The position numbers and the translations under genes are program-made. 53,066 bases of DNA from Bacillota bacterium (lineage in GTDB: Bacteria; Bacillota_I; Bacilli_A; RF39; UBA660), in contig SVAN01000001.1 of NCBI GenBank assembly GCA_015059375.1, forward strand, positions 84,179-137,244. Reading direction: 5' to 3'. A model generated the notes under the pieces. That model ran no database searches. It saw only the letters and a list, made by a program, of their open reading frames with translations, and was not told the origin of the DNA. Every line of letters starts with the position of its first letter. Position 1 is the first letter of the stretch. Shown piece after piece: positions 1-53,066 of this stretch.

Positions 1-1
1 A

Positions 2-598
2 GAAAATGACTGGGTGAATTCTACGTTAAATGCGTATTTAAACGGAGAGTACTTAAGCTCGCTATCAACAACAGCGCAAGGAATGATAGCAACATATAAT
101 AGTGAATATTCCCTATGGCATTTAAGGGGAATTGAAAAGGAAACTTCTTATACTTTATATGCATCGGGATGGTATGAAATAGAAAGAAATACGGGTACTT
201 CGGGATACCGAGGAGGAGTGGCAGGAGCCGCAGATGCAGCAAAAGAAGCGGCAATAGGACTAATGTATCCAAGTGATTATGGATATGCAGCCTATGGAAC
301 TGCATGTAATAATGAAAGTACAGAAACCTTATTTAATTATGAAGGCTCATGTGAAGCGGTGGATTGGTTATTATACGACGGCTGGGAATGGTTAATATCT
401 CCGCTTGCTGATTATTCTGACAGTGCGTTCTCCGTGTATGGCTTCGACGGTGGATATGTCTCCGACGCCGGCTACTCCGTCGGAGACATCTATCTTTCGG
501 TGCGTCCTACTTTATATTTGTCAAGTGAAGTTGAAATAGTAGGAGGTAATGGCTCCGAAGAAACCCCATACATATTAATCAATGGTAGTGAAATTTAG
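2..598 (+). CDS. Repeat surface protein, C-terminal unit (5' end outside window)
   Basis: The reading frame is open from base 2, so the gene begins before the window; the first internal ATG at 14 is not a real start. The product is the end of a secreted repeat protein. It carries the unit also found twice in the gene at 13,601-16,027: a motif DWVNSTLNAYL near the start, MYPSDYGYA in the middle, WLISP, and a closing RPTLYL. The unit resembles DUF6273-type or C-type-lectin-like extracellular domains (inference). Bases 2-75 are identical to 14,546-14,619, and about 70 bases around the MYPSDYGYA motif are also identical, which implies recent duplication or gene conversion. The stretch 401-508 looks like a hypervariable region. 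The frame stops at 596-598, and a plausible continuation follows in another frame. Confidence 0.8.
   Translation, partial: ENDWVNSTLNAYLNGEYLSSLSTTAQGMIATYNSEYSLWHLRGIEKETSYTLYASGWYEIERNTGTSGYRGGVAGAADAAKEAAIGLMYPSDYGYAAYGTACNNESTETLFNYEGSCEAVDWLLYDGWEWLISPLADYSDSAFSVYGFDGGYVSDAGYSVGDIYLSVRPTLYLSSEVEIVGGNGSEETPYILINGSEI
401..508 (+). other. Putative DGR-type variable region 1
   Basis: This GC-rich block lies inside an AT-rich gene: I count about 46 G or C in bases 421-500. Of the 21 codons from 428 to 490, 15 end in C. When aligned with the blocks at 14,942 and 15,851, GCG, GTG, GGT and GTC are invariant at four positions, while the codons between them differ at positions 1 and 2 and mostly keep C or T at position 3. 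That is expected if the template carries AAC, AAT or similar codons and each A is randomised, as in diversity-generating retroelements. No reverse transcriptase or template is visible in the window, so the mechanism is inferred. Confidence 0.65.
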
Positions 599-609
599 TT
601 AATACATAT

Positions 610-1038
610 TTGAATGGTGAAAAAATTAATCCGGAAACACCGTCTGTAACATGGAAAAATCAATTCCGTGTTTCCGAAGATTATGATAGCGTTACATATA
701 TAGATATGTATCCTGCATATGGTGCGGGATTATTTGGTGACTACATTGATAGTGATAAAGTTTCAGATTTAGAAATAGGTTCTGATTTTTGTGAAAAACA
801 TTCGGAATATTGTGTGTATAATCAACAAGTGTCAAATATAAAAGCTTATGGATATGGAATGCAAGTGATAGAGCAAGCTACTAATAATCACACTTTTTCA
901 GAGAATGGATCTGTCACCGCTGCTGTAGCAAACATGTATGCAGGCTCAGGCATTTTTGCTTTTAGATTTGAAAAAGAAGGATACAAACCAAGTGGATGGT
1001 ATTATGGCACGTATTTTGCTATAAATACTGATGTTTAA
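610..1038 (+). CDS. Frame-shifted C-terminal tail of the surface protein (or small separate ORF)
   Basis: This 142-codon open frame could use TTG at 610, but no Shine-Dalgarno sequence precedes it. Its frame is open back to 592 and overlaps the end of the upstream surface-protein gene in a different phase. The upstream residues (NLVNTYLNGE) read smoothly into it, so it was probably the C-terminal domain of that protein, detached by an indel near 580-598. The product is rich in Tyr, Gly, Ser and acidic residues, has two Cys (DFCEKHSEYC) and no membrane segment, which suits an extracellular domain. I recognise no family. A rho-independent terminator follows directly. Confidence 0.45.
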   Translation: MNGEKINPETPSVTWKNQFRVSEDYDSVTYIDMYPAYGAGLFGDYIDSDKVSDLEIGSDFCEKHSEYCVYNQQVSNIKAYGYGMQVIEQATNNHTFSENGSVTAAVANMYAGSGIFAFRFEKEGYKPSGWYYGTYFAINTDV

Positions 1039-1057
1039 TGCTAATCTATTAAAAATT

Positions 1058-1084
1058 AACCCCTTTTATTGAAAGGGGTTTTTT
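1058..1084 (+). terminator. Rho-independent terminator after the surface-protein gene
   Basis: The stem AACCCCTTT/AAAGGGGTT has a short loop and is followed by a T run. It closes the transcription unit of the truncated surface protein. Confidence 0.85.
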
Positions 1085-1086
1085 AG

Positions 1087-1092
1087 TATAAT
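1087..1092 (+). promoter_or_regulatory. Candidate -10 box for the 1,115-5,176 cluster
   Basis: TATAAT lies just after the terminator T run and 22 bases before the next start codon. No good -35 is visible 16-18 bases upstream. The Shine-Dalgarno AGGAAGG follows at about 1,101-1,107. Confidence 0.4.
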
Positions 1093-1114
1093 AAAATAAT
1101 AGGAAGGTATAAAT

Positions 1115-1534
1115 ATGAAGTTTAAAAATTATATTGATAATAATTATTTTGTAATTGCAAATTGTTATTTTATTTTGGGGATTGTTTTATCACTACTTGT
1201 TATTTTATTAAATGTTAATGAAATTTATTTAGCTCTTGGTTTTATTATGCTAGTCATTATAATTATGTTAATGCTTCATTTTTATGGTCGAAGTTATCGC
1301 TTTATTCGAAGCTCATTAGTTATTCGAATCGGATTTTTTAAAAAGAAAATTGCTTTAAAAGATATTAAGAAAAGTTATATAACAGAAAATAATCGGATAA
1401 GTTATGCGACTAGTAAAAAAAGAATTGGTATCCTTTTAAAAAATAGTAAACAGGAAATATTTATTAGTCCAGAAAAAATGGATGAAGTATTAATCAAATT
1501 AATCAATAGTACGGGGGGAAAAAAGAAATGCTAG
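1115..1534 (+). CDS. Membrane protein with YyaB-like PH domain
   Basis: The 139-residue product has two hydrophobic segments (about residues 11-33 and 36-55) followed by a small basic cytosolic domain. The pattern of the second half (LVIRIGFFKKKIALKDIKK, then RIGILLKN and IFISPEK) matches the YyaB-like bacterial PH domain, in which a short beta sandwich follows a hydrophobic hairpin. Function in this family is not established. The start is supported by AGGAAGG about 8 bases upstream. Its end overlaps the start of the rmuC-like gene by 7 bases, so the two are co-transcribed and probably translationally coupled. Confidence 0.6.
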   Translation: MKFKNYIDNNYFVIANCYFILGIVLSLLVILLNVNEIYLALGFIMLVIIIMLMLHFYGRSYRFIRSSLVIRIGFFKKKIALKDIKKSYITENNRISYATSKKRIGILLKNSKQEIFISPEKMDEVLIKLINSTGGKKKC

Positions 1535-2598
1535 AATATATAATTATTGGATTATTAATAGTTTGCATTATATTAATAATTATTTTATTAACTAGAAAAA
1601 GTAATCATTATGAAATAATTGAAAAACTAGGAAAGTTTGAAACTGATATTACCAAGGAAATAGGTGAATTTAAATTTAACTTTTCAAGAGATTTAACCGG
1701 AGATTTTGAAAAATTAAATATGAATATCGAAAGAAAACTTTCTTATATTAATGACACAGTTAATGAACGGCTTGATAAAAACTTCGAAAAAAGCAATAAA
1801 ACATTTATGAATGTTTTAGAAAGACTTTCAAAGATTGATGAAGCGCAAAAGAAAATTGATGATTTATCTGGAGATATTATTTCTTTGCAAAGTGTTTTAA
1901 CTGATAAAAAGACTCGTGGTACTTTTGGTGAAGTAAATTTAGAATATATTTTAAATAACGCTTTTGGGTCTAGTAGCAATGGTATATATCAAACTCAATA
2001 TAAATTTGATAATGGGTATATTGTTGATGCGCTTTTATTTGCTCCATCTCCGCTCGGAACTATTTCAATTGATAGTAAGTTTCCTTTAGAGAATTATCAG
2101 AAAATGACGGATAGAACTAAAAGTAAAGAAGAAAGAATGATGGCAGAAAAGTTATTTGTAAATGATGTTAAAAAACATATCAATGATATTAAAGAAAAGT
2201 ATATTGTTCCTGGGGTTACCTCAGATGAGGCAATTATGTTTTTACCTGCCGAAGCAATATTTGCCGAAATTAATGCTTATCATCCAGAGCTTATTACATA
2301 TGCTTATAATAATAATGTATGGATTACGGGACCGACAACATTAATTTCTACATTGTCAACAATATCAATGATTATTAAAAATATTGAAAGAGATAAATAC
2401 GCTAAAGTAATTCATGAAGAATTAAATAAATTAAGTGTTGAATTTACAAGGTATAAAGATCGTTGGGATAAACTTTCTAAAAATATTAAAGCAGTTAATA
2501 ACTCGGTTGATGAAATTACCACTACAACAGAAAAAATTTCAAAACGATTTGATTCAATAAATCGAGTGGACCTAAAGGAGATTGAAACGAAAGAATGA
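1528..2598 (+). CDS. rmuC: DNA recombination protein RmuC homologue
   Basis: The 356-residue protein starts with one transmembrane segment (about residues 4-22), continues as a long charged coiled coil (about 30-115), and then has the RmuC core. The core begins at TDKKTRGTFGEVNLE and includes YIVDALLFAP and ISIDSKFPLENY, which are family hallmarks. RmuC proteins limit recombination at inverted repeats and carry a nuclease-like fold; E. coli RmuC is larger, so this is a compact form. The GGGGGG stretch just upstream is an adequate ribosome site. It overlaps the PH-domain gene by 7 bases and the DUF368 gene by 4 (ATGA). Confidence 0.88.
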   Translation: MLEYIIIGLLIVCIILIIILLTRKSNHYEIIEKLGKFETDITKEIGEFKFNFSRDLTGDFEKLNMNIERKLSYINDTVNERLDKNFEKSNKTFMNVLERLSKIDEAQKKIDDLSGDIISLQSVLTDKKTRGTFGEVNLEYILNNAFGSSSNGIYQTQYKFDNGYIVDALLFAPSPLGTISIDSKFPLENYQKMTDRTKSKEERMMAEKLFVNDVKKHINDIKEKYIVPGVTSDEAIMFLPAEAIFAEINAYHPELITYAYNNNVWITGPTTLISTLSTISMIIKNIERDKYAKVIHEELNKLSVEFTRYKDRWDKLSKNIKAVNNSVDEITTTTEKISKRFDSINRVDLKEIETKE

Positions 2599-3431
2599 AA
2601 AAAGATGGATTTTTAATAACCTTTTTAAGAGGCTTTATTATTGGACTAGGAATTATTTTCCCAATTAGCGCTAGTGTTTTAGCGATTGTTATGGGAATTT
2701 ATAAGAAAATCCTCAATGTCGTCAATAATATTTTTAAATGTTTTAAAAAAGAATGGAAATTTATTTTAGCTTTGGGATTAGGTGTAGTAATTTCTTGTTT
2801 AGTAAGTTGTTTATTACTAAATTTTACGCTTAAAAAATTCCCGATAGCAACCCTTTTATTCTTTGTGGGTTTAATTATTGGCGGAATGCCAATGCTGTTT
2901 AAAAAGACTAATCGGGATTTTAGAGTAAGTAATATTTTGTTTACTTTAGTGGGAATTGGAATTTTAACTGGTTTATCATTTATAAGCAGTGGTAATGATG
3001 CCGTTATTAAAACAAGTGCAATAGGACTTTTGACATTATTTGGTGTTGGCGTTGTTGGCGCCGGCAGTATGATAGTTCCGGGGGTAAGCGGCTCTGTTAT
3101 GCTGGTTATTTTAGGATATTATGAACCACTTTTAGAGGTGATATCATCCCTTGTCAAGTTTGAAGATTTAATAACTAATATTTTGATTGTTGGTGTATTT
3201 GGAGCGGGAATGATAGTAGGCGTTTTATTGTTTTCTAAAATAATGGAATATTTTTTAGATCGTTTTGAAACTAAAACTTATTTTGCAATTATTGGTTTTG
3301 TAAGTGCTTCAATTATTAATGTTGGATTATCGCTTTTTGGGTATTCATTTAACTTAATTGAGTTTTTAGTTGGATTGTTATTATTCGTTGGTGGTTTTGT
3401 TATTTCATTTAAATATTTAAAAGAGGAGTAA
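2595..3431 (+). CDS. DUF368 family polyprenyl-phosphate translocase (PopT-like)
   Basis: The 278-residue protein is almost entirely hydrophobic, with eight or so membrane segments. It carries the two signature repeats of DUF368: GLGIIFPISASVLAIVMGIY near residues 17-36 and IVPGVSGSVMLVILGYYEP near 158-176. DUF368 members have been shown genetically to recycle undecaprenyl phosphate across the membrane for wall synthesis (established for PopT). The first repeat has Ile-Ser-Ala where many members have Pro-Gly-Val-Ser-Gly, a mild divergence. The start overlaps rmuC by ATGA, and the next gene begins one base after its stop. Confidence 0.85.
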   Translation: MKKDGFLITFLRGFIIGLGIIFPISASVLAIVMGIYKKILNVVNNIFKCFKKEWKFILALGLGVVISCLVSCLLLNFTLKKFPIATLLFFVGLIIGGMPMLFKKTNRDFRVSNILFTLVGIGILTGLSFISSGNDAVIKTSAIGLLTLFGVGVVGAGSMIVPGVSGSVMLVILGYYEPLLEVISSLVKFEDLITNILIVGVFGAGMIVGVLLFSKIMEYFLDRFETKTYFAIIGFVSASIINVGLSLFGYSFNLIEFLVGLLLFVGGFVISFKYLKEE

Positions 3432-3432
3432 T

Positions 3433-4050
3433 ATGGAAATTTATTTAATTTGTAACAATTTATTTGAAAATAATTTAACTTATGCTGATAAGCATGATAT
3501 TGAAAAAAAGAAAATGACTAGGCCACTTTCTGTGGAAGGCGAAGCCCTAGCAAAGGAACTTTCCTTAAATGACGAATTTTCAGATGTCAATTTGATTTAC
3601 TCATCAATGTTTTCTTCGTCATTAGCAACGGCTAAATATTTAGCGGAAAGAATTAATAAAAATATTTTGGTTGATGAAGATTTGAATGATTGTAAAGTAG
3701 GTGATTTACGTAATAAAAGTTTAAAAATGGTTAAGTTTATGCAAAATCATGACTTTAATATTAAACTTAATAATGGTGAATCACTCGAAGAAGTAGGAAG
3801 CAGAATCGAAAAAGTAATAAATAAGATCATTTATATAACGGGAACGAGAAAAGTAGCAGTTTTTACTCATAAAAGAACAATGCTTGGTTATCTAATTAAA
3901 CACGGAAATCCTGGGTATAATCTTGATGATAATTTAGTAGTCGAATTTGGTGAAAAGGTTGTATATAACGAATTAGAAAAAGATTGTGATATTGTAAAAG
4001 TAACTTTTAAGGATCGCAAAATCGTAGATATGGAAGTAATTGATTTATAG
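3433..4050 (+). CDS. Degenerate histidine-phosphatase-fold protein (probable pseudoenzyme)
   Basis: The 205-residue product follows the histidine phosphatase (phosphoglycerate mutase-like) pattern: an N-terminal strand IYLI, then YSSMFSSSLATAKYLAERI where active members have Y-S-x-R-x-x-Q-T-A, GESLEEVGSRI near 115-125, and VFTHKRTMLGYLI around His146. The catalytic RHG triplet expected after the first strand is Cys7-Asn8-Asn9, and the second-loop Arg is Ser, so the phosphohistidine chemistry is probably lost. The second His is kept. It begins one base after the DUF368 gene, which suggests a role in regulating or partnering envelope functions (inference). Confidence 0.65.
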   Translation: MEIYLICNNLFENNLTYADKHDIEKKKMTRPLSVEGEALAKELSLNDEFSDVNLIYSSMFSSSLATAKYLAERINKNILVDEDLNDCKVGDLRNKSLKMVKFMQNHDFNIKLNNGESLEEVGSRIEKVINKIIYITGTRKVAVFTHKRTMLGYLIKHGNPGYNLDDNLVVEFGEKVVYNELEKDCDIVKVTFKDRKIVDMEVIDL

Positions 4051-4062
4051 AAAGGATTTAAT

Positions 4063-4167
4063 ATGAATAAAACAGATAAAAAGAATATAGTTTTAAGTAT
4101 TGTGTTTTCAGGGTCAATGGTTTTATTTGGAATTGCTTTAGCTAAAGTTTTAACACAAATAGTATAG
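4063..4167 (+). CDS. Small single-span membrane protein (34 residues)
   Basis: An ATG at 4,063 with AGAAAGGA upstream opens a 34-codon frame. It encodes a basic start (MNKTDKKN) and one hydrophobic segment of about 22 residues, and stops one base before the acyltransferase ATG. Tight spacing and a proper ribosome site argue that it is real. No family is recognised. It may be an accessory peptide of the acyltransferase or the DUF368 transporter (inference). Confidence 0.55.
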   Translation: MNKTDKKNIVLSIVFSGSMVLFGIALAKVLTQIV

Positions 4168-4168
4168 T

Positions 4169-5176
4169 ATGAAAAAAATAGATTTTCGTTTAGACAATTT
4201 ACGTGTACTATCAATGTTTTTAGTAATTGTTATTCATTTAGCTAATTATTATTGTCGTGCTTATAGTGATATAAGTACTTTTTCTTATGTGGGGGCACTT
4301 AGTTTTAATGCTTTAGCGCGAATAAGCGTTCCTATTTTCTTTATGATTAGTGGTGCCCTTTTATTAAGTAAAGAATATGATGAACATAAAAATAAAGAAC
4401 GAATTAAAAGGATAATTATTACACTTACTATATTTACTATTTTTTATTTACTTTGGGATAAGTTTTATATGCATAAAGATTTTGGAAATTTAATAAGTTT
4501 ATTAACTAGTCCTAAAAGAAGTATGTTGTGGTTTTTATATGCCATCATTGCTCTTTATATAGCTCTTCCTTATACTAAAATTCTGGTTGATGGGATGAGT
4601 GAAACTTTAGAGAAAAGATTTGTCGTTCTATGGATTATTTTAAATGGGGGATTTTATTTACTTGATATCTGCATAAATATTGATTTAAAATATTTGGTTC
4701 CTTTTATAAGTGGAACTTACTATTTAGGATATTTTGTAGTAGGCTATTTAATTTATAAGTATAAAGATAAAATTGATTATAAAAAATATAACTATCTTTG
4801 GATTAGTATTTTTACTATTGCTAGTTTAATAACAATTATTTTAAGCTTTTATGCTTCTGTGAATAAAAATAGATATATTGATAGTTTTTTAGCATATCGA
4901 AGTTTACTAATAATCCTATCTTCACTTTCGGCTTTTATATTCATTTACTTTAATACTTCCGAAAAAGAATGTAAGTTTATATCAAAGATTTCGCCGTATT
5001 CTTTTGGAGTATATTTAGTCCATGGTTTTTTACTTAATCTTCTGATGGAATATTTTCCTTATCAAAGGATAAATTCATTTATTGGTGTACCGATTGGTTT
5101 AATTATTTTAGGAATTACTAGTTTATTTTTAGTTTTTATCTTAAAAAAAATTCCGGCATTAAAAAAATATATATAA
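4169..5176 (+). CDS. Membrane acyltransferase family 3 (OatA-like)
   Basis: The 335-residue protein has about ten membrane segments and the acyltransferase-3 pattern: RLDNLRVLSMFLVIVIHLAN with the conserved His at the start of the first helix region, then RISVPIFFMISGALLL near residues 50-65, and SFGVYLVHGFLL near the end. Members O-acetylate peptidoglycan, teichoic acid or exopolysaccharide sugars using acetyl-CoA. There is no C-terminal SGNH esterase domain, so it is only the membrane half of an OatA-type enzyme. It is the last gene of the 1,115-5,176 cluster. No clear terminator follows, and the 274-base gap to the next gene shows only short broken frames. Confidence 0.82.
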   Translation: MKKIDFRLDNLRVLSMFLVIVIHLANYYCRAYSDISTFSYVGALSFNALARISVPIFFMISGALLLSKEYDEHKNKERIKRIIITLTIFTIFYLLWDKFYMHKDFGNLISLLTSPKRSMLWFLYAIIALYIALPYTKILVDGMSETLEKRFVVLWIILNGGFYLLDICINIDLKYLVPFISGTYYLGYFVVGYLIYKYKDKIDYKKYNYLWISIFTIASLITIILSFYASVNKNRYIDSFLAYRSLLIILSSLSAFIFIYFNTSEKECKFISKISPYSFGVYLVHGFLLNLLMEYFPYQRINSFIGVPIGLIILGITSLFLVFILKKIPALKKYI

Positions 5177-5420
5177 TAAAAAAGAACTTTTGATTGTGGA
5201 TTTATTATTAGGAAATTAAATGCATAACAAAACAAATATTGTAGTAGAAACTGATTTTTATTTAAGTAAAATCGATATTTAAAAGGAATCCATAGAGTAC
5301 AAAACGTTCCCGCAACTAATTTGAATTTAAGATTATTTATACAGTTAAGAACAAGCGCTAAGCTTGAATTAAATTATTTTCATTTATATAACACATCTTT
5401 TTCTATTTTAAAAATTATAG

Positions 5421-5426
5421 TATAAT
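5421..5426 (+). promoter_or_regulatory. -10 box upstream of pduL
   Basis: TATAAT lies 24 bases before the pduL ATG, followed by AAGGAGAAA as the ribosome site. No clear -35 sits 17 bases upstream. This is the likely promoter for the run from pduL to addA. Confidence 0.5.
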
Positions 5427-5450
5427 TATTGTAAATACAAGGAGAAATTT

Positions 5451-6011
5451 ATGGAAGAAAAAATAAGTATTGGTGTAAGCGCTAGACATGTGCATTTAAC
5501 CAAAGAAGTATATGATATGCTTTTTGATGAAGAACTAACAAAAGAAAAAGATTTAAAACAAACTGGTGAATTTGCCTCCTTTCAAAAACTGACTCTAGTA
5601 AATGGTGATAAAGAAATTACAGGAGTTAGAGTTTTAGGGCCTTTTAGAAAATATAATCAGGTTGAAATATCTCGTAAAGATGCAATGACATTAAAAATAA
5701 ATCCGCCGGTGAGAGCAAGTGGTGATTTAACTGGCGCTGCTCCAATAACATTAAAGACAGATAAAGGAGAGGTTACTTTGGATGCTTGTATTTTAGCTCA
5801 AAGACATGTCCATATGTCCCCAGAAAAAGCCGAGAGCTTAGGCGTAAAAGATAAACAAAAAATTGGTATTAGAATTGGTGGAGAACGTTCGGGCATAATC
5901 GATGCTTTTGTTAAAATTTCGGATAATGCTTATTTCGAAGCTCACGTTGATACCGATGATTCGAATGCATTTTTGCTTGGCAACGATAATGAAGGAACTT
6001 TAATAGTATGA
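5451..6011 (+). CDS. pduL: PduL-type phosphate acetyl/propanoyltransferase
   Basis: The 186-residue enzyme has the duplicated PTAC domain with its metal-binding His clusters: VSARHVHLT at residues 9-17 and AQRHVHMSPEKAE near 119-131. It moves acyl groups between CoA and phosphate, giving acetyl phosphate for ATP production by acetate kinase. There is no N-terminal encapsulation extension and no microcompartment gene nearby, so it is probably the cytosolic housekeeping phosphotransacetylase, as in several Mollicute-related bacteria. The start is supported by AAGGAGAAA. The stop overlaps the dusB start (ATGA). Confidence 0.88.
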   Translation: MEEKISIGVSARHVHLTKEVYDMLFDEELTKEKDLKQTGEFASFQKLTLVNGDKEITGVRVLGPFRKYNQVEISRKDAMTLKINPPVRASGDLTGAAPITLKTDKGEVTLDACILAQRHVHMSPEKAESLGVKDKQKIGIRIGGERSGIIDAFVKISDNAYFEAHVDTDDSNAFLLGNDNEGTLIV

Positions 6012-7000
6012 GTTTTTTTATCGGGAATGTAGAAATTCCAGGTAAAATTATTGTAGCTCCGATGGCGGGAATTTCTAATAAAACTTTTCGCATGATTTGT
6101 AAAGAATTCGGAGCTTCTTTAGTCGTGGGAGAAATGGTTTCAGATAAGGCAATTATGTTTGGAAATGAAAAAACATTGGAGCTTTTAGAAATGGATGAAA
6201 AAGAAAGACCAATTTCTCAGCAGATATTTGGAAGTGACTTAGATAGTTTTGTTGAAGCTGCCAAAAGAGTTTATGACATAATGCATCCTGACATTATTGA
6301 TATTAATATGGGATGTCCAGTTCCGAAGGTGGCTATTAAAAATCAGGCTGGTAGTGCGCTTTTAAAAAATCCTGATAAAATATATGAAATTGTCAGTAAT
6401 GTTGTAAAAGCTATTCCTGTGCCCGTAACAGTTAAGATTCGAGCCGGTTGGGATGAAAAAAGCATTAACTGCGAAGAGGTTGCTAAAATTTGTGAAAAAG
6501 CTGGAGCTAGTGCCATAACACTGCATGCTAGAACTAGGGCCCAAGGTTATTCAGGAAAAGCGGATTGGGCTTTAATAAAGAAAGTTGTTCAAGCTGTAAA
6601 GATTCCAGTGATTGGTAATGGGGATGTAATATCTTGTTATGATGCAAAAAAAATGCTTGATGAAACTGGTTGCGCAGCTGTAATGATTGGCCGTGGCCTT
6701 TTGGGAAATCCTTGGCTTGTGAAAGAGTGTGTCGAGTATTTAGAAAATGGTAAAGCACCTTGTAAGATTAGTTTTCAAGAAAAAATAGAGATGATGAAAA
6801 GACATTTACTTGATTTAGTTGAAGAAAAAGGTGAGCAGTCAGCGGTTTTGGAGATTAGAACTCACTTTTTATATTATTTAAAAGGAATGCCTGGTAACGC
6901 AGAAATAAAAAATGTAATTTGCAAAGCCAAAACTAAGGAAGAAATTATAAATATTTTAGATAAATATTGGGAAGTAATTAAAGATGAAAATACTATGTAA
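6008..7000 (+). CDS. dusB: tRNA-dihydrouridine synthase, DusB type
   Basis: The 330-residue flavoenzyme reduces uridines in the tRNA D-loop. Visible hallmarks are VAPMAGISNKTFRMICKEFG near residues 16-35 (FMN site start), DINMGCPVPKV near 98-108 with the catalytic Cys in MGCP, TVKIRAGWD, ITLHARTRAQGYSGKADW, and IGNGDV followed by VMIGRGLLGNPW for the phosphate site. Length matches the family. It overlaps pduL by 4 bases and addB by 17, so all are translated from one mRNA. In many Bacillota dusB sits in housekeeping operons, in keeping with this location. Confidence 0.93.
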   Translation: MSFFIGNVEIPGKIIVAPMAGISNKTFRMICKEFGASLVVGEMVSDKAIMFGNEKTLELLEMDEKERPISQQIFGSDLDSFVEAAKRVYDIMHPDIIDINMGCPVPKVAIKNQAGSALLKNPDKIYEIVSNVVKAIPVPVTVKIRAGWDEKSINCEEVAKICEKAGASAITLHARTRAQGYSGKADWALIKKVVQAVKIPVIGNGDVISCYDAKKMLDETGCAAVMIGRGLLGNPWLVKECVEYLENGKAPCKISFQEKIEMMKRHLLDLVEEKGEQSAVLEIRTHFLYYLKGMPGNAEIKNVICKAKTKEEIINILDKYWEVIKDENTM

Positions 7001-9362
7001 ACTTAAAGATAATACAATTATTATTTGTGAAAACAATTATAAGAAAAAGCTTTTGAGAAAACTAACTGATCAAAAACTTTTTTTAAATGTTAAATTTTAT
7101 AGTAAAAAAGAATTTTTTCAAAAATACTTTTTTTCATACGATGAAAAAACAATTTATTATCTTGTTCAAAAGTATCAAATGAAAGTTGATATTGCTTATA
7201 TGCAACTAAATAATCTATATTATATTGATGAAAACCTAAACTATAAGTCTAATAAGTTAAATAAACTAGTCAATCTAAAAAAAGAGCTTATAGAAAATAA
7301 TTTGTTAACATATGATAATAACTTTCGGACAAGTCTTTCGAAAAAACACATAATTGTCTGGGGATATGAATGTTTAGAAAATCATGAAAAAGCTGTTTTT
7401 GATGCGTTGCAAGCGGAAATCTTTGAGGAAGAAGCTCACTTTTTGCCTAAAGCGGTTTATGAATTTGCCTCCATGGAAGATGAAGTAAATTATGTCGCGA
7501 GGGAAATTTGTAAATTAATTATAAAAGGAATTGATATTAACGCGATTAAAATAGCTGGCGTAAATGAAGATTATTATTATACGCTTGACCGTATTTTTAA
7601 ATTTTATAATATTCCAATTAAAATCCCGTTTCAAAATAGCCTTTATAGTAATCCTATTAGCCAAGAATTTCTGAAAAATTTAAATGGAGATTTAAGTAGT
7701 GCCTTAGAAAAAGTTAAGAAAAAAGATGCTACAATTGTTAATAAAATTATAAATATTTGTAATAAGTATGTTTTTGCAGACGATTTAAATGTTGCTAAAA
7801 AACTTATTATTAGTGATATGAAAAAATCTCAATTAAATAATTTTAATCAAAAAAATTTTATTGAAATTACAGAGTTAAATGAGGCTTATACAAATGAATA
7901 TGTTTTTTTAATGAACTTTAATACTGGTAGTATCCCTTGTTTAAAGAAAGATGAAAGTTATATTACGGATAATATTAAGGATGAAATAAATGCTAAAAGT
8001 GTAATACAAATTAATAAAGAAATTAAAGAATATACTATATCTAAGATTAAAAGCATTCAAAATTTAGTGATTACTTATAAATTAAAATCGGAAAAAAATG
8101 AATTTTATCCATCTTTTTTAATTGGAGATTTAAACTTAGAAGTCAAAAAAATAGCGATTGATTTGGAAAACAGTTATTCTATCACATTAGATAAAATTAA
8201 TTATGCTCGAAAAATTGATAACTTTCTTAAATATGGTGAGATTGATAGTGATTATTACTTATACCAAAACACTTTAAAAGATATTGGCTATAATTCATAT
8301 AACAATAAATTTAGTGGAATTGACGGTAAAATGTTAAAGTCTTATTTAAATAATCACTTAGTTTTATCATATTCTTCGCTTAATAATTATCATAAGTGTG
8401 CATTTCGTTTTTATTTAGCCCATATTTTACGATTAGATAAATACGAAGAAAATTTCGAAGCGTTTATTGGATCACTGTTTCATGCGGTTTTAGAAAAGTG
8501 CTTTATCTATAATTTAAATGTTGCCTCTGAAGTAAATAATTATATTAAAGAGCAAAATAAAGAATTGTCTTTGAAGGAAAGATTTTTTGTAAATAAAGTT
8601 ATAAATGACATTACCTACGTAATAGATGTTTTAAAAGAGCAAAATAGTCACATTGGGTTAGATGGGGCAATGTACGAAAAAAATATTGTGATAGATAAAA
8701 GTAAAGATGATTTAAAGATTGAATTTACAGGTTATGTTGATAAAATTTTATATAAAGAGATGGGAAATTCGACTTTAGTATCAATTATTGATTATAAAAC
8801 TGGATTTATAGATATAGAACTTAAATATGTTCCTTATGGTTTATCTTTACAGTTACCAATTTACTTATATTTGGTTAAAAACTCCGGTCTTTTTATTAAT
8901 CCGAAGTTTGTCGGTTTTTATTTGCAATATATTCTTGATAAAGATATTTTGCGCTTGGCAAACAAAAGCTATGACGAACAAAAGAAAGATAATTTGAAAT
9001 TAATGGGATATTCAATAAAAGATTCTGACTATTTAGAAAAATTTGATGATACATTTGCTAATAGCCAGTTGATTAAAGCCATGAAAATCAAAAATGATGG
9101 AAATTTTTCTAGTGCTGCTAAAGTTTTGGACGAAAGGCAAATGGATAAACTTATTGAATTAACAGAACAAAATATTGATAATGCAATTGATAACATTACA
9201 AAGGGAAATTTTACAATTAATCCAAAGAAAATAGGGTATTTTAATGATGTTGGTTGTCAATATTGTAAATTTAAAGATATATGTTTCCATAAGGAAGATG
9301 ACTATGAAATATATGAAGAAGTAAATGATTTAAGCTTTTTAGGAGGTGATGAAGATGCCTAA
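6984..9362 (+). CDS. addB: AddB-like subunit of the AddAB helicase-nuclease (compact form)
   Basis: The 792-residue protein is the AddB-type partner of the AddA gene that follows. The C-terminal half holds the nuclease and the iron-sulphur cysteines: Cys472 in YHKCAFRFY, then C-x2-C-x5-C at 758, 761 and 767. The nuclease core is visible as FIGSLFHAVLEKCF, FTGYVDKIL and IIDYKTGFID. AddB proteins are usually about 1,150 residues with an inactive helicase half. Here that half is shortened and I see no Walker A motif. Together with AddA it processes double-strand DNA ends to load RecA. It overlaps dusB by 17 bases and addA by 8. Confidence 0.82.
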   Translation: MKILCKLKDNTIIICENNYKKKLLRKLTDQKLFLNVKFYSKKEFFQKYFFSYDEKTIYYLVQKYQMKVDIAYMQLNNLYYIDENLNYKSNKLNKLVNLKKELIENNLLTYDNNFRTSLSKKHIIVWGYECLENHEKAVFDALQAEIFEEEAHFLPKAVYEFASMEDEVNYVAREICKLIIKGIDINAIKIAGVNEDYYYTLDRIFKFYNIPIKIPFQNSLYSNPISQEFLKNLNGDLSSALEKVKKKDATIVNKIINICNKYVFADDLNVAKKLIISDMKKSQLNNFNQKNFIEITELNEAYTNEYVFLMNFNTGSIPCLKKDESYITDNIKDEINAKSVIQINKEIKEYTISKIKSIQNLVITYKLKSEKNEFYPSFLIGDLNLEVKKIAIDLENSYSITLDKINYARKIDNFLKYGEIDSDYYLYQNTLKDIGYNSYNNKFSGIDGKMLKSYLNNHLVLSYSSLNNYHKCAFRFYLAHILRLDKYEENFEAFIGSLFHAVLEKCFIYNLNVASEVNNYIKEQNKELSLKERFFVNKVINDITYVIDVLKEQNSHIGLDGAMYEKNIVIDKSKDDLKIEFTGYVDKILYKEMGNSTLVSIIDYKTGFIDIELKYVPYGLSLQLPIYLYLVKNSGLFINPKFVGFYLQYILDKDILRLANKSYDEQKKDNLKLMGYSIKDSDYLEKFDDTFANSQLIKAMKIKNDGNFSSAAKVLDERQMDKLIELTEQNIDNAIDNITKGNFTINPKKIGYFNDVGCQYCKFKDICFHKEDDYEIYEEVNDLSFLGGDEDA

Positions 9363-12300
9363 GTGGACACCAGAGCAAATGTTGGCTATCGAAGAAGATG
9401 GAAGTAATATTATTGTTTCTGCCGGAGCAGGGTCAGGTAAGACCGCAGTTTTAACCGAAAGGGTAATTCACAAACTTCAAAAGGGGATTAAAATAAATGA
9501 ACTTTTAATTTTAACCTTTACTAATGCTGCCGCAGGGGAAATGAAAGATCGGATACGCAAAAAAATTAGTGAATATCCACAGTTAAAGGAAAATCTTGAT
9601 TATTTAGATAGTAGCTATATTACTACTTTTGATTCTTTTACTTTGTCTTTAGTTAAAAAATATCATTATCTACTTAATGTTTCTCCATCATTGAGTATAG
9701 TTGACTCCGGTATTATTAGTTTAATGAAGGAAGATATATTAGAAAAAGTATTTGATTCCTTTTATAATAAACAAAATCCCAAATTTTTAAAATTAATTAA
9801 TGATTTTTGTATTAAGAATGATAAGGCTATTAAATCCTCGGTTCTAAAAATAATCAATGCTTTAGAATTAAAAAGTGATAAAAGTGAGTATCTAGAAAAC
9901 TATGTTAATGATAACTTTAACGACAGACTTATTAATAGTTATGTTCAGGAGTATTTGAGTCTTATTTTTGAAGTAATCCAAGATATAGAAACCGCATTAT
10001 ATTTAATTAGTGATAGTGATTATTATGAATATTATGAAGAGATGTCAAAAGCGCTTGAGGGATTAATTAAAGCGAAAACTTATGATGAAATTAAACTAAG
10101 AATTAATGTTACCTTACCGCGAAGACCAAGAGGTAGTGATGATATTAAGGAATACAAGGAAAGTATTGATACTTCCCTTAAACAAATTAAAGAGTATTTA
10201 AGATACGAAAATGAAGAGGAAATCTTTACTTCATTTAATATAGCAAAAGATTATGTCGAAGCAATTATTGAAATTATTCAGGAGTTTAATAAAGAGCTTA
10301 GTGATTACAAAAAAGAAAATGATTTGTATGAATTTACAGATATTGAACTGATGGCAATTAAACTTTTGAAAGATAATCCGGATATCTGTGATGAATTAAA
10401 AACATTTTATCAAGAAATTATGGTTGATGAGTATCAAGATACGAACGACCTGCAGGAAGAATTTATTACCTTAATTGCTAATGAAAATGTTTATATGGTA
10501 GGCGACATTAAACAGTCAATTTATGGTTTCCGGAATGCTAACCCAAGTATTTTCAAAAATAAATATGATTCATATAGCGATAATAAGGGCGGTAAAAAAA
10601 TTGATTTGCTGAAGAATTTTCGTTCAAGAGGCGAAGTATTAAATGGAATTAACTTAATCTTTAATTTAATTATGGATGATTTTTTAGGTGGAGCCAATTA
10701 TATTCAAAGTCATCAAATGATTTTTGGAAATATGAGTTATGAAGAAAATAAAAATCAAAATCAAAACTATGATTTAGAGGTTCTTAATTATCAAGATGAA
10801 GAAGGAAAATTTACAAAAGAAGAAATTGAAGCTTTTATTATTGGAAAAGATATTAAGCAAAAAATAGCTGATGGGTATGAAGTGGTTGATAAAAAAAGTG
10901 GCACCTTAAGAAAGGCTAGATTCGAAGATTTTTGCATTATTATGGATCGTGGAAGTAGTTTTATGACCTATAAAAAAATTTTTGAATATCTTCATATACC
11001 TTTAGTAATTTATGAAGATAAGAAACTTACTAATGAAACTGACATTCTTCTTATTAATAATATTTTGATTTTGCTTTTAAAAATAAATCGGCAAATATTT
11101 GATGTAGAATTTAAATATGCCTTTGTTAGCGTTGCTCGGAGCTTCTTAATGGAAATCCCTGATGCCGAAATATTCCGGATTATTAAAGAAAAAGATTATC
11201 AAAATAATGAGATTTATTTACTTTGTCAGTCGCTAAGTAAAGAAGTTGATCATTTAAATGCCTTTGAGGTTGTTCGGAAAATAATTGATCAGTTTAATTT
11301 TTATGAAAAAGCAATTAAAATGGGTAATATTAATGATATGCTAGTTAGAATAGATAATTTATTATCCATTGCAAATAATCTTTCGCAAAATGGTTATACC
11401 CCTGAAATGTTAAAAGATTATTTGTCTAAGATGGCAAGTAGTAACTATGAAATATCATATAAAGTTATAACTTCGGGAATGCCAAGTGTTAAAATCATGA
11501 ATATTCATAAATCGAAAGGATTAGAGTTCCCGGTATGTTATTTTTCAGGCTATCATAAAGCCTTTAATACTAGTGATATTAAAGAAAGGTTTGTATATGA
11601 TAATAAGTACGGAATTATAACCCCGTTTTTTAAAGAGGGAATTGGAACTTTAATTTTAAAAGATCTTCTTAAAAATAAATATATTATTGATAATATTTCT
11701 GAAAGAATTAGGCTTTTTTATGTTGCTCTTACTAGAGCTAAAGAAAAGATGATTATTGTTACTTCCTTAGACCAAAATGACAGTAGTTTAACTAAAGGCG
11801 TAGTCGACTATGCGATTCGTAAAAAATATAGTTCTTTTTTAAGTATTTTAAATTCAATAAAAGTCAGTTTAAAGGATTATACTAAAACAGTGGATTTAAA
11901 AACATTAGAATTAACCAAGGATTATTTATTTAATAATAGTATTAAAGAAAAAATATATGAAGATAGTAAGATAATTAATTATCAGGCAATAAATATTCCC
12001 AATGAACAGGTGGTGGAAAAACATGCATCGAAAGTAATTGGTGAGTTAATTAGTAGTGAAGTTCAAGATACTTTAAGCTATGGAACCATGATGCATGAAG
12101 TGTTTGAAAATAGTGATTTTTTAAATTTAGATATTAATGATAAATATTATAATATTCTTTTTGACTTTACTAAAAAATTAAATATTACTGATAAAACTAA
12201 AGTGTATAAAGAACATGAGTTTATTTATGAAAAAGATGGGGTAAATTATCATGGAATTATTGATTTAGTATTAATCGAAGAAGATGTAATTAAAATTGTT

Positions 12301-12447
12301 GATTATAAACTTAAAAATATTGAAGATGAAAAATATAAAGAGCAATTAAAGGTATATTTTAATTATTTAAAAGGGCTTTTTGATAAAGATATTAAATTGT
12401 ATTTATATTCAATAATGGAAGATAGATTAAAAGAAATAATAAATTAA
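9355..12447 (+). CDS. addA: AddA: ATP-dependent helicase-nuclease subunit A
   Basis: I place the start at ATG 9,355 (MPKWTPEQML) because AGGAGG at 9,341-9,346 lies 8 bases upstream; GTG 9,346 would overlap that site. The 1,030-residue protein is a UvrD-type helicase: Walker A SAGAGSGKT at residues 22-30, Walker B with VDEYQDTNDLQ, GDIKQSIYGFRNANP, MNIHKSKGLEFPV, and RLFYVALTRAKEKM. A RecB-type nuclease lies at the C terminus (GTMMHEVFE, GIIDLVL, IVDYKLKN). It is slightly shorter than B. subtilis AddA (about 1,230). It unwinds and degrades broken DNA ends with AddB. No terminator separates it from addB. Confidence 0.93.
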   Translation: MPKWTPEQMLAIEEDGSNIIVSAGAGSGKTAVLTERVIHKLQKGIKINELLILTFTNAAAGEMKDRIRKKISEYPQLKENLDYLDSSYITTFDSFTLSLVKKYHYLLNVSPSLSIVDSGIISLMKEDILEKVFDSFYNKQNPKFLKLINDFCIKNDKAIKSSVLKIINALELKSDKSEYLENYVNDNFNDRLINSYVQEYLSLIFEVIQDIETALYLISDSDYYEYYEEMSKALEGLIKAKTYDEIKLRINVTLPRRPRGSDDIKEYKESIDTSLKQIKEYLRYENEEEIFTSFNIAKDYVEAIIEIIQEFNKELSDYKKENDLYEFTDIELMAIKLLKDNPDICDELKTFYQEIMVDEYQDTNDLQEEFITLIANENVYMVGDIKQSIYGFRNANPSIFKNKYDSYSDNKGGKKIDLLKNFRSRGEVLNGINLIFNLIMDDFLGGANYIQSHQMIFGNMSYEENKNQNQNYDLEVLNYQDEEGKFTKEEIEAFIIGKDIKQKIADGYEVVDKKSGTLRKARFEDFCIIMDRGSSFMTYKKIFEYLHIPLVIYEDKKLTNETDILLINNILILLLKINRQIFDVEFKYAFVSVARSFLMEIPDAEIFRIIKEKDYQNNEIYLLCQSLSKEVDHLNAFEVVRKIIDQFNFYEKAIKMGNINDMLVRIDNLLSIANNLSQNGYTPEMLKDYLSKMASSNYEISYKVITSGMPSVKIMNIHKSKGLEFPVCYFSGYHKAFNTSDIKERFVYDNKYGIITPFFKEGIGTLILKDLLKNKYIIDNISERIRLFYVALTRAKEKMIIVTSLDQNDSSLTKGVVDYAIRKKYSSFLSILNSIKVSLKDYTKTVDLKTLELTKDYLFNNSIKEKIYEDSKIINYQAINIPNEQVVEKHASKVIGELISSEVQDTLSYGTMMHEVFENSDFLNLDINDKYYNILFDFTKKLNITDKTKVYKEHEFIYEKDGVNYHGIIDLVLIEEDVIKIVDYKLKNIEDEKYKEQLKVYFNYLKGLFDKDIKLYLYSIMEDRLKEIIN

Positions 12448-12468
12448 ATCTGTAAAAAAAGGAGAAAT

Positions 12469-12854
12469 ATGGAAAGAAAAGATATAATTAATGCAATAAA
12501 TGAAATAAGAAAATTTAATACTGAAACTTCTAAAATTGAAGCAAAAACTGCTTTAAAGTAGTTTTTCGAAATAATAAAAATATTATATATTCATTGCAAA
12601 GTGGACAACAAAATGGACAACAAAGTGGACAACAAAATACAACAATAGAAAAGCAACAATCAAAAGTATTGAAGTTTTGTGTAGAACCCAAGTCATCTAA
12701 TGAAATAAAAGTCTTTTTAGATATAAAATCGAGACAATATATTTCTTCTAAAATCATAAATCCTCTAATTAGAAGCGGTAAGTTAGAATATGTCAATAAA
12801 AATTCTGTGAATGCAAGAAATCAAAAATATATTACAGTTAAAATAGATAAATAA
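12469..12854 (+). pseudogene. Remnant of an AlbA/Schlafen-type (AAA_4) DNA-binding protein
   Basis: Two pieces of one ancestral gene remain. After a good GGAGAAAT ribosome site, the first 30 codons (12,469-12,561) read as the start of an AlbA-2 protein, ending in the signature-like KFNTETSKIEAKTALK. From about 12,564, in another frame, come QSGQQNGQQSGQQN-type repeats and a winged-helix-like tail (to 12,854) typical of the C terminus of these proteins. The central several hundred codons are missing and the frames no longer match. The parent family is often linked to mobile elements. The assignment rests on sequence pattern only. Confidence 0.6.
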
Positions 12855-12878
12855 GGAATAGTTAAATAACACTCTTTA

Positions 12879-12907
12879 AAACTAGAATTTTATGTTCTAG
12901 TTTTTTG
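12879..12907 (+). terminator. Rho-independent terminator
   Basis: The stem AAACTAGAA/TTCTAGTTT has a 7-base loop and runs into six T residues. It follows the AlbA-type remnant. Confidence 0.8.
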
Positions 12908-12966
12908 GTTCACCAATTGCAATCTAAATCCTATAATTATTCTAAGAAAATCGAAAATAAAATATG

Positions 12967-13468
12967 ATGGTAGTGATTGTTAAAAGAATGAAAAGCAGAA
13001 TATATGGTAAATATTATAACACTGATGTTGTAGATAATGATGGAATGTTTCGAATAATTGAATCGATTCCGTCTAAAAATGCAGAACCTATTATTGATCC
13101 TTAGCTAACTGATGTGTGGGCCTTGGGAGGAATAGAAAGTGATTTAGAATATGCGATTTTTAAAATGATATCTATAGAGAATGGTCTGGGATGACTGCCA
13201 AAGAGTATAAGGGGCTACGTAAAGAGTCTTTAATAGATAATATGAGTGATATTGAAATCGCTCTAGCGGATATCGGAGAACTTACGGCTCGAGAATAAAA
13301 CCCATCGGGCTTGATGAAAATAGAAAAATTGCTAAAGAAGGTGGACAAGTTGCCAATAATACTTGAAAAGATATTGAAACTAGACTCTGAGAGTCGATTG
13401 TAACTAAAGATAACGCATTAGAATATAAATATAGTGATGAAATAAACTTAATTGAAAATAAGCGGTAA
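12967..13468 (+). pseudogene. Remnant of a BRO-family phage antirepressor
   Basis: Read across three frames with several stops, this stretch recalls the phage antirepressor / BRO-N family. IESIPSKNAEP is followed by a stop; LTDVWALGGIESDLEYAIF matches the L-T-D-x-W-x-x-x-G-x-x-x-x-x-E-Y-A-I pattern; then come EYKGLRKESLIDNMSDIEIAL and, after another stop, GLDENRKIAKEGGQVANNT and a short tail. All the family landmarks are in order but broken by in-frame stops at about 13,102 and 13,296 and by frame changes. It is therefore a decayed prophage gene next to the surface-protein gene. Confidence 0.65.
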
Positions 13469-13497
13469 AAAAAGACGATTGTAATTGTCTTTTTTTT
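13467..13497 (+). terminator. Rho-independent terminator
   Basis: An A-rich arm AAAAAGACGATT pairs with AATTGTCTTTTT (one G-T pair) and continues into a T run. It marks the end of the decayed antirepressor gene and insulates the promoter that follows. Confidence 0.75.
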
Positions 13498-13513
13498 ATG
13501 TATTTGTTATAAT
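13485..13513 (+). promoter_or_regulatory. Promoter of the repeat surface-protein gene
   Basis: TTGTCT at 13,485-13,490, a 17-base spacer, and TATAAT at 13,508-13,513 preceded by TG one base upstream (extended -10) form a strong sigma-A promoter. The -35 lies within the 3' arm of the preceding terminator. The predicted leader is about 80 bases. Confidence 0.7.
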
Positions 13514-13600
13514 TTTAACATAGGGTAGAAGATTTTTTGTATGGGTAATAATAATTGTTTTCTCCTTGTTTATATTTAAAAGAATGCGAGGGTTATATAT

Positions 13601-16027
13601 ATGAGTAGGAAAAGGAAAATTACGTTATCTGCTATAACGCTGTTGTTAATAATTTGTACAGCTATATCAGCATCATATGCTTTTTACACTTTTACAGTTG
13701 GCACACCATTAGAACTTTCTACAACTGCCGATATTCCAGATTGTATTGCTCTTTCAATGACGGGAGCCGGTATTAATTTAAGCGGAGATAGTGCCGCACC
13801 GATAAGTGATGTTAAAGCCTTAAGTTCTACTAATTATCGATATTCGTTTACTGTTTCTAATGCATGCGGAGAAGCGTCAAATTTAAAAATTGCACTGGCT
13901 CCAGTAAATGGCTCAACAATGCCTAATCGAGCATTAAAATATGTTTTAATTGAGCAATCTGCTAGTGTTCCAACCCAGGGGTTATATTTAACTAATAATC
14001 CAGAAAAAATGTTTACTAAACAAATAATTAGCGATGCTAAAAAAGGATATGAAGTTGATATAGAAACTGGTTATGAACTTCTTAATACCTCAATTGATGC
14101 GGGAAGTACAAAATCATACTACTTGTATTTGTGGGTTGATTATTATGAAGGTGATAAGAATCAAAGCGGTGATTTAAATAATTCAACAATGAATACAATC
14201 TTTGATGCGAGATTAATTGTTTCTGATTATTCTGCTGCCGAAGGAGGAACTGTTACATTAGCTAATGCTGTACTTGCCAAAGAAAGTAGTAGCGATTACA
14301 CATCAAGTCAAGATGGCTCTATCTACCGAGTAGTAGACCAAAATGGTGTGAGATATGAAGGAAAAGATCCCGATAATTATGTATGGTATAATTGCACAGA
14401 TGATAATGATACATCAACATGTGAAAGATGGAGAATAATCGGAGTATTCAATGGAGCAGATGTAGGACTAGATTCAAGTAAAAAATATACCAAGATAGCA
14501 AGAAGTACACCACTAGAAACACTTATGGTATGGGATACTGGAGGCGAAAATGACTGGGTGAATTCTACGTTAAATGCGTATTTAAACGGAGAGTACTTAA
14601 GCTCGCTATCAACAACAGCCCAAACAATGATAGCAACATATAATAATAAATATTCTTTATGGCACTTAAGGGGACCAGATTCCACCACTTATGAATATGC
14701 AGCAGGATGGTATGAAATAGAAAAAAATACAGGTACTCCGGGATACCGAAATGGTACCGCAGGAGCCGCAGATGCGGCAAAAGAATATGCAATAGGACTA
14801 ATGTATCCAAGTGATTATGGATATGCAGCCTATGGAACTGCATGTAATAATGAAAGTACGGAAACGTTATATAATTATGGAGGCTCATGTGCAGCAGTGG
14901 ATTGGTTATTATACTCGGAAGGCAATGAATGGTTAATATCTCCGTATGCTGGCCGTTCCGACTATGCGTTCTTTGTGTATGTCGACTACGGTAGATATGT
15001 CGACTACGTCAGCGTCTACAACGAGTTTGCGGCGCGTCCTGTCTTGTATCTGGAAGCAGATGTTTTAGTAAAAGATGGAAATGGTTCAGAAGAAAATCCA
15101 TATAAACTTCATTATGAAGCTCCTCCTAAAGAATATTTATCGGATTACGTGCTTGCGTTAGAAAGTAGTGATGATTATACCTCAAAAGCTGATGGTACTA
15201 TATATCGGGTAGTAAATCAAAATGGCGTAAGATATGAAGGGAAAAATCCCGATAATTATGTATGGTATAATTGTACAGATGATAATGATACAACAACATG
15301 TGAAAGATGGAGAATCATTGGAGTATTTGATGGAGCGGATATTGGACTTGAAGCAGGAAAAAATTATACCAAGATAGCAAGAAGTACACCAATTGCGAAT
15401 ATGGCATGGGATAGCACAAGCCCGCATGAGCATGACTGGGTAAATTCTACGTTATATCAATACTTAAATGGGACATATTTAACAAGTATATTATCAGCAG
15501 GAGCAAGAGAAAAAATAGCAAAATACAATAATCAGTATTCGACATGGCATTTGCTGGGGCCGACATCCTCTGAGTTTGAAAATTACTATACGCCAGATAT
15601 GTACCAAGCGGAAAGGGATATAACAATAGGACATAAAGGATATCGAAATGGAGTAGCAGGAGCTGCAGATGTAGCAAAAGAAGCGGCAATAGGACTAATG
15701 TATCCAAGTGATTATGGATATGCAGCATATGGGAGTACATGTAACAATGAAAGTACAGAACCGCTAAACAATTACAACACATGTGCAGCAGTGGATTGGC
15801 TAATGTATTATAATCCGGATGAAGGTTATTATTACGAATGGTTAATATCTCCGGTTACTGGCACTTCCAACCTTGCGTCAGGTGTGTTTGGTGGCTACGG
15901 TGGCCATGTCGGCTTCACCTTCGTCGACGCTGAGAACTTAGCGGTCCGTCCTGTCCTGTATCTGGAAGCTAGCGTAGAAAAAAAAGAGGGGCAAGGAACA
16001 TATGATTTACCATATGAACTAGGATAG
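13601..16027 (+). CDS. Secreted repeat protein with two C-lectin-like units and DGR-type variable ends
   Basis: The 808-residue protein begins with a basic stretch and a hydrophobic segment (about residues 9-28, ending ASYAFYTFTVG), like the anchor of TasA/camelysin-type surface proteins. A beta-rich domain follows to about 215. Two copies of one unit follow (about 218-505 and 510-808). Each contains GSIYRVV/GTIYRVV, YVWYNCTDDND, CERWRIIGVF, DWVNSTL, MYPSDYGYAAYG, WLISP and RPVLYLEA. Each unit ends in a GC-rich stretch with the codon signature of adenine-directed mutagenesis. The units resemble DUF6273-like or formylglycine-enzyme-like lectin folds (inference), which serve elsewhere as ligand-binding scaffolds. 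GAGGG precedes the ATG. A GC-rich hairpin and a second inverted repeat follow the stop. Confidence 0.85.
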   Translation: MSRKRKITLSAITLLLIICTAISASYAFYTFTVGTPLELSTTADIPDCIALSMTGAGINLSGDSAAPISDVKALSSTNYRYSFTVSNACGEASNLKIALAPVNGSTMPNRALKYVLIEQSASVPTQGLYLTNNPEKMFTKQIISDAKKGYEVDIETGYELLNTSIDAGSTKSYYLYLWVDYYEGDKNQSGDLNNSTMNTIFDARLIVSDYSAAEGGTVTLANAVLAKESSSDYTSSQDGSIYRVVDQNGVRYEGKDPDNYVWYNCTDDNDTSTCERWRIIGVFNGADVGLDSSKKYTKIARSTPLETLMVWDTGGENDWVNSTLNAYLNGEYLSSLSTTAQTMIATYNNKYSLWHLRGPDSTTYEYAAGWYEIEKNTGTPGYRNGTAGAADAAKEYAIGLMYPSDYGYAAYGTACNNESTETLYNYGGSCAAVDWLLYSEGNEWLISPYAGRSDYAFFVYVDYGRYVDYVSVYNEFAARPVLYLEADVLVKDGNGSEENPYKLHYEAPPKEYLSDYVLALESSDDYTSKADGTIYRVVNQNGVRYEGKNPDNYVWYNCTDDNDTTTCERWRIIGVFDGADIGLEAGKNYTKIARSTPIANMAWDSTSPHEHDWVNSTLYQYLNGTYLTSILSAGAREKIAKYNNQYSTWHLLGPTSSEFENYYTPDMYQAERDITIGHKGYRNGVAGAADVAKEAAIGLMYPSDYGYAAYGSTCNNESTEPLNNYNTCAAVDWLMYYNPDEGYYYEWLISPVTGTSNLASGVFGGYGGHVGFTFVDAENLAVRPVLYLEASVEKKEGQGTYDLPYELG
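14942..15040 (+). other. Putative DGR-type variable region 2
   Basis: This block ends repeat unit 1 of the surface protein. Of the 18 codons from 14,969 to 15,022, 12 end in C, against a genome that avoids C-ending codons. Its four invariant adenine-free codons align with those of the other two blocks, and between them positions 1 and 2 vary freely (for example GAC, TTC, GGC at one site across the three copies). It closes with GCGCGTCCTGTC, a short GC-rich segment that could act as the homing-initiation side. Confidence 0.68.
15851..15952 (+). other. Putative DGR-type variable region 3
   Basis: This block ends repeat unit 2. Eleven of 20 codons from 15,878 to 15,937 end in C, and six more end in T. 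Compared with the other blocks, changes are concentrated at codon positions 1 and 2, for example ACC against GCC and GTC, and TTC against GGC and AGC. The flanks (GAATGGTTAATATCTCCG before, CGTCCTGTC after) are well conserved among copies, so the variation is local and not general divergence. Confidence 0.68.
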
Positions 16028-16031
16028 AACG

Positions 16032-16080
16032 GCCCGATAGGGCAAGCGGCGCTGGCGGCTCGTTGGTCCGCCCGACGCCG
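16032..16080 (+). other. GC-rich double hairpin after the surface-protein gene
   Basis: Directly after the stop lie GCCC-GATA-GGGC (16,032-16,043) and a larger stem: CGGCG and GGCGG (16,047-16,058) pair with CCGCC and CGCCG (16,068-16,080) around a 9-base loop. This is by far the most GC-rich non-coding stretch seen here. It lacks a T run, so it is not an ordinary terminator. DGR targets often have an inverted repeat or cruciform just downstream of the variable region that promotes homing; that role is a guess. A short AAGCGGCGCT relic also follows the paralogue at 21,225. Confidence 0.6.
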
Positions 16081-16092
16081 GGTATTTTGAGG

Positions 16093-16121
16093 ATTTCAAC
16101 ATCAATATTGATGATTGAAAT
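16093..16121 (+). repeat. Inverted repeat shared by both surface-protein genes
   Basis: ATTTCAACATCAAT pairs with ATTGATGATTGAAAT, with one bulged base. A shorter version (ATTTCAA/TTGAAAT) lies at 21,279-21,300 after the second surface gene, followed in both cases by AAA-rich DNA. It may be a weak terminator or an RNA 3' end structure. Confidence 0.55.
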
Positions 16122-16162
16122 AAATTTAAAGGGTAGTTTTTCATAAATTGTAAATGAAAAGT

Positions 16163-16187
16163 AAAAAAAGAACACTTGTAGTGTTCC
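16163..16187 (-). terminator. Terminator of the murC operon
   Basis: On the minus strand GAACACT/AGTGTTC forms a stem with a 3-base loop followed by seven T residues. It lies right after the stop of the membrane-protein gene at 16,188. Confidence 0.85.
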
Positions 16188-16694
16188 CTATATCTTAAGA
16201 AGAATATTATACTTTTGAAAGATTGATAATAATTCTTCTTTTTTTATGTAATGTTCTTTTTTATTATTGGTAATTGTTACATACTCGTTTTTGTTCGTTG
16301 CTATTAAGCTACCTATTTTAATTTTATTAATATCTTTTAAAATATTTTGAACTGTATCTTCAGAAAGAATTTCTTTTTGGACTAACTTATATCCTTTCAA
16401 AGGATCGATTGTATAGTACCAGTCTAAATAGTAAGTAAATAATGTATTATCATTTGTGATATGTAAATAAAAGTTATTATCTTGATTAACTTTTTTAAAT
16501 AAAGAATTCTTTTCCATTAAAATATCTTTTTGAGGGATAACTCCGAGACTAATACTTAATACTTTATCACTGTTATATAGTTTATCAAATTCTTGCTTTA
16601 AATAAGCTCGATATCCTAGAAAGATACCGATTAGTAATAAGACCCCAATAATCCCAATGATAATTATGTATTTCCCATTTTTACTCTTATTCAT
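16188..16694 (-). CDS. Membrane-anchored protein of unknown function, downstream of murC
   Basis: The 168-residue product has a basic N terminus (MNKSKNGK), one transmembrane segment at about residues 9-28, and an extracytoplasmic domain of about 135 residues rich in Lys, Asn and Tyr. There is no lipobox and no Cys motif. I recognise no family. It begins 7 bases after the murC stop, with AGGAAAAG as the ribosome site, and shares the murC promoter and a single terminator. A wall-related role is suggested only by that linkage. Confidence 0.6.
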   Translation of the reverse strand: MNKSKNGKYIIIIGIIGVLLLIGIFLGYRAYLKQEFDKLYNSDKVLSISLGVIPQKDILMEKNSLFKKVNQDNNFYLHITNDNTLFTYYLDWYYTIDPLKGYKLVQKEILSEDTVQNILKDINKIKIGSLIATNKNEYVTITNNKKEHYIKKEELLSIFQKYNILLKI

Positions 16695-16700
16695 CTTTTC

Positions 16701-18059
16701 CTACTTTACTAAAGCTTTAGCAACCTCGTTAACCGGACCGGCTCCGATGGTAATAATTAAATCATTTTCTTGAACATTTTCTTTAATATATTCTTCGATT
16801 TTTTCAAACGATTCAATGTATATTGCTTTTTCGTTACCATTTTTTCTGATTAAATTAACGATATCTTGGCCACTTACATTATAAATATTTTCTTCGCGCG
16901 CAGCATAAATTTCGGCAATAATAACATGATCAAATTTTGCAAGTACTTCCCCAAATTCATTTAAGTGATCTTTGGTTCTAGAATAGGTATGGGGTTGGAA
17001 GATTGCCCAATTTTCTTTGTGTTTTGTCTTTTTAACAGATTCATAAGTTGTTTTAATTTCACTTGGATGGTGGGCATAATCATCATATACTGGGCAGTTA
17101 TTAAATGTTCCTAATAACTCAAATCGTCTTCCTACACCATGATAATTACTTAAAGCCTTAGTAATTATTTCAAGGTCTAATATATATTGATGGGATAAAG
17201 CAATTGCGGCAAGAGAATTATAAACATTATGAATTCCACTTACTCCTAAAGAAACATTAATCTTCATTTCGTTATTGATATATAAGTCATATCTTGCATG
17301 CCCATTTTCATCAAAATCAATATTTTTAGCCATATAATTTGCGCTGTTTTCAATCCCATAAGTAATTTTCTTTTTGCTATCTTTCGTCGCAATTAAAGTG
17401 TTTTCGTCATCAGCATTAATAACTAGGATACCATTATCAGGAAGTAGCTTTGTATACCGGTTAAATGATTTAATAATATTATCTAGGTTACCAAAATAAT
17501 CTAAATGATCATTATCAATATTTAAAATAATTTCCGCTGTTGGAAAAAAGTCTAAGAAACTATCAACGTATTCACAAGCTTCGGCAATAAAATATTCTTT
17601 ATCACCAACATGGTCATTACCTCCGATAAGGGGAAGGATTGCTCCGATTTGAATCGTTGGATTTAATTTAGCTTCCATAAATATTGAACTAACCATTCCG
17701 CTGGTGGTACTTTTACCATGAGTTCCACTGATGCATAAAACATTTTTGTAATTTTTCATCATTAACCCAAAGAACACACTTCTCTCATATAATTCTTTGT
17801 TCAATTTTTTAGCATAAGCCAGTTCTTCGTTATCATCTTTGATAGCGGCTGTATAAATGACTATATCAGCATTTTCTATATTTTTAAGATTAATTTCATA
17901 ACTTATTTTAATGCCTTTGGAAGCTAGTTTTTTAGTAAGTTCGCTTTCTTTTACGTCATATCCTGTAATTTCACAATTATATGAAAGAAGTATATCGGCA
18001 ATACCACTCATTGATACCCCACCAATTCCAATCATATGAATTTTTTTGTTTGTAAACAT
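16701..18059 (-). CDS. murC: UDP-N-acetylmuramate--L-alanine ligase
   Basis: The 452-residue enzyme adds L-Ala to UDP-MurNAc, the first step of the peptidoglycan stem peptide. Hallmarks are the N-terminal Rossmann motif GIGGVSMSGIADIL (about residues 11-24), the ATP loop SGTHGKSTTSGMV (about 110-122), EACEYVDSFLDF, ILNIDNDHLDYFG, and YDDYAHHPSEI near 330. Length matches the family. It is isolated from other mur genes. The Shine-Dalgarno is AGGTG 7 bases before ATG, and a good promoter lies 27 bases upstream of the start. Its presence shows the organism has a wall, unlike true Mollicutes. Confidence 0.96.
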   Translation of the reverse strand: MFTNKKIHMIGIGGVSMSGIADILLSYNCEITGYDVKESELTKKLASKGIKISYEINLKNIENADIVIYTAAIKDDNEELAYAKKLNKELYERSVFFGLMMKNYKNVLCISGTHGKSTTSGMVSSIFMEAKLNPTIQIGAILPLIGGNDHVGDKEYFIAEACEYVDSFLDFFPTAEIILNIDNDHLDYFGNLDNIIKSFNRYTKLLPDNGILVINADDENTLIATKDSKKKITYGIENSANYMAKNIDFDENGHARYDLYINNEMKINVSLGVSGIHNVYNSLAAIALSHQYILDLEIITKALSNYHGVGRRFELLGTFNNCPVYDDYAHHPSEIKTTYESVKKTKHKENWAIFQPHTYSRTKDHLNEFGEVLAKFDHVIIAEIYAAREENIYNVSGQDIVNLIRKNGNEKAIYIESFEKIEEYIKENVQENDLIITIGAGPVNEVAKALVK

Positions 18060-18085
18060 AATTTCACCTCATTAAATACATTCTT

Positions 18086-18114
18086 ATTATAACTAACTTT
18101 ATGAGTAAGTGCAA
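18086..18114 (-). promoter_or_regulatory. Promoter of the murC operon
   Basis: On the minus strand TTGCAC (18,114-18,109) is followed by a 17-base spacer and TATAAT (18,091-18,086). It faces away from the second surface-protein gene. Confidence 0.75.
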
Positions 18115-18205
18115 AAATTTTTGCTGCACATAATATATAGTTGCTTTTTTTGTAAAATAAATCTTTCTCAAATTGTAAAGTAAAATTTGCTTTTTTTTGT
18201 AAAAC

Positions 18206-18340
18206 TGTGATATCTTTAGTGCCGTTTATATATCAATTGATAATGACTTGATAGAGAGTATTGGTGTTATTAAAAAAGTCGACTCACGGGGCGAAAGTAT
18301 TAAAAAATTAGCATTATCTTTAAAAGATATAAAAGAATAA
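18206..18340 (+). pseudogene. Orphan C-terminal gene fragment
   Basis: A 44-codon frame opens after a stop with no ATG or ribosome site at its start. It reads as the natural end of a helical protein (VDSRGESIKKLALSLKDIKE, then TAA). A terminator begins at its last codons, as for a real gene end. The parent family is not recognised. The remaining DNA of this 337-base gap holds the murC promoter and the next promoter. Confidence 0.35.
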
Positions 18341-18379
18341 AAATCTTATAAAATAGACTTTTATTCTTTTTATTTTTTT
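18331..18379 (+). terminator. Terminator before the second surface-protein gene
   Basis: AAAAGAATAAAA pairs with TTTTATTCTTTT across a 16-base loop and continues into TATTTTTTT. It overlaps the end of the orphan fragment and directly abuts the next promoter. Confidence 0.65.
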
Positions 18380-18387
18380 GTTATACT
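18379..18387 (+). promoter_or_regulatory. Extended -10 promoter giving a near-leaderless mRNA
   Basis: TG-T-TATACT lies only 9 bases before the ATG at 18,397, so transcription should start about 2-5 bases before the start codon. No Shine-Dalgarno sequence is present. The -35 region is the T-rich tail of the terminator and is weak. Confidence 0.55.
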
Positions 18388-18396
18388 TTATATGAT

Positions 18397-21225
18397 ATGG
18401 AAAATGATGTTATAAAGAATAAAGAAAGTTTAAAAGCTATCCTTTTTATTGGGATAACAACGATATTACTGATGGCAATAGGTGTATTTTTTGCATATGC
18501 CTATTTTGCTAATGACCCAAATATTCAAAATAATTTAGCGCTTAATGTAACGATTGAAGAGGGAATATCGGCAGAATTTACTGTAACAGGAGATGAAGAT
18601 TTAACAATTGATGTATCTGGCGATAAGATGTTAAATGATGGAATTGGCTCAGTAGCAGGAACAGATAATACCTCAATAACAGTTAATTTAACAAGTAGTT
18701 CACCGGTAATATGTACTTATGATTTAGTGTGGTCTTGGAATGACGATAGTCCTAATGAATACACAATTTCCACTGGTGCTACAAAAGAATTTACTATTCA
18801 AGGAACTGATGGAAGCAATACTATTGATGAAGTACAAGTAAGTAATTATGGGGCTAGTTTAGATTTAGGTTCTTATGAAATATTTACTTTGGGTGGAACA
18901 ATTATCCAAGATTGGAGCTTTATTGCTAATTTTTATAATGTTAATGTAGTTCAAGATAACCATGCCGGAGCTATTTATAGTGGTAAAATTGCAATACATA
19001 ATGCAGAGTGTGGTGGCCTAGATACAACACTTTCTGATGCTATTGTCACTTTATCTGCTTTAGGAGATCAAAGGTCTCAAAAAGATGGTAGTGTATATAA
19101 AGTAGAACATGAGATATTTACAGCTGCTGATGGTATAACACAAATCGATGCTGGTTATCGTTATGAAGGCGCTAACCCAGATAATTATGTGGAATATAAT
19201 GATGAATTATGGCGAATTATCGGAACTTTTGATGGTTCTGATGTTGGCCTTGAGGAAGGTAAACAATATACAAAGATAATCAGAAGCAATCCATTTAGCA
19301 CTGCATATCCATGGGATTGGGATGATATAAATGGTAATGGTTTGATTGACAGGGATGAATGGAGCGAGTTATGGGCTGATGCTTCATTAAATGCTTTATT
19401 AAATAATGATTATTTAAATCAAGCTGGTGAATTTTCTAGTACGTCTACGGATAAAGGTTTAAATGAAACTGCACGAAATATGATTGCTAAATTTAATAAT
19501 CAATATTCAAAGTGGTATACAAAAGGTTATCTGACAGGTAATACTCAAACTGCTAACGATTTTTATTCTGACGAAAGACAGAAAGGGTACTTATATACTG
19601 CAATAGGTTCAATGTATCCAAGCGATTATGGATATGCAATTTATGATGGTGGTAATGATGATTCATGTGTTTTTCCATCACGTGCTAATATGTCTTCATG
19701 TAAACAATATAATTGGTTATATCGTTCAGGTGTTAATCAATTGTTAATATCGTATGGTAAAATGGGAAGCCTACTAATTCCTTCGATGATTTCTTCTGAG
19801 GGTCAAGTAACAATGTATGATATTTCTACTTCTACTGCGTATTTTAGACCTGCATTATATTTAGAAGCGGATGTATTAATAATAAGTGGAAAAGGTTCAG
19901 AGGATGATCCATATAAAATTTATAAAAAAACCAAAGATAGCTCTTCTGATACCTTATCTGATACAATCTTAGCCTTAGCCAGTGGTATTGAGAGACAATC
20001 TGCTCAAACAAATGGCGGAGTATACCGAGTGGTTAGTCCTGAAGTAACCACCCCGAATTTTACAATATATAAAAATCTCACTCAGGATGAATATGGAAGT
20101 GTAGTAGAATATAAAGCTTCAGAAAGTGGTGCTTTACTTAGCGCTGGTACTTTAACATCAAACATATATACTTGGGATAGTAGCGAAGGTTTTTGGGAAA
20201 AAAGTTATGTTCGTGGAAATGATGGCGATTATTATAATCTTGTAATTCCAATTAAAGAAAGTGGTAATTATAGGTATTGCTTTTCAACTCACTATGGTAG
20301 TAGTAGTAATAAGTTAAAAGTATATATAACTGATGAAAATTCTAGTATTTATGCCAATTCCAAAAGTACCATTTCATTAACAAGTGTTGTTGGTAATGAT
20401 TGTCGTGGGTTAGGGGATATAACTGAGGGTCAGGGCGTGAGATTTGAATATATGAAGGGGGGAGCCTCAGGTACTGGCGTATCTATTACTTTACAAAAGA
20501 TGGAAGAAACCGTACCATTTGGAAATCCTGGTGTAAAATATCAAGGAAAAGATCCAAATAATTATGTGTTATTTAATAACGGAGAATTGTGGCGAATCAT
20601 TGGAACTTTTGAAGGAAGTACAATTGGTCTTGAGCAAGGTGAACATTATACTAAAATAATCAAGAGTGCTTCAATAGGAAATTACGAATGGGATAGTAGT
20701 ATTAGTACTACATGGCAAGATTCTGATTTAAATTATTACTTAACAAATAACTTGTATAATAATTTAAACGTTAATACTAAAGATATGATAGAATATGCAA
20801 CATGGCATTTAGGTAAAATTCAGAATGGAGATTATAATGCATCCGGGTACTATATCGAAGAAAGAGGAGCATCTGGTGGTATAATACCTCATCAAAACTA
20901 TATTGGTTTAATGAATCCAAGTGATTATGGATATGCAATGTATGCAGGAAATACAAATCATGATTGTACTATCGAAACATTAATTAGTAATTATAGCGCA
21001 TCTAAATATGGTTGTGTAAATTATGATTGGTTGTTTAACGGGGATGAATGGACAATATCTCCAATAAATCTTCGATCATCATTTATCGTAAGTGCGGATG
21101 GCGTAATAGGGATTGGAGGGAATGATACTGATGAATATGCTGTTCGTCCTGTTTTGTATCTTAAGTCTAATGTCAGTATTGAGGCAGGAGAAGGCACTTT
21201 ATCTTCACCATATATATTGAAATAG
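18397..21225 (+). CDS. Large secreted repeat protein, paralogue without variable codon signature
   Basis: The 942-residue protein starts with an anchor segment (about residues 14-34) and a TasA-like beta domain to about 215. Two scaffold units follow, recognisable by GSVYKV, LWRIIGTF, MYPSDYGYAIY / MNPSDYGYAMY and FRPALYLEA / VRPVLYLKS. The second unit is interrupted at about 553-708 by an extra beta-sandwich-like domain containing paired Cys. The ends of the units lack the GC-rich C-ending codons seen in the other gene, so they are not obvious hypervariable targets. There is no ribosome site before the ATG, and the promoter -10 lies 9 bases upstream. The short inverted repeat found after the other gene follows here too. 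Confidence 0.82.
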   Translation: MENDVIKNKESLKAILFIGITTILLMAIGVFFAYAYFANDPNIQNNLALNVTIEEGISAEFTVTGDEDLTIDVSGDKMLNDGIGSVAGTDNTSITVNLTSSSPVICTYDLVWSWNDDSPNEYTISTGATKEFTIQGTDGSNTIDEVQVSNYGASLDLGSYEIFTLGGTIIQDWSFIANFYNVNVVQDNHAGAIYSGKIAIHNAECGGLDTTLSDAIVTLSALGDQRSQKDGSVYKVEHEIFTAADGITQIDAGYRYEGANPDNYVEYNDELWRIIGTFDGSDVGLEEGKQYTKIIRSNPFSTAYPWDWDDINGNGLIDRDEWSELWADASLNALLNNDYLNQAGEFSSTSTDKGLNETARNMIAKFNNQYSKWYTKGYLTGNTQTANDFYSDERQKGYLYTAIGSMYPSDYGYAIYDGGNDDSCVFPSRANMSSCKQYNWLYRSGVNQLLISYGKMGSLLIPSMISSEGQVTMYDISTSTAYFRPALYLEADVLIISGKGSEDDPYKIYKKTKDSSSDTLSDTILALASGIERQSAQTNGGVYRVVSPEVTTPNFTIYKNLTQDEYGSVVEYKASESGALLSAGTLTSNIYTWDSSEGFWEKSYVRGNDGDYYNLVIPIKESGNYRYCFSTHYGSSSNKLKVYITDENSSIYANSKSTISLTSVVGNDCRGLGDITEGQGVRFEYMKGGASGTGVSITLQKMEETVPFGNPGVKYQGKDPNNYVLFNNGELWRIIGTFEGSTIGLEQGEHYTKIIKSASIGNYEWDSSISTTWQDSDLNYYLTNNLYNNLNVNTKDMIEYATWHLGKIQNGDYNASGYYIEERGASGGIIPHQNYIGLMNPSDYGYAMYAGNTNHDCTIETLISNYSASKYGCVNYDWLFNGDEWTISPINLRSSFIVSADGVIGIGGNDTDEYAVRPVLYLKSNVSIEAGEGTLSSPYILK

Positions 21226-21278
21226 AACTAAAAAGCGGCGCTATGTTTCTAAATCCACTAAATGCTGGCAAAATTGTG

Positions 21279-21300
21279 ATTTCAAAATTATTGTTGAAAT
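21279..21300 (+). repeat. Inverted repeat after the second surface-protein gene
   Basis: ATTTCAA and TTGAAAT form a 7-base stem around an 8-base loop. It is the counterpart of 16,093-16,121. AAGCGGCGCT, shared with the GC-rich hairpin region, precedes it at about 21,233. The DNA from 21,301 to 21,660 shows only short broken frames. Confidence 0.5.
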
Positions 21301-21662
21301 AAAAGTAAAAAGTGTTCATATACATTTGAATTTTGACAACTTTAACATATTATAAAGCATCTTCTCTTTTTGAGGGAGATTTAATAAAATAACATCAGTT
21401 TTGCTGGGGAGTTAACTAAAGTGTTAACTTCTTTTTTGATGAAATAAAAATGTGATAATTTAATAATAAAGGAAGAGAGATGAAAGAGTTAGAGACATTG
21501 CCCAGCATTATTTTTAGCTGAAATTCAAGTAAATGGAAATGCAATTACATCATTAAAGTATTTCTGTAATAGAAAAAAACATAAAAAATAGTATGTGCCG
21601 GCGAAGTCATGCTTTAAATAACTCTGTAGTAATGTCTCTTTTGTGGAAAGTGAAAAAGCGAC

Positions 21663-21686
21663 TTGCAACATTGTTGCAATTTTTAT
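21663..21686 (+). terminator. Terminator-like hairpin in decayed DNA
   Basis: TTGCAAC-ATT-GTTGCAA is a perfect 7-base stem followed by TTTTTATT. No intact gene precedes it. Confidence 0.55.
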
Positions 21687-21732
21687 TCTAAAAAAAAGGA
21701 AATTGGCTATGTAGTAGGTAATATATAGTATA

Positions 21733-21920
21733 GGAGGACTACAACAAATTTTAGATTATAAAGAAGGGCGATATTTTTCTGCCGTTATAGAAAAAGCACA
21801 AGTTGCGTGCTCTCAAAGTAATAACAACATTTATTCCAATTTTGGTGTAAACACCAAAATAGTATTAGCCGGTTCTACTACTAAAACAATTATTGACTAT
21901 AAATTTATGAACAAATAAAT
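21733..21920 (+). pseudogene. DinD pseudogene, N-terminal piece
   Basis: The translated stretch contains LQQILDYKEGRYFSAVIEKA, VACSQSNNNIYSNFGVNTK and AGSTTKTIIDYKF. These match the DNA-damage-inducible protein D pattern (L-x-x-I-L-x-Y-K-x-W-R-x-F, V-I-E-K-A, A-C, then D-Y-x-L). It ends at a stop (TAA) where DinD should continue with about 200 more residues. A matching C-terminal piece lies about 1.3 kb further on. DinD is an SOS-induced inhibitor of RecA in E. coli. Confidence 0.65.
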
Positions 21921-21933
21921 GATTTAGAAGAAG

Positions 21934-22122
21934 TTGTTCTTAACTACAAATTCTATAAATATTATTTTAAAAAAATATGAAGATGATATAAAAGAACATT
22001 CTAATGAAGTACGAAACCTAAAAAAGAAGAATAAACCTCGTGATGTTAGAATTGAAGAACTAGAAGATGATTTAGCAATTGCAAATGATACTATCGATGA
22101 ATTAGAAGATAAAGTGACATAA
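21934..22122 (+). CDS. Small acidic coiled-coil ORF upstream of the MazF-like gene
   Basis: The 62-codon frame could start at TTG 21,934, but there is no clear ribosome site and the frame is closed by a stop at 21,925. The product is almost all charged helix, with LKKYEDDIKEHSNEVRNLKK then RIEELEDDLAIANDTIDELE in heptad rhythm, suggesting a coiled coil. It ends 31 bases before the MazF-like gene. It could be a partner or antitoxin, or the tail of a decayed gene. I cannot tell which. Confidence 0.35.
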   Translation: MFLTTNSINIILKKYEDDIKEHSNEVRNLKKKNKPRDVRIEELEDDLAIANDTIDELEDKVT

Positions 22123-22155
22123 TAGTAAATTAAGAAGAAAGTTGGTGAACATAAA

Positions 22156-22947
22156 ATGCTTACAATAAATTGGAAACAAATATATGAAATTGATAACAAA
22201 TGGATTTTAATACTATATGACATATCTAAAAATCATTATGTTGGACTACCAGTTTATAATGAAGAACAAGAAAATACAATTTTTATAAAATCTATAAATA
22301 AATATTTAGTATTAGATGAAATTGCTGATTATAATAGAACAAATATTAAAAGATGTATTTATATAAAAGTCAAACCATTAAAAATAAATAATAATGAATT
22401 TAATGGTATATTATTTAAATCAAAAGATTCTTTTCTAAATTATGTAAAAAGTAATACCGATAATACTGCTGATGGAATATCATATAATAAGTGGTGTAGA
22501 GACAAATTAGAATTAATGAAAAAAGAAAACACTGAAATAGATTTTAAAGCTGGAGCAATTTGTTGGGTAGATTTAGGTTATAATGTTGGAAATGAACTTC
22601 GTAAATTAAGACCAGCTATACTTTGGAGAAGCTCATCAAATAAAAAAATGTGGACAATTATTCCGTTAACTTCTAAACACAAAGAAGATAATTATTATTT
22701 CCATTATGATTTAGAATCTGAAAATCTTGGAGTTGCAAGAATAGAAAATTTAATCAATATAAGTTCTAATAGAATAAAAGAACCATATTTTATAAAAAAT
22801 AAAATAGGAACTATTACTAAAAAAGATAATGATAATATTCTGAAAATAATAAAAAAATATTATGCTTTTGAAGAAATAAATATAAAAAATACAACAGAAT
22901 TAAAACAAAGCAATCGTAAGGAAAAACGCGAAAAAGTATTGACGTGA
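22156..22947 (+). CDS. MazF/PemK-like toxin-fold protein with N-terminal extension
   Basis: The 263-residue protein has a C-terminal MazF/PemK fold at about residues 130-235: AGAICWVDLGYNVGNELRKL, then RPAILWRSS, TIIPLTSK and ARIENLINISSNRI. These parallel the R-P-x-x-I and P-I-T-S strands of MazF endoribonucleases. The first 120 residues (with NKWILILYD, YVGLPVY) have a similar strand rhythm and may be a degenerate second copy. Most MazF proteins are about 110 residues and have an adjacent antitoxin; none is certain here. It lies between two pieces of a DinD pseudogene. The start has GAAAGTTGG upstream. Confidence 0.65.
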   Translation: MLTINWKQIYEIDNKWILILYDISKNHYVGLPVYNEEQENTIFIKSINKYLVLDEIADYNRTNIKRCIYIKVKPLKINNNEFNGILFKSKDSFLNYVKSNTDNTADGISYNKWCRDKLELMKKENTEIDFKAGAICWVDLGYNVGNELRKLRPAILWRSSSNKKMWTIIPLTSKHKEDNYYFHYDLESENLGVARIENLINISSNRIKEPYFIKNKIGTITKKDNDNILKIIKKYYAFEEINIKNTTELKQSNRKEKREKVLT

Positions 22948-22966
22948 TTTAAAAAAATGGTATAAT
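22939..22966 (+). promoter_or_regulatory. Promoter of a candidate small RNA
   Basis: TTGACG, a 16-base spacer and TATAAT form a clear sigma-A promoter overlapping the last codons of the MazF-like gene. Confidence 0.75.
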
Positions 22967-22972
22967 TAAAGT

Positions 22973-23050
22973 ACTTTAGATTGTTGCAGGTGTATTTATA
23001 CACTTGGTAGTAGTTTTTCAAAAGGAAGAGCAATGCTCTTCCTTTTGCTT
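22973..23050 (+). ncRNA. Candidate small RNA, about 75 nt
   Basis: Transcription from the promoter at 22,939 would give an RNA with two hairpins: AGGTGTAT/ATACACTT at 22,988-23,005 and a long stem AAAAGGAAGAGC/GCTCTTCCTTTT at 23,020-23,046 that probably ends it. There is no start codon before the second stem, so it is non-coding. It does not match an RNA family I know. Its position next to the MazF-like gene raises the possibility of an RNA antitoxin or regulator. Confidence 0.45.
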
Positions 23051-23139
23051 ATGCAAAATCATATAAAAGTTGATAATTACTCAAATGAAAAGTTAAATTT
23101 CAATTTAGATGTTTATGATATATTGCGTGTATATTAGGT

Positions 23140-23260
23140 TAAAATAGTTTGTTCAGAATGCCCTGGATCACAATAAAATAATTTGGTTGGATAAACATGA
23201 GAGTTAGGAGGGACAATGCCTGAGGCTTTGCCAACACCAAAAAATCTATTAAAGAACTAA
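23140..23260 (+). pseudogene. DinD pseudogene, C-terminal piece
   Basis: The frame ending at 23,260 reads ELGGTMPEALPTPKNLLKN after several stops. It matches the characteristic C terminus of DinD (E-L-G-G-T-M-P-E-x-L-P-T-P). Upstream codons keep a faint N-x-x-V-G pattern with stops in between. It is the counterpart of the N-terminal piece at 21,733. The DNA from 23,051 to 23,140 shows nothing clear. Confidence 0.6.
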
Positions 23261-23263
23261 AGC

Positions 23264-23292
23264 TTGAATTTTATATTTTTTTATAATATAAT
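23264..23292 (+). promoter_or_regulatory. Promoter of ileS
   Basis: TTGAAT at 23,264, a 17-base spacer and TATAAT at 23,287-23,292 form the promoter. The T-box leader follows. Confidence 0.75.
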
Positions 23293-23298
23293 CAAATT

Positions 23299-23515
23299 AA
23301 TCTTTAAAAGATTATGAACAAGACGAAGTTATTTGGAAGTTTTAAAAGAGAGCTAGGATAGGTGAAAGCTAGCAGATGAAAAAGTAACTTAGATCACTTG
23401 GGAATTGCTTATTTAAGTAAATAGAATAAGACGTAATCTCGCGTTAAGAGAATAAAGAAACAATTAAGGTGGTACCGCGGATAATAATCGCCCTTAGGTA
23501 ACCATCTTTTTTTAT
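23299..23515 (+). promoter_or_regulatory. T-box riboswitch, isoleucine specifier
   Basis: The leader holds the stem I landmark AGAGAGCTAGGATAGGTGAA followed by AAGCTAGC, a specifier ATC at 23,393-23,395 (Ile), and the T-box core AAGGTGGTACCGCGG at about 23,467-23,481. The core can pair within an antiterminator. The competing terminator uses GGTAACCATC followed by seven T residues near 23,498-23,515. Uncharged tRNA-Ile should stabilise antitermination and allow ileS expression. Confidence 0.93.
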
Positions 23516-23525
23516 TGGAGGGAAT

Positions 23526-26500
23526 ATGAAAAATTTTAAGGAATTAGACAAAAGACCAGTTAGCGAAGTTGAAGCAAGTATTTCTACTTCTTGGGAAAGT
23601 ATTAATGCTATGCATGATGCTCAAAATAAGAAAAATGAAAATAACGAAACTTTTGTTTTTTATGATGGGCCAGCATTTGCCAATGGCTTTCCAGGGCTTC
23701 ATCATATGGTATCTAAAAATTTAAAAGATACAGTTACTAAATATCATGTAATGAATGGTAAAAAAGTAATTAGAAAAATTGGTTGGGATACACATGGACT
23801 TCCGATTGAAAATCATGTTGAAAAGAAACTGGGTATTTCATCAAAGAAGGAAATTGAAGCTTTAGGAATTGAAAAATTTAATGAAGAATGTCGGAAAAGT
23901 GTTAGAGCTAATGAAGATGCATTTACAAACTTAACTTCAAAAATGGGACAATTTTTTGATGTTGAAAATCCATATTTAACTTATAAAAATGATTATATTG
24001 AAACTGAATGGTGGATTTTAAAAGAAATGTTTAAAAAAGATATGTTCTATGAAGGAACAAGGGTAGTTCCTTATTGTCCTCATTGTGGAACTGGTCTTGC
24101 TACTCATGAAGTTGCGCAAAATTACCAAACTGATACGGCAATAACTGTTTATGTTCCATTTAAAAAGAAGGATGAAGATGTTTACTTTTTAGTTTGGACT
24201 ACAACACCATGGACATTAATTGCTAACGTTGCTTTATGTGTTAATCCTAATGAAGAATATGCTTTAGTAGAATCTAAAGGTACTAAGTTTATTTTAGCCA
24301 AAAGTTTAGTAGAAAAGGTTTTAGGAGAAGAAGCAAATATTCTTGAATCTTTCAAAGGTAAAGATTTAGAATATACTGAGTATGAACAATTAATTCCATC
24401 TTTCGAAGTAGATAAGAAAGCTTTCTTTGTAACTTGTGATAATTATGTAACGATGGAAGATGGTACAGGTATTGTTCATATTGCTCCAGCATTTGGTGAA
24501 GATGATGCTCAAGTAGGTAAAAAATATGATTTACCATATTTAAATCCAGTTGGAAAAGATGGTTGTTATACAGGAGGAATGTGGGAAGGTAAGTTTGTTC
24601 ATGATGCAAATGAAGAGGTTGTAACTTACTTAAAAGAAAATGATAAGTTATTTAAAAAACAAAAACTTGCTCATGAATATCCTCATTGCTGGCGTTGTGA
24701 TACTGCATTAATTTATTATTCAATGCCAAGTTATTATATAAAGGTAAGTGAAATGACTGATGACTTAGTTAAAGCTAATGCAAATGTTAATTGGTATCCA
24801 GCTTATGTTGGTGAAAAAAGATTTGCTAATTGGCTAGCTAATGCACGTGATTGGAATGTATCTCGTTCTCGTTATTGGGGAAGTCCAATTCCATATTGGA
24901 AATGTGAATGCGGTCATGCACATATGGTTGGTTCTGTTGAGGAACTTAAAAAAATGGCTACTTGTGAAATTGGTGAGGATTTTGATTTACATAAACCATA
25001 TATTGATAACGTTCATTTAACTTGTGAAAAATGTGGTAAAGAAATGACTCGGATTCCTGATGTTTTAGATTGTTGGTTCGACTCTGGGGCAATGCCTTTT
25101 GCTCAATATCATTATCCATTTGAAAATCAAGAACTTTGGGAAAATCAATTTCCAGCCGACTTCATTTGCGAAGGAATTGACCAAACACGTGGTTGGTTTT
25201 ATACATTAATGGTAATATCAACCTTTGTTAAAGGTTGTTCACCATTTAAAAATGTTTTAGTAAATGACTTATTACTTGATGCAAATGGCAAGAAGATGAG
25301 TAAAAGTCGTGGTAATATCGTGGAACCATTTAGTACAATTGAAAAGTATGGTGCTGATACGGTAAGATTCTATTTACCTTATGTGTCTGCAGTATGGACT
25401 CCACTTAAATTTGATATGGAAGGTTTAAAAGAAGTTTATTCTAAATTCTTTAATCCTCTTAAAAATACTTATAGCTTCTTTGCGATGTATGCTAATATCG
25501 ATGAAATTGATACAAATGACTGTTATGTAGAATATGAAAATCGTGAAGAAATTGATAAATGGTTACTTTCAAAATATCATCGTTTAGTTAAAGATGTTCG
25601 TGCTGCTTTTGATGAATATGATTTAAATAAAGTAGTTCATTATTTATCAAATTTTGTATCCGAAGATTTATCTAACTGGTATATTCGCAGAAATCGTAAT
25701 CGTTTCTGGGGTAGTACTTTAGATAATTCAAAGAAGAGTGTTTATATTACAACATATGAAGTATTAGTAGGCTTATCTAAATTAATTGCGCCGATTGTAC
25801 CTTTTGTATCCGAGGAATTGTATCGTAATTTAACTGGCGAAGCATCAGTTCATTTAGCGGATTATCCTGCTTTTGATGAAAGTATAATTGATGAAAGTTT
25901 AGAAAAGAAAATGGATTTAGTTCGAAGTATTATTTCTATTGGCCGCTATGTTCGGGAAGAAAATAAAATAAAGGTTCGTCAACCACTTTCTGAAGGTTTG
26001 ATTGATGGTAAAAATAAGGAAGTACTTAGCGATGTAGTTAATCTTATTATGGAAGAGTTAAATGTTAAAAAAGTAACCTTTGCTGAGGATTTAAATACAT
26101 ATATGAACTTTACAATTAAACCTAATTTCAAAGAAGTTGGTAAAGTATTTGGTAAAAATATGGGAGAATACCAAAAGAAACTTGCAGAACTTGATTCAAG
26201 TGATATTAATACATTACAAAACGGTGAAAATATTAAAATGATTATTGCTGGTGAAGAATATGATATTAGTCCATCCATGGTTGAAATCCGTTATGATGCT
26301 AAAGAAGGCTTTAATGTAGGAATGGAAAATGGTAATTTCATTATTCTTGATACGAGAATTACTGATGAACTTAAAATGGAAGGTAATGCTCGAGAATTTG
26401 TTTCGAAAGTTCAAGCGTTACGTAAAGATAATAACTTTGATATTGCTGATCGAATCATTACTACTTATAATGCTGATGATGAATTTGCTAAAGCAATCGA

Positions 26501-26621
26501 AGCAAATACTGACTATGTTAAAAATGAAACACTTTCTATTGAGCTCGTAAAAGATGAAATGATAGAAAAAGATTTAACATTAAATGATTATGCAGTTGGT
26601 ATTAAATTAGAAAGAAAATAA
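23526..26621 (+). CDS. ileS: Isoleucyl-tRNA synthetase, type 2-like, with swapped HIGH motif
   Basis: The 1,031-residue enzyme charges tRNA-Ile. The catalytic core shows DGPAFANGFPGLHHM at about residues 47-61, GWDTHGLPIEN, the editing-domain TTTPWTLIANVAL, ARDWNVSRSRYWGSPIPYW, and KMSKS at residues 590-594. The class I HIGH motif is Gly57-Leu-His-His60 in place of H-x-G-H, a known swap in some type 2 bacterial IleRS that are very resistant to mupirocin. The extended C-terminal domain and length fit the eukaryote-like type 2 group. The start has GGAGGG upstream. A T-box controls it, and a bidirectional terminator follows. Confidence 0.96.
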   Translation: MKNFKELDKRPVSEVEASISTSWESINAMHDAQNKKNENNETFVFYDGPAFANGFPGLHHMVSKNLKDTVTKYHVMNGKKVIRKIGWDTHGLPIENHVEKKLGISSKKEIEALGIEKFNEECRKSVRANEDAFTNLTSKMGQFFDVENPYLTYKNDYIETEWWILKEMFKKDMFYEGTRVVPYCPHCGTGLATHEVAQNYQTDTAITVYVPFKKKDEDVYFLVWTTTPWTLIANVALCVNPNEEYALVESKGTKFILAKSLVEKVLGEEANILESFKGKDLEYTEYEQLIPSFEVDKKAFFVTCDNYVTMEDGTGIVHIAPAFGEDDAQVGKKYDLPYLNPVGKDGCYTGGMWEGKFVHDANEEVVTYLKENDKLFKKQKLAHEYPHCWRCDTALIYYSMPSYYIKVSEMTDDLVKANANVNWYPAYVGEKRFANWLANARDWNVSRSRYWGSPIPYWKCECGHAHMVGSVEELKKMATCEIGEDFDLHKPYIDNVHLTCEKCGKEMTRIPDVLDCWFDSGAMPFAQYHYPFENQELWENQFPADFICEGIDQTRGWFYTLMVISTFVKGCSPFKNVLVNDLLLDANGKKMSKSRGNIVEPFSTIEKYGADTVRFYLPYVSAVWTPLKFDMEGLKEVYSKFFNPLKNTYSFFAMYANIDEIDTNDCYVEYENREEIDKWLLSKYHRLVKDVRAAFDEYDLNKVVHYLSNFVSEDLSNWYIRRNRNRFWGSTLDNSKKSVYITTYEVLVGLSKLIAPIVPFVSEELYRNLTGEASVHLADYPAFDESIIDESLEKKMDLVRSIISIGRYVREENKIKVRQPLSEGLIDGKNKEVLSDVVNLIMEELNVKKVTFAEDLNTYMNFTIKPNFKEVGKVFGKNMGEYQKKLAELDSSDINTLQNGENIKMIIAGEEYDISPSMVEIRYDAKEGFNVGMENGNFIILDTRITDELKMEGNAREFVSKVQALRKDNNFDIADRIITTYNADDEFAKAIEANTDYVKNETLSIELVKDEMIEKDLTLNDYAVGIKLERK

Positions 26622-26727
26622 TTACAAAAACAAAAAATGCTTGATTTGCACCACAAAATACTCTAAAGCGTTATTTACAGGTGAAAATATGGTAACAAAT
26701 AAAACAATTTAATGAAATTTATTCCTT

Positions 26728-26757
26728 AAAAAAAGCGATTAAAATCGCTTTTTTTGT
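26728..26757. terminator. Bidirectional terminator between ileS and the nucleoside hydrolase gene
   Basis: AAAAGCGATT and AATCGCTTTT form a stem flanked by A and T runs on either side, so it can end both converging transcripts. Confidence 0.85.
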
Positions 26758-26761
26758 TGAG

Positions 26762-27715
26762 CTATATAACTTTTTTAAATTCTTTTTTTAATTCGGGAAA
26801 GATGGTATTAAAAATAATCTGTTGGCATTTTCTTTTGTTTACATCTTTTAAAATAAAACAATTGCCTTTTTTGGGATAATTTACTTTGGATTCAGCAAGC
26901 CTTTCTAAATTTTGGGTTTCTATATCAATAGAACACTTTTGGAGTAAAACACAACTTTTATTAATCAAATAACAAATATTTATGGCATCATTTATTGTTG
27001 CGCCTTTAGCGGCTCCAGATTCAATACTAATTTTGGCACAGGAACGGGATATATCATAAAGAAAGCGCGCTTTCAGATTAGTGCTATTTTTGAGAAGCTT
27101 TTCCATTTGATGATCAATGAAAACTTTTTTTGTAATATTATATCCCATCATCACAATTTTGGTAATTGGGGCATTAAATACAATTTTGGCTGCAGCAGGG
27201 TCTTTATAAAAGTTAAATTCTGCATATGGGGTAATATTACCATAATTTTCCGCGCCACCCATAATAATTAGTTCTTTAATATTTTTAGCAAAATTTTTGT
27301 CTTTTAAAATAGCTTTAGCAATGTTTGTAAGTGGTCCCACAGCGATAATTGTAATTTTGTGTGGATTATTATTAACGTGATTTATTAAATAATCGATAGC
27401 AGATATCTCTTCGATTTTGCCAGGAACTTCATCGTAGATAAGACCGCTGAAACCGTTACTTCCATGGGCATCATCATCAGTATTGAAGCCATAGTCTTTA
27501 ATCGGAGAACTTTCTCCTTCATAGACTTTTACTTTCCCATTTTGATTAATCATATCTAAAGCTTTAAAAATGTTTTTTCGGACATTTTCCATTGTGGTGT
27601 TTCCATGAACGAGTGTAATTCCATCAACTTTTATTTTGCGATGAAGCATTGCCAGCCAAAGACATACGGTATCATCGGAGCCCATATCGACATCAAGAAT
27701 AATTCTTTTTTTCAT
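26762..27715 (-). CDS. Inosine-uridine-preferring nucleoside hydrolase family
   Basis: The 317-residue enzyme carries the calcium-binding Asp cluster of the family, DVDMGSDD, at residues 8-15, and the supporting motifs VHGNTTMENV, VGPLTNIAKAI, IIMGGA and AEFNFYKDPAAAKIVF. It should split the N-glycosidic bond of nucleosides to give free base and ribose. Substrate preference cannot be read from sequence. Its ATG follows the ribokinase TAA without a gap, so the two work as one unit: the hydrolase releases ribose and the kinase phosphorylates it. Confidence 0.9.
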   Translation of the reverse strand: MKKRIILDVDMGSDDTVCLWLAMLHRKIKVDGITLVHGNTTMENVRKNIFKALDMINQNGKVKVYEGESSPIKDYGFNTDDDAHGSNGFSGLIYDEVPGKIEEISAIDYLINHVNNNPHKITIIAVGPLTNIAKAILKDKNFAKNIKELIIMGGAENYGNITPYAEFNFYKDPAAAKIVFNAPITKIVMMGYNITKKVFIDHQMEKLLKNSTNLKARFLYDISRSCAKISIESGAAKGATINDAINICYLINKSCVLLQKCSIDIETQNLERLAESKVNYPKKGNCFILKDVNKRKCQQIIFNTIFPELKKEFKKVI

Positions 27716-28612
27716 TTATCTTATATCCTCCAGTTCAGGAATTGCTGCTTGAGCACCTTTTTGAGTTACAACGATACTTGCAACTTTTGTCGCAAATTTA
27801 ATAGCTTCAATTAGGGTTTCACCCATTGAAAGTTTAAGTGCAATACTAGCAATAAAACTGTCACCAGCGGCAGTAGTATCAATGGCTTTAACTGGCAACG
27901 CATCAATTAGATATGCTTCTTTTTGACTTACTAATAGACTGCCTTTGCTGCCTAAACTAACAATAACATTTTTAATTCCTTTAGCAATGAGACTTTGTGC
28001 TGCTATGACGGTATGTTCAATAGTGTCAGTAGGCATGCTCGTAAGAGTCTGTAATTCTGTTTCATTGGGTTTTATTAAATAAACATTAGTTAAATCTAGA
28101 TTCATTAATTCTTTATTGGCTGGAGCCGGATCGAGTAAAATCATTTTTCCTTGAGCAAGTGATAAAATAGTTTGAATAGTATCTAACGGAATTTCGAGTT
28201 GAATCAAAATAATGTCTGCTTCTTCAATAAGTTTTTGATGTTCTAAAATAAAATGAGAATCGACTAAATAGTTGGCTCCATGAATTATTGTAATACAATT
28301 TTCTCCTTCGGGATTAACATAGATGAATGCTTTACCCGTTTCATTTCGATTAGATTCTTTAATAAATTCTGTATTAACGCCGACTTTTTTAAGACTATCT
28401 ATTAAATCTTTACCATATATATCTGTTCCTACGATGCCTAACATTGTTACGTTGCCGCGCAGTTTACCAATGGTGTAGGCCTGATTGGCTCCTTTGCCAC
28501 CGTTACTTATTAAAAGGTTTTGGGCATTAACCGTTTCTCCGGGTAAAGGAATCTTATTTACATTTATTGAAAAATCGGTATTTAAACTACCAATAACTAA
28601 TATCTTTTTCAT
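27716..28612 (-). CDS. rbsK: Ribokinase (PfkB family)
   Basis: The 298-residue kinase makes ribose 5-phosphate from ribose and ATP. The family signatures are the N-terminal IGSLNTDFSI, the substrate loop GGKGANQAYTIGKLRG near residues 38-53, and the C-terminal DTTAAGDSFIASIALKL with the catalytic Asp. VIVSLGSKGSLL is the ATP-side motif. Length fits RbsK. GGAGG lies 6 bases before the ATG. It is the first gene of the operon with the nucleoside hydrolase, so the ribose probably comes from nucleoside salvage and not from a transporter, none of which is nearby. Confidence 0.92.
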   Translation of the reverse strand: MKKILVIGSLNTDFSINVNKIPLPGETVNAQNLLISNGGKGANQAYTIGKLRGNVTMLGIVGTDIYGKDLIDSLKKVGVNTEFIKESNRNETGKAFIYVNPEGENCITIIHGANYLVDSHFILEHQKLIEEADIILIQLEIPLDTIQTILSLAQGKMILLDPAPANKELMNLDLTNVYLIKPNETELQTLTSMPTDTIEHTVIAAQSLIAKGIKNVIVSLGSKGSLLVSQKEAYLIDALPVKAIDTTAAGDSFIASIALKLSMGETLIEAIKFATKVASIVVTQKGAQAAIPELEDIR

Positions 28613-28632
28613 CTATCCTCCATAATAATTCT

Positions 28633-28638
28633 ATTATA
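28633..28638 (-). promoter_or_regulatory. -10 box of the ribokinase operon
   Basis: TATAAT on the minus strand lies 21 bases before the ribokinase ATG. A good -35 is not visible. Confidence 0.45.
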
Positions 28639-28694
28639 CCATGATTATCCAAAAAAGATTAAGTTTCCTAATTTTCTTTTGCAAGATTATACGT

Positions 28695-28700
28695 TATAAT
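28695..28700 (+). promoter_or_regulatory. -10 box of the 28,726 gene
   Basis: TATAAT here would start transcription near 28,707. That excludes the ATG at 28,702 and supports the one at 28,726. Confidence 0.6.
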
Positions 28701-28725
28701 AATGGCACGTGTAGGCGGTGAAACG

Positions 28726-29271
28726 ATGAAGTTTACTTATCCAGAAGCTAATTTAAGTAAAGTTATTAAGAAATTTACTTATAAAGATAATTATTTTCAC
28801 ATTGAATATTTTGACGGGAGTGTAAATGATTATTATTGTGCCGATTTTGAAAAAGTAGAAGAAATCAAAAAAATAATGCTTGATCAAGCGAAAGAAAGAC
28901 AGAAAAAAATGGATAATCCGGCTGACCGGTTGGGAGAGACTATAAGTCTTTATCTAGACTTTATTTTTACTTTAGGACTTTATGATAGTATTAAAAATAG
29001 GCGCGATTTTATGATTTTTTTATGTGCAATGCTGGTGATTATTAATACTTATTGTCAAGTCATAAGTATAAAGGAAAGAGTAGAATTAAAAAAATTTGCT
29101 TTGTTTTTTGAAATGTATAATAGTTTAGATGAAATTAATAAAAGTGAATTTATGAAATGTATTGAATTTGAAAATATTTATCAAAAAACACTTGATATTG
29201 ATACCATTGATGACTTTTCGTATGACGAAATAAAAACTTTATATCGTAAATTTAAAGGAGAAAAAAACTAA
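28726..29271 (+). CDS. Membrane protein of unknown function
   Basis: I start the gene at ATG 28,726 because a -10 box ends at 28,700 and GGCGGTG lies at 28,713-28,719. The 181-residue product has a soluble N-terminal part with FHIEYFDGSVNDYYC (a small beta motif), a helical linker, one membrane segment at about residues 92-112, and an acidic helical tail. I recognise no family. It is divergent from the ribokinase operon and ends in a hairpin shared with the converging cyclophilin gene. Confidence 0.6.
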   Translation: MKFTYPEANLSKVIKKFTYKDNYFHIEYFDGSVNDYYCADFEKVEEIKKIMLDQAKERQKKMDNPADRLGETISLYLDFIFTLGLYDSIKNRRDFMIFLCAMLVIINTYCQVISIKERVELKKFALFFEMYNSLDEINKSEFMKCIEFENIYQKTLDIDTIDDFSYDEIKTLYRKFKGEKN

Positions 29272-29288
29272 CCTCGTTTGGTTAGCTA
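29268..29288. terminator. Shared terminator hairpin
   Basis: CTAACC-TCGTTT-GGTTAG forms the stem. On the minus strand it is followed by seven T residues, so it serves the cyclophilin gene best. On the plus strand it sits at the end of the 28,726 gene. Confidence 0.75.
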
Positions 29289-29887
29289 TATTTTTCTACA
29301 TTATAAGTATGTCCTTTAGTATCTACTATTGCTTTTTCAATGGTCAAAGGTTCTTTTAACATCCCGGAAGTTTCATCAGTAATTTCTAAATTGGAATTAG
29401 CTATAGTTTCTATAACATCCATTCCGCTTATTACTTTGCCAAATCCAGCATATTTACCATCTAGCGATGCTTTGGCTTTGTCATCTAAAACAATAAAAAA
29501 TTGGGAACCAGCAGAATTTGGATCTTCGCTTCTGGCCATCGAAATAACCCCTTTAGTATGTGATAAACCATTGTTTACACCGTTTAGGGCAAATTCGCCT
29601 TTAATACTATATCCAGGACCGCCTTGACCAGTTGCAGTAGGATCTCCACCTTGAATAACAAAACCTTTGGCTAATCGATGAATTGTATTATCATCATAAA
29701 ATTTATCTTCGATTAAATTTACAAAGTTAGCTACAGTGTTATAAGCGATGTCTGGATATAGTTCGATTATTACATCTCCATAATCTTTAATTGTCATCGT
29801 AACTATTGGATTAGATATATCTTCTTTCTTAGCACACCCACTTATAATTAATATCATAGTAGCTATTAATAATAATGTTTTTCTCAT
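29282..29887 (-). CDS. Cyclophilin-type peptidyl-prolyl isomerase lipoprotein
   Basis: The 201-residue protein has a signal peptide with lipobox IISGC (Cys18), so it should be anchored outside the membrane. The cyclophilin domain follows: NTVANFVNL, IHRLAKGFVIQGGDPTATG with the catalytic Arg, GVISMARS, SAGSQFFIVL and GKYAGFGKVISGMDV. It catalyses cis-trans isomerisation of prolyl bonds in exported proteins and may help fold the secreted repeat proteins (inference). AAAGGA precedes the ATG. The gene stands alone. Confidence 0.92.
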   Translation of the reverse strand: MRKTLLLIATMILIISGCAKKEDISNPIVTMTIKDYGDVIIELYPDIAYNTVANFVNLIEDKFYDDNTIHRLAKGFVIQGGDPTATGQGGPGYSIKGEFALNGVNNGLSHTKGVISMARSEDPNSAGSQFFIVLDDKAKASLDGKYAGFGKVISGMDVIETIANSNLEITDETSGMLKEPLTIEKAIVDTKGHTYNVEKYS

Positions 29888-30013
29888 TTTTCCATATCCT
29901 TTCTTTTATTTATTTTATAGCAAATTTAGACGATAATCAATTGTTTGTGAAGATAATTATTGTTTTTAATAATTGACAAATGTGGTTTATAATGATAGTA
30001 GAAAGGTGGTTTG

Positions 30014-30324
30014 TTGCTTTTAAGTTATCCGTGCTGTGAAGCTTACATGATATCTAGTTTTGAAAAGAATAAATACTATAAAAGATTATTTAAGGCTAAT
30101 AGTTATAAGTTATTTAGCCTAGATAGATATAAAATTAAAAGAGCAGTCCTAGAAATGTTAAAAGCTTTAGAAAAATTAGGTATTAACGATTTTGATATAG
30201 ATCATATCGGAATAAGGTATTAGATGCCGAAGAAAAACAGCTGATCAATAATAAAAAATATATTCTATTGTCGTTAATTTCAATTGTTTTTATTGATTGG
30301 GGGATTATAACTTTTAAAGAGTGA
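30014..30324 (+). pseudogene. Small basic protein gene, apparently frame-shifted
   Basis: After AAAGGTGG, TTG at 30,014 opens a frame to 30,223 giving a basic helical product (KIKRAVLEMLKALEKLG, DFDIDHIGIRY). Directly at its end a second frame (-1 relative) continues smoothly to 30,324 as VLDAEEKQLINNKKYILLSL and a hydrophobic segment, then stops at TGA. Together they would make a protein of about 103 residues with a C-terminal membrane anchor. The break lies near 30,214-30,220. It may be a true mutation, a sequencing error or two small genes. No family is recognised. Confidence 0.45.
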
Positions 30325-30407
30325 ATATTTAAATAATATAACGAGAGCTATTTATAATACGCAACTCGTTTTTTATTGCTATGAAAGTTTTTTTGGAGCA
30401 AGTTTTA

Positions 30408-30436
30408 TTGACTTGCTGAGCATATTTTAATATAAT
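30408..30436 (+). promoter_or_regulatory. Promoter of the rsmC-like gene
   Basis: TTGACT, a 17-base spacer and TATAAT lie 30 bases before the ATG at 30,467. Confidence 0.75.
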
Positions 30437-30466
30437 AAAATTACTTATTTAGGAAAAGGGAATTTA

Positions 30467-31057
30467 ATGGACCATTATTTTACTAATAATCAAAATCTTA
30501 AAAGTGAAATTAAAACGATAAACTATTCACACAATGGTTGTGACTTTGTTTTTTTGAGTGACAACGGAGTATTTAGTAAAGAACATATTGATTATGGAAG
30601 TAAACTTTTAGTAGAAACTTTTTTAAAATATTATAAGCAGAGTGGTAGTGTTTTAGATGTTGGCTGTGGTTATGGTTTTATGGGAATTGTGGTAGCTAAA
30701 AAACTGCAATCTAATGTTACAATGGTCGACGTTAATCGACGGGCGCTTCATTTAGCAGAAAGAAACTTATCACAAAACAAGGTGGAAGCAAAAGTCTATG
30801 AAAGTAATGGCTATGAAAAAGTTACCGGTAAATTTGATGTAATAATAACCAATCCTCCCGTCCGGGCTGGAAAAAAGGTTTTGTTAGATATATTAATAAA
30901 TGCTAAAGAACATTTGAATAATGGAGGAGAGCTCTGGTACGTTTTAAGAAAGGATCAGGGCGCCAAAAGTATTGAAAAGATATTAAATGAACACTATCAG
31001 GTTGAAATCGTAGAAAAGAGCAAGGGTTTTTATATCTTTTGCTGCAAAATCTATTGA
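30467..31057 (+). CDS. RsmC-like class I methyltransferase (YbxB type)
   Basis: The 196-residue enzyme has the SAM-binding motif VLDVGCGYGFMGIVVAKK near residues 64-81, an acidic residue in VTMVDVNRRAL, and the N6-adenine/N2-guanine methyltransferase motif NPPVRAGK with Asn129-Pro-Pro131. RsmC proteins methylate guanine in 16S rRNA. In B. subtilis the homologue ybxB also lies just upstream of rpoB, so the neighbourhood is conserved. AGGAAAAGGG precedes the ATG. The rpoB promoter begins inside its last codons. Confidence 0.88.
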   Translation: MDHYFTNNQNLKSEIKTINYSHNGCDFVFLSDNGVFSKEHIDYGSKLLVETFLKYYKQSGSVLDVGCGYGFMGIVVAKKLQSNVTMVDVNRRALHLAERNLSQNKVEAKVYESNGYEKVTGKFDVIITNPPVRAGKKVLLDILINAKEHLNNGGELWYVLRKDQGAKSIEKILNEHYQVEIVEKSKGFYIFCCKIY

Positions 31058-31083
31058 CACTTTTGTTAATTCTCTGGTAGAAT
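31054..31083 (+). promoter_or_regulatory. rpoB-rpoC promoter
   Basis: TTGACA at 31,054-31,059, an 18-base spacer and TAGAAT at 31,078-31,083 give a good promoter that overlaps the stop codon of the rsmC-like gene. The leader is about 65 bases. Confidence 0.8.
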
Positions 31084-31154
31084 TATATATTGCTGACGTG
31101 TTTATTTTTATATAATTAGAAATAGTCCAAAAAATATGATGATGGGGTGAGATC

Positions 31155-34100
31155 GTGGCTTATAAGAAAGAAAAATTCGGAGACTATCGCGAAAGAAGAA
31201 GCTTTGCAAGAAGCAAAAACACACTAGAACTTGCCGACTTACTAGAAATTCAAAAGAAGAGTTACCAAAACTTTTTGGAAAATGGAATCAAAGAAACCTT
31301 TGAGGATCTTTTTCCAGTTGAAAGTTTTACTGGTAATATTTCTTTAGAATTTGGGGAATATTCATTTGATGAACCAAGATATTCTATTAAGGAAGCAAAA
31401 GAAAGAATGGTTAACTATGCTGCGCCATTAAAGGTTGAAGCAAGATTATTCATTCATGAAACAGGAGAAGTTAAGGAACAAACTATCTTTTTAGGAGATA
31501 TGCCTTTAATGACTGATGCTGGAACGTTTATCATTAATGGAGCTGAAAGAGTTATTGTTTCTCAACTTGTAAGAAGTCCATCTGTTTATTTTAAAAGAGA
31601 AATAGACAAAAATGGCCGAAGAATTATTGGGGGAGAAATTATTCCTAACAAGGGTACATGGCTTGAGTATGAAACAGATGCTAAAGATGTAATCTATGTT
31701 AGAATTGACCGTACTAGAAAGGTTACTGTAACAACATTCTTAAGAGCATTGGGATTATCAACAGATGAAGAAATTATTGAAATGTTTGGTGATAATGTTT
31801 ATATTAAGAATACTTTAGAGAAAGATAATACTAATAATACTGATGAAGCATTACTAGAAATTTATGAAAAATTAAGACCAGGAGAACCGGCAACCTTAGA
31901 TAGTTCAAAGAACCAATTAATTACGCGCTTTTTTGATCGCTTCCGTTATGATTTAGCTAAAGTTGGTCGTTACAAATTTAACAAGAAATTAAATATTTCT
32001 GAAAGAATTTTAGGTTGTACTTTAGCTGAAGATGTAAAATTAGATGGTAAAGTTTATGCTAGTAAAGGTGATGTGTTAACTAAAGCTTTATTAGAAGAAT
32101 TAAAACCAATATTTGCTGCAGGCTTTAATTTAAAAGAAGCAACAATTAATGAAGAATTAGATGATTATAATAAAATTCAAACATTAAAAGTGTTAGATAA
32201 GCTAGATGGAAAGACAGTGTTAACTTTAATTGGTACTGATAGTACTGTGGAAGAAAAAAGACTGACTATTCCAGATATCTATGCATCGTTATCTTATTAT
32301 ATTGGACTACACTTCAATATTGGTAACGAAGATGAAATTGACCATTTAGGTAACCGTCGTGTTAGACAAGTTGGAGAACTTATTGAAAACCAATTTAGAA
32401 CTGGTATGGCAAGAATGGAAAGAGTTATTAGAGAAAGAATGACAACTCAAGAAATTGAGAATGTTACTCCAAAAACTTTAATTAATATTCGTCCAGTTAC
32501 TGCAATTTTAAAAGAGTTCTTTGGTTCAAGCCAATTATCAAAATTCATGGACCAAGTAAACCCAATTGCGGAACTTACTGATAAGAGAAGATTGTCATCA
32601 CTAGGACCAGGAGGACTTTCAAGAGAAAGAGCTGGAATGGAAGTTCGTGACGTTAACTCATCTCACTATGGCCGTATCTGTCCGATTGAATCACCAGAAG
32701 GTCAAAACATTGGGCTAATTACCTCACTTGCTGGTTATGCTAAAATTAATGATTATGGATTTATTATGACTCCATATCATCGTGTTAAAGATGGTGTAGT
32801 TCAAGACGAAGTAATTTATATGACTGCAGATGAAGAAGCAGATTTCTATATTTCTCAAGCAACGGTTGCTCTTGATGATGATAAAAGAATCATTGATGAT
32901 GAAGTAATTGTAAGAATAAATGGCGATAACGTACGCGTGAAAAGAAATCAAGTTGACTTTGTTGACGTAGCTCCGAGTCAAGTTGTTTCGGTAACAACAA
33001 GTTGTATTCCTTTCCTTGAATTTGACGATGCCAGAAGAACCCTAATGGGTGCGAACATGCAACGTCAAGCGGTACCTCTACTTGTATCAGAGGCCCCAAT
33101 TGTTGGAACTGGTGTAGAACATATTGCGGCAGCTTCGTCTGGAAGTTGTGTTGTAGCTAAAGCTGATGGTGTAGTTGATTACGCTGATGCTAAAAAGATT
33201 GTAATTAAAGTAGCAAATAGTAAAGATACTTATTATTTAGCTAACTTCGAAAGATCAAATGCTTCAACATGTGTAAATCATCGTCCACTTGTTAAAGCTG
33301 GAGATGTAGTACACAAAGGTCAAGTAATTGCTGATGGTCCTTCATGTAATGGCGGAGAACTTGCTTTAGGTAAGAACATGACTGTTGCGTTCATGACTTT
33401 CGAAGGATTTAACTACGAAGATGCTGTTATTTTAAATGAAAGACTTGTTAAAGATGATGTTTATACATCACTTCATATATCACATTATGACATTGAATGT
33501 CGCGATACTAAATTAGGACCAGAAGAAATTACGAGAGATATTCCAAATATTGGTGAAGATGCTCGTAAGAACTTAGATGCTGAAGGTATTGTAAGAATCG
33601 GTACAGAAGTTCATGAAGGTGATATCTTAGTTGGTAAAGTTACACCAAAAGGTGTTCAAGAACTTACTTCTGAAGAAAAGTTATTACATGCAATTTTTGG
33701 TGAAAAAACTCGTGAAGTTAGAGATACATCATTACGCGTAGAACATGGTGCTGATGGTATCGTTCATGATATTAAAATTTATACAAAAGAAAATTCTGAT
33801 GAACTTGCTGCGGGAGTATCAAAAATCATTAGAGTTTACATTATTCAAAAGAGAAAAATTCAAGTTGGAGATAAAATGTCAGGCCGCCACGGAAACAAAG
33901 GTGTTATCTCTCTAGTATTACCAGAAGAAGATATGCCATACATGCCAGATGGTCGTCCAGTAGATATTATGCTTAATCCACTTGGAGTTCCATCTCGTAT
34001 GAACATTGGCCAAATCCTAGAAATCCATTTAGGTATGGCTGGTAAATTAATTGGAACACATTATGCTACTCCAGTATTTGATTCTGCTACATGGGCTGAT

Positions 34101-34763
34101 ATTCAAGAAGAAATGGCTGAAGCTGGTATGAATCCAAATGGTAAAATGATTTTACATGATGGACGTACTGGTGAACCGTTTGATAACCCTGTATCAGTAG
34201 GCGTAATGTATATGATCAAATTACACCACATGGTTGATGATAAGCTTCATGCTCGGGCTACTGGTCCTTATTCATTAGTTACTCAACAACCATTAGGTGG
34301 TAAAGCTCAATTTGGTGGTCAACGTTTCGGAGAAATGGAAGTTTGGGCACTTTATGCATATGGTGCTGCACACGTATTACAAGAAATTCTAACTGTTAAA
34401 GCCGATGATATTGTAGGTCGGGTTAAAGTTTACGAAGCCTTAGTTAAAGGTAAATTAGTAAATCAAGCTGGCGTACCAGAAAGCTTTAGAGTACTTGTTA
34501 AAGAATTCCAAGCTTTAGGATTAGATGTTCAAGTGTTAAATACTGATGATGAACTTCTTGAATTTAAAGATATTGAAGAAAGCGATGAAAACGAAGGCGC
34601 TTTAAGAATTGATGAAATTGATTTAACAAAAGACATGGACCCATCTGAACCAGAAATGGAAGAACCATTACCGGAAGAAGATGATGAAGAAGACGTGGAT
34701 TTCGATGATTTAGAATTCCCAGATGTCTTAGAAGATATTGATGAGGAAGAAGGTGACTTATAA
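31155..34763 (+). CDS. rpoB: RNA polymerase beta subunit
   Basis: The 1,202-residue subunit forms half of the RNA polymerase active cleft. The start is GTG 31,155 with GGGGTGAG upstream. The rifampicin region reads [20 protein letters not shown], with Asp476 where E. coli has His526; that His is a classic resistance position. The following Ser (E. coli 531) is kept. Other landmarks are [20 protein letters not shown] and [14 protein letters not shown] strongly acidic tail of about 60 residues (from about 1,140) extends the C terminus. The stop overlaps the rpoC start by one base. Confidence 0.98.
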
Positions 34764-37700
34764 TGATCGATGTAAGTAATTTTAAAGGAATTAGAGTATC
34801 TATTGCCTCTCCAGAAAAGATTAGAAGTTGGTCTTATGGGGAAGTTAAGAAACCAGAAACTATCAATTATCGTACATTAAAACCTGAAAGAGATGGACTT
34901 TTCTGTGAAAAGATTTTCGGACCAAGTAAGGATTTTGAATGTAGTTGTGGTAAATACAAAAGATTAAGATATAAAAATATTATTTGTGATCGTTGTGGTG
35001 TAGAAGTTACACTATCTAAAGTAAGACGTGAGAGAATGGGGCACATTGAACTTGCTGCTCCTTGTTCTCACATTTGGTTCTTTAAAGGTGTTCCATCAAA
35101 AATGGGATTAGTTCTAGATATGTCACCAAGAGATCTAGAAGAAGTACTATATTTCGTAAGTTATGTAGTAATTGATCCAGGAAAAGCTCCTTTAGAAGCG
35201 AAACAAACTTTATCTGACAAAGAATATCGTAATCTATATGAAAAATATGGAAATACATTTAAAGTTGGTATGGGAGCAGAAGCAATTAGAGAATTACTTG
35301 CTGCTGTAGATATTGACAAAGAAGTTGAAAGTGTTAGAAAAGAACTTGAGGACACAACTGGTCAAAAGAGAATTCGTTTAGTTAAAAGACTTGATTGTTT
35401 AGTTTCTTTCCAAGAAAGTGGCAATCGTCCTGAATGGATGGTACTTGAAGTATTACCAGTTATTCCGCCTGAACTTCGTCCGATGATTCAACTTGATGGT
35501 GGAAGATTTGCAACATCTGATTTAAATGATTTATATCGTCGTATTATAAATCGTAATAATCGTTTGAAAAAATTATTAGAACTTGGAGCTCCATCAATTA
35601 TCGTTCAAAACGAAAAGAGAATGCTTCAAGAAGCAGTAGATTCACTACTTGATAATGGTCGTCGTGGAAGAAGTATTACTTCGGCATCAAATCGACCACT
35701 TAAGAGTTTATCTTCAATGCTTAAAGGTAAACAAGGTCGATTCCGTCAAAACTTACTTGGTAAACGTGTTGACTATTCTGGTCGGTCAGTTATCGTCGTT
35801 GGTCCATCACTTAAGATGTATCAATGTGGTTTACCAAAAGAAATGGCTCTTGAATTATTTAAACCGCATGTTATCAACGGAATCGTTGAAAGAGGACTTG
35901 CCCACAACATTAAGGGTGCTAAAAAATTAATTGAAACAAGAGATGAATGTGTATGGGATATTGTTGAAGATGTTATTACTGAACATCCAGTAATGCTTAA
36001 CCGTGCTCCTACATTACATAGACTTGGTATTCAAGCATTTGAACCAAAATTAATTGGTGGAAAAGCAATAAGACTGCATCCACTTGTATGTGCAGCATTT
36101 AACGCCGATTTCGACGGTGACCAAATGGCTGTACACGTGCCGCTTTCAGAAGAAGCTAAAGCAGAAGCAAGACTTCTTATGTTAGGTGCTAATAACATTC
36201 TAAATCCAAAAGATGGAAAACCAATTGTTACACCATCACAAGACATGGTATTAGGTAATTGTTATTTGACAATGGAAGTAGCAGGCGAAGAAGGCGAAGG
36301 AAGAGTATTTAAAGATCCTAATGAAGCTTTAATGGCTTACGAAAGAAGAGAAATTACTTTACATACAAGAATTGCTTTACCAGCTAATTCATTTAAACAT
36401 AAATTATTTACTGAAGAACAACAAGATAAGTATTTAGTAACTACTGTTGGTAAAATTAAATTTAATGAAATTTTACCAGATACATTCCCATTTATTAATG
36501 ATGGTTCTAAAGATAATATTGAAGGAATAACTCCAAGTAAATATTTCTTAGAAAGAGGAACAAATATTCCTGAAGCTATTAAAGCAATGGAAGTAGTTAC
36601 TCCACTTATTAAATCAAATTTAAAATCATTAATTGCTCAAGTGTTTAAGAGATATCGTACTACTGAAACATCTATAATGCTTGATAAATTAAAAGATCAA
36701 GGATTCAAGTATTCAACAATTGCAGGTATTACAGTATCATATGCTGATATTAAAACTAGCTCAAAGAAACAAGAAATTGTTGATGAAGCAAAAGCTAATG
36801 TTGAAAAGATTAATAAACAATACAAAAAAGGTTTAATTACTGAAAGTGAAAGATACCAAGAAGTTATTTCTAATTGGGCTGCTGCCACCGATAAAGTAAA
36901 AAATGAACTTAAACAAATAAGTTTAAATGATTACACAAATCCAATTTTCATGATGATGAACTCTGGGGCGCGTGGAGAAATTTCTAACTTTACCCAACTT
37001 GCAGGTATGCGTGGACTTATGGCAAAACCAAATGGTGAAACCGTAGAAATCCCAATTACCTCATCATTCATGGACGGATTAACCGTATCAGAATTCTTCT
37101 TATCAACTCACGGTTCTCGAAAAGGTGCTGCCGATACAGCGTTAAAGACAGCCGATTCTGGTTACTTAACAAGAAGACTTGTAGATGTTGCCCAAGATAT
37201 AATTGTTAAAGATTATGATTGTGGTTCAATTCAAGGTGTAGTTGTTCAAGATTTATTAAATGATAAAGATGGATCTGTTATAGAGCCTCTTGAAGAAAGA
37301 ATTTTAGGAAGATTTGCTGCGAAGAAAATCGTTGATCCAGAAAGTAAAGCGGTTATTTGTGAAGCTGGCGAAATGATTACTGAAAATGTTTGTTCAAGAA
37401 TCAAAAAGGCCAATATCACAAAAGTGGAAATTAGAAGTGCACTTACTTGTAAGTCTGATGGCGGGGTATGTCAAAAATGTTATGGACGTAACTTAGCAAC
37501 TGGTAACTTAGTTGAAACTGGAGAAGCCGTTGGTGTTATGGCAGCTCAATCAGTTGGTGAACCTGGGACACAGCTTACAATGCGTACATTCCATACCGGT
37601 GGTGTAGCTGCTGAAGCAGATATTACTCAAGGTCTTCCAAGAGTAGAAGAATTATTCGAAGCTAGAACGCCAAAATATAAAGCAACAATTGCTGAAATTT

Positions 37701-38428
37701 CTGGTAAAGTTACAAATATTACTGAAAATAATTTAAAATATACAATTACCGTAGAAAACGAAGCTGGCGTAAGAGATCATGTTACAAATTACAATATGAA
37801 ATTACGTGTAGCCGTTGGTGATGAAGTAAATGCTGGTGATAAATTAACTGAAGGTGTAATTGCTCCAAAAGAGTTACTAGCGGTTACTGATCCACTTACT
37901 GCTCAAGAATACATTTTAAAAGAAATTCAAAGTGTATATAAACTTCAAGGTGTTGATATTAATGATAAACATATTGAAATTATCGTTAAGAGAATGATTA
38001 ATAAGATGAAAGTTGTTGATCCTGGAGATACTGATTTTGTTGAAGGTTTAACTGTTTCACTTAGAACATTCACTGAAGGAAATAAACCAGTATTATTAAG
38101 CGGGGGAGTACCTGCTAAAGGAAATCCAATTATGCTTGGTATTACCAAATCATCTCTAGAAACTGACTCATTCTTATCTGCTGCATCATTCCAAGAAACA
38201 ACAAGAGTTCTTACTGATGCCGCAATTAAAGGAAAAGTTGATTACCTAAAAGGATTAAAAGAAAATGTTATTATTGGTAAGTTAATTCCAGCAGGTACTG
38301 GAGCAAAAGAATATGCTAATATTGATATTGAACTTGAAAAACAATTCTTAGATGGCGATGCTGCTGATACATTAGAAGATTCTTTAATGGAAGATGTAGA
38401 AGAAGCTGTTGCTCAAAATGAAGAATAA
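34763..38428 (+). CDS. rpoC: RNA polymerase beta' subunit
   Basis: The 1,221-residue subunit holds the catalytic magnesium triad NADFDGD at residues 447-453. It also has the N-terminal zinc ribbon ([20 protein letters not shown], four Cys near 60-80), the C-terminal zinc site built from [13 protein letters not shown], and the trigger-loop region [18 protein letters not shown]. Length fits compact Bacillota forms. Translation is coupled to rpoB through TAATG. An acidic tail ends the protein. A terminator follows the stop. Confidence 0.98.
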
Positions 38429-38452
38429 GGCCTTTACATAAGGTCTTTTTTC
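38427..38452 (+). terminator. rpoBC terminator
   Basis: AAGGCCTT and AAGGTCTT pair (one G-T pair) around ACAT and run into six T residues. Confidence 0.8.
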
Positions 38453-38498
38453 TTTTCAATAAATTTGATACAATAGTTTGTATAAGGATGGAGAAATT

Positions 38499-39629
38499 AT
38501 GAACGATAAAATTTATGAAAATATGCAAAAACATGGAACTGATTTAGGTTTTTATGCTACTAAAGATCAAGATGCAATATATTTAAAACCTTATAATCCA
38601 GATATCCGCACTCCATTTTTTAGAGATATTGATAAGATAATTTATTCACTTTCGTATGTTCGTTATATGGATAAGACACAAGTTTTTACGGTAGTGGAAA
38701 ATGATCATATTCAAAAACGAATGGTACACGTTCAATATGTATCAAAGATTGCTAGAACCATTGGGCGGGCATTAAGGCTTAACGAAGACTTAATAGAAGC
38801 TGCTGCTTTAGGTCACGATTTAGGTCATACACCATACGGTCATGAAGGTGAAAAAGTATTAGATAAAATATCTCGTGAACTGGGAGAGGGTAATTTTCTT
38901 CATAATATCAATAGTGTAAGAAATATCATGTTTGTTGAAAATTATGGTAAGGGTAACAATGTATCACTTCAGGTATTGGATTCAATTATGTGTCATAATG
39001 GAGAAATGGTTTCTAATGAATATCATCCAAAGAAAAAATCACAAGAAGACTTTTTAAATGAATATTTTAACTCTTATCAAGATAAAGAAGTAGCTAAGTA
39101 TTTAAGACCTATGACTTTGGAGGGATGTGTTGTAAGAATTAGTGATATAATTGCTTATCTTGGTCGGGATATTGAAGATGGGATTAGGGTAGGACTTCTT
39201 ACTTATGATGATATTCCGAAAGAAATAAAAGAGGTTTTAGGAACTACTAATTCTGAAATTGTTAATACTATTATATGCGATATTATTGAAAATAGTATTG
39301 ATGTTCCTTATATTAAAATGAGTGATGAAGTATTTAATGCTGTTAAAGCTTTAAAAAATTTTAATTATGAGTATATTTATTATAAATGTTTAGATAAAAA
39401 ACAAAGGGATTATATTGAATTTAAGTTTCGCTGTGTAGTAAGTAGTTTTATGAAAGACTTAGTTAATCATAACACCAATAGCATTATTTACACTTCTTAT
39501 TTAGACCATATGAGTGATGAATATAAAGAAAATTCTAATGCTAGAATTGTTATTGATTATGTTTCTGGGATGACTGATGAGTATTTTAATGAACAATTTG
39601 ATAAACTAAACATAAAAATTGTAGAATAG
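38499..39629 (+). CDS. dGTPase-like HD-domain phosphohydrolase
   Basis: I choose ATG 38,499 because GGATGGAG lies 12 bases upstream; the TTG at 38,478 has no ribosome site. The 376-residue protein has the HD signature GHDLGHTPYGHEGE with His106-Asp107, plus the upstream HVQYVSKIARTIGRALRL helix and the downstream MCHNGE. This is the arrangement of deoxyguanosine triphosphate triphosphohydrolase-like enzymes, which remove triphosphate from dNTPs. Actual substrate is unknown. It stands between rpoC and the M16 peptidase pair with its own likely promoter (TTGATACAAT region). Confidence 0.82.
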   Translation: MNDKIYENMQKHGTDLGFYATKDQDAIYLKPYNPDIRTPFFRDIDKIIYSLSYVRYMDKTQVFTVVENDHIQKRMVHVQYVSKIARTIGRALRLNEDLIEAAALGHDLGHTPYGHEGEKVLDKISRELGEGNFLHNINSVRNIMFVENYGKGNNVSLQVLDSIMCHNGEMVSNEYHPKKKSQEDFLNEYFNSYQDKEVAKYLRPMTLEGCVVRISDIIAYLGRDIEDGIRVGLLTYDDIPKEIKEVLGTTNSEIVNTIICDIIENSIDVPYIKMSDEVFNAVKALKNFNYEYIYYKCLDKKQRDYIEFKFRCVVSSFMKDLVNHNTNSIIYTSYLDHMSDEYKENSNARIVIDYVSGMTDEYFNEQFDKLNIKIVE

Positions 39630-39653
39630 GAAATAATAAAAAAGAGGTGAATC

Positions 39654-40916
39654 ATGGAGTATAAAAGCATCGATTGTAAATCTTATAATATCCACACAAT
39701 CAAAACTAACCGATTTAAAACCACAAGAATTGAAGTTGTATTTCGATCAAAAGCTACTAAAGAAACTTTAGCGATTAATTCATTTTTAGCGGCGATGTTA
39801 TGTGAATCATCAAAAAAATATCCTACACGTCGTCAATTAGCAATAAAATGTGAAGATTTATATAAAACTTATTATTATTGTTATGCTAATAAAGTTGGCG
39901 ATTGTTTAAATACCATTTTCTCAGTAAATTTTATTAATCCAGAATTTATTAGTGAAGATGATTATTTAAAAAAAGTTGTTGAGTTTTTATTTGAAATGAT
40001 TTTAAAACCGAATGTTGAAAATGAAGAATTTAATTTGGGTATTTTTAATATTGTCAAAAATAATATTTTATTAGATATTGAAAGTATCGAAGAAAATGCA
40101 GAAAAGAAAGCTATCAATAATGCTTTAGTAGCCTTAGATGATGAAAGTATTAGCGCTCTTAATATTTTAGGAACGAAAGAAGAGGTTTTAAAAATAACCC
40201 CAGAAAAGCTCTATGATGCTTATTTAAAATTAATAAATAATTCTTTAGTTGATATTTTTATTATTGGGAATACAGATGTTAATAAAATAGTTAAGTGTAT
40301 TAAAGATAATTATCATAATCGCAAAATTAGAACTTCTAAAATAAATTATTATATTGATAATAAAATACGAAAAAAGCCTTTGAATAAGGAAGATGCATCC
40401 GCATTTTTACAATCGCAACTAGTTCTTTTATATAATTTAGAAGATTTAAATAAAACAGAAAAAGAAATAACTTTCCATTTACTTAATTATATCTTAGGAA
40501 GTGGGGGCTTAAGTAGTAAATTATATCGTTATATTAGAGAAGAAAATAGTTATTGTTATAAAATTGCAAGTATGTATTTTAAATATGATAATCTACTATG
40601 CATTGCCTCTTCATTAGCTAAAGAGAATATTCAACATACAATAAAACTAATTAATAAAGCAATTAAAGAAATGCAAACTGGTGATTTTACCGAAGATGAT
40701 ATTAAAGATGCTAAACAGAATATGTTACTTTCATTAAATGTAAATAAGAATAATCCTAACGCCGTTTTAGCTAATTTTCAATTTAAAGTATTTTTAGGAA
40801 ATTATAATATCGAAGAAAAGATTGAGTTAATTGAGAAAATTACAAAGCAAGAGATTATTAATTTAGCTAAAAAGATCAAATTAAACACAGTTTATGTTTT
40901 AAGCGAGGAAGAATAA
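39654..40916 (+). CDS. yfmF: M16 peptidase-like protein, YfmF type (no zinc motif)
   Basis: The 420-residue protein follows the YfmF pattern: INSFLAAMLCESSKKYPTRR, LYKTYYYCYANKVGD and SGGLSSKLYRYIREENSYCY near 282-301. The zinc-binding H-x-x-E-H is absent, as in other YfmF proteins, so it is probably the non-catalytic half of a heterodimer with the next gene. In B. subtilis the pair has been linked to 5-aminopentanolylation of elongation factor P. The Shine-Dalgarno is AAGAGGTG. The stop overlaps the next start (TAATG). Confidence 0.82.
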   Translation: MEYKSIDCKSYNIHTIKTNRFKTTRIEVVFRSKATKETLAINSFLAAMLCESSKKYPTRRQLAIKCEDLYKTYYYCYANKVGDCLNTIFSVNFINPEFISEDDYLKKVVEFLFEMILKPNVENEEFNLGIFNIVKNNILLDIESIEENAEKKAINNALVALDDESISALNILGTKEEVLKITPEKLYDAYLKLINNSLVDIFIIGNTDVNKIVKCIKDNYHNRKIRTSKINYYIDNKIRKKPLNKEDASAFLQSQLVLLYNLEDLNKTEKEITFHLLNYILGSGGLSSKLYRYIREENSYCYKIASMYFKYDNLLCIASSLAKENIQHTIKLINKAIKEMQTGDFTEDDIKDAKQNMLLSLNVNKNNPNAVLANFQFKVFLGNYNIEEKIELIEKITKQEIINLAKKIKLNTVYVLSEEE

Positions 40917-42199
40917 TGAAAGAAATTAAAATAAAAGGAACAGGCGAAGTAATTTATGAACATCTTTGCAAAAATGGTTTAACTATCTATATTTGGCCAT
41001 ATCAATTAAGCGAAGAAATCAATCTGTCTTTAACAATTAAATATGGAAGCATTCATACAAAGTTTAAAAGTAATAACAAAGTTGTTACTGTACCTAATGG
41101 AATTGCTCATTTTTTAGAACACATTAAATTTAATGAAGCAAAAGATGTAACCGCTCATGATTATTTTTATAAAATAGGTAGTTATACTAACGCTTATACA
41201 ACATATGACCATACTTCCTATGAAGTTGTTTGTAATAATAATTTAAAAGAGAATCTAGAACATTTGCTTTACTTTGTTTTTAATCCATATTTTACTAAAG
41301 GCTTAATTCAAAAAGAAAAAGGAATTATTATTGAAGAGAGTAAAATGATTTTAAATAATCCATATAATATGGGATACAAAGCTTTATTAAATGGGTTATA
41401 TAAGCTGGATAATAAGCGCAATTTAATTACAGGGGAAAAAGATGATATTAAACAAATTACCATTGAAGATGTAAAGAGTGTTTATGATAATTTCTATCAT
41501 CCTCAAAATGCCTTTTTAACTGTAACCGGTAAAGTCAATCCCTATGAAGTAGTAAAAATAATTGATGAATTTACAGATAATTTGATCGATACAAAATATT
41601 TAAAGCCAGAAATAATAGAACCAAAAGAAGTCGATGAAGTCGTTTGTAAAAAACAAGAAATTCAAACCACGGTAACCAAAGATAAATTATTACTTAGTGT
41701 GAAAATTCCAAAGAAGCCATTTAAGAATATTAGTGATTTAAATCTGCGAATTTTATTTAATATTTTATTAGATATTAATTTTGGAACAACAAGTAATTTA
41801 AATGAACATTTAATTCAAAATGCCCTTGTTGATGAATTATATTATATGGTTTCGGTAGAGAAGAATCATATTATAGTAACATTTGAATCTTCGACTTCTT
41901 ATCCTAAAGAAATTGTTAAGACAATTAAAGAAGCATTAAATAAATTAAGTTTTTCGTCCGAAGATTTTTATCGAAAAAATAAAACGTTAATTGCTTCATC
42001 GATTTTAGGATATGAAGATGCCGCTGACGTTAATAGTGATATTCGGGCCGATATTATTAAATATGGCAAAATAATAAACAATATTCAGGATGTTTTTAAA
42101 AGTTTAAAAGTTGAAGATGGCGAAGAAATTATTGCTAAATTAAAAAAATATGAGATTAGTTATGTAATATTAAAACCTAAAGAAAAGGCGAAAATTTGA
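40916..42199 (+). CDS. yfmH: M16 zinc peptidase, YfmH type
   Basis: The 427-residue peptidase has the inverted zinc motif HFLEH (His65, Glu68, His69) and the distal Glu in KGIIIEESKM (around 140-141). NAYTTYDHTSYEV follows the first motif, as in processing-peptidase relatives. It pairs with the upstream YfmF-like protein; translation is coupled by a one-base overlap. The target is not evident from sequence. A terminator stem overlaps its last codons, and the promoter of the next gene is embedded there too. Confidence 0.88.
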   Translation: MKEIKIKGTGEVIYEHLCKNGLTIYIWPYQLSEEINLSLTIKYGSIHTKFKSNNKVVTVPNGIAHFLEHIKFNEAKDVTAHDYFYKIGSYTNAYTTYDHTSYEVVCNNNLKENLEHLLYFVFNPYFTKGLIQKEKGIIIEESKMILNNPYNMGYKALLNGLYKLDNKRNLITGEKDDIKQITIEDVKSVYDNFYHPQNAFLTVTGKVNPYEVVKIIDEFTDNLIDTKYLKPEIIEPKEVDEVVCKKQEIQTTVTKDKLLLSVKIPKKPFKNISDLNLRILFNILLDINFGTTSNLNEHLIQNALVDELYYMVSVEKNHIIVTFESSTSYPKEIVKTIKEALNKLSFSSEDFYRKNKTLIASSILGYEDAADVNSDIRADIIKYGKIINNIQDVFKSLKVEDGEEIIAKLKKYEISYVILKPKEKAKI

Positions 42200-42216
42200 C
42201 ATTTCGCTTTTTTTAA
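42185..42216 (+). terminator. Terminator overlapping the end of yfmH
   Basis: GGCGAAA and TTTCGCT pair across ATTTGACA and continue into seven T residues. The loop contains the -35 box of the next promoter. Confidence 0.7.
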
Positions 42217-42224
42217 TATAGAAT
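42196..42224 (+). promoter_or_regulatory. Promoter of the mraZ-like gene
   Basis: TTGACA, a 17-base spacer and TAGAAT form a near-consensus promoter. The -35 lies in the terminator loop of the preceding gene. Confidence 0.8.
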
Positions 42225-42247
42225 ATGAAACATTCAAAGGGGTTTTT

Positions 42248-42691
42248 ATGAGTGTTAATGTAGGTGGAGAATACTTTGCTAGTATAGATTCTAAAGGAAA
42301 AATTGCAATTCCTAAGGGTTTTGTTTTGGAAGATAATGTTGAAGTTGCGTATGTAAAGTTTAATGATTTATATTTTGATATTTATCCTTTAGAGAAGCTT
42401 TTAGAATTTATAAATATATTAAAAGCTAAGAAGCAAAAAGGGATGAAGATTGAAGATTATAATGCAATTAATCGGAAAATAAGAATTTTATATGCATCAA
42501 TTATAGATACTTATAAAATGGATACTAAAAGGAAACTTTTATTACCGCGAAAAATTATTCAAGAAATACCAGATAAAAGAGTTTTATTACAAGGAATTAA
42601 CTTGCATATTAGTATGTGCCCAACTCAAGAAAGCTATGATGAACTTTGTAAATTATATATTCCCCAAAATTTTGGGATAAAGAAATTTTAA
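42248..42691 (+). CDS. MraZ-like AbrB-fold transcription factor (orphan)
   Basis: The 147-residue protein shows two half-repeats of the SpoVT-AbrB fold as in MraZ: GEYFASIDSKGKIAIPKGF at residues 7-25 and YKMDTKRKLLLPRKI near 96-110. In between come an IYPLEKL strand-turn and a charged helix. MraZ represses the division and wall (dcw) operon and normally heads it, but no rsmH or fts gene follows here. It is either an unlinked MraZ or a related regulator. AAAGGGG lies 6 bases before the ATG. Sequence identity to MraZ looks low. Confidence 0.6.
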   Translation: MSVNVGGEYFASIDSKGKIAIPKGFVLEDNVEVAYVKFNDLYFDIYPLEKLLEFINILKAKKQKGMKIEDYNAINRKIRILYASIIDTYKMDTKRKLLLPRKIIQEIPDKRVLLQGINLHISMCPTQESYDELCKLYIPQNFGIKKF

Positions 42692-42758
42692 TATAAAAGC
42701 AATTTGAATCGAACGCTTTTTTTGATATTATGCAGAAAAATGAGGGTAGGCGTAATAA

Positions 42759-43025
42759 ATGAAAAAAAATATAAGTCTAATATTATGTTTAATAATATCT
42801 ATTTATGGAATATGTTTTTTTAATTATAAAAATGAACCAGTTGATAATAAAATAGTCAATTCAAAAGAAAGTGAAATGTCTTTTATAGTTTGGGATGAAG
42901 AAAACTGTAATATTAGGTTGGCAGAGCAACCTAAAGATATTAATCGAGATAATGCAAAAGCAGTAGCAAGTATTGAAGCATATATTAAATATTTAGAAAG
43001 TAAAGAACTAGAGAGAAAAAACTAG
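42759..43025 (+). CDS. Short membrane-anchored or secreted protein
   Basis: The 88-residue product begins MKKNISLILCLIISIYGICF, a signal or anchor segment without a lipobox, then an acidic and polar extracellular part with one Cys. The ribosome site GAGGGTAGG is present. No family is recognised. A terminator stem overlaps the last codons. Confidence 0.55.
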   Translation: MKKNISLILCLIISIYGICFFNYKNEPVDNKIVNSKESEMSFIVWDEENCNIRLAEQPKDINRDNAKAVASIEAYIKYLESKELERKN

Positions 43026-43034
43026 TTCTTTTTT
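43003..43034 (+). terminator. Terminator after the small secreted-protein gene
   Basis: AAGAACTAG and CTAGTTCTT form a perfect 9-base stem, followed by a T run. The stop codon lies in the 3' arm. Confidence 0.85.
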
Positions 43035-43036
43035 CA

Positions 43037-43079
43037 TAAAAAAAGCGATAGTATAAAAACTACCACTTTAATTACTATC
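43037..43079 (-). terminator. rpsD terminator
   Basis: On the minus strand GATAGTA and TACTATC pair across a 20-base loop, followed by GC and seven T residues. The stem starts within the last codon of rpsD. Confidence 0.7.
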
Positions 43080-43677
43080 TGTTATAGTATTCAACGATTA
43101 ATTGTTCATTGATTTCTGCATTTAATTCAGTTCTATCAGGAACTCTTACGAATTTACCTTCAAGTTTCTTAGCATCAAATTCAACGAAAGCAGGTGTATT
43201 AAGTTTTAATTCAACTGCATCAATAATTGCTGGATGGTTTTTGCTATTTTCTTTAACAGAAATAACATCACCAGGTTTACAAGTGTAAGATGGAATATTA
43301 ACTTTGATTCCATTTACTAAAATGTGTCCATGATTAACAATTTGTCTAGCACTTCTTCTTGTTCTAGCCATTCCCATACGATAAACTAAGTTGTCAATTC
43401 TACTTTCAAGTAAAATGAACATGTTTTCTCCGGCAATACCTTTCATTTTTGAAGCTCTTTCAAATACTTTTCTAAATTGTTTTTCAGTTAAACCATACAT
43501 AACTCTTGCTTTTTGTTTTTCTTGTAATTGAACGCCATATTCGCTTAATTTTCTTTTGCGGTCTTTACCATGAGCTCCTGGAGCATAAGGTCTTTTAGCT
43601 AATTCTTTACCAGTTTCAAGAGTAGAGAAACCATATCTTCTTGATTTCTTATATGCAGGACCAGTATATCTTGCCAT
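43075..43677 (-). CDS. rpsD: Ribosomal protein S4
   Basis: The 200-residue protein nucleates 30S assembly by binding 16S rRNA. It begins [17 protein letters not shown]; there is no Cys-rich zinc motif, so it is the zinc-independent (C-minus) form. [20 protein letters not shown] and [14 protein letters not shown] mark the S4 RNA-binding domain. AAAGGAGA lies 7 bases before the ATG. It is monocistronic with a 149-base leader able to form the S4-binding fold, as in other Bacillota where S4 represses its own translation or transcription. Confidence 0.97.
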
Positions 43678-43826
43678 AAAATATCTCCTTTCTATATATT
43701 ACAAACAAAAGTAAATGTTATTAAGTAATAATAGGGAGTTTGAATTAATTTCGCTTTCGGCAGTTAGCTACTTTATCTTGAATCAAACACATTATTACCC
43801 CTAATAACACTGCCAAATGTAATTGC
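43678..43826 (-). promoter_or_regulatory. S4 autoregulatory leader
   Basis: The rpsD leader has a long-range stem TTGGCAGT/AACTGCCGA and further pairing such as TGTTTGA/TCAAACT and GTAATAAT/ATTATTAC. These overlap and suggest a pseudoknot. The arrangement resembles the Bacillota rpsD leader bound by S4. The fold is my hand alignment. Confidence 0.6.
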
Positions 43827-43832
43827 ATAATT

Positions 43833-43860
43833 ATTATACTATATTTTTCTTAGTTGTCAA
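43833..43860 (-). promoter_or_regulatory. rpsD promoter
   Basis: On the minus strand TTGACA (43,860-43,855), a 16-base spacer and TATAAT (43,838-43,833) form a strong promoter. Its -35 overlaps that of the tRNA-Arg promoter. Confidence 0.85.
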
Positions 43861-43883
43861 ATATTATCAAGGTGGAGTATAAT
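43854..43883 (+). promoter_or_regulatory. tRNA-Arg promoter
   Basis: TTGTCA at 43,854-43,859, an 18-base spacer and TATAAT at 43,878-43,883 lie just before the tRNA. Confidence 0.75.
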
Positions 43884-43891
43884 ATTGTTGT

Positions 43892-43968
<77 letters not shown>

Positions 43969-44103
43969 ATTTTAAGTGTATAATAACGGCATGATGAATA
44001 TACTCTTCTTAACTTGTTTGTTTTTATTTATTAAATTTTTTCTTTTTTATCGCAAAATTTTCACTTTTCTTATCTAAAATGTTAAGCATAAGGAGGTGAT
44101 AAA

Positions 44104-44343
44104 TTGAAGGTAAAGATTATTGGTAATGATTCCGGTAATCGAATGCGATTATTAAAAAATGTAGCACGTGCACTTGAAAAAAGTAAAGAAAATTTCGAAA
44201 TAGAACTACTTGAAGATCAAAAATATCTAGACAAATATAACATTACGAACACTCCGGGTCTAGTTATTAAAGAAAAAGTTGTAAGTCAAGGAAAAATTTT
44301 AAATGAAAGAGAAATAAAAAATTATATAAGAATATTAACATAG
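44104..44343 (+). CDS. Small thioredoxin-fold protein lacking the redox cysteines
   Basis: TTG at 44,104 is the start because AAGGAGGTGAT, a full anti-Shine-Dalgarno match, sits just upstream. The 79-residue product matches the small thioredoxin family typified by MTH895: MKVKIIG, then NITNTPGLVIKEKVVSQGKI with the cis-Pro motif TPGLVI. The C-x-x-C that should follow the first strand is Asp9-Ser-Gly-Asn12, so it cannot do disulphide chemistry. The very strong ribosome site suggests high expression. It stands alone between tRNA-Arg and a terminator. Confidence 0.65.
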   Translation: MKVKIIGNDSGNRMRLLKNVARALEKSKENFEIELLEDQKYLDKYNITNTPGLVIKEKVVSQGKILNEREIKNYIRILT

Positions 44344-44347
44344 AAAA

Positions 44348-44384
44348 ATAAGGTTACATATGACTATTTATGTAACCTTTTTAG
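44348..44384 (+). terminator. Terminator after the thioredoxin-fold gene
   Basis: AAGGTTACATA and TATGTAACCTT form an 11-base stem followed by TTTTT. Confidence 0.9.
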
Positions 44385-44413
44385 TTGGCATTTTAAGAAA
44401 TTTAGGGTATACT
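44385..44413 (+). promoter_or_regulatory. Promoter of the DUF1292 operon
   Basis: TTGGCA, a 17-base spacer and TATACT lie 25 bases before the ATG at 44,439. Confidence 0.7.
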
Positions 44414-44438
44414 TATGATAATAGAATAGGTGGATGAA

Positions 44439-44693
44439 ATGGAAAGAGATTTTATTGAAGTTGAAGATCTAACTGGTGAAATTCAGAAGATAGAAATAGT
44501 TGCTAAAGTGAAAGATAATAATAAAAATTATATCTTGTATACTATGGATGAAATTCTTGGAGATGAAGTTAATGTTTCAGTAGGTTATATTTATGAGAAA
44601 AATAATAAAATCTTTTTAGAAGGTGTTGAGTCCGCTGCGCAAATTAATTATATATATTCATTATTAGAAAAGGAGAATCAAAATGGAAACTAA
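44439..44693 (+). CDS. DUF1292-like small protein
   Basis: ATG 44,439 with AGGTGG upstream starts an 84-residue acidic protein. FIEVEDLTGEIQKIEIVAKV, NYILYTMDE and IFLEGVESAAQINYIYSLLE follow the strand pattern of DUF1292 (YrzB type), in which a small beta domain ends in a helix. Function is unknown in the family. It overlaps the next gene by 11 bases, so both are co-translated. Confidence 0.55.
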   Translation: MERDFIEVEDLTGEIQKIEIVAKVKDNNKNYILYTMDEILGDEVNVSVGYIYEKNNKIFLEGVESAAQINYIYSLLEKENQNGN

Positions 44694-46020
44694 CGATAAT
44701 TTTCTAAGTCGTAATCTTAATGGTAATTATTATCAGGAACAAATTCGAATTCTTGAAGAAAGAATTAATAATTTAAAACAAAATTTACCAGAATATGATT
44801 ATTTGCCATCGAGTAAACCTAAAAATGAAGAGGATCGGCAAAGACGCTTAATTTCTTTGTATAAATCATTAGAATATCTTAAGAAAATGGCTAATGAAGT
44901 AGAAAGAGCCAAAGTAGAGGTATATCAAACTGAAAAAAAATTAGAGACTTTAGCTAAAGAAAAAGCATTACTAGAATTATTATCCAGCTTGATCAATGAG
45001 CGTTTTATTAAATGGCAAATCCCTGAAAGCAGTTTTTATGAAAAAAACTATCCAAAGTATCAAAGAATATATACCAAATCCGCTAAATCGCTTAATTCTT
45101 CTTCCCGAAAGATTCAAATATCTGCTTATAATTATTTAAAACGAAAAATGAAAAATAATATTGATGTTCAAAATGGAATACAAGATGCAAATGTAGCTGT
45201 AGAAAACTACTATCCATCTTTGTTTTCGCATCACCAAGGAATTTATTTGTTTGACTATGAATTATTGCAGGTTGATAAAAAAATGATTGATACAATAGTC
45301 AAAAAAATGCAAAGTGAAATAACACCAGATTGTATTCATAAAAATGCAGTAGATTTATTTAATCAATATTTAGAAGTAAAAAAACAATTGGAGATTGGAC
45401 ATAATTTAGGTTTATCCCAAGAGATGTTAACCAATCTCATTTCTGAGTATAAGTTAGTATTAGAAAATGCACAAGAAGTATGGTATTTGCAGTCATTACT
45501 AGCAGTATTTCAATCAACTATAATTGCAAGTAGTCCAATGTTTAGTTTATTGCAAGATTTTACTCAAAAACAGCTTTCTTGCCTTAATGAAATGATAAAA
45601 GATACGTCCAAATTAGCCAAAACTTATCAAATTCAAGATAAATTAATTGCTGAATATCAGCTGCAGTCATATTTGGGAAGAATTAATATTATTGCTAATC
45701 AAATCCAAAATTGTAAATCTCAACAAAACTTAAGCGCAGTTCCTTTTTACGAGGCGCAAATTGAACAAGTGAAAATGAAAATGCACGAAATTCTACTGCG
45801 TTTTCCTGATTTAAATAAGCCTGAATATAATAACATAGTATCTTTCGGAAGGACTTCTCAAGAAGATCTAGATGATAATGCTCTTATGGATAAGTATTAT
45901 GTTGAATATTTAGAATCTAAAGCTAAAAATCCACAAGGAAGTCCTAGATTATTTAGTGAATACCTTGAAATGGTTCGATATTCTCAAAGTTTTAATGCTG
46001 AAAGTAGTATCAAAAAATAA
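44683..46020 (+). CDS. Large helical protein of unknown function
   Basis: The 445-residue product is nearly all charged and polar helix with coiled-coil stretches (about residues 18-37 and 65-100). It has no signal peptide, membrane segment, Cys motif or nucleotide-binding loop. GNYYQEQIRILEERINNL and VERAKVEVYQTEKKLETLAK illustrate the heptad rhythm. No family is recognised. It is translationally coupled to the DUF1292-like gene; AAGGAGAA precedes its ATG inside that gene. Confidence 0.6.
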   Translation: METNDNFLSRNLNGNYYQEQIRILEERINNLKQNLPEYDYLPSSKPKNEEDRQRRLISLYKSLEYLKKMANEVERAKVEVYQTEKKLETLAKEKALLELLSSLINERFIKWQIPESSFYEKNYPKYQRIYTKSAKSLNSSSRKIQISAYNYLKRKMKNNIDVQNGIQDANVAVENYYPSLFSHHQGIYLFDYELLQVDKKMIDTIVKKMQSEITPDCIHKNAVDLFNQYLEVKKQLEIGHNLGLSQEMLTNLISEYKLVLENAQEVWYLQSLLAVFQSTIIASSPMFSLLQDFTQKQLSCLNEMIKDTSKLAKTYQIQDKLIAEYQLQSYLGRINIIANQIQNCKSQQNLSAVPFYEAQIEQVKMKMHEILLRFPDLNKPEYNNIVSFGRTSQEDLDDNALMDKYYVEYLESKAKNPQGSPRLFSEYLEMVRYSQSFNAESSIKK

Positions 46021-46104
46021 TGAAGCCGCGGATGTAAGCTTTTTAGGAATTTTATTTGCTTTTAAATAGTCTTATGTTAAAATGATTTAGGAAGAAGGAG
46101 TAAA

Positions 46105-46785
46105 ATGAAGAAAATATTATTAATTATTGTGGCTATTGGAATTTTTTTGATGCCGTTTAGTGCATATGCCATAGGAGCTGGTGAGGGCTATGTATATTCT
46201 AATTTTGAACAAACCCTGGCTGAAGAAGGAATTGAAAAAGCATATGACAGCTACAAGGAAAATGATAAACAAGCTATAATTTATTTATTTCGTGGTAAAG
46301 GCTGTTCGTTTTGTAAAGCGTTTTTAACATATCTAAATTCGATTACCGACGAATATGGAAAATATTTTAAGTTAGTTTCTTATGAAGTATGGCAAAATAC
46401 CGATAATAAATCATTAATGAATGATGTTGCTAAGTTTTTAGATGAACCTGCAGGTGGCGTTCCGTATATAGTTATTGGTGATCAAGTGTTTGTAGGATAT
46501 ACGCAGCAATACAATGAAAGTATCCAAAAAGCTATTAAAGATTTATATGATAGCGAAGAAAAGTATGATGTTTTTGTTGAAATGGCGAAACCCAAAGATG
46601 AAGGAAGCAGTAGCTCAAATACTGCAGTTATTATATGGAACGTGTTAACCTTAACGCTTGCTACAATAATTATCTTAGTAACCATAAATGTTAAAGATAA
46701 AAAAGTACATAATCGATTAAATGAATTAGAAAAGATAATTAGTGTTCAAGAAAAAAATAATAAAAAATTAAAAAGTGAATCTTAA
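46105..46785 (+). CDS. Membrane-bound thioredoxin-like protein (C-x-x-C)
   Basis: The 226-residue protein has a signal peptide (about 1-22, ending SAYA), a thioredoxin domain with Cys67-Ser-Phe-Cys70 (KGCSFCKAF) and cis-Pro in GGVPYIVIG, and a C-terminal membrane segment at about residues 173-194, followed by a basic coiled tail. The redox domain therefore faces outside. It may make or break disulphides in exported proteins; the surface repeat proteins of this window contain many Cys. GAAGGAG precedes the ATG. A terminator stem overlaps the stop. Confidence 0.75.
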   Translation: MKKILLIIVAIGIFLMPFSAYAIGAGEGYVYSNFEQTLAEEGIEKAYDSYKENDKQAIIYLFRGKGCSFCKAFLTYLNSITDEYGKYFKLVSYEVWQNTDNKSLMNDVAKFLDEPAGGVPYIVIGDQVFVGYTQQYNESIQKAIKDLYDSEEKYDVFVEMAKPKDEGSSSSNTAVIIWNVLTLTLATIIILVTINVKDKKVHNRLNELEKIISVQEKNNKKLKSES

Positions 46786-46798
46786 AGGATTCTTTTTT
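46777..46798 (+). terminator. Terminator
   Basis: GAATC and GATTC pair around six bases and run into TTTTTT. It overlaps the stop codon of the thioredoxin-like gene. Confidence 0.7.
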
Positions 46799-46889
46799 AA
46801 TATCTCAACCACTAGTTTAGTTAATTCAACTAAGGTTCAATAGACATTAAAAAAAATTTTTGCTACACTTAAAATATATAGGAGGAAGT

Positions 46890-47504
46890 ATGAAAAATAA
46901 AATATGGTTAATAGTTGGAGGGATTATTCTTTTAATAGCTGGAGGGCTTACTTGGTATTGGTTATCAAATAGTGATAATCCGGAACCAGGAAAGCAGACA
47001 GATGCTCAAAAGTTTGCTGAAGAATATAGTATAACTGAGGATAATGTTTTTGTTTATCGAGATGCACAAGCAATTATTAAAATAATGGAACAAGGAACGG
47101 GAATTGTTTATTTAGGGTTTCCTGAATGTCCATGGTGTAAAGCTTATGTTAAATATTTAAATGATTTTGCTAAAGAAGTAGGTATTGAAAAAATTTATTA
47201 TTATAACATCTTAAATGATCGAAAAGATAATACCCCAGAATATCAAAAAATGGTAACTATTCTTGAAGATTTTTTAGAGCAAGATGATGAAGCAAACGCT
47301 AGAATATATGTTCCAAATGTTTCTTTCCACATTGATGGCACAATAATTGGTAATGACTTAGAAACAGCATATGATACCGGTGGATTTGAAAAACCTGAAG
47401 ATTATTGGACAGATGATGAAGTTGCAGAATTAAAAGTAAAAATAACCAAGTATATGAATGATGTTCTAAAGGCAAGTTCAACATGTACTGACTGTAATAA
47501 GTAA
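46890..47504 (+). CDS. Membrane-anchored thioredoxin-like protein with extra C-terminal C-x-x-C
   Basis: ATG 46,890 is used because GGAGGAAG lies just upstream. The 204-residue product has an N-terminal anchor (about residues 5-25), a thioredoxin-like domain with Cys80-Pro-Trp-Cys83 (FPECPWCKAYVKYL), and ARIYVPNVSFHIDG where the cis-Pro strand should be. The pattern resembles bacteriocin transport accessory proteins. Unusually it ends in a second pair, Cys199-Thr-Asp-Cys202, two residues from the C terminus. That pair could exchange electrons with the active site. It probably works beside the preceding thioredoxin. Confidence 0.7.
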   Translation: MKNKIWLIVGGIILLIAGGLTWYWLSNSDNPEPGKQTDAQKFAEEYSITEDNVFVYRDAQAIIKIMEQGTGIVYLGFPECPWCKAYVKYLNDFAKEVGIEKIYYYNILNDRKDNTPEYQKMVTILEDFLEQDDEANARIYVPNVSFHIDGTIIGNDLETAYDTGGFEKPEDYWTDDEVAELKVKITKYMNDVLKASSTCTDCNK

Positions 47505-47531
47505 GCCATAAAATAATGGTTTACTTTTTTT
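47499..47531 (+). terminator. Terminator
   Basis: AAGTAAGCCAT and ATGGTTTACTT pair with one G-T pair, followed by a T run. Confidence 0.8.
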
Positions 47532-47536
47532 ATTAA

Positions 47537-47545
47537 TGATATAAT
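47537..47545 (+). promoter_or_regulatory. Extended -10 promoter of the flavin reductase gene
   Basis: TG-A-TATAAT lies 18 bases before the ATG at 47,564, with GGAGG in between. No good -35 is seen. Confidence 0.55.
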
Positions 47546-47563
47546 ATCTATAGTGGAGGTTTT

Positions 47564-48166
47564 ATGAAAAATAAAAAGATAACTAGAAAAATATCGCAAG
47601 GTGTATATGTGTTAACAACTAAAGGTGGAGGATGTATTGTTGATGCCGTAAGTCAAGTTAGCAGTGGAGATAATCCTTTATTAGCGGTTTCCGTAATGAA
47701 AACGAACTATACCCATGAATTAATGAAGGAAAATCAAACTTTTTGTTTATCAGTATTAGGTATCAACGTTAATCCGATGATTATTGAAAATTTTGGAATG
47801 AAATCAATGCGGGAATATGATAAGTTTCTCGATTTTCAAGGGGAAACAGTTAATGATTTAAAAATTATTTCTGATAGCCTTGGATACATGATTTGTGAAA
47901 AGGTTGATGAAATTGATTGTGAAACGCATACTTTATTTATTGGCCGATTAATCGAAGCAGACCTTTATGCTAATGAAAAAGAAATGACTTATACTTACTA
48001 TCAAGAACATAAAGATGAATTAATTAAAGTAACTACCCAAAAAGGAAAAGTGGCATGGGTTTGCAAGGTGTGTAACTATGTCGTATATGCAGATGAGTTA
48101 CCTGATGATTACATTTGTCCAAAATGTGGAGTTACAAAAGATTTTTTTATAAGAAAGGAAGATTAA
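47564..48166 (+). CDS. Flavin reductase-rubredoxin fusion (Hrb-like)
   Basis: The 200-residue protein combines an FMN-binding split-barrel domain (about residues 1-150; ISQGVYVLTTKGGG, VSQVSSGDNPLLAVSVMKTNYT, FCLSVLG) with a C-terminal rubredoxin. The rubredoxin iron site is Cys167-x2-Cys170 and Cys185-x2-Cys188, with the typical DELPDDYICPKCG. This architecture is the high-molecular-weight rubredoxin of anaerobes, which passes electrons from NAD(P)H to flavodiiron proteins that reduce oxygen or nitric oxide. It therefore suggests an anaerobe with oxygen defence. The next gene starts two bases after its stop. Confidence 0.88.
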   Translation: MKNKKITRKISQGVYVLTTKGGGCIVDAVSQVSSGDNPLLAVSVMKTNYTHELMKENQTFCLSVLGINVNPMIIENFGMKSMREYDKFLDFQGETVNDLKIISDSLGYMICEKVDEIDCETHTLFIGRLIEADLYANEKEMTYTYYQEHKDELIKVTTQKGKVAWVCKVCNYVVYADELPDDYICPKCGVTKDFFIRKED

Positions 48167-48167
48167 A

Positions 48168-49757
48168 ATGTTAAAAAGAATTATTCAAATAACAATATGT
48201 GTAGTTATAATTTTATTATCATGGTATTTTATGTTACCCCCAATGAATTTGTCTAGTCCACTTTTTTGGTCATATCTATTTGAAATTGGTATCGTTTGTT
48301 TTGCTGTTTTCTTTTTAGGAGATACTTTTGAATTCCCTAAAAGAATTAATTTTCGAAAATTTAAATTTATTCCGATTGCGGCAATAAGTGCATTTAGTGT
48401 TTTTGCTTTAATTGTTATCGTTAATTTGTTCTGTTCACCAGTGTTTAATGCATCGAAATATGCCAATAGAATAATTGTTGATGAAACAGGGATTTTTTCT
48501 GAAGATATTTCACCAGTAGATTTTAGTAAAATTCCGCTTTTAGATAAGTATAGTAGTCAAAAACTTGGCGACAGAAAAATGGGTCAAGCAACACAGTGGG
48601 TTAGTCAATATTATGTAAGTGATTTATATACTCAGATTAATTATAATGATAGTATAATCCGGGTAACTCCGCTTGAATATGCCGATATAATTAAGTATTT
48701 TTCTAATCGTAAGGAGGGAATTAAGGGGTATATTACGGTTAATTCGGTAGATGGAGCCGCTAACTTAGTGACTCTTGAAAAAGGGATGAAATATATGCCA
48801 AGTGCTTATTTTTTTGAAAACTTATATCGTAAATTAAGAATTAATTATCCAACAACGATTTTTGATGATGCTAATTTTGAAATTGATAATGAAGGTAATC
48901 CATATTGGATTGTACCTACAATAAAATATACAGCGGTTGGTTTAAAGAAAGAAATAAATGGAGTTGTAATATTAAATGCGGTTTCTGGTGAATCTCAAAA
49001 ATATACACTGAAAGATGTACCAACTTGGGTAGATCATGTATATTCGGCAGATTTAATAATTGAGCAATTAGATAACTGGGGCGAATATAAATCTGGTTTT
49101 TTAAATTCCATTTTTGGGCAAAAGAACGTTGTAAATACGACTGAAGGATATAACTATTTAGTTATGGACGATGATGTTTATCTATATACGGGAATTACTT
49201 CGGTTTCAACAGATGAATCAAATATTGGCTTTGTTCTTGTAAATATGCGTACAAAAGAAACTAAATATTATAATGTTCCCGGCGCTGAAGAATATAGTGC
49301 AATGGCTTCAGCCGAAGGTTTAGTACAAGAAAAAGGCTATACTGCTAGTTTTCCACTTTTGATTAATTTGAATAATAAGCCAACATATTTACTGAGTTTG
49401 AAAGATAATGCTGGGTTAGTTAAAATGTATGCTTTTGTTGATGTTGAAGATTATCAAAAAGTAATTGTTAGCGATGCTTCGCTAGGTATTGATGCTGCTG
49501 CGAAAAAGTATTTAGGCGAATCTTTTAGTGAAATTGATATGGAAAATTTACAAACAAAAGATATCTTTATTAAAGATTTTAATACCGCGGTAATTGACGG
49601 TAATACTTATTATTATTTTACAGATGAAGATAACCTTTTATATAGTGCTTCGATTAAAGTTGCAGAAAACATTTTGCCTTTTATCAAAGTGGGACAAAAT
49701 TACCGAGTGTCTTTTAGTCAAGGTGATGTTAATAAGGTTGCAAGGATTGAAAAATAA
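48168..49757 (+). CDS. Membrane protein with large extracytoplasmic domain, unknown function
   Basis: The 529-residue protein has three hydrophobic segments near the N terminus (about residues 5-23, 34-50 and 65-88) and then a soluble, beta-rich domain of some 430 residues. Motifs include SQKLGDRKMGQATQWVSQYY and WVDHVYSADLIIEQLDNWGE. The C-terminal part (ADNLL-like strands, VAENILPFIKVGQNYRVSF) resembles a small OB or beta-barrel ending. I recognise no family with confidence. It starts two bases after the flavin reductase gene, with AAAGGAAG inside that gene, so the two share an mRNA. Confidence 0.65.
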   Translation: MLKRIIQITICVVIILLSWYFMLPPMNLSSPLFWSYLFEIGIVCFAVFFLGDTFEFPKRINFRKFKFIPIAAISAFSVFALIVIVNLFCSPVFNASKYANRIIVDETGIFSEDISPVDFSKIPLLDKYSSQKLGDRKMGQATQWVSQYYVSDLYTQINYNDSIIRVTPLEYADIIKYFSNRKEGIKGYITVNSVDGAANLVTLEKGMKYMPSAYFFENLYRKLRINYPTTIFDDANFEIDNEGNPYWIVPTIKYTAVGLKKEINGVVILNAVSGESQKYTLKDVPTWVDHVYSADLIIEQLDNWGEYKSGFLNSIFGQKNVVNTTEGYNYLVMDDDVYLYTGITSVSTDESNIGFVLVNMRTKETKYYNVPGAEEYSAMASAEGLVQEKGYTASFPLLINLNNKPTYLLSLKDNAGLVKMYAFVDVEDYQKVIVSDASLGIDAAAKKYLGESFSEIDMENLQTKDIFIKDFNTAVIDGNTYYYFTDEDNLLYSASIKVAENILPFIKVGQNYRVSFSQGDVNKVARIEK

Positions 49758-49771
49758 TTATAAAATATTAG

Positions 49772-49801
49772 AAGGTTCTAGGTAGACTGGAATCTTTTTT
49801 T
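49772..49801 (+). terminator. Terminator
   Basis: AAGGTTCT and GGAATCTT pair with two wobble pairs and run into a T run. Confidence 0.6.
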
Positions 49802-49819
49802 ATAAAAGGAATTGATAAG

Positions 49820-50752
49820 ATGGATGATTTTAAACATATTGTAAAAGAAATTTGCGATGAATTGAACATTAATATGCAAATGGCTTCCAAAGACTGGATG
49901 ATAATTTTAGAGAAAAATGGCATAAGAAAGTTTTTACTTGGGACAAAATTTGATTTAAATAGTTATGCTTTAGGTAGTATTTTTGATGATAAATATGCTA
50001 CTTATGAAATGCTTAAGAACTTAAATCTTCCTGTAATTGAACATGAAATTTTATTTTCCCCGCGAAATAAATGTGAATTTGCCCTGGGCTCTAATTTATA
50101 TAGTGATGCTTTGACCTTTTTTGAAAAAAATAACCAAAATATTGTAATTAAAGTAAATAATGGACATCAGGGTAAAGGGGTTTATCATGTAACTAACGAG
50201 AAAGACATAAAAATAATTTTAGATTGCCTTTTTGTCAATAATTATTCTCTTAGTTTATGCCCATATTATGATATTAAAAGTGAATATCGGGTTATTATGC
50301 TTGACGATTATCCAGAACTTATTTATAAGAAAATTAAACCTATAATTATTGGCGATGGTCAAAGTACGGTCAAACAGTTATTGCAAAAATTAAATCAAAG
50401 CTTTACTTATAACAAAGATGTTTTTAGCGAAAAGGAGTATTCAAGAGTTTTAGATAAAGGGGAAGTATTTGAATATAATTGGCAATTTAACTTATCAAAC
50501 GGCGCAAGTATGACGATGGAAATAGATAAGTCAGTTAAAAATGATGTTCTAAACTTGGCAGTGTGTGTGGCTAAAAAATGTGGCCTACGATTTGCCAGCG
50601 TCGATATAATTGAACTTCATGACGGCAGTTTAATGGTGTTAGAAATTAATTGTGGAGTCGCGACAAAGCATTTTAGAGAAATTCATCCTAATGGCTATGA
50701 AATAGCTAAGAATATTTATAAAAAAGCAATTATGAAAATGTTTAATTTATAA
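49820..50752 (+). CDS. ATP-grasp ligase, unknown substrate
   Basis: The 310-residue protein has the ATP-grasp pattern: DDKYATYEMLKNLNLPVIEH near residues 56-75, NIVIKVNNGHQGKGVYHV (glycine-rich ATP loop), SEYRVIMLDDYPELIYKK, and VDIIELHDGSLMVLEINCG near the C terminus with the magnesium-binding Glu and Asn. The last part resembles cyanophycin-synthetase, GshF or RimK enzymes that join an amino acid to a carboxylate. There is no Mur ligase or peptide domain, and the substrate cannot be inferred. AAAGGAATTG precedes the ATG. It converges with and overlaps the helicase gene by 6 bases. Confidence 0.78.
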   Translation: MDDFKHIVKEICDELNINMQMASKDWMIILEKNGIRKFLLGTKFDLNSYALGSIFDDKYATYEMLKNLNLPVIEHEILFSPRNKCEFALGSNLYSDALTFFEKNNQNIVIKVNNGHQGKGVYHVTNEKDIKIILDCLFVNNYSLSLCPYYDIKSEYRVIMLDDYPELIYKKIKPIIIGDGQSTVKQLLQKLNQSFTYNKDVFSEKEYSRVLDKGEVFEYNWQFNLSNGASMTMEIDKSVKNDVLNLAVCVAKKCGLRFASVDIIELHDGSLMVLEINCGVATKHFREIHPNGYEIAKNIYKKAIMKMFNL

Positions 50753-52135
50753 TTGCTTTTTAAGTTCTTTAATAAAGATTGACGGGGCTTGTCTGGGAAC
50801 CAGAATAAAAGTTTTGCGTTTGCATCTAGTTAAAGCTACAAAAAAGACTCGTCTTTCTTCGGCAAAAGGAAAGGAGTCAATTTTACTTTCTGCGTATTTT
50901 AAAATTGGATGACTTTCAATTTTATTTGGCATTCCATAAATTTTATCTGATAGATTTAAAAGAATTACATACTGGCTTTCAAGACCTTTAGCGCTATGAA
51001 TAGTTAAATATTTTAAATGATAATCTTGATAAATAAGTTCATCGTTGTTATAACTAAAATCTTGATCGATGTATTCATAAATATCTGCTTTATTTCTTGA
51101 TAAAATCATAATTTCATTATTGTTAATGCATAACTGTTTTAAAAGTTTCTTCAAAGATTTTATTGGATTATAGTAGTAAATGATTTCAATGGGATTAGAT
51201 ATAGATAATGAACTTTGCATATTTTTCACAATCTGTAGTTTGTTTTTATTGATAAAATCTGAGGAAATATTAATTAGTTCTTGGCTATTACGATAAGTAT
51301 TTTTAAGAAACATAATTTTAGCTTTAGGAAAATGTTTTTGAAAATCCAAAAAAATATTTAGGTCACATCCAGAAAAATGAAAAATCGATTGTGCGTCATC
51401 TCCGACGGCTGTAATTATGGAATTAGAATGATAATATATGATTTTTAATAATTCGAGTCTAATTAAAGAAGTATCTTGAAATTCGTCTACAATAATATAT
51501 TTAAAAGTATGATAGTTGTATTTGTTTTTTAAAAAGCTTGTAGCTTTAGTTATCAAGTCATCAAAGTCATATGAATTAGTACTTTGTTTTTCTTCTTCAT
51601 ATAATTTTAGGATTGTTAGAATAAGATGAATTAAATATTTATCTTGATAATCTTTAATCATGTTATAAAGTCTATCAATTTGATGATTGTTAGTTTTAAA
51701 AAGATTAATAAAGGTTTTAATTAGTTTTTTTAGCGACAAATATTCTTGGCTATTAAAATCTAGTTTTAAAATATTTAGATATCGACAAAGCTTGTTTTTC
51801 TCTTTGAAAATTAATGATTTAAAGTATTCATCAATAATTTGGTCAAGCAAAAAAGAACTACATATTTGGTAGTTAATATTATTATATTTTAAAATATCAA
51901 TTGCTAATTTATGGAAAGTTGTAACTACAATATTTTGGTTATTAATTCTTTTTTTTATATCTTCGACGCTTTTGTTCGTAAATGATAAAAGTAAAATATC
52001 TTTTGGTAATACAGTTTTTAATAAATAATTTACTTTAGCAATAATAGTTGTGGTTTTACCACTTCCTGGTCCGGCAATAACAAGTAAATCTTGCATAGTT
52101 TTTACAACTTCCATTTGAAAATTATCTAAAGCCAT
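50747..52135 (-). CDS. Small UvrD/Rep-type ATP-dependent helicase
   Basis: I start at ATG 52,135 (MALDNFQMEVV) because the frame upstream encodes a hydrophobic stretch with no ribosome site and the helicase pattern begins here. The 462-residue protein has superfamily 1A motifs in order: Walker A AGPGSGKTTT near residues 20-29, VDEFQDTS, GDDAQSIFHFSGCD, TIHSAKGLESQYVILLNL and RRVFFVALTRCKRKTF. PcrA and UvrD have about 700 residues; much of the 1B/2B domains is missing. It is monocistronic and divergent from the Nudix gene. Confidence 0.85.
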   Translation of the reverse strand: MALDNFQMEVVKTMQDLLVIAGPGSGKTTTIIAKVNYLLKTVLPKDILLLSFTNKSVEDIKKRINNQNIVVTTFHKLAIDILKYNNINYQICSSFLLDQIIDEYFKSLIFKEKNKLCRYLNILKLDFNSQEYLSLKKLIKTFINLFKTNNHQIDRLYNMIKDYQDKYLIHLILTILKLYEEEKQSTNSYDFDDLITKATSFLKNKYNYHTFKYIIVDEFQDTSLIRLELLKIIYYHSNSIITAVGDDAQSIFHFSGCDLNIFLDFQKHFPKAKIMFLKNTYRNSQELINISSDFINKNKLQIVKNMQSSLSISNPIEIIYYYNPIKSLKKLLKQLCINNNEIMILSRNKADIYEYIDQDFSYNNDELIYQDYHLKYLTIHSAKGLESQYVILLNLSDKIYGMPNKIESHPILKYAESKIDSFPFAEERRVFFVALTRCKRKTFILVPRQAPSIFIKELKKQL

Positions 52136-52228
52136 ATGTGTCTCTTTCTGCATACCATACGTTTCATAATAATAACATAAAAATGTCAAAGTTGTGAATA
52201 GTAAGATGTATTTAAATAGAAAATAAGT

Positions 52229-52234
52229 TATAAT
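52229..52234 (+). promoter_or_regulatory. -10 box of the Nudix gene
   Basis: TATAAT here overlaps an upstream in-frame ATG (52,233), so the true start is ATG 52,254, with GGGTGA as the ribosome site. Confidence 0.55.
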
Positions 52235-52253
52235 GATTAAGGGTGAACATAAG

Positions 52254-52673
52254 ATGGAAAAAAAAGTAGTAGGAATAGCGTTCATTAAGGACGGCAAACT
52301 TTTAATTGTTCAATCGGTTAGAAGCAGTAAAAATAATATTTGGACTTTAATTGGTGGCGGTGTTGAAAGTGGAGAAACTGAGGTGGAGGCTGCAATTAGA
52401 GAAGTCCGTGAAGAAATACACAATGGTTTTGAAATCAAAGAAGAAGATTTAAAACCAGTAATGTGTTTTAAGGAATGTGCCTCATCCAATCCTGATTTAG
52501 ATATTGTGATGACAATGTTTATTTGCACAAAACCAATAGATGTTTGTTTATCATCAGATTTTGAAATTTTAAAATATCATTGGTATAAAGTAGGAGATAA
52601 TAATTATAAAATATCTTCGGCAATACGTGATCACTTCTTACCATTTGCCATTTCTGAAGGGTTAATTTATTAA
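52254..52673 (+). CDS. Nudix hydrolase
   Basis: The 139-residue enzyme carries a full Nudix box, GGGVESGETEVEAAIREVRE followed by E-I, which binds magnesium and cleaves nucleoside diphosphates linked to another moiety. VVGIAFIKDGKLLIVQSVR precedes it, as in MutT-like proteins. The substrate is not predictable. The start at 52,254 is preferred because the upstream in-frame ATG lies within the promoter. A T-rich tail without a good stem follows. Confidence 0.88.
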   Translation: MEKKVVGIAFIKDGKLLIVQSVRSSKNNIWTLIGGGVESGETEVEAAIREVREEIHNGFEIKEEDLKPVMCFKECASSNPDLDIVMTMFICTKPIDVCLSSDFEILKYHWYKVGDNNYKISSAIRDHFLPFAISEGLIY

Positions 52674-52698
52674 TTTTTTTAAAAAATGAAGATTTTTT

Positions 52699-52727
52699 GT
52701 TGCACTTCGGGAATTTATATAGTATAA
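52699..52727 (+). promoter_or_regulatory. Promoter of the tRNA cluster
   Basis: TTGCAC, a 17-base spacer and TATAAT lie 52 bases before tRNA-Val. Confidence 0.8.
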
Positions 52728-52778
52728 TCTAAATTGTCTTGAGAAAGACGACAATATTATTTAAATTCCACGATATGT

Positions 52779-52855
52779 GGGCGATTAGCTCAGTTGGTTA
52801 GAGCACCTGCCTTACAAGCAGGGGGTCATAGGTTCGAGTCCTATATCGCCCACCA
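52779..52855 (+). tRNA. tRNA-Val (TAC anticodon)
   Basis: The 77-base cloverleaf has acceptor GGGCGAT/ATCGCCC, anticodon loop CTTACAA (anticodon TAC), a GTTCGAG T loop region and encoded CCA. Confidence 0.96.
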
Positions 52856-52862
52856 TTTTTAA

Positions 52863-52938
52863 GCCGACATAGCGTAATTGGTAGCGCAACTGACTTGTAA
52901 TCAGTAGGTTGGGGGTTCGATTCCCTCTGTCGGCACCA
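52863..52938 (+). tRNA. tRNA-Thr (TGT anticodon)
   Basis: The 76-base cloverleaf has acceptor GCCGACA/TGTCGGC, anticodon loop CTTGTAA (anticodon TGT), T loop TTCGATT and encoded CCA. It follows tRNA-Val by 7 bases. Confidence 0.96.
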
Positions 52939-52946
52939 TTTTTTGT

Positions 52947-53030
52947 GGAAGGGTAGCGAAGTGGTCAAACGCGGCAGACTGTAAATCTGTTCCTTCGGGT
53001 TCTATGGTTCAAATCCATATCCTTCCACCA
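52947..53030 (+). tRNA. tRNA-Tyr (GTA anticodon)
   Basis: The 84-base class II tRNA has acceptor GGAAGGG/TCCTTCC (one G-T pair), anticodon loop CTGTAAA (anticodon GTA), a long variable arm around TTCCTTCGGGTT and encoded CCA. Confidence 0.95.
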
Positions 53031-53036
53031 TTTGAT

Positions 53037-53066
53037 TGCCTCGTAGCCAAGTGGTAAGGCATCAGA
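53037..53066 (+). tRNA. Partial tRNA, probably tRNA-Gln
   Basis: The window ends inside this tRNA. TGCCTCG (acceptor), TA, and D arm GCC/GGC are visible. The unusual T at position 1 and the order after Tyr suggest tRNA-Gln, but the anticodon is outside the window. Confidence 0.7.

Follow-up and report, generated by a model that had tools for sequence, protein, structure and literature searches.

In class I synthetases the first signature motif is expected to read HxGH, and the isoleucyl-tRNA synthetase (IleRS) gene studied here reads GLHH at that place. The gene lies in a stretch of 53,066 nucleotides (the window) from a Bacillota genome, contig SVAN01000001.1. The question raised by this locus is whether such a protein is an artefact, a resistance gene carried beside an ordinary IleRS, or the enzyme that normally serves the cell. 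Our reading, which we hold to be very probable, is that it is the housekeeping, and probably the only, IleRS of small-genome gut Bacilli. It is a type-2 enzyme of the GXHH kind, with catalysis by His59 and hyper-resistance to mupirocin assigned by homology and with expression set by a T-box leader. The features of the locus are collected in Table 1.

Table 1. Features of the ileS locus, in positions of the window.
Feature	Position	Strand	Basis
T-box leader RNA, upstream of ileS	23305..23498	+	RF00230 (Rfam) matched end to end (1-219), 95.0 bits
Specifier codon of the T-box, ATC (Ile), with A after it	23393..23395	+	Aligned specifier loop
AAGGTGGTACCGCGG, T-box sequence (antiterminator bulge that pairs with the end of uncharged tRNA)	23466..23480	+	Direct reading and Rfam alignment
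ileS, type-2 isoleucyl-tRNA synthetase, 1031 aa	23526..26621	+	TIGR00392, 938 bits; P. megaterium IleRS2 are the best PDB matches; dN/dS 0.08-0.17
Class I signature motif 1, swapped: GLHH, aa 57-60	23694..23705	+	Translation; codons GGG CTT CAT CAT
Class I signature motif 2: KMSKS, aa 590-594	25293..25307	+	Translation; many relatives have His at 592 (KMHKS)
C-terminal DUF5915 domain, aa 839-1030, type-2 IleRS tRNA-binding tail	26040..26615	+	PF19302, 172 bits

The swapped motif and the type of the enzyme

An earlier reading made from the sequence only had reported GLHH at residues 57-60 (within positions 23690-23710) of an otherwise complete IleRS with KMSKS at residues 590-594, and the translation bears out both points. 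The swapped motif is found in the context FYDGPAFANGFPGLHHMVSKNL, within an open frame that scores above the cut-off of 621 bits of the TIGR00392 ileS profile and has the architecture of an IleRS, with matches to PF00133 and PF08264. With Gly in first place and His in third and fourth, the motif falls within the G/AXHH pattern of Brkic et al. (2023).

The window enzyme is a type-2 IleRS. Its C-terminus is the type-2 anticodon-binding domain and not the zinc-binding type-1 tail, as indicated by PF19302 and by a near full-length match to the IleRS2 of P. megaterium. When PDB sequences were searched, four entries of this IleRS2 were the best matches, C-terminal domain included. The top fold match of the predicted structure was 8c8w, the mupirocin hyper-resistant GVHH mutant of the same P. 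megaterium enzyme. The AlphaFold model, built from a shallow alignment of 26 rows, had low confidence over a large part of the catalytic core (about 40-58 as block means at residues 511-560 and 571-600) and served for the overall fold only. In the tree, the window's IleRS is found with IleRS2, split from the five IleRS1 rows at 100/100. Besides, two of the residues named as IleRS1-specific mupirocin contacts, Asn70 and Phe586 (PMC10485003), are replaced at the aligned places by Ser63 and Leu582. We gave up the idea of a strict link between residue 582 and the swapped motif, as Leu is also found in four non-redundant HXGH type-2 enzymes.

In a non-redundant set (reduced to 95% identity) the GXHH class contained 186 IleRS2, namely 183 kin of the window's enzyme, that of Acetoanaerobium and two from Bacteroidota. 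G-x-H-H was present in all of them (186/186), in the form G[LIV]HH in the 183 kin, with no reversion. The HXGH enzymes of the same set were 44, 28 of them IleRS1 and 16 IleRS2.

Since the window belongs to a metagenome-assembled genome, the odd motif could be thought to stem from an error in sequencing or in the frame, or from a decaying gene with an inactive product; we give this practically no credit. The frame is open over 1031 codons, and the dN/dS values between the window and six close relatives (Table 1) indicate that ileS is under strong purifying selection. GXHH is kept by the 183 non-redundant kin, which by itself already refutes this alternative, and it recurs in assemblies made independently from samples of rabbit, goat, sheep, deer and rumen. 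In the same genome, other synthetases keep canonical motifs; specifically, ValRS and LeuRS have the ordinary HIGH and HAGH, and the oddity is thus seen in IleRS alone. Moreover, going from HxGH to GxHH takes several base changes in two codons, which together with these canonical synthetases and the constancy of the motif throughout the GXHH class leaves, in practice, no room for a sequencing error. Among the relatives, one ileS (L279, in G179) has an in-frame TGA that is probably an assembly error.

Copy number in the family and the T-box leader

The genome of the window (1.01 Mb, 72% complete) contains one IleRS. The further matches look like ValRS, LeuRS and probably MetRS, and a second IleRS was searched for in this assembly without success. 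It could be argued that the GLHH protein is a secondary enzyme of the resistance type, next to a canonical IleRS1 that is absent from the incomplete assembly, and in some Bacillaceae both types do co-occur (PMC10485003). We consider this very unlikely, since the relatives give a different picture. We sampled 146 genomes of the window's order, all of the same family. A match at E <= 1e-70 was obtained in 140 of them, most at least 90% complete, and every one of the 140 had exactly one IleRS of either type: 126 a window-like IleRS2, 12 an IleRS1 and 2 a divergent type-2-like enzyme. The two types were never found together in these 140 genomes; therefore the family uses IleRS2 or IleRS1, and never both in the sample. 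The isoleucine T-box upstream of the gene, as is typical for a housekeeping ileS, also speaks against a secondary role. The suggestion that this is possibly the only IleRS of the organism is thereby supported.

All the window-like enzymes of the family sample in which the motif could be read were GXHH. A canonical IleRS1 replaces the GXHH IleRS2 in the 12 genomes mentioned (e.g. G011, G054, G059 and G106), implying that one IleRS type has been swapped for the other within the family. The named contigs of the relatives belong to MAGs labelled 'Bacilli', 'Tenericutes' or 'Erysipelotrichaceae', many from the guts of goat, rabbit and other herbivores. These hosts and the size of the genome would suit an RF39-like group. 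A viral copy was rejected, as no relative turned up in viral contigs.

As for the regulation, control of ileS by a T-box is near-universal in Firmicutes (PMC2494555). The sequence-only reading had described the gene as T-box-controlled, and at the level of the leader sequence this is confirmed, the RF00230 fold and an Ile specifier being found together upstream of ileS. The leader would sense uncharged tRNA-Ile via its AUC specifier and in this way set the expression of the gene. The specifier column was ATC in 53/53 aligned T-box leaders, 38 preceding GXHH IleRS2 and 15 preceding IleRS1. The Rfam scan of the upstream regions of relatives passed the threshold at 10/14 loci, and a plain text pattern missed the T-box motif before many other loci, so the presence of the leader in all relatives is not claimed.

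Just 5' of the T-box (22156-22947) the window codes for a protein of 263 aa whose C-terminal part is a PemK/MazF-like domain; the relatives examined did not have it close to ileS. Further upstream (18397-21225) lies an open frame of 942 aa, for which Pfam gave nothing at E <= 0.001.

Inheritance of GXHH and variation in both motifs

The sequence-only reading had proposed an IleRS tree with GxHH members. In the tree that we built, the GXHH enzymes of the family, the window's included, and the GIHH enzyme of the clostridial Acetoanaerobium form one clade at 100/100. A second group (82-88 bootstrap) unites MupA (HAGH) with canonical type-2 IleRS, which come from three further families of Bacilli and from Sutcliffiella and Paenibacillus plasmids. 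With the Bacteroidota enzymes included, a single GXHH clade was not rejected (AU p 0.076). Nothing here therefore points to a separate new origin, and a fresh lineage-specific appearance of GXHH was rejected; the motif is inherited within a clade shared with Clostridia. Kinship with MupA was also rejected: this protein has HAGH and falls in a separate clade, and the window protein scored 867 and 826 bits for MupA/MupB, below the curated cut-off of 1900.

The second motif varies within the GXHH class. KMHKS and not KMSKS was found in 54/186 rows (about 30%; L064, L065, L067, L071, L170 and L188 among others, at residue 592 in window numbering) and in 0/44 of the HXGH enzymes. One of the 54 (L062) looks chimeric and was excluded from the trees; it matches the window type to about residue 540 and the KMHKS type (L255) after it, either by recombination or as an assembly chimera. 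In trees made with the motif columns excluded, the Ser/His state changed at least 8 times over 122 rows and 7 times over 48 rows, and a single KMHKS clade was rejected (AU p 5e-5). The Ser and His codons at this site are two bases apart. None of the papers searched uses 'KMHKS' in this sense. In these sequences, the confinement of KMHKS to a GXHH background is suggestive, because one GXHH clade is set against a small sample of HXGH enzymes. We put forward tentatively, and with rather more doubt than belief, that KMHKS could arise once the first motif had been swapped; its gains or losses would number at least 7-8, always on GXHH in this sample, the two being inseparable on trees without a trusted root. 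The KMSKS of the window may itself be a reversion. If KMHKS is functional, both class I signatures would be altered and the catalytic motifs would be evolving in a coupled fashion.

Other motif variants were found along the way. Three very divergent type-2-like IleRS have KIHH (L208 and L209, in G215 and G093) or GMHH (L210, in G410) as first motif, with KFSKT or RFSKT as second motif. KIHH is not within the published G/AXHH pattern, and this enzyme is the only IleRS found in G093 and G215. Two IleRS1 also depart from the canonical motifs, one with HIGT for HIGH (L135, in G107) and another with KQSKS for KMSKS (L130, in G142); both could be assembly errors. In another family of the same class (f8), two type-2 IleRS have KMSKH as second motif; the first motif is HVGH in one (L201), and the other (L198) is truncated there.

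Predicted mupirocin resistance and comparison with known systems

Brkic et al. (2023; PMC10485003) found G/AXHH in many IleRS2 and in no IleRS1. These enzymes have motif positions 1 and 3 exchanged, are active and show millimolar Ki for mupirocin, the swapped motif giving up to 10^3-fold higher values. The ALHH IleRS2 of D. radiodurans has a Ki of 6.6 mM that drops 823-fold once HVGH is restored. Putting GVHH into two canonical IleRS2 gave a gain in Ki of roughly 200- to 430-fold at a modest catalytic cost, and no catalytic cost was reported in a naturally non-canonical IleRS2. What the sequence-only reading had stated about type 2 enzymes with a swapped HIGH, resistant to mupirocin yet active, is right according to this work.

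The same authors describe that in type-2 enzymes the tip of the helix is displaced, that the third-position His, beside the adenine, replaces the first His, and that it clashes with mupirocin (PMC10485003). By homology, His59 (the third position) would take over in the window's enzyme the transition-state role of the absent first His, something that it could do because the type-2 active site moves the helix tip off the adenine. His59 would also collide with bound mupirocin, making the enzyme hyper-resistant. For carrying the resistance over we checked that the enzyme is of type 2, that the swap is genuine and conserved, and that the gene is the sole copy found, selected and under an isoleucine T-box. 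Its place as the sole IleRS found and the dN/dS values would indirectly favour an active enzyme. As the enzyme is confirmed as type 2 and its motif is conserved, we infer that the enzyme and its organism are resistant to mupirocin.

Selection for the swap may have come from something other than mupirocin. The enzyme could be what we have described and the swap be a neutral inheritance, or be kept by some other factor (another IleRS inhibitor, an altered catalytic trade-off), with resistance as a by-product. We take this as a serious possibility, to which we give a little less than an even chance. GXHH is fixed across many gut genera without reversion, it predates the split from the clostridial enzyme and therefore does not track recent exposure, and a naturally non-canonical enzyme can bear it without catalytic cost (Brkic et al., 2023; PMC10485003). 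On the other hand, the present data point to no other selective agent, and it is to mupirocin resistance that the motif has been tied experimentally (PMC10485003). In any case, this alternative concerns why the swap persists and leaves the identity of the enzyme unchanged.

Under our preferred reading, of a housekeeping GXHH IleRS2, a published rewrite of a catalytic motif linked to resistance is extended to a large and mostly uncultured gut lineage, where the swapped-motif IleRS would be the established housekeeping enzyme rather than a resistance gene that was acquired. Intrinsic mupirocin resistance is predicted across many gut Bacilli. The family also provides dozens of natural variants (KMHKS doubles, close IleRS1 users) for probing the tolerance of class I enzymes to changes in both motifs.

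The swap, its effect on resistance and its mechanism are already published (Brkic et al., 2023); new here is the lineage, a gut Bacilli family that is not named in the main text of that paper. The IleRS2 of Streptomyces griseus and Deinococcus radiodurans have in common with the window's enzyme the type 2, the swapped positions 1 and 3 and an intact KMSKS, and all of them can be the only IleRS. The window's enzyme differs in coming from another lineage, in having G where D. radiodurans has A at motif position 1, and in the control by an Ile T-box, a word absent from the text of Brkic et al. (2023). The window's enzyme is nearest to that of Acetoanaerobium noterae (L214, GIHH), which is 52% identical over the full length and also combines GXHH with KMSKS, in this case in Clostridia. 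MupA, the mupirocin-resistant IleRS of staphylococcal plasmids (L218), is of type 2 and about 40% identical, but keeps the canonical HAGH. The IleRS2 of P. megaterium (8c8u, 8c8v), again with about 40% identity, has HVGH in the wild type, whereas its GVHH mutant (8c8w) carries the same swapped motif as the window's enzyme.
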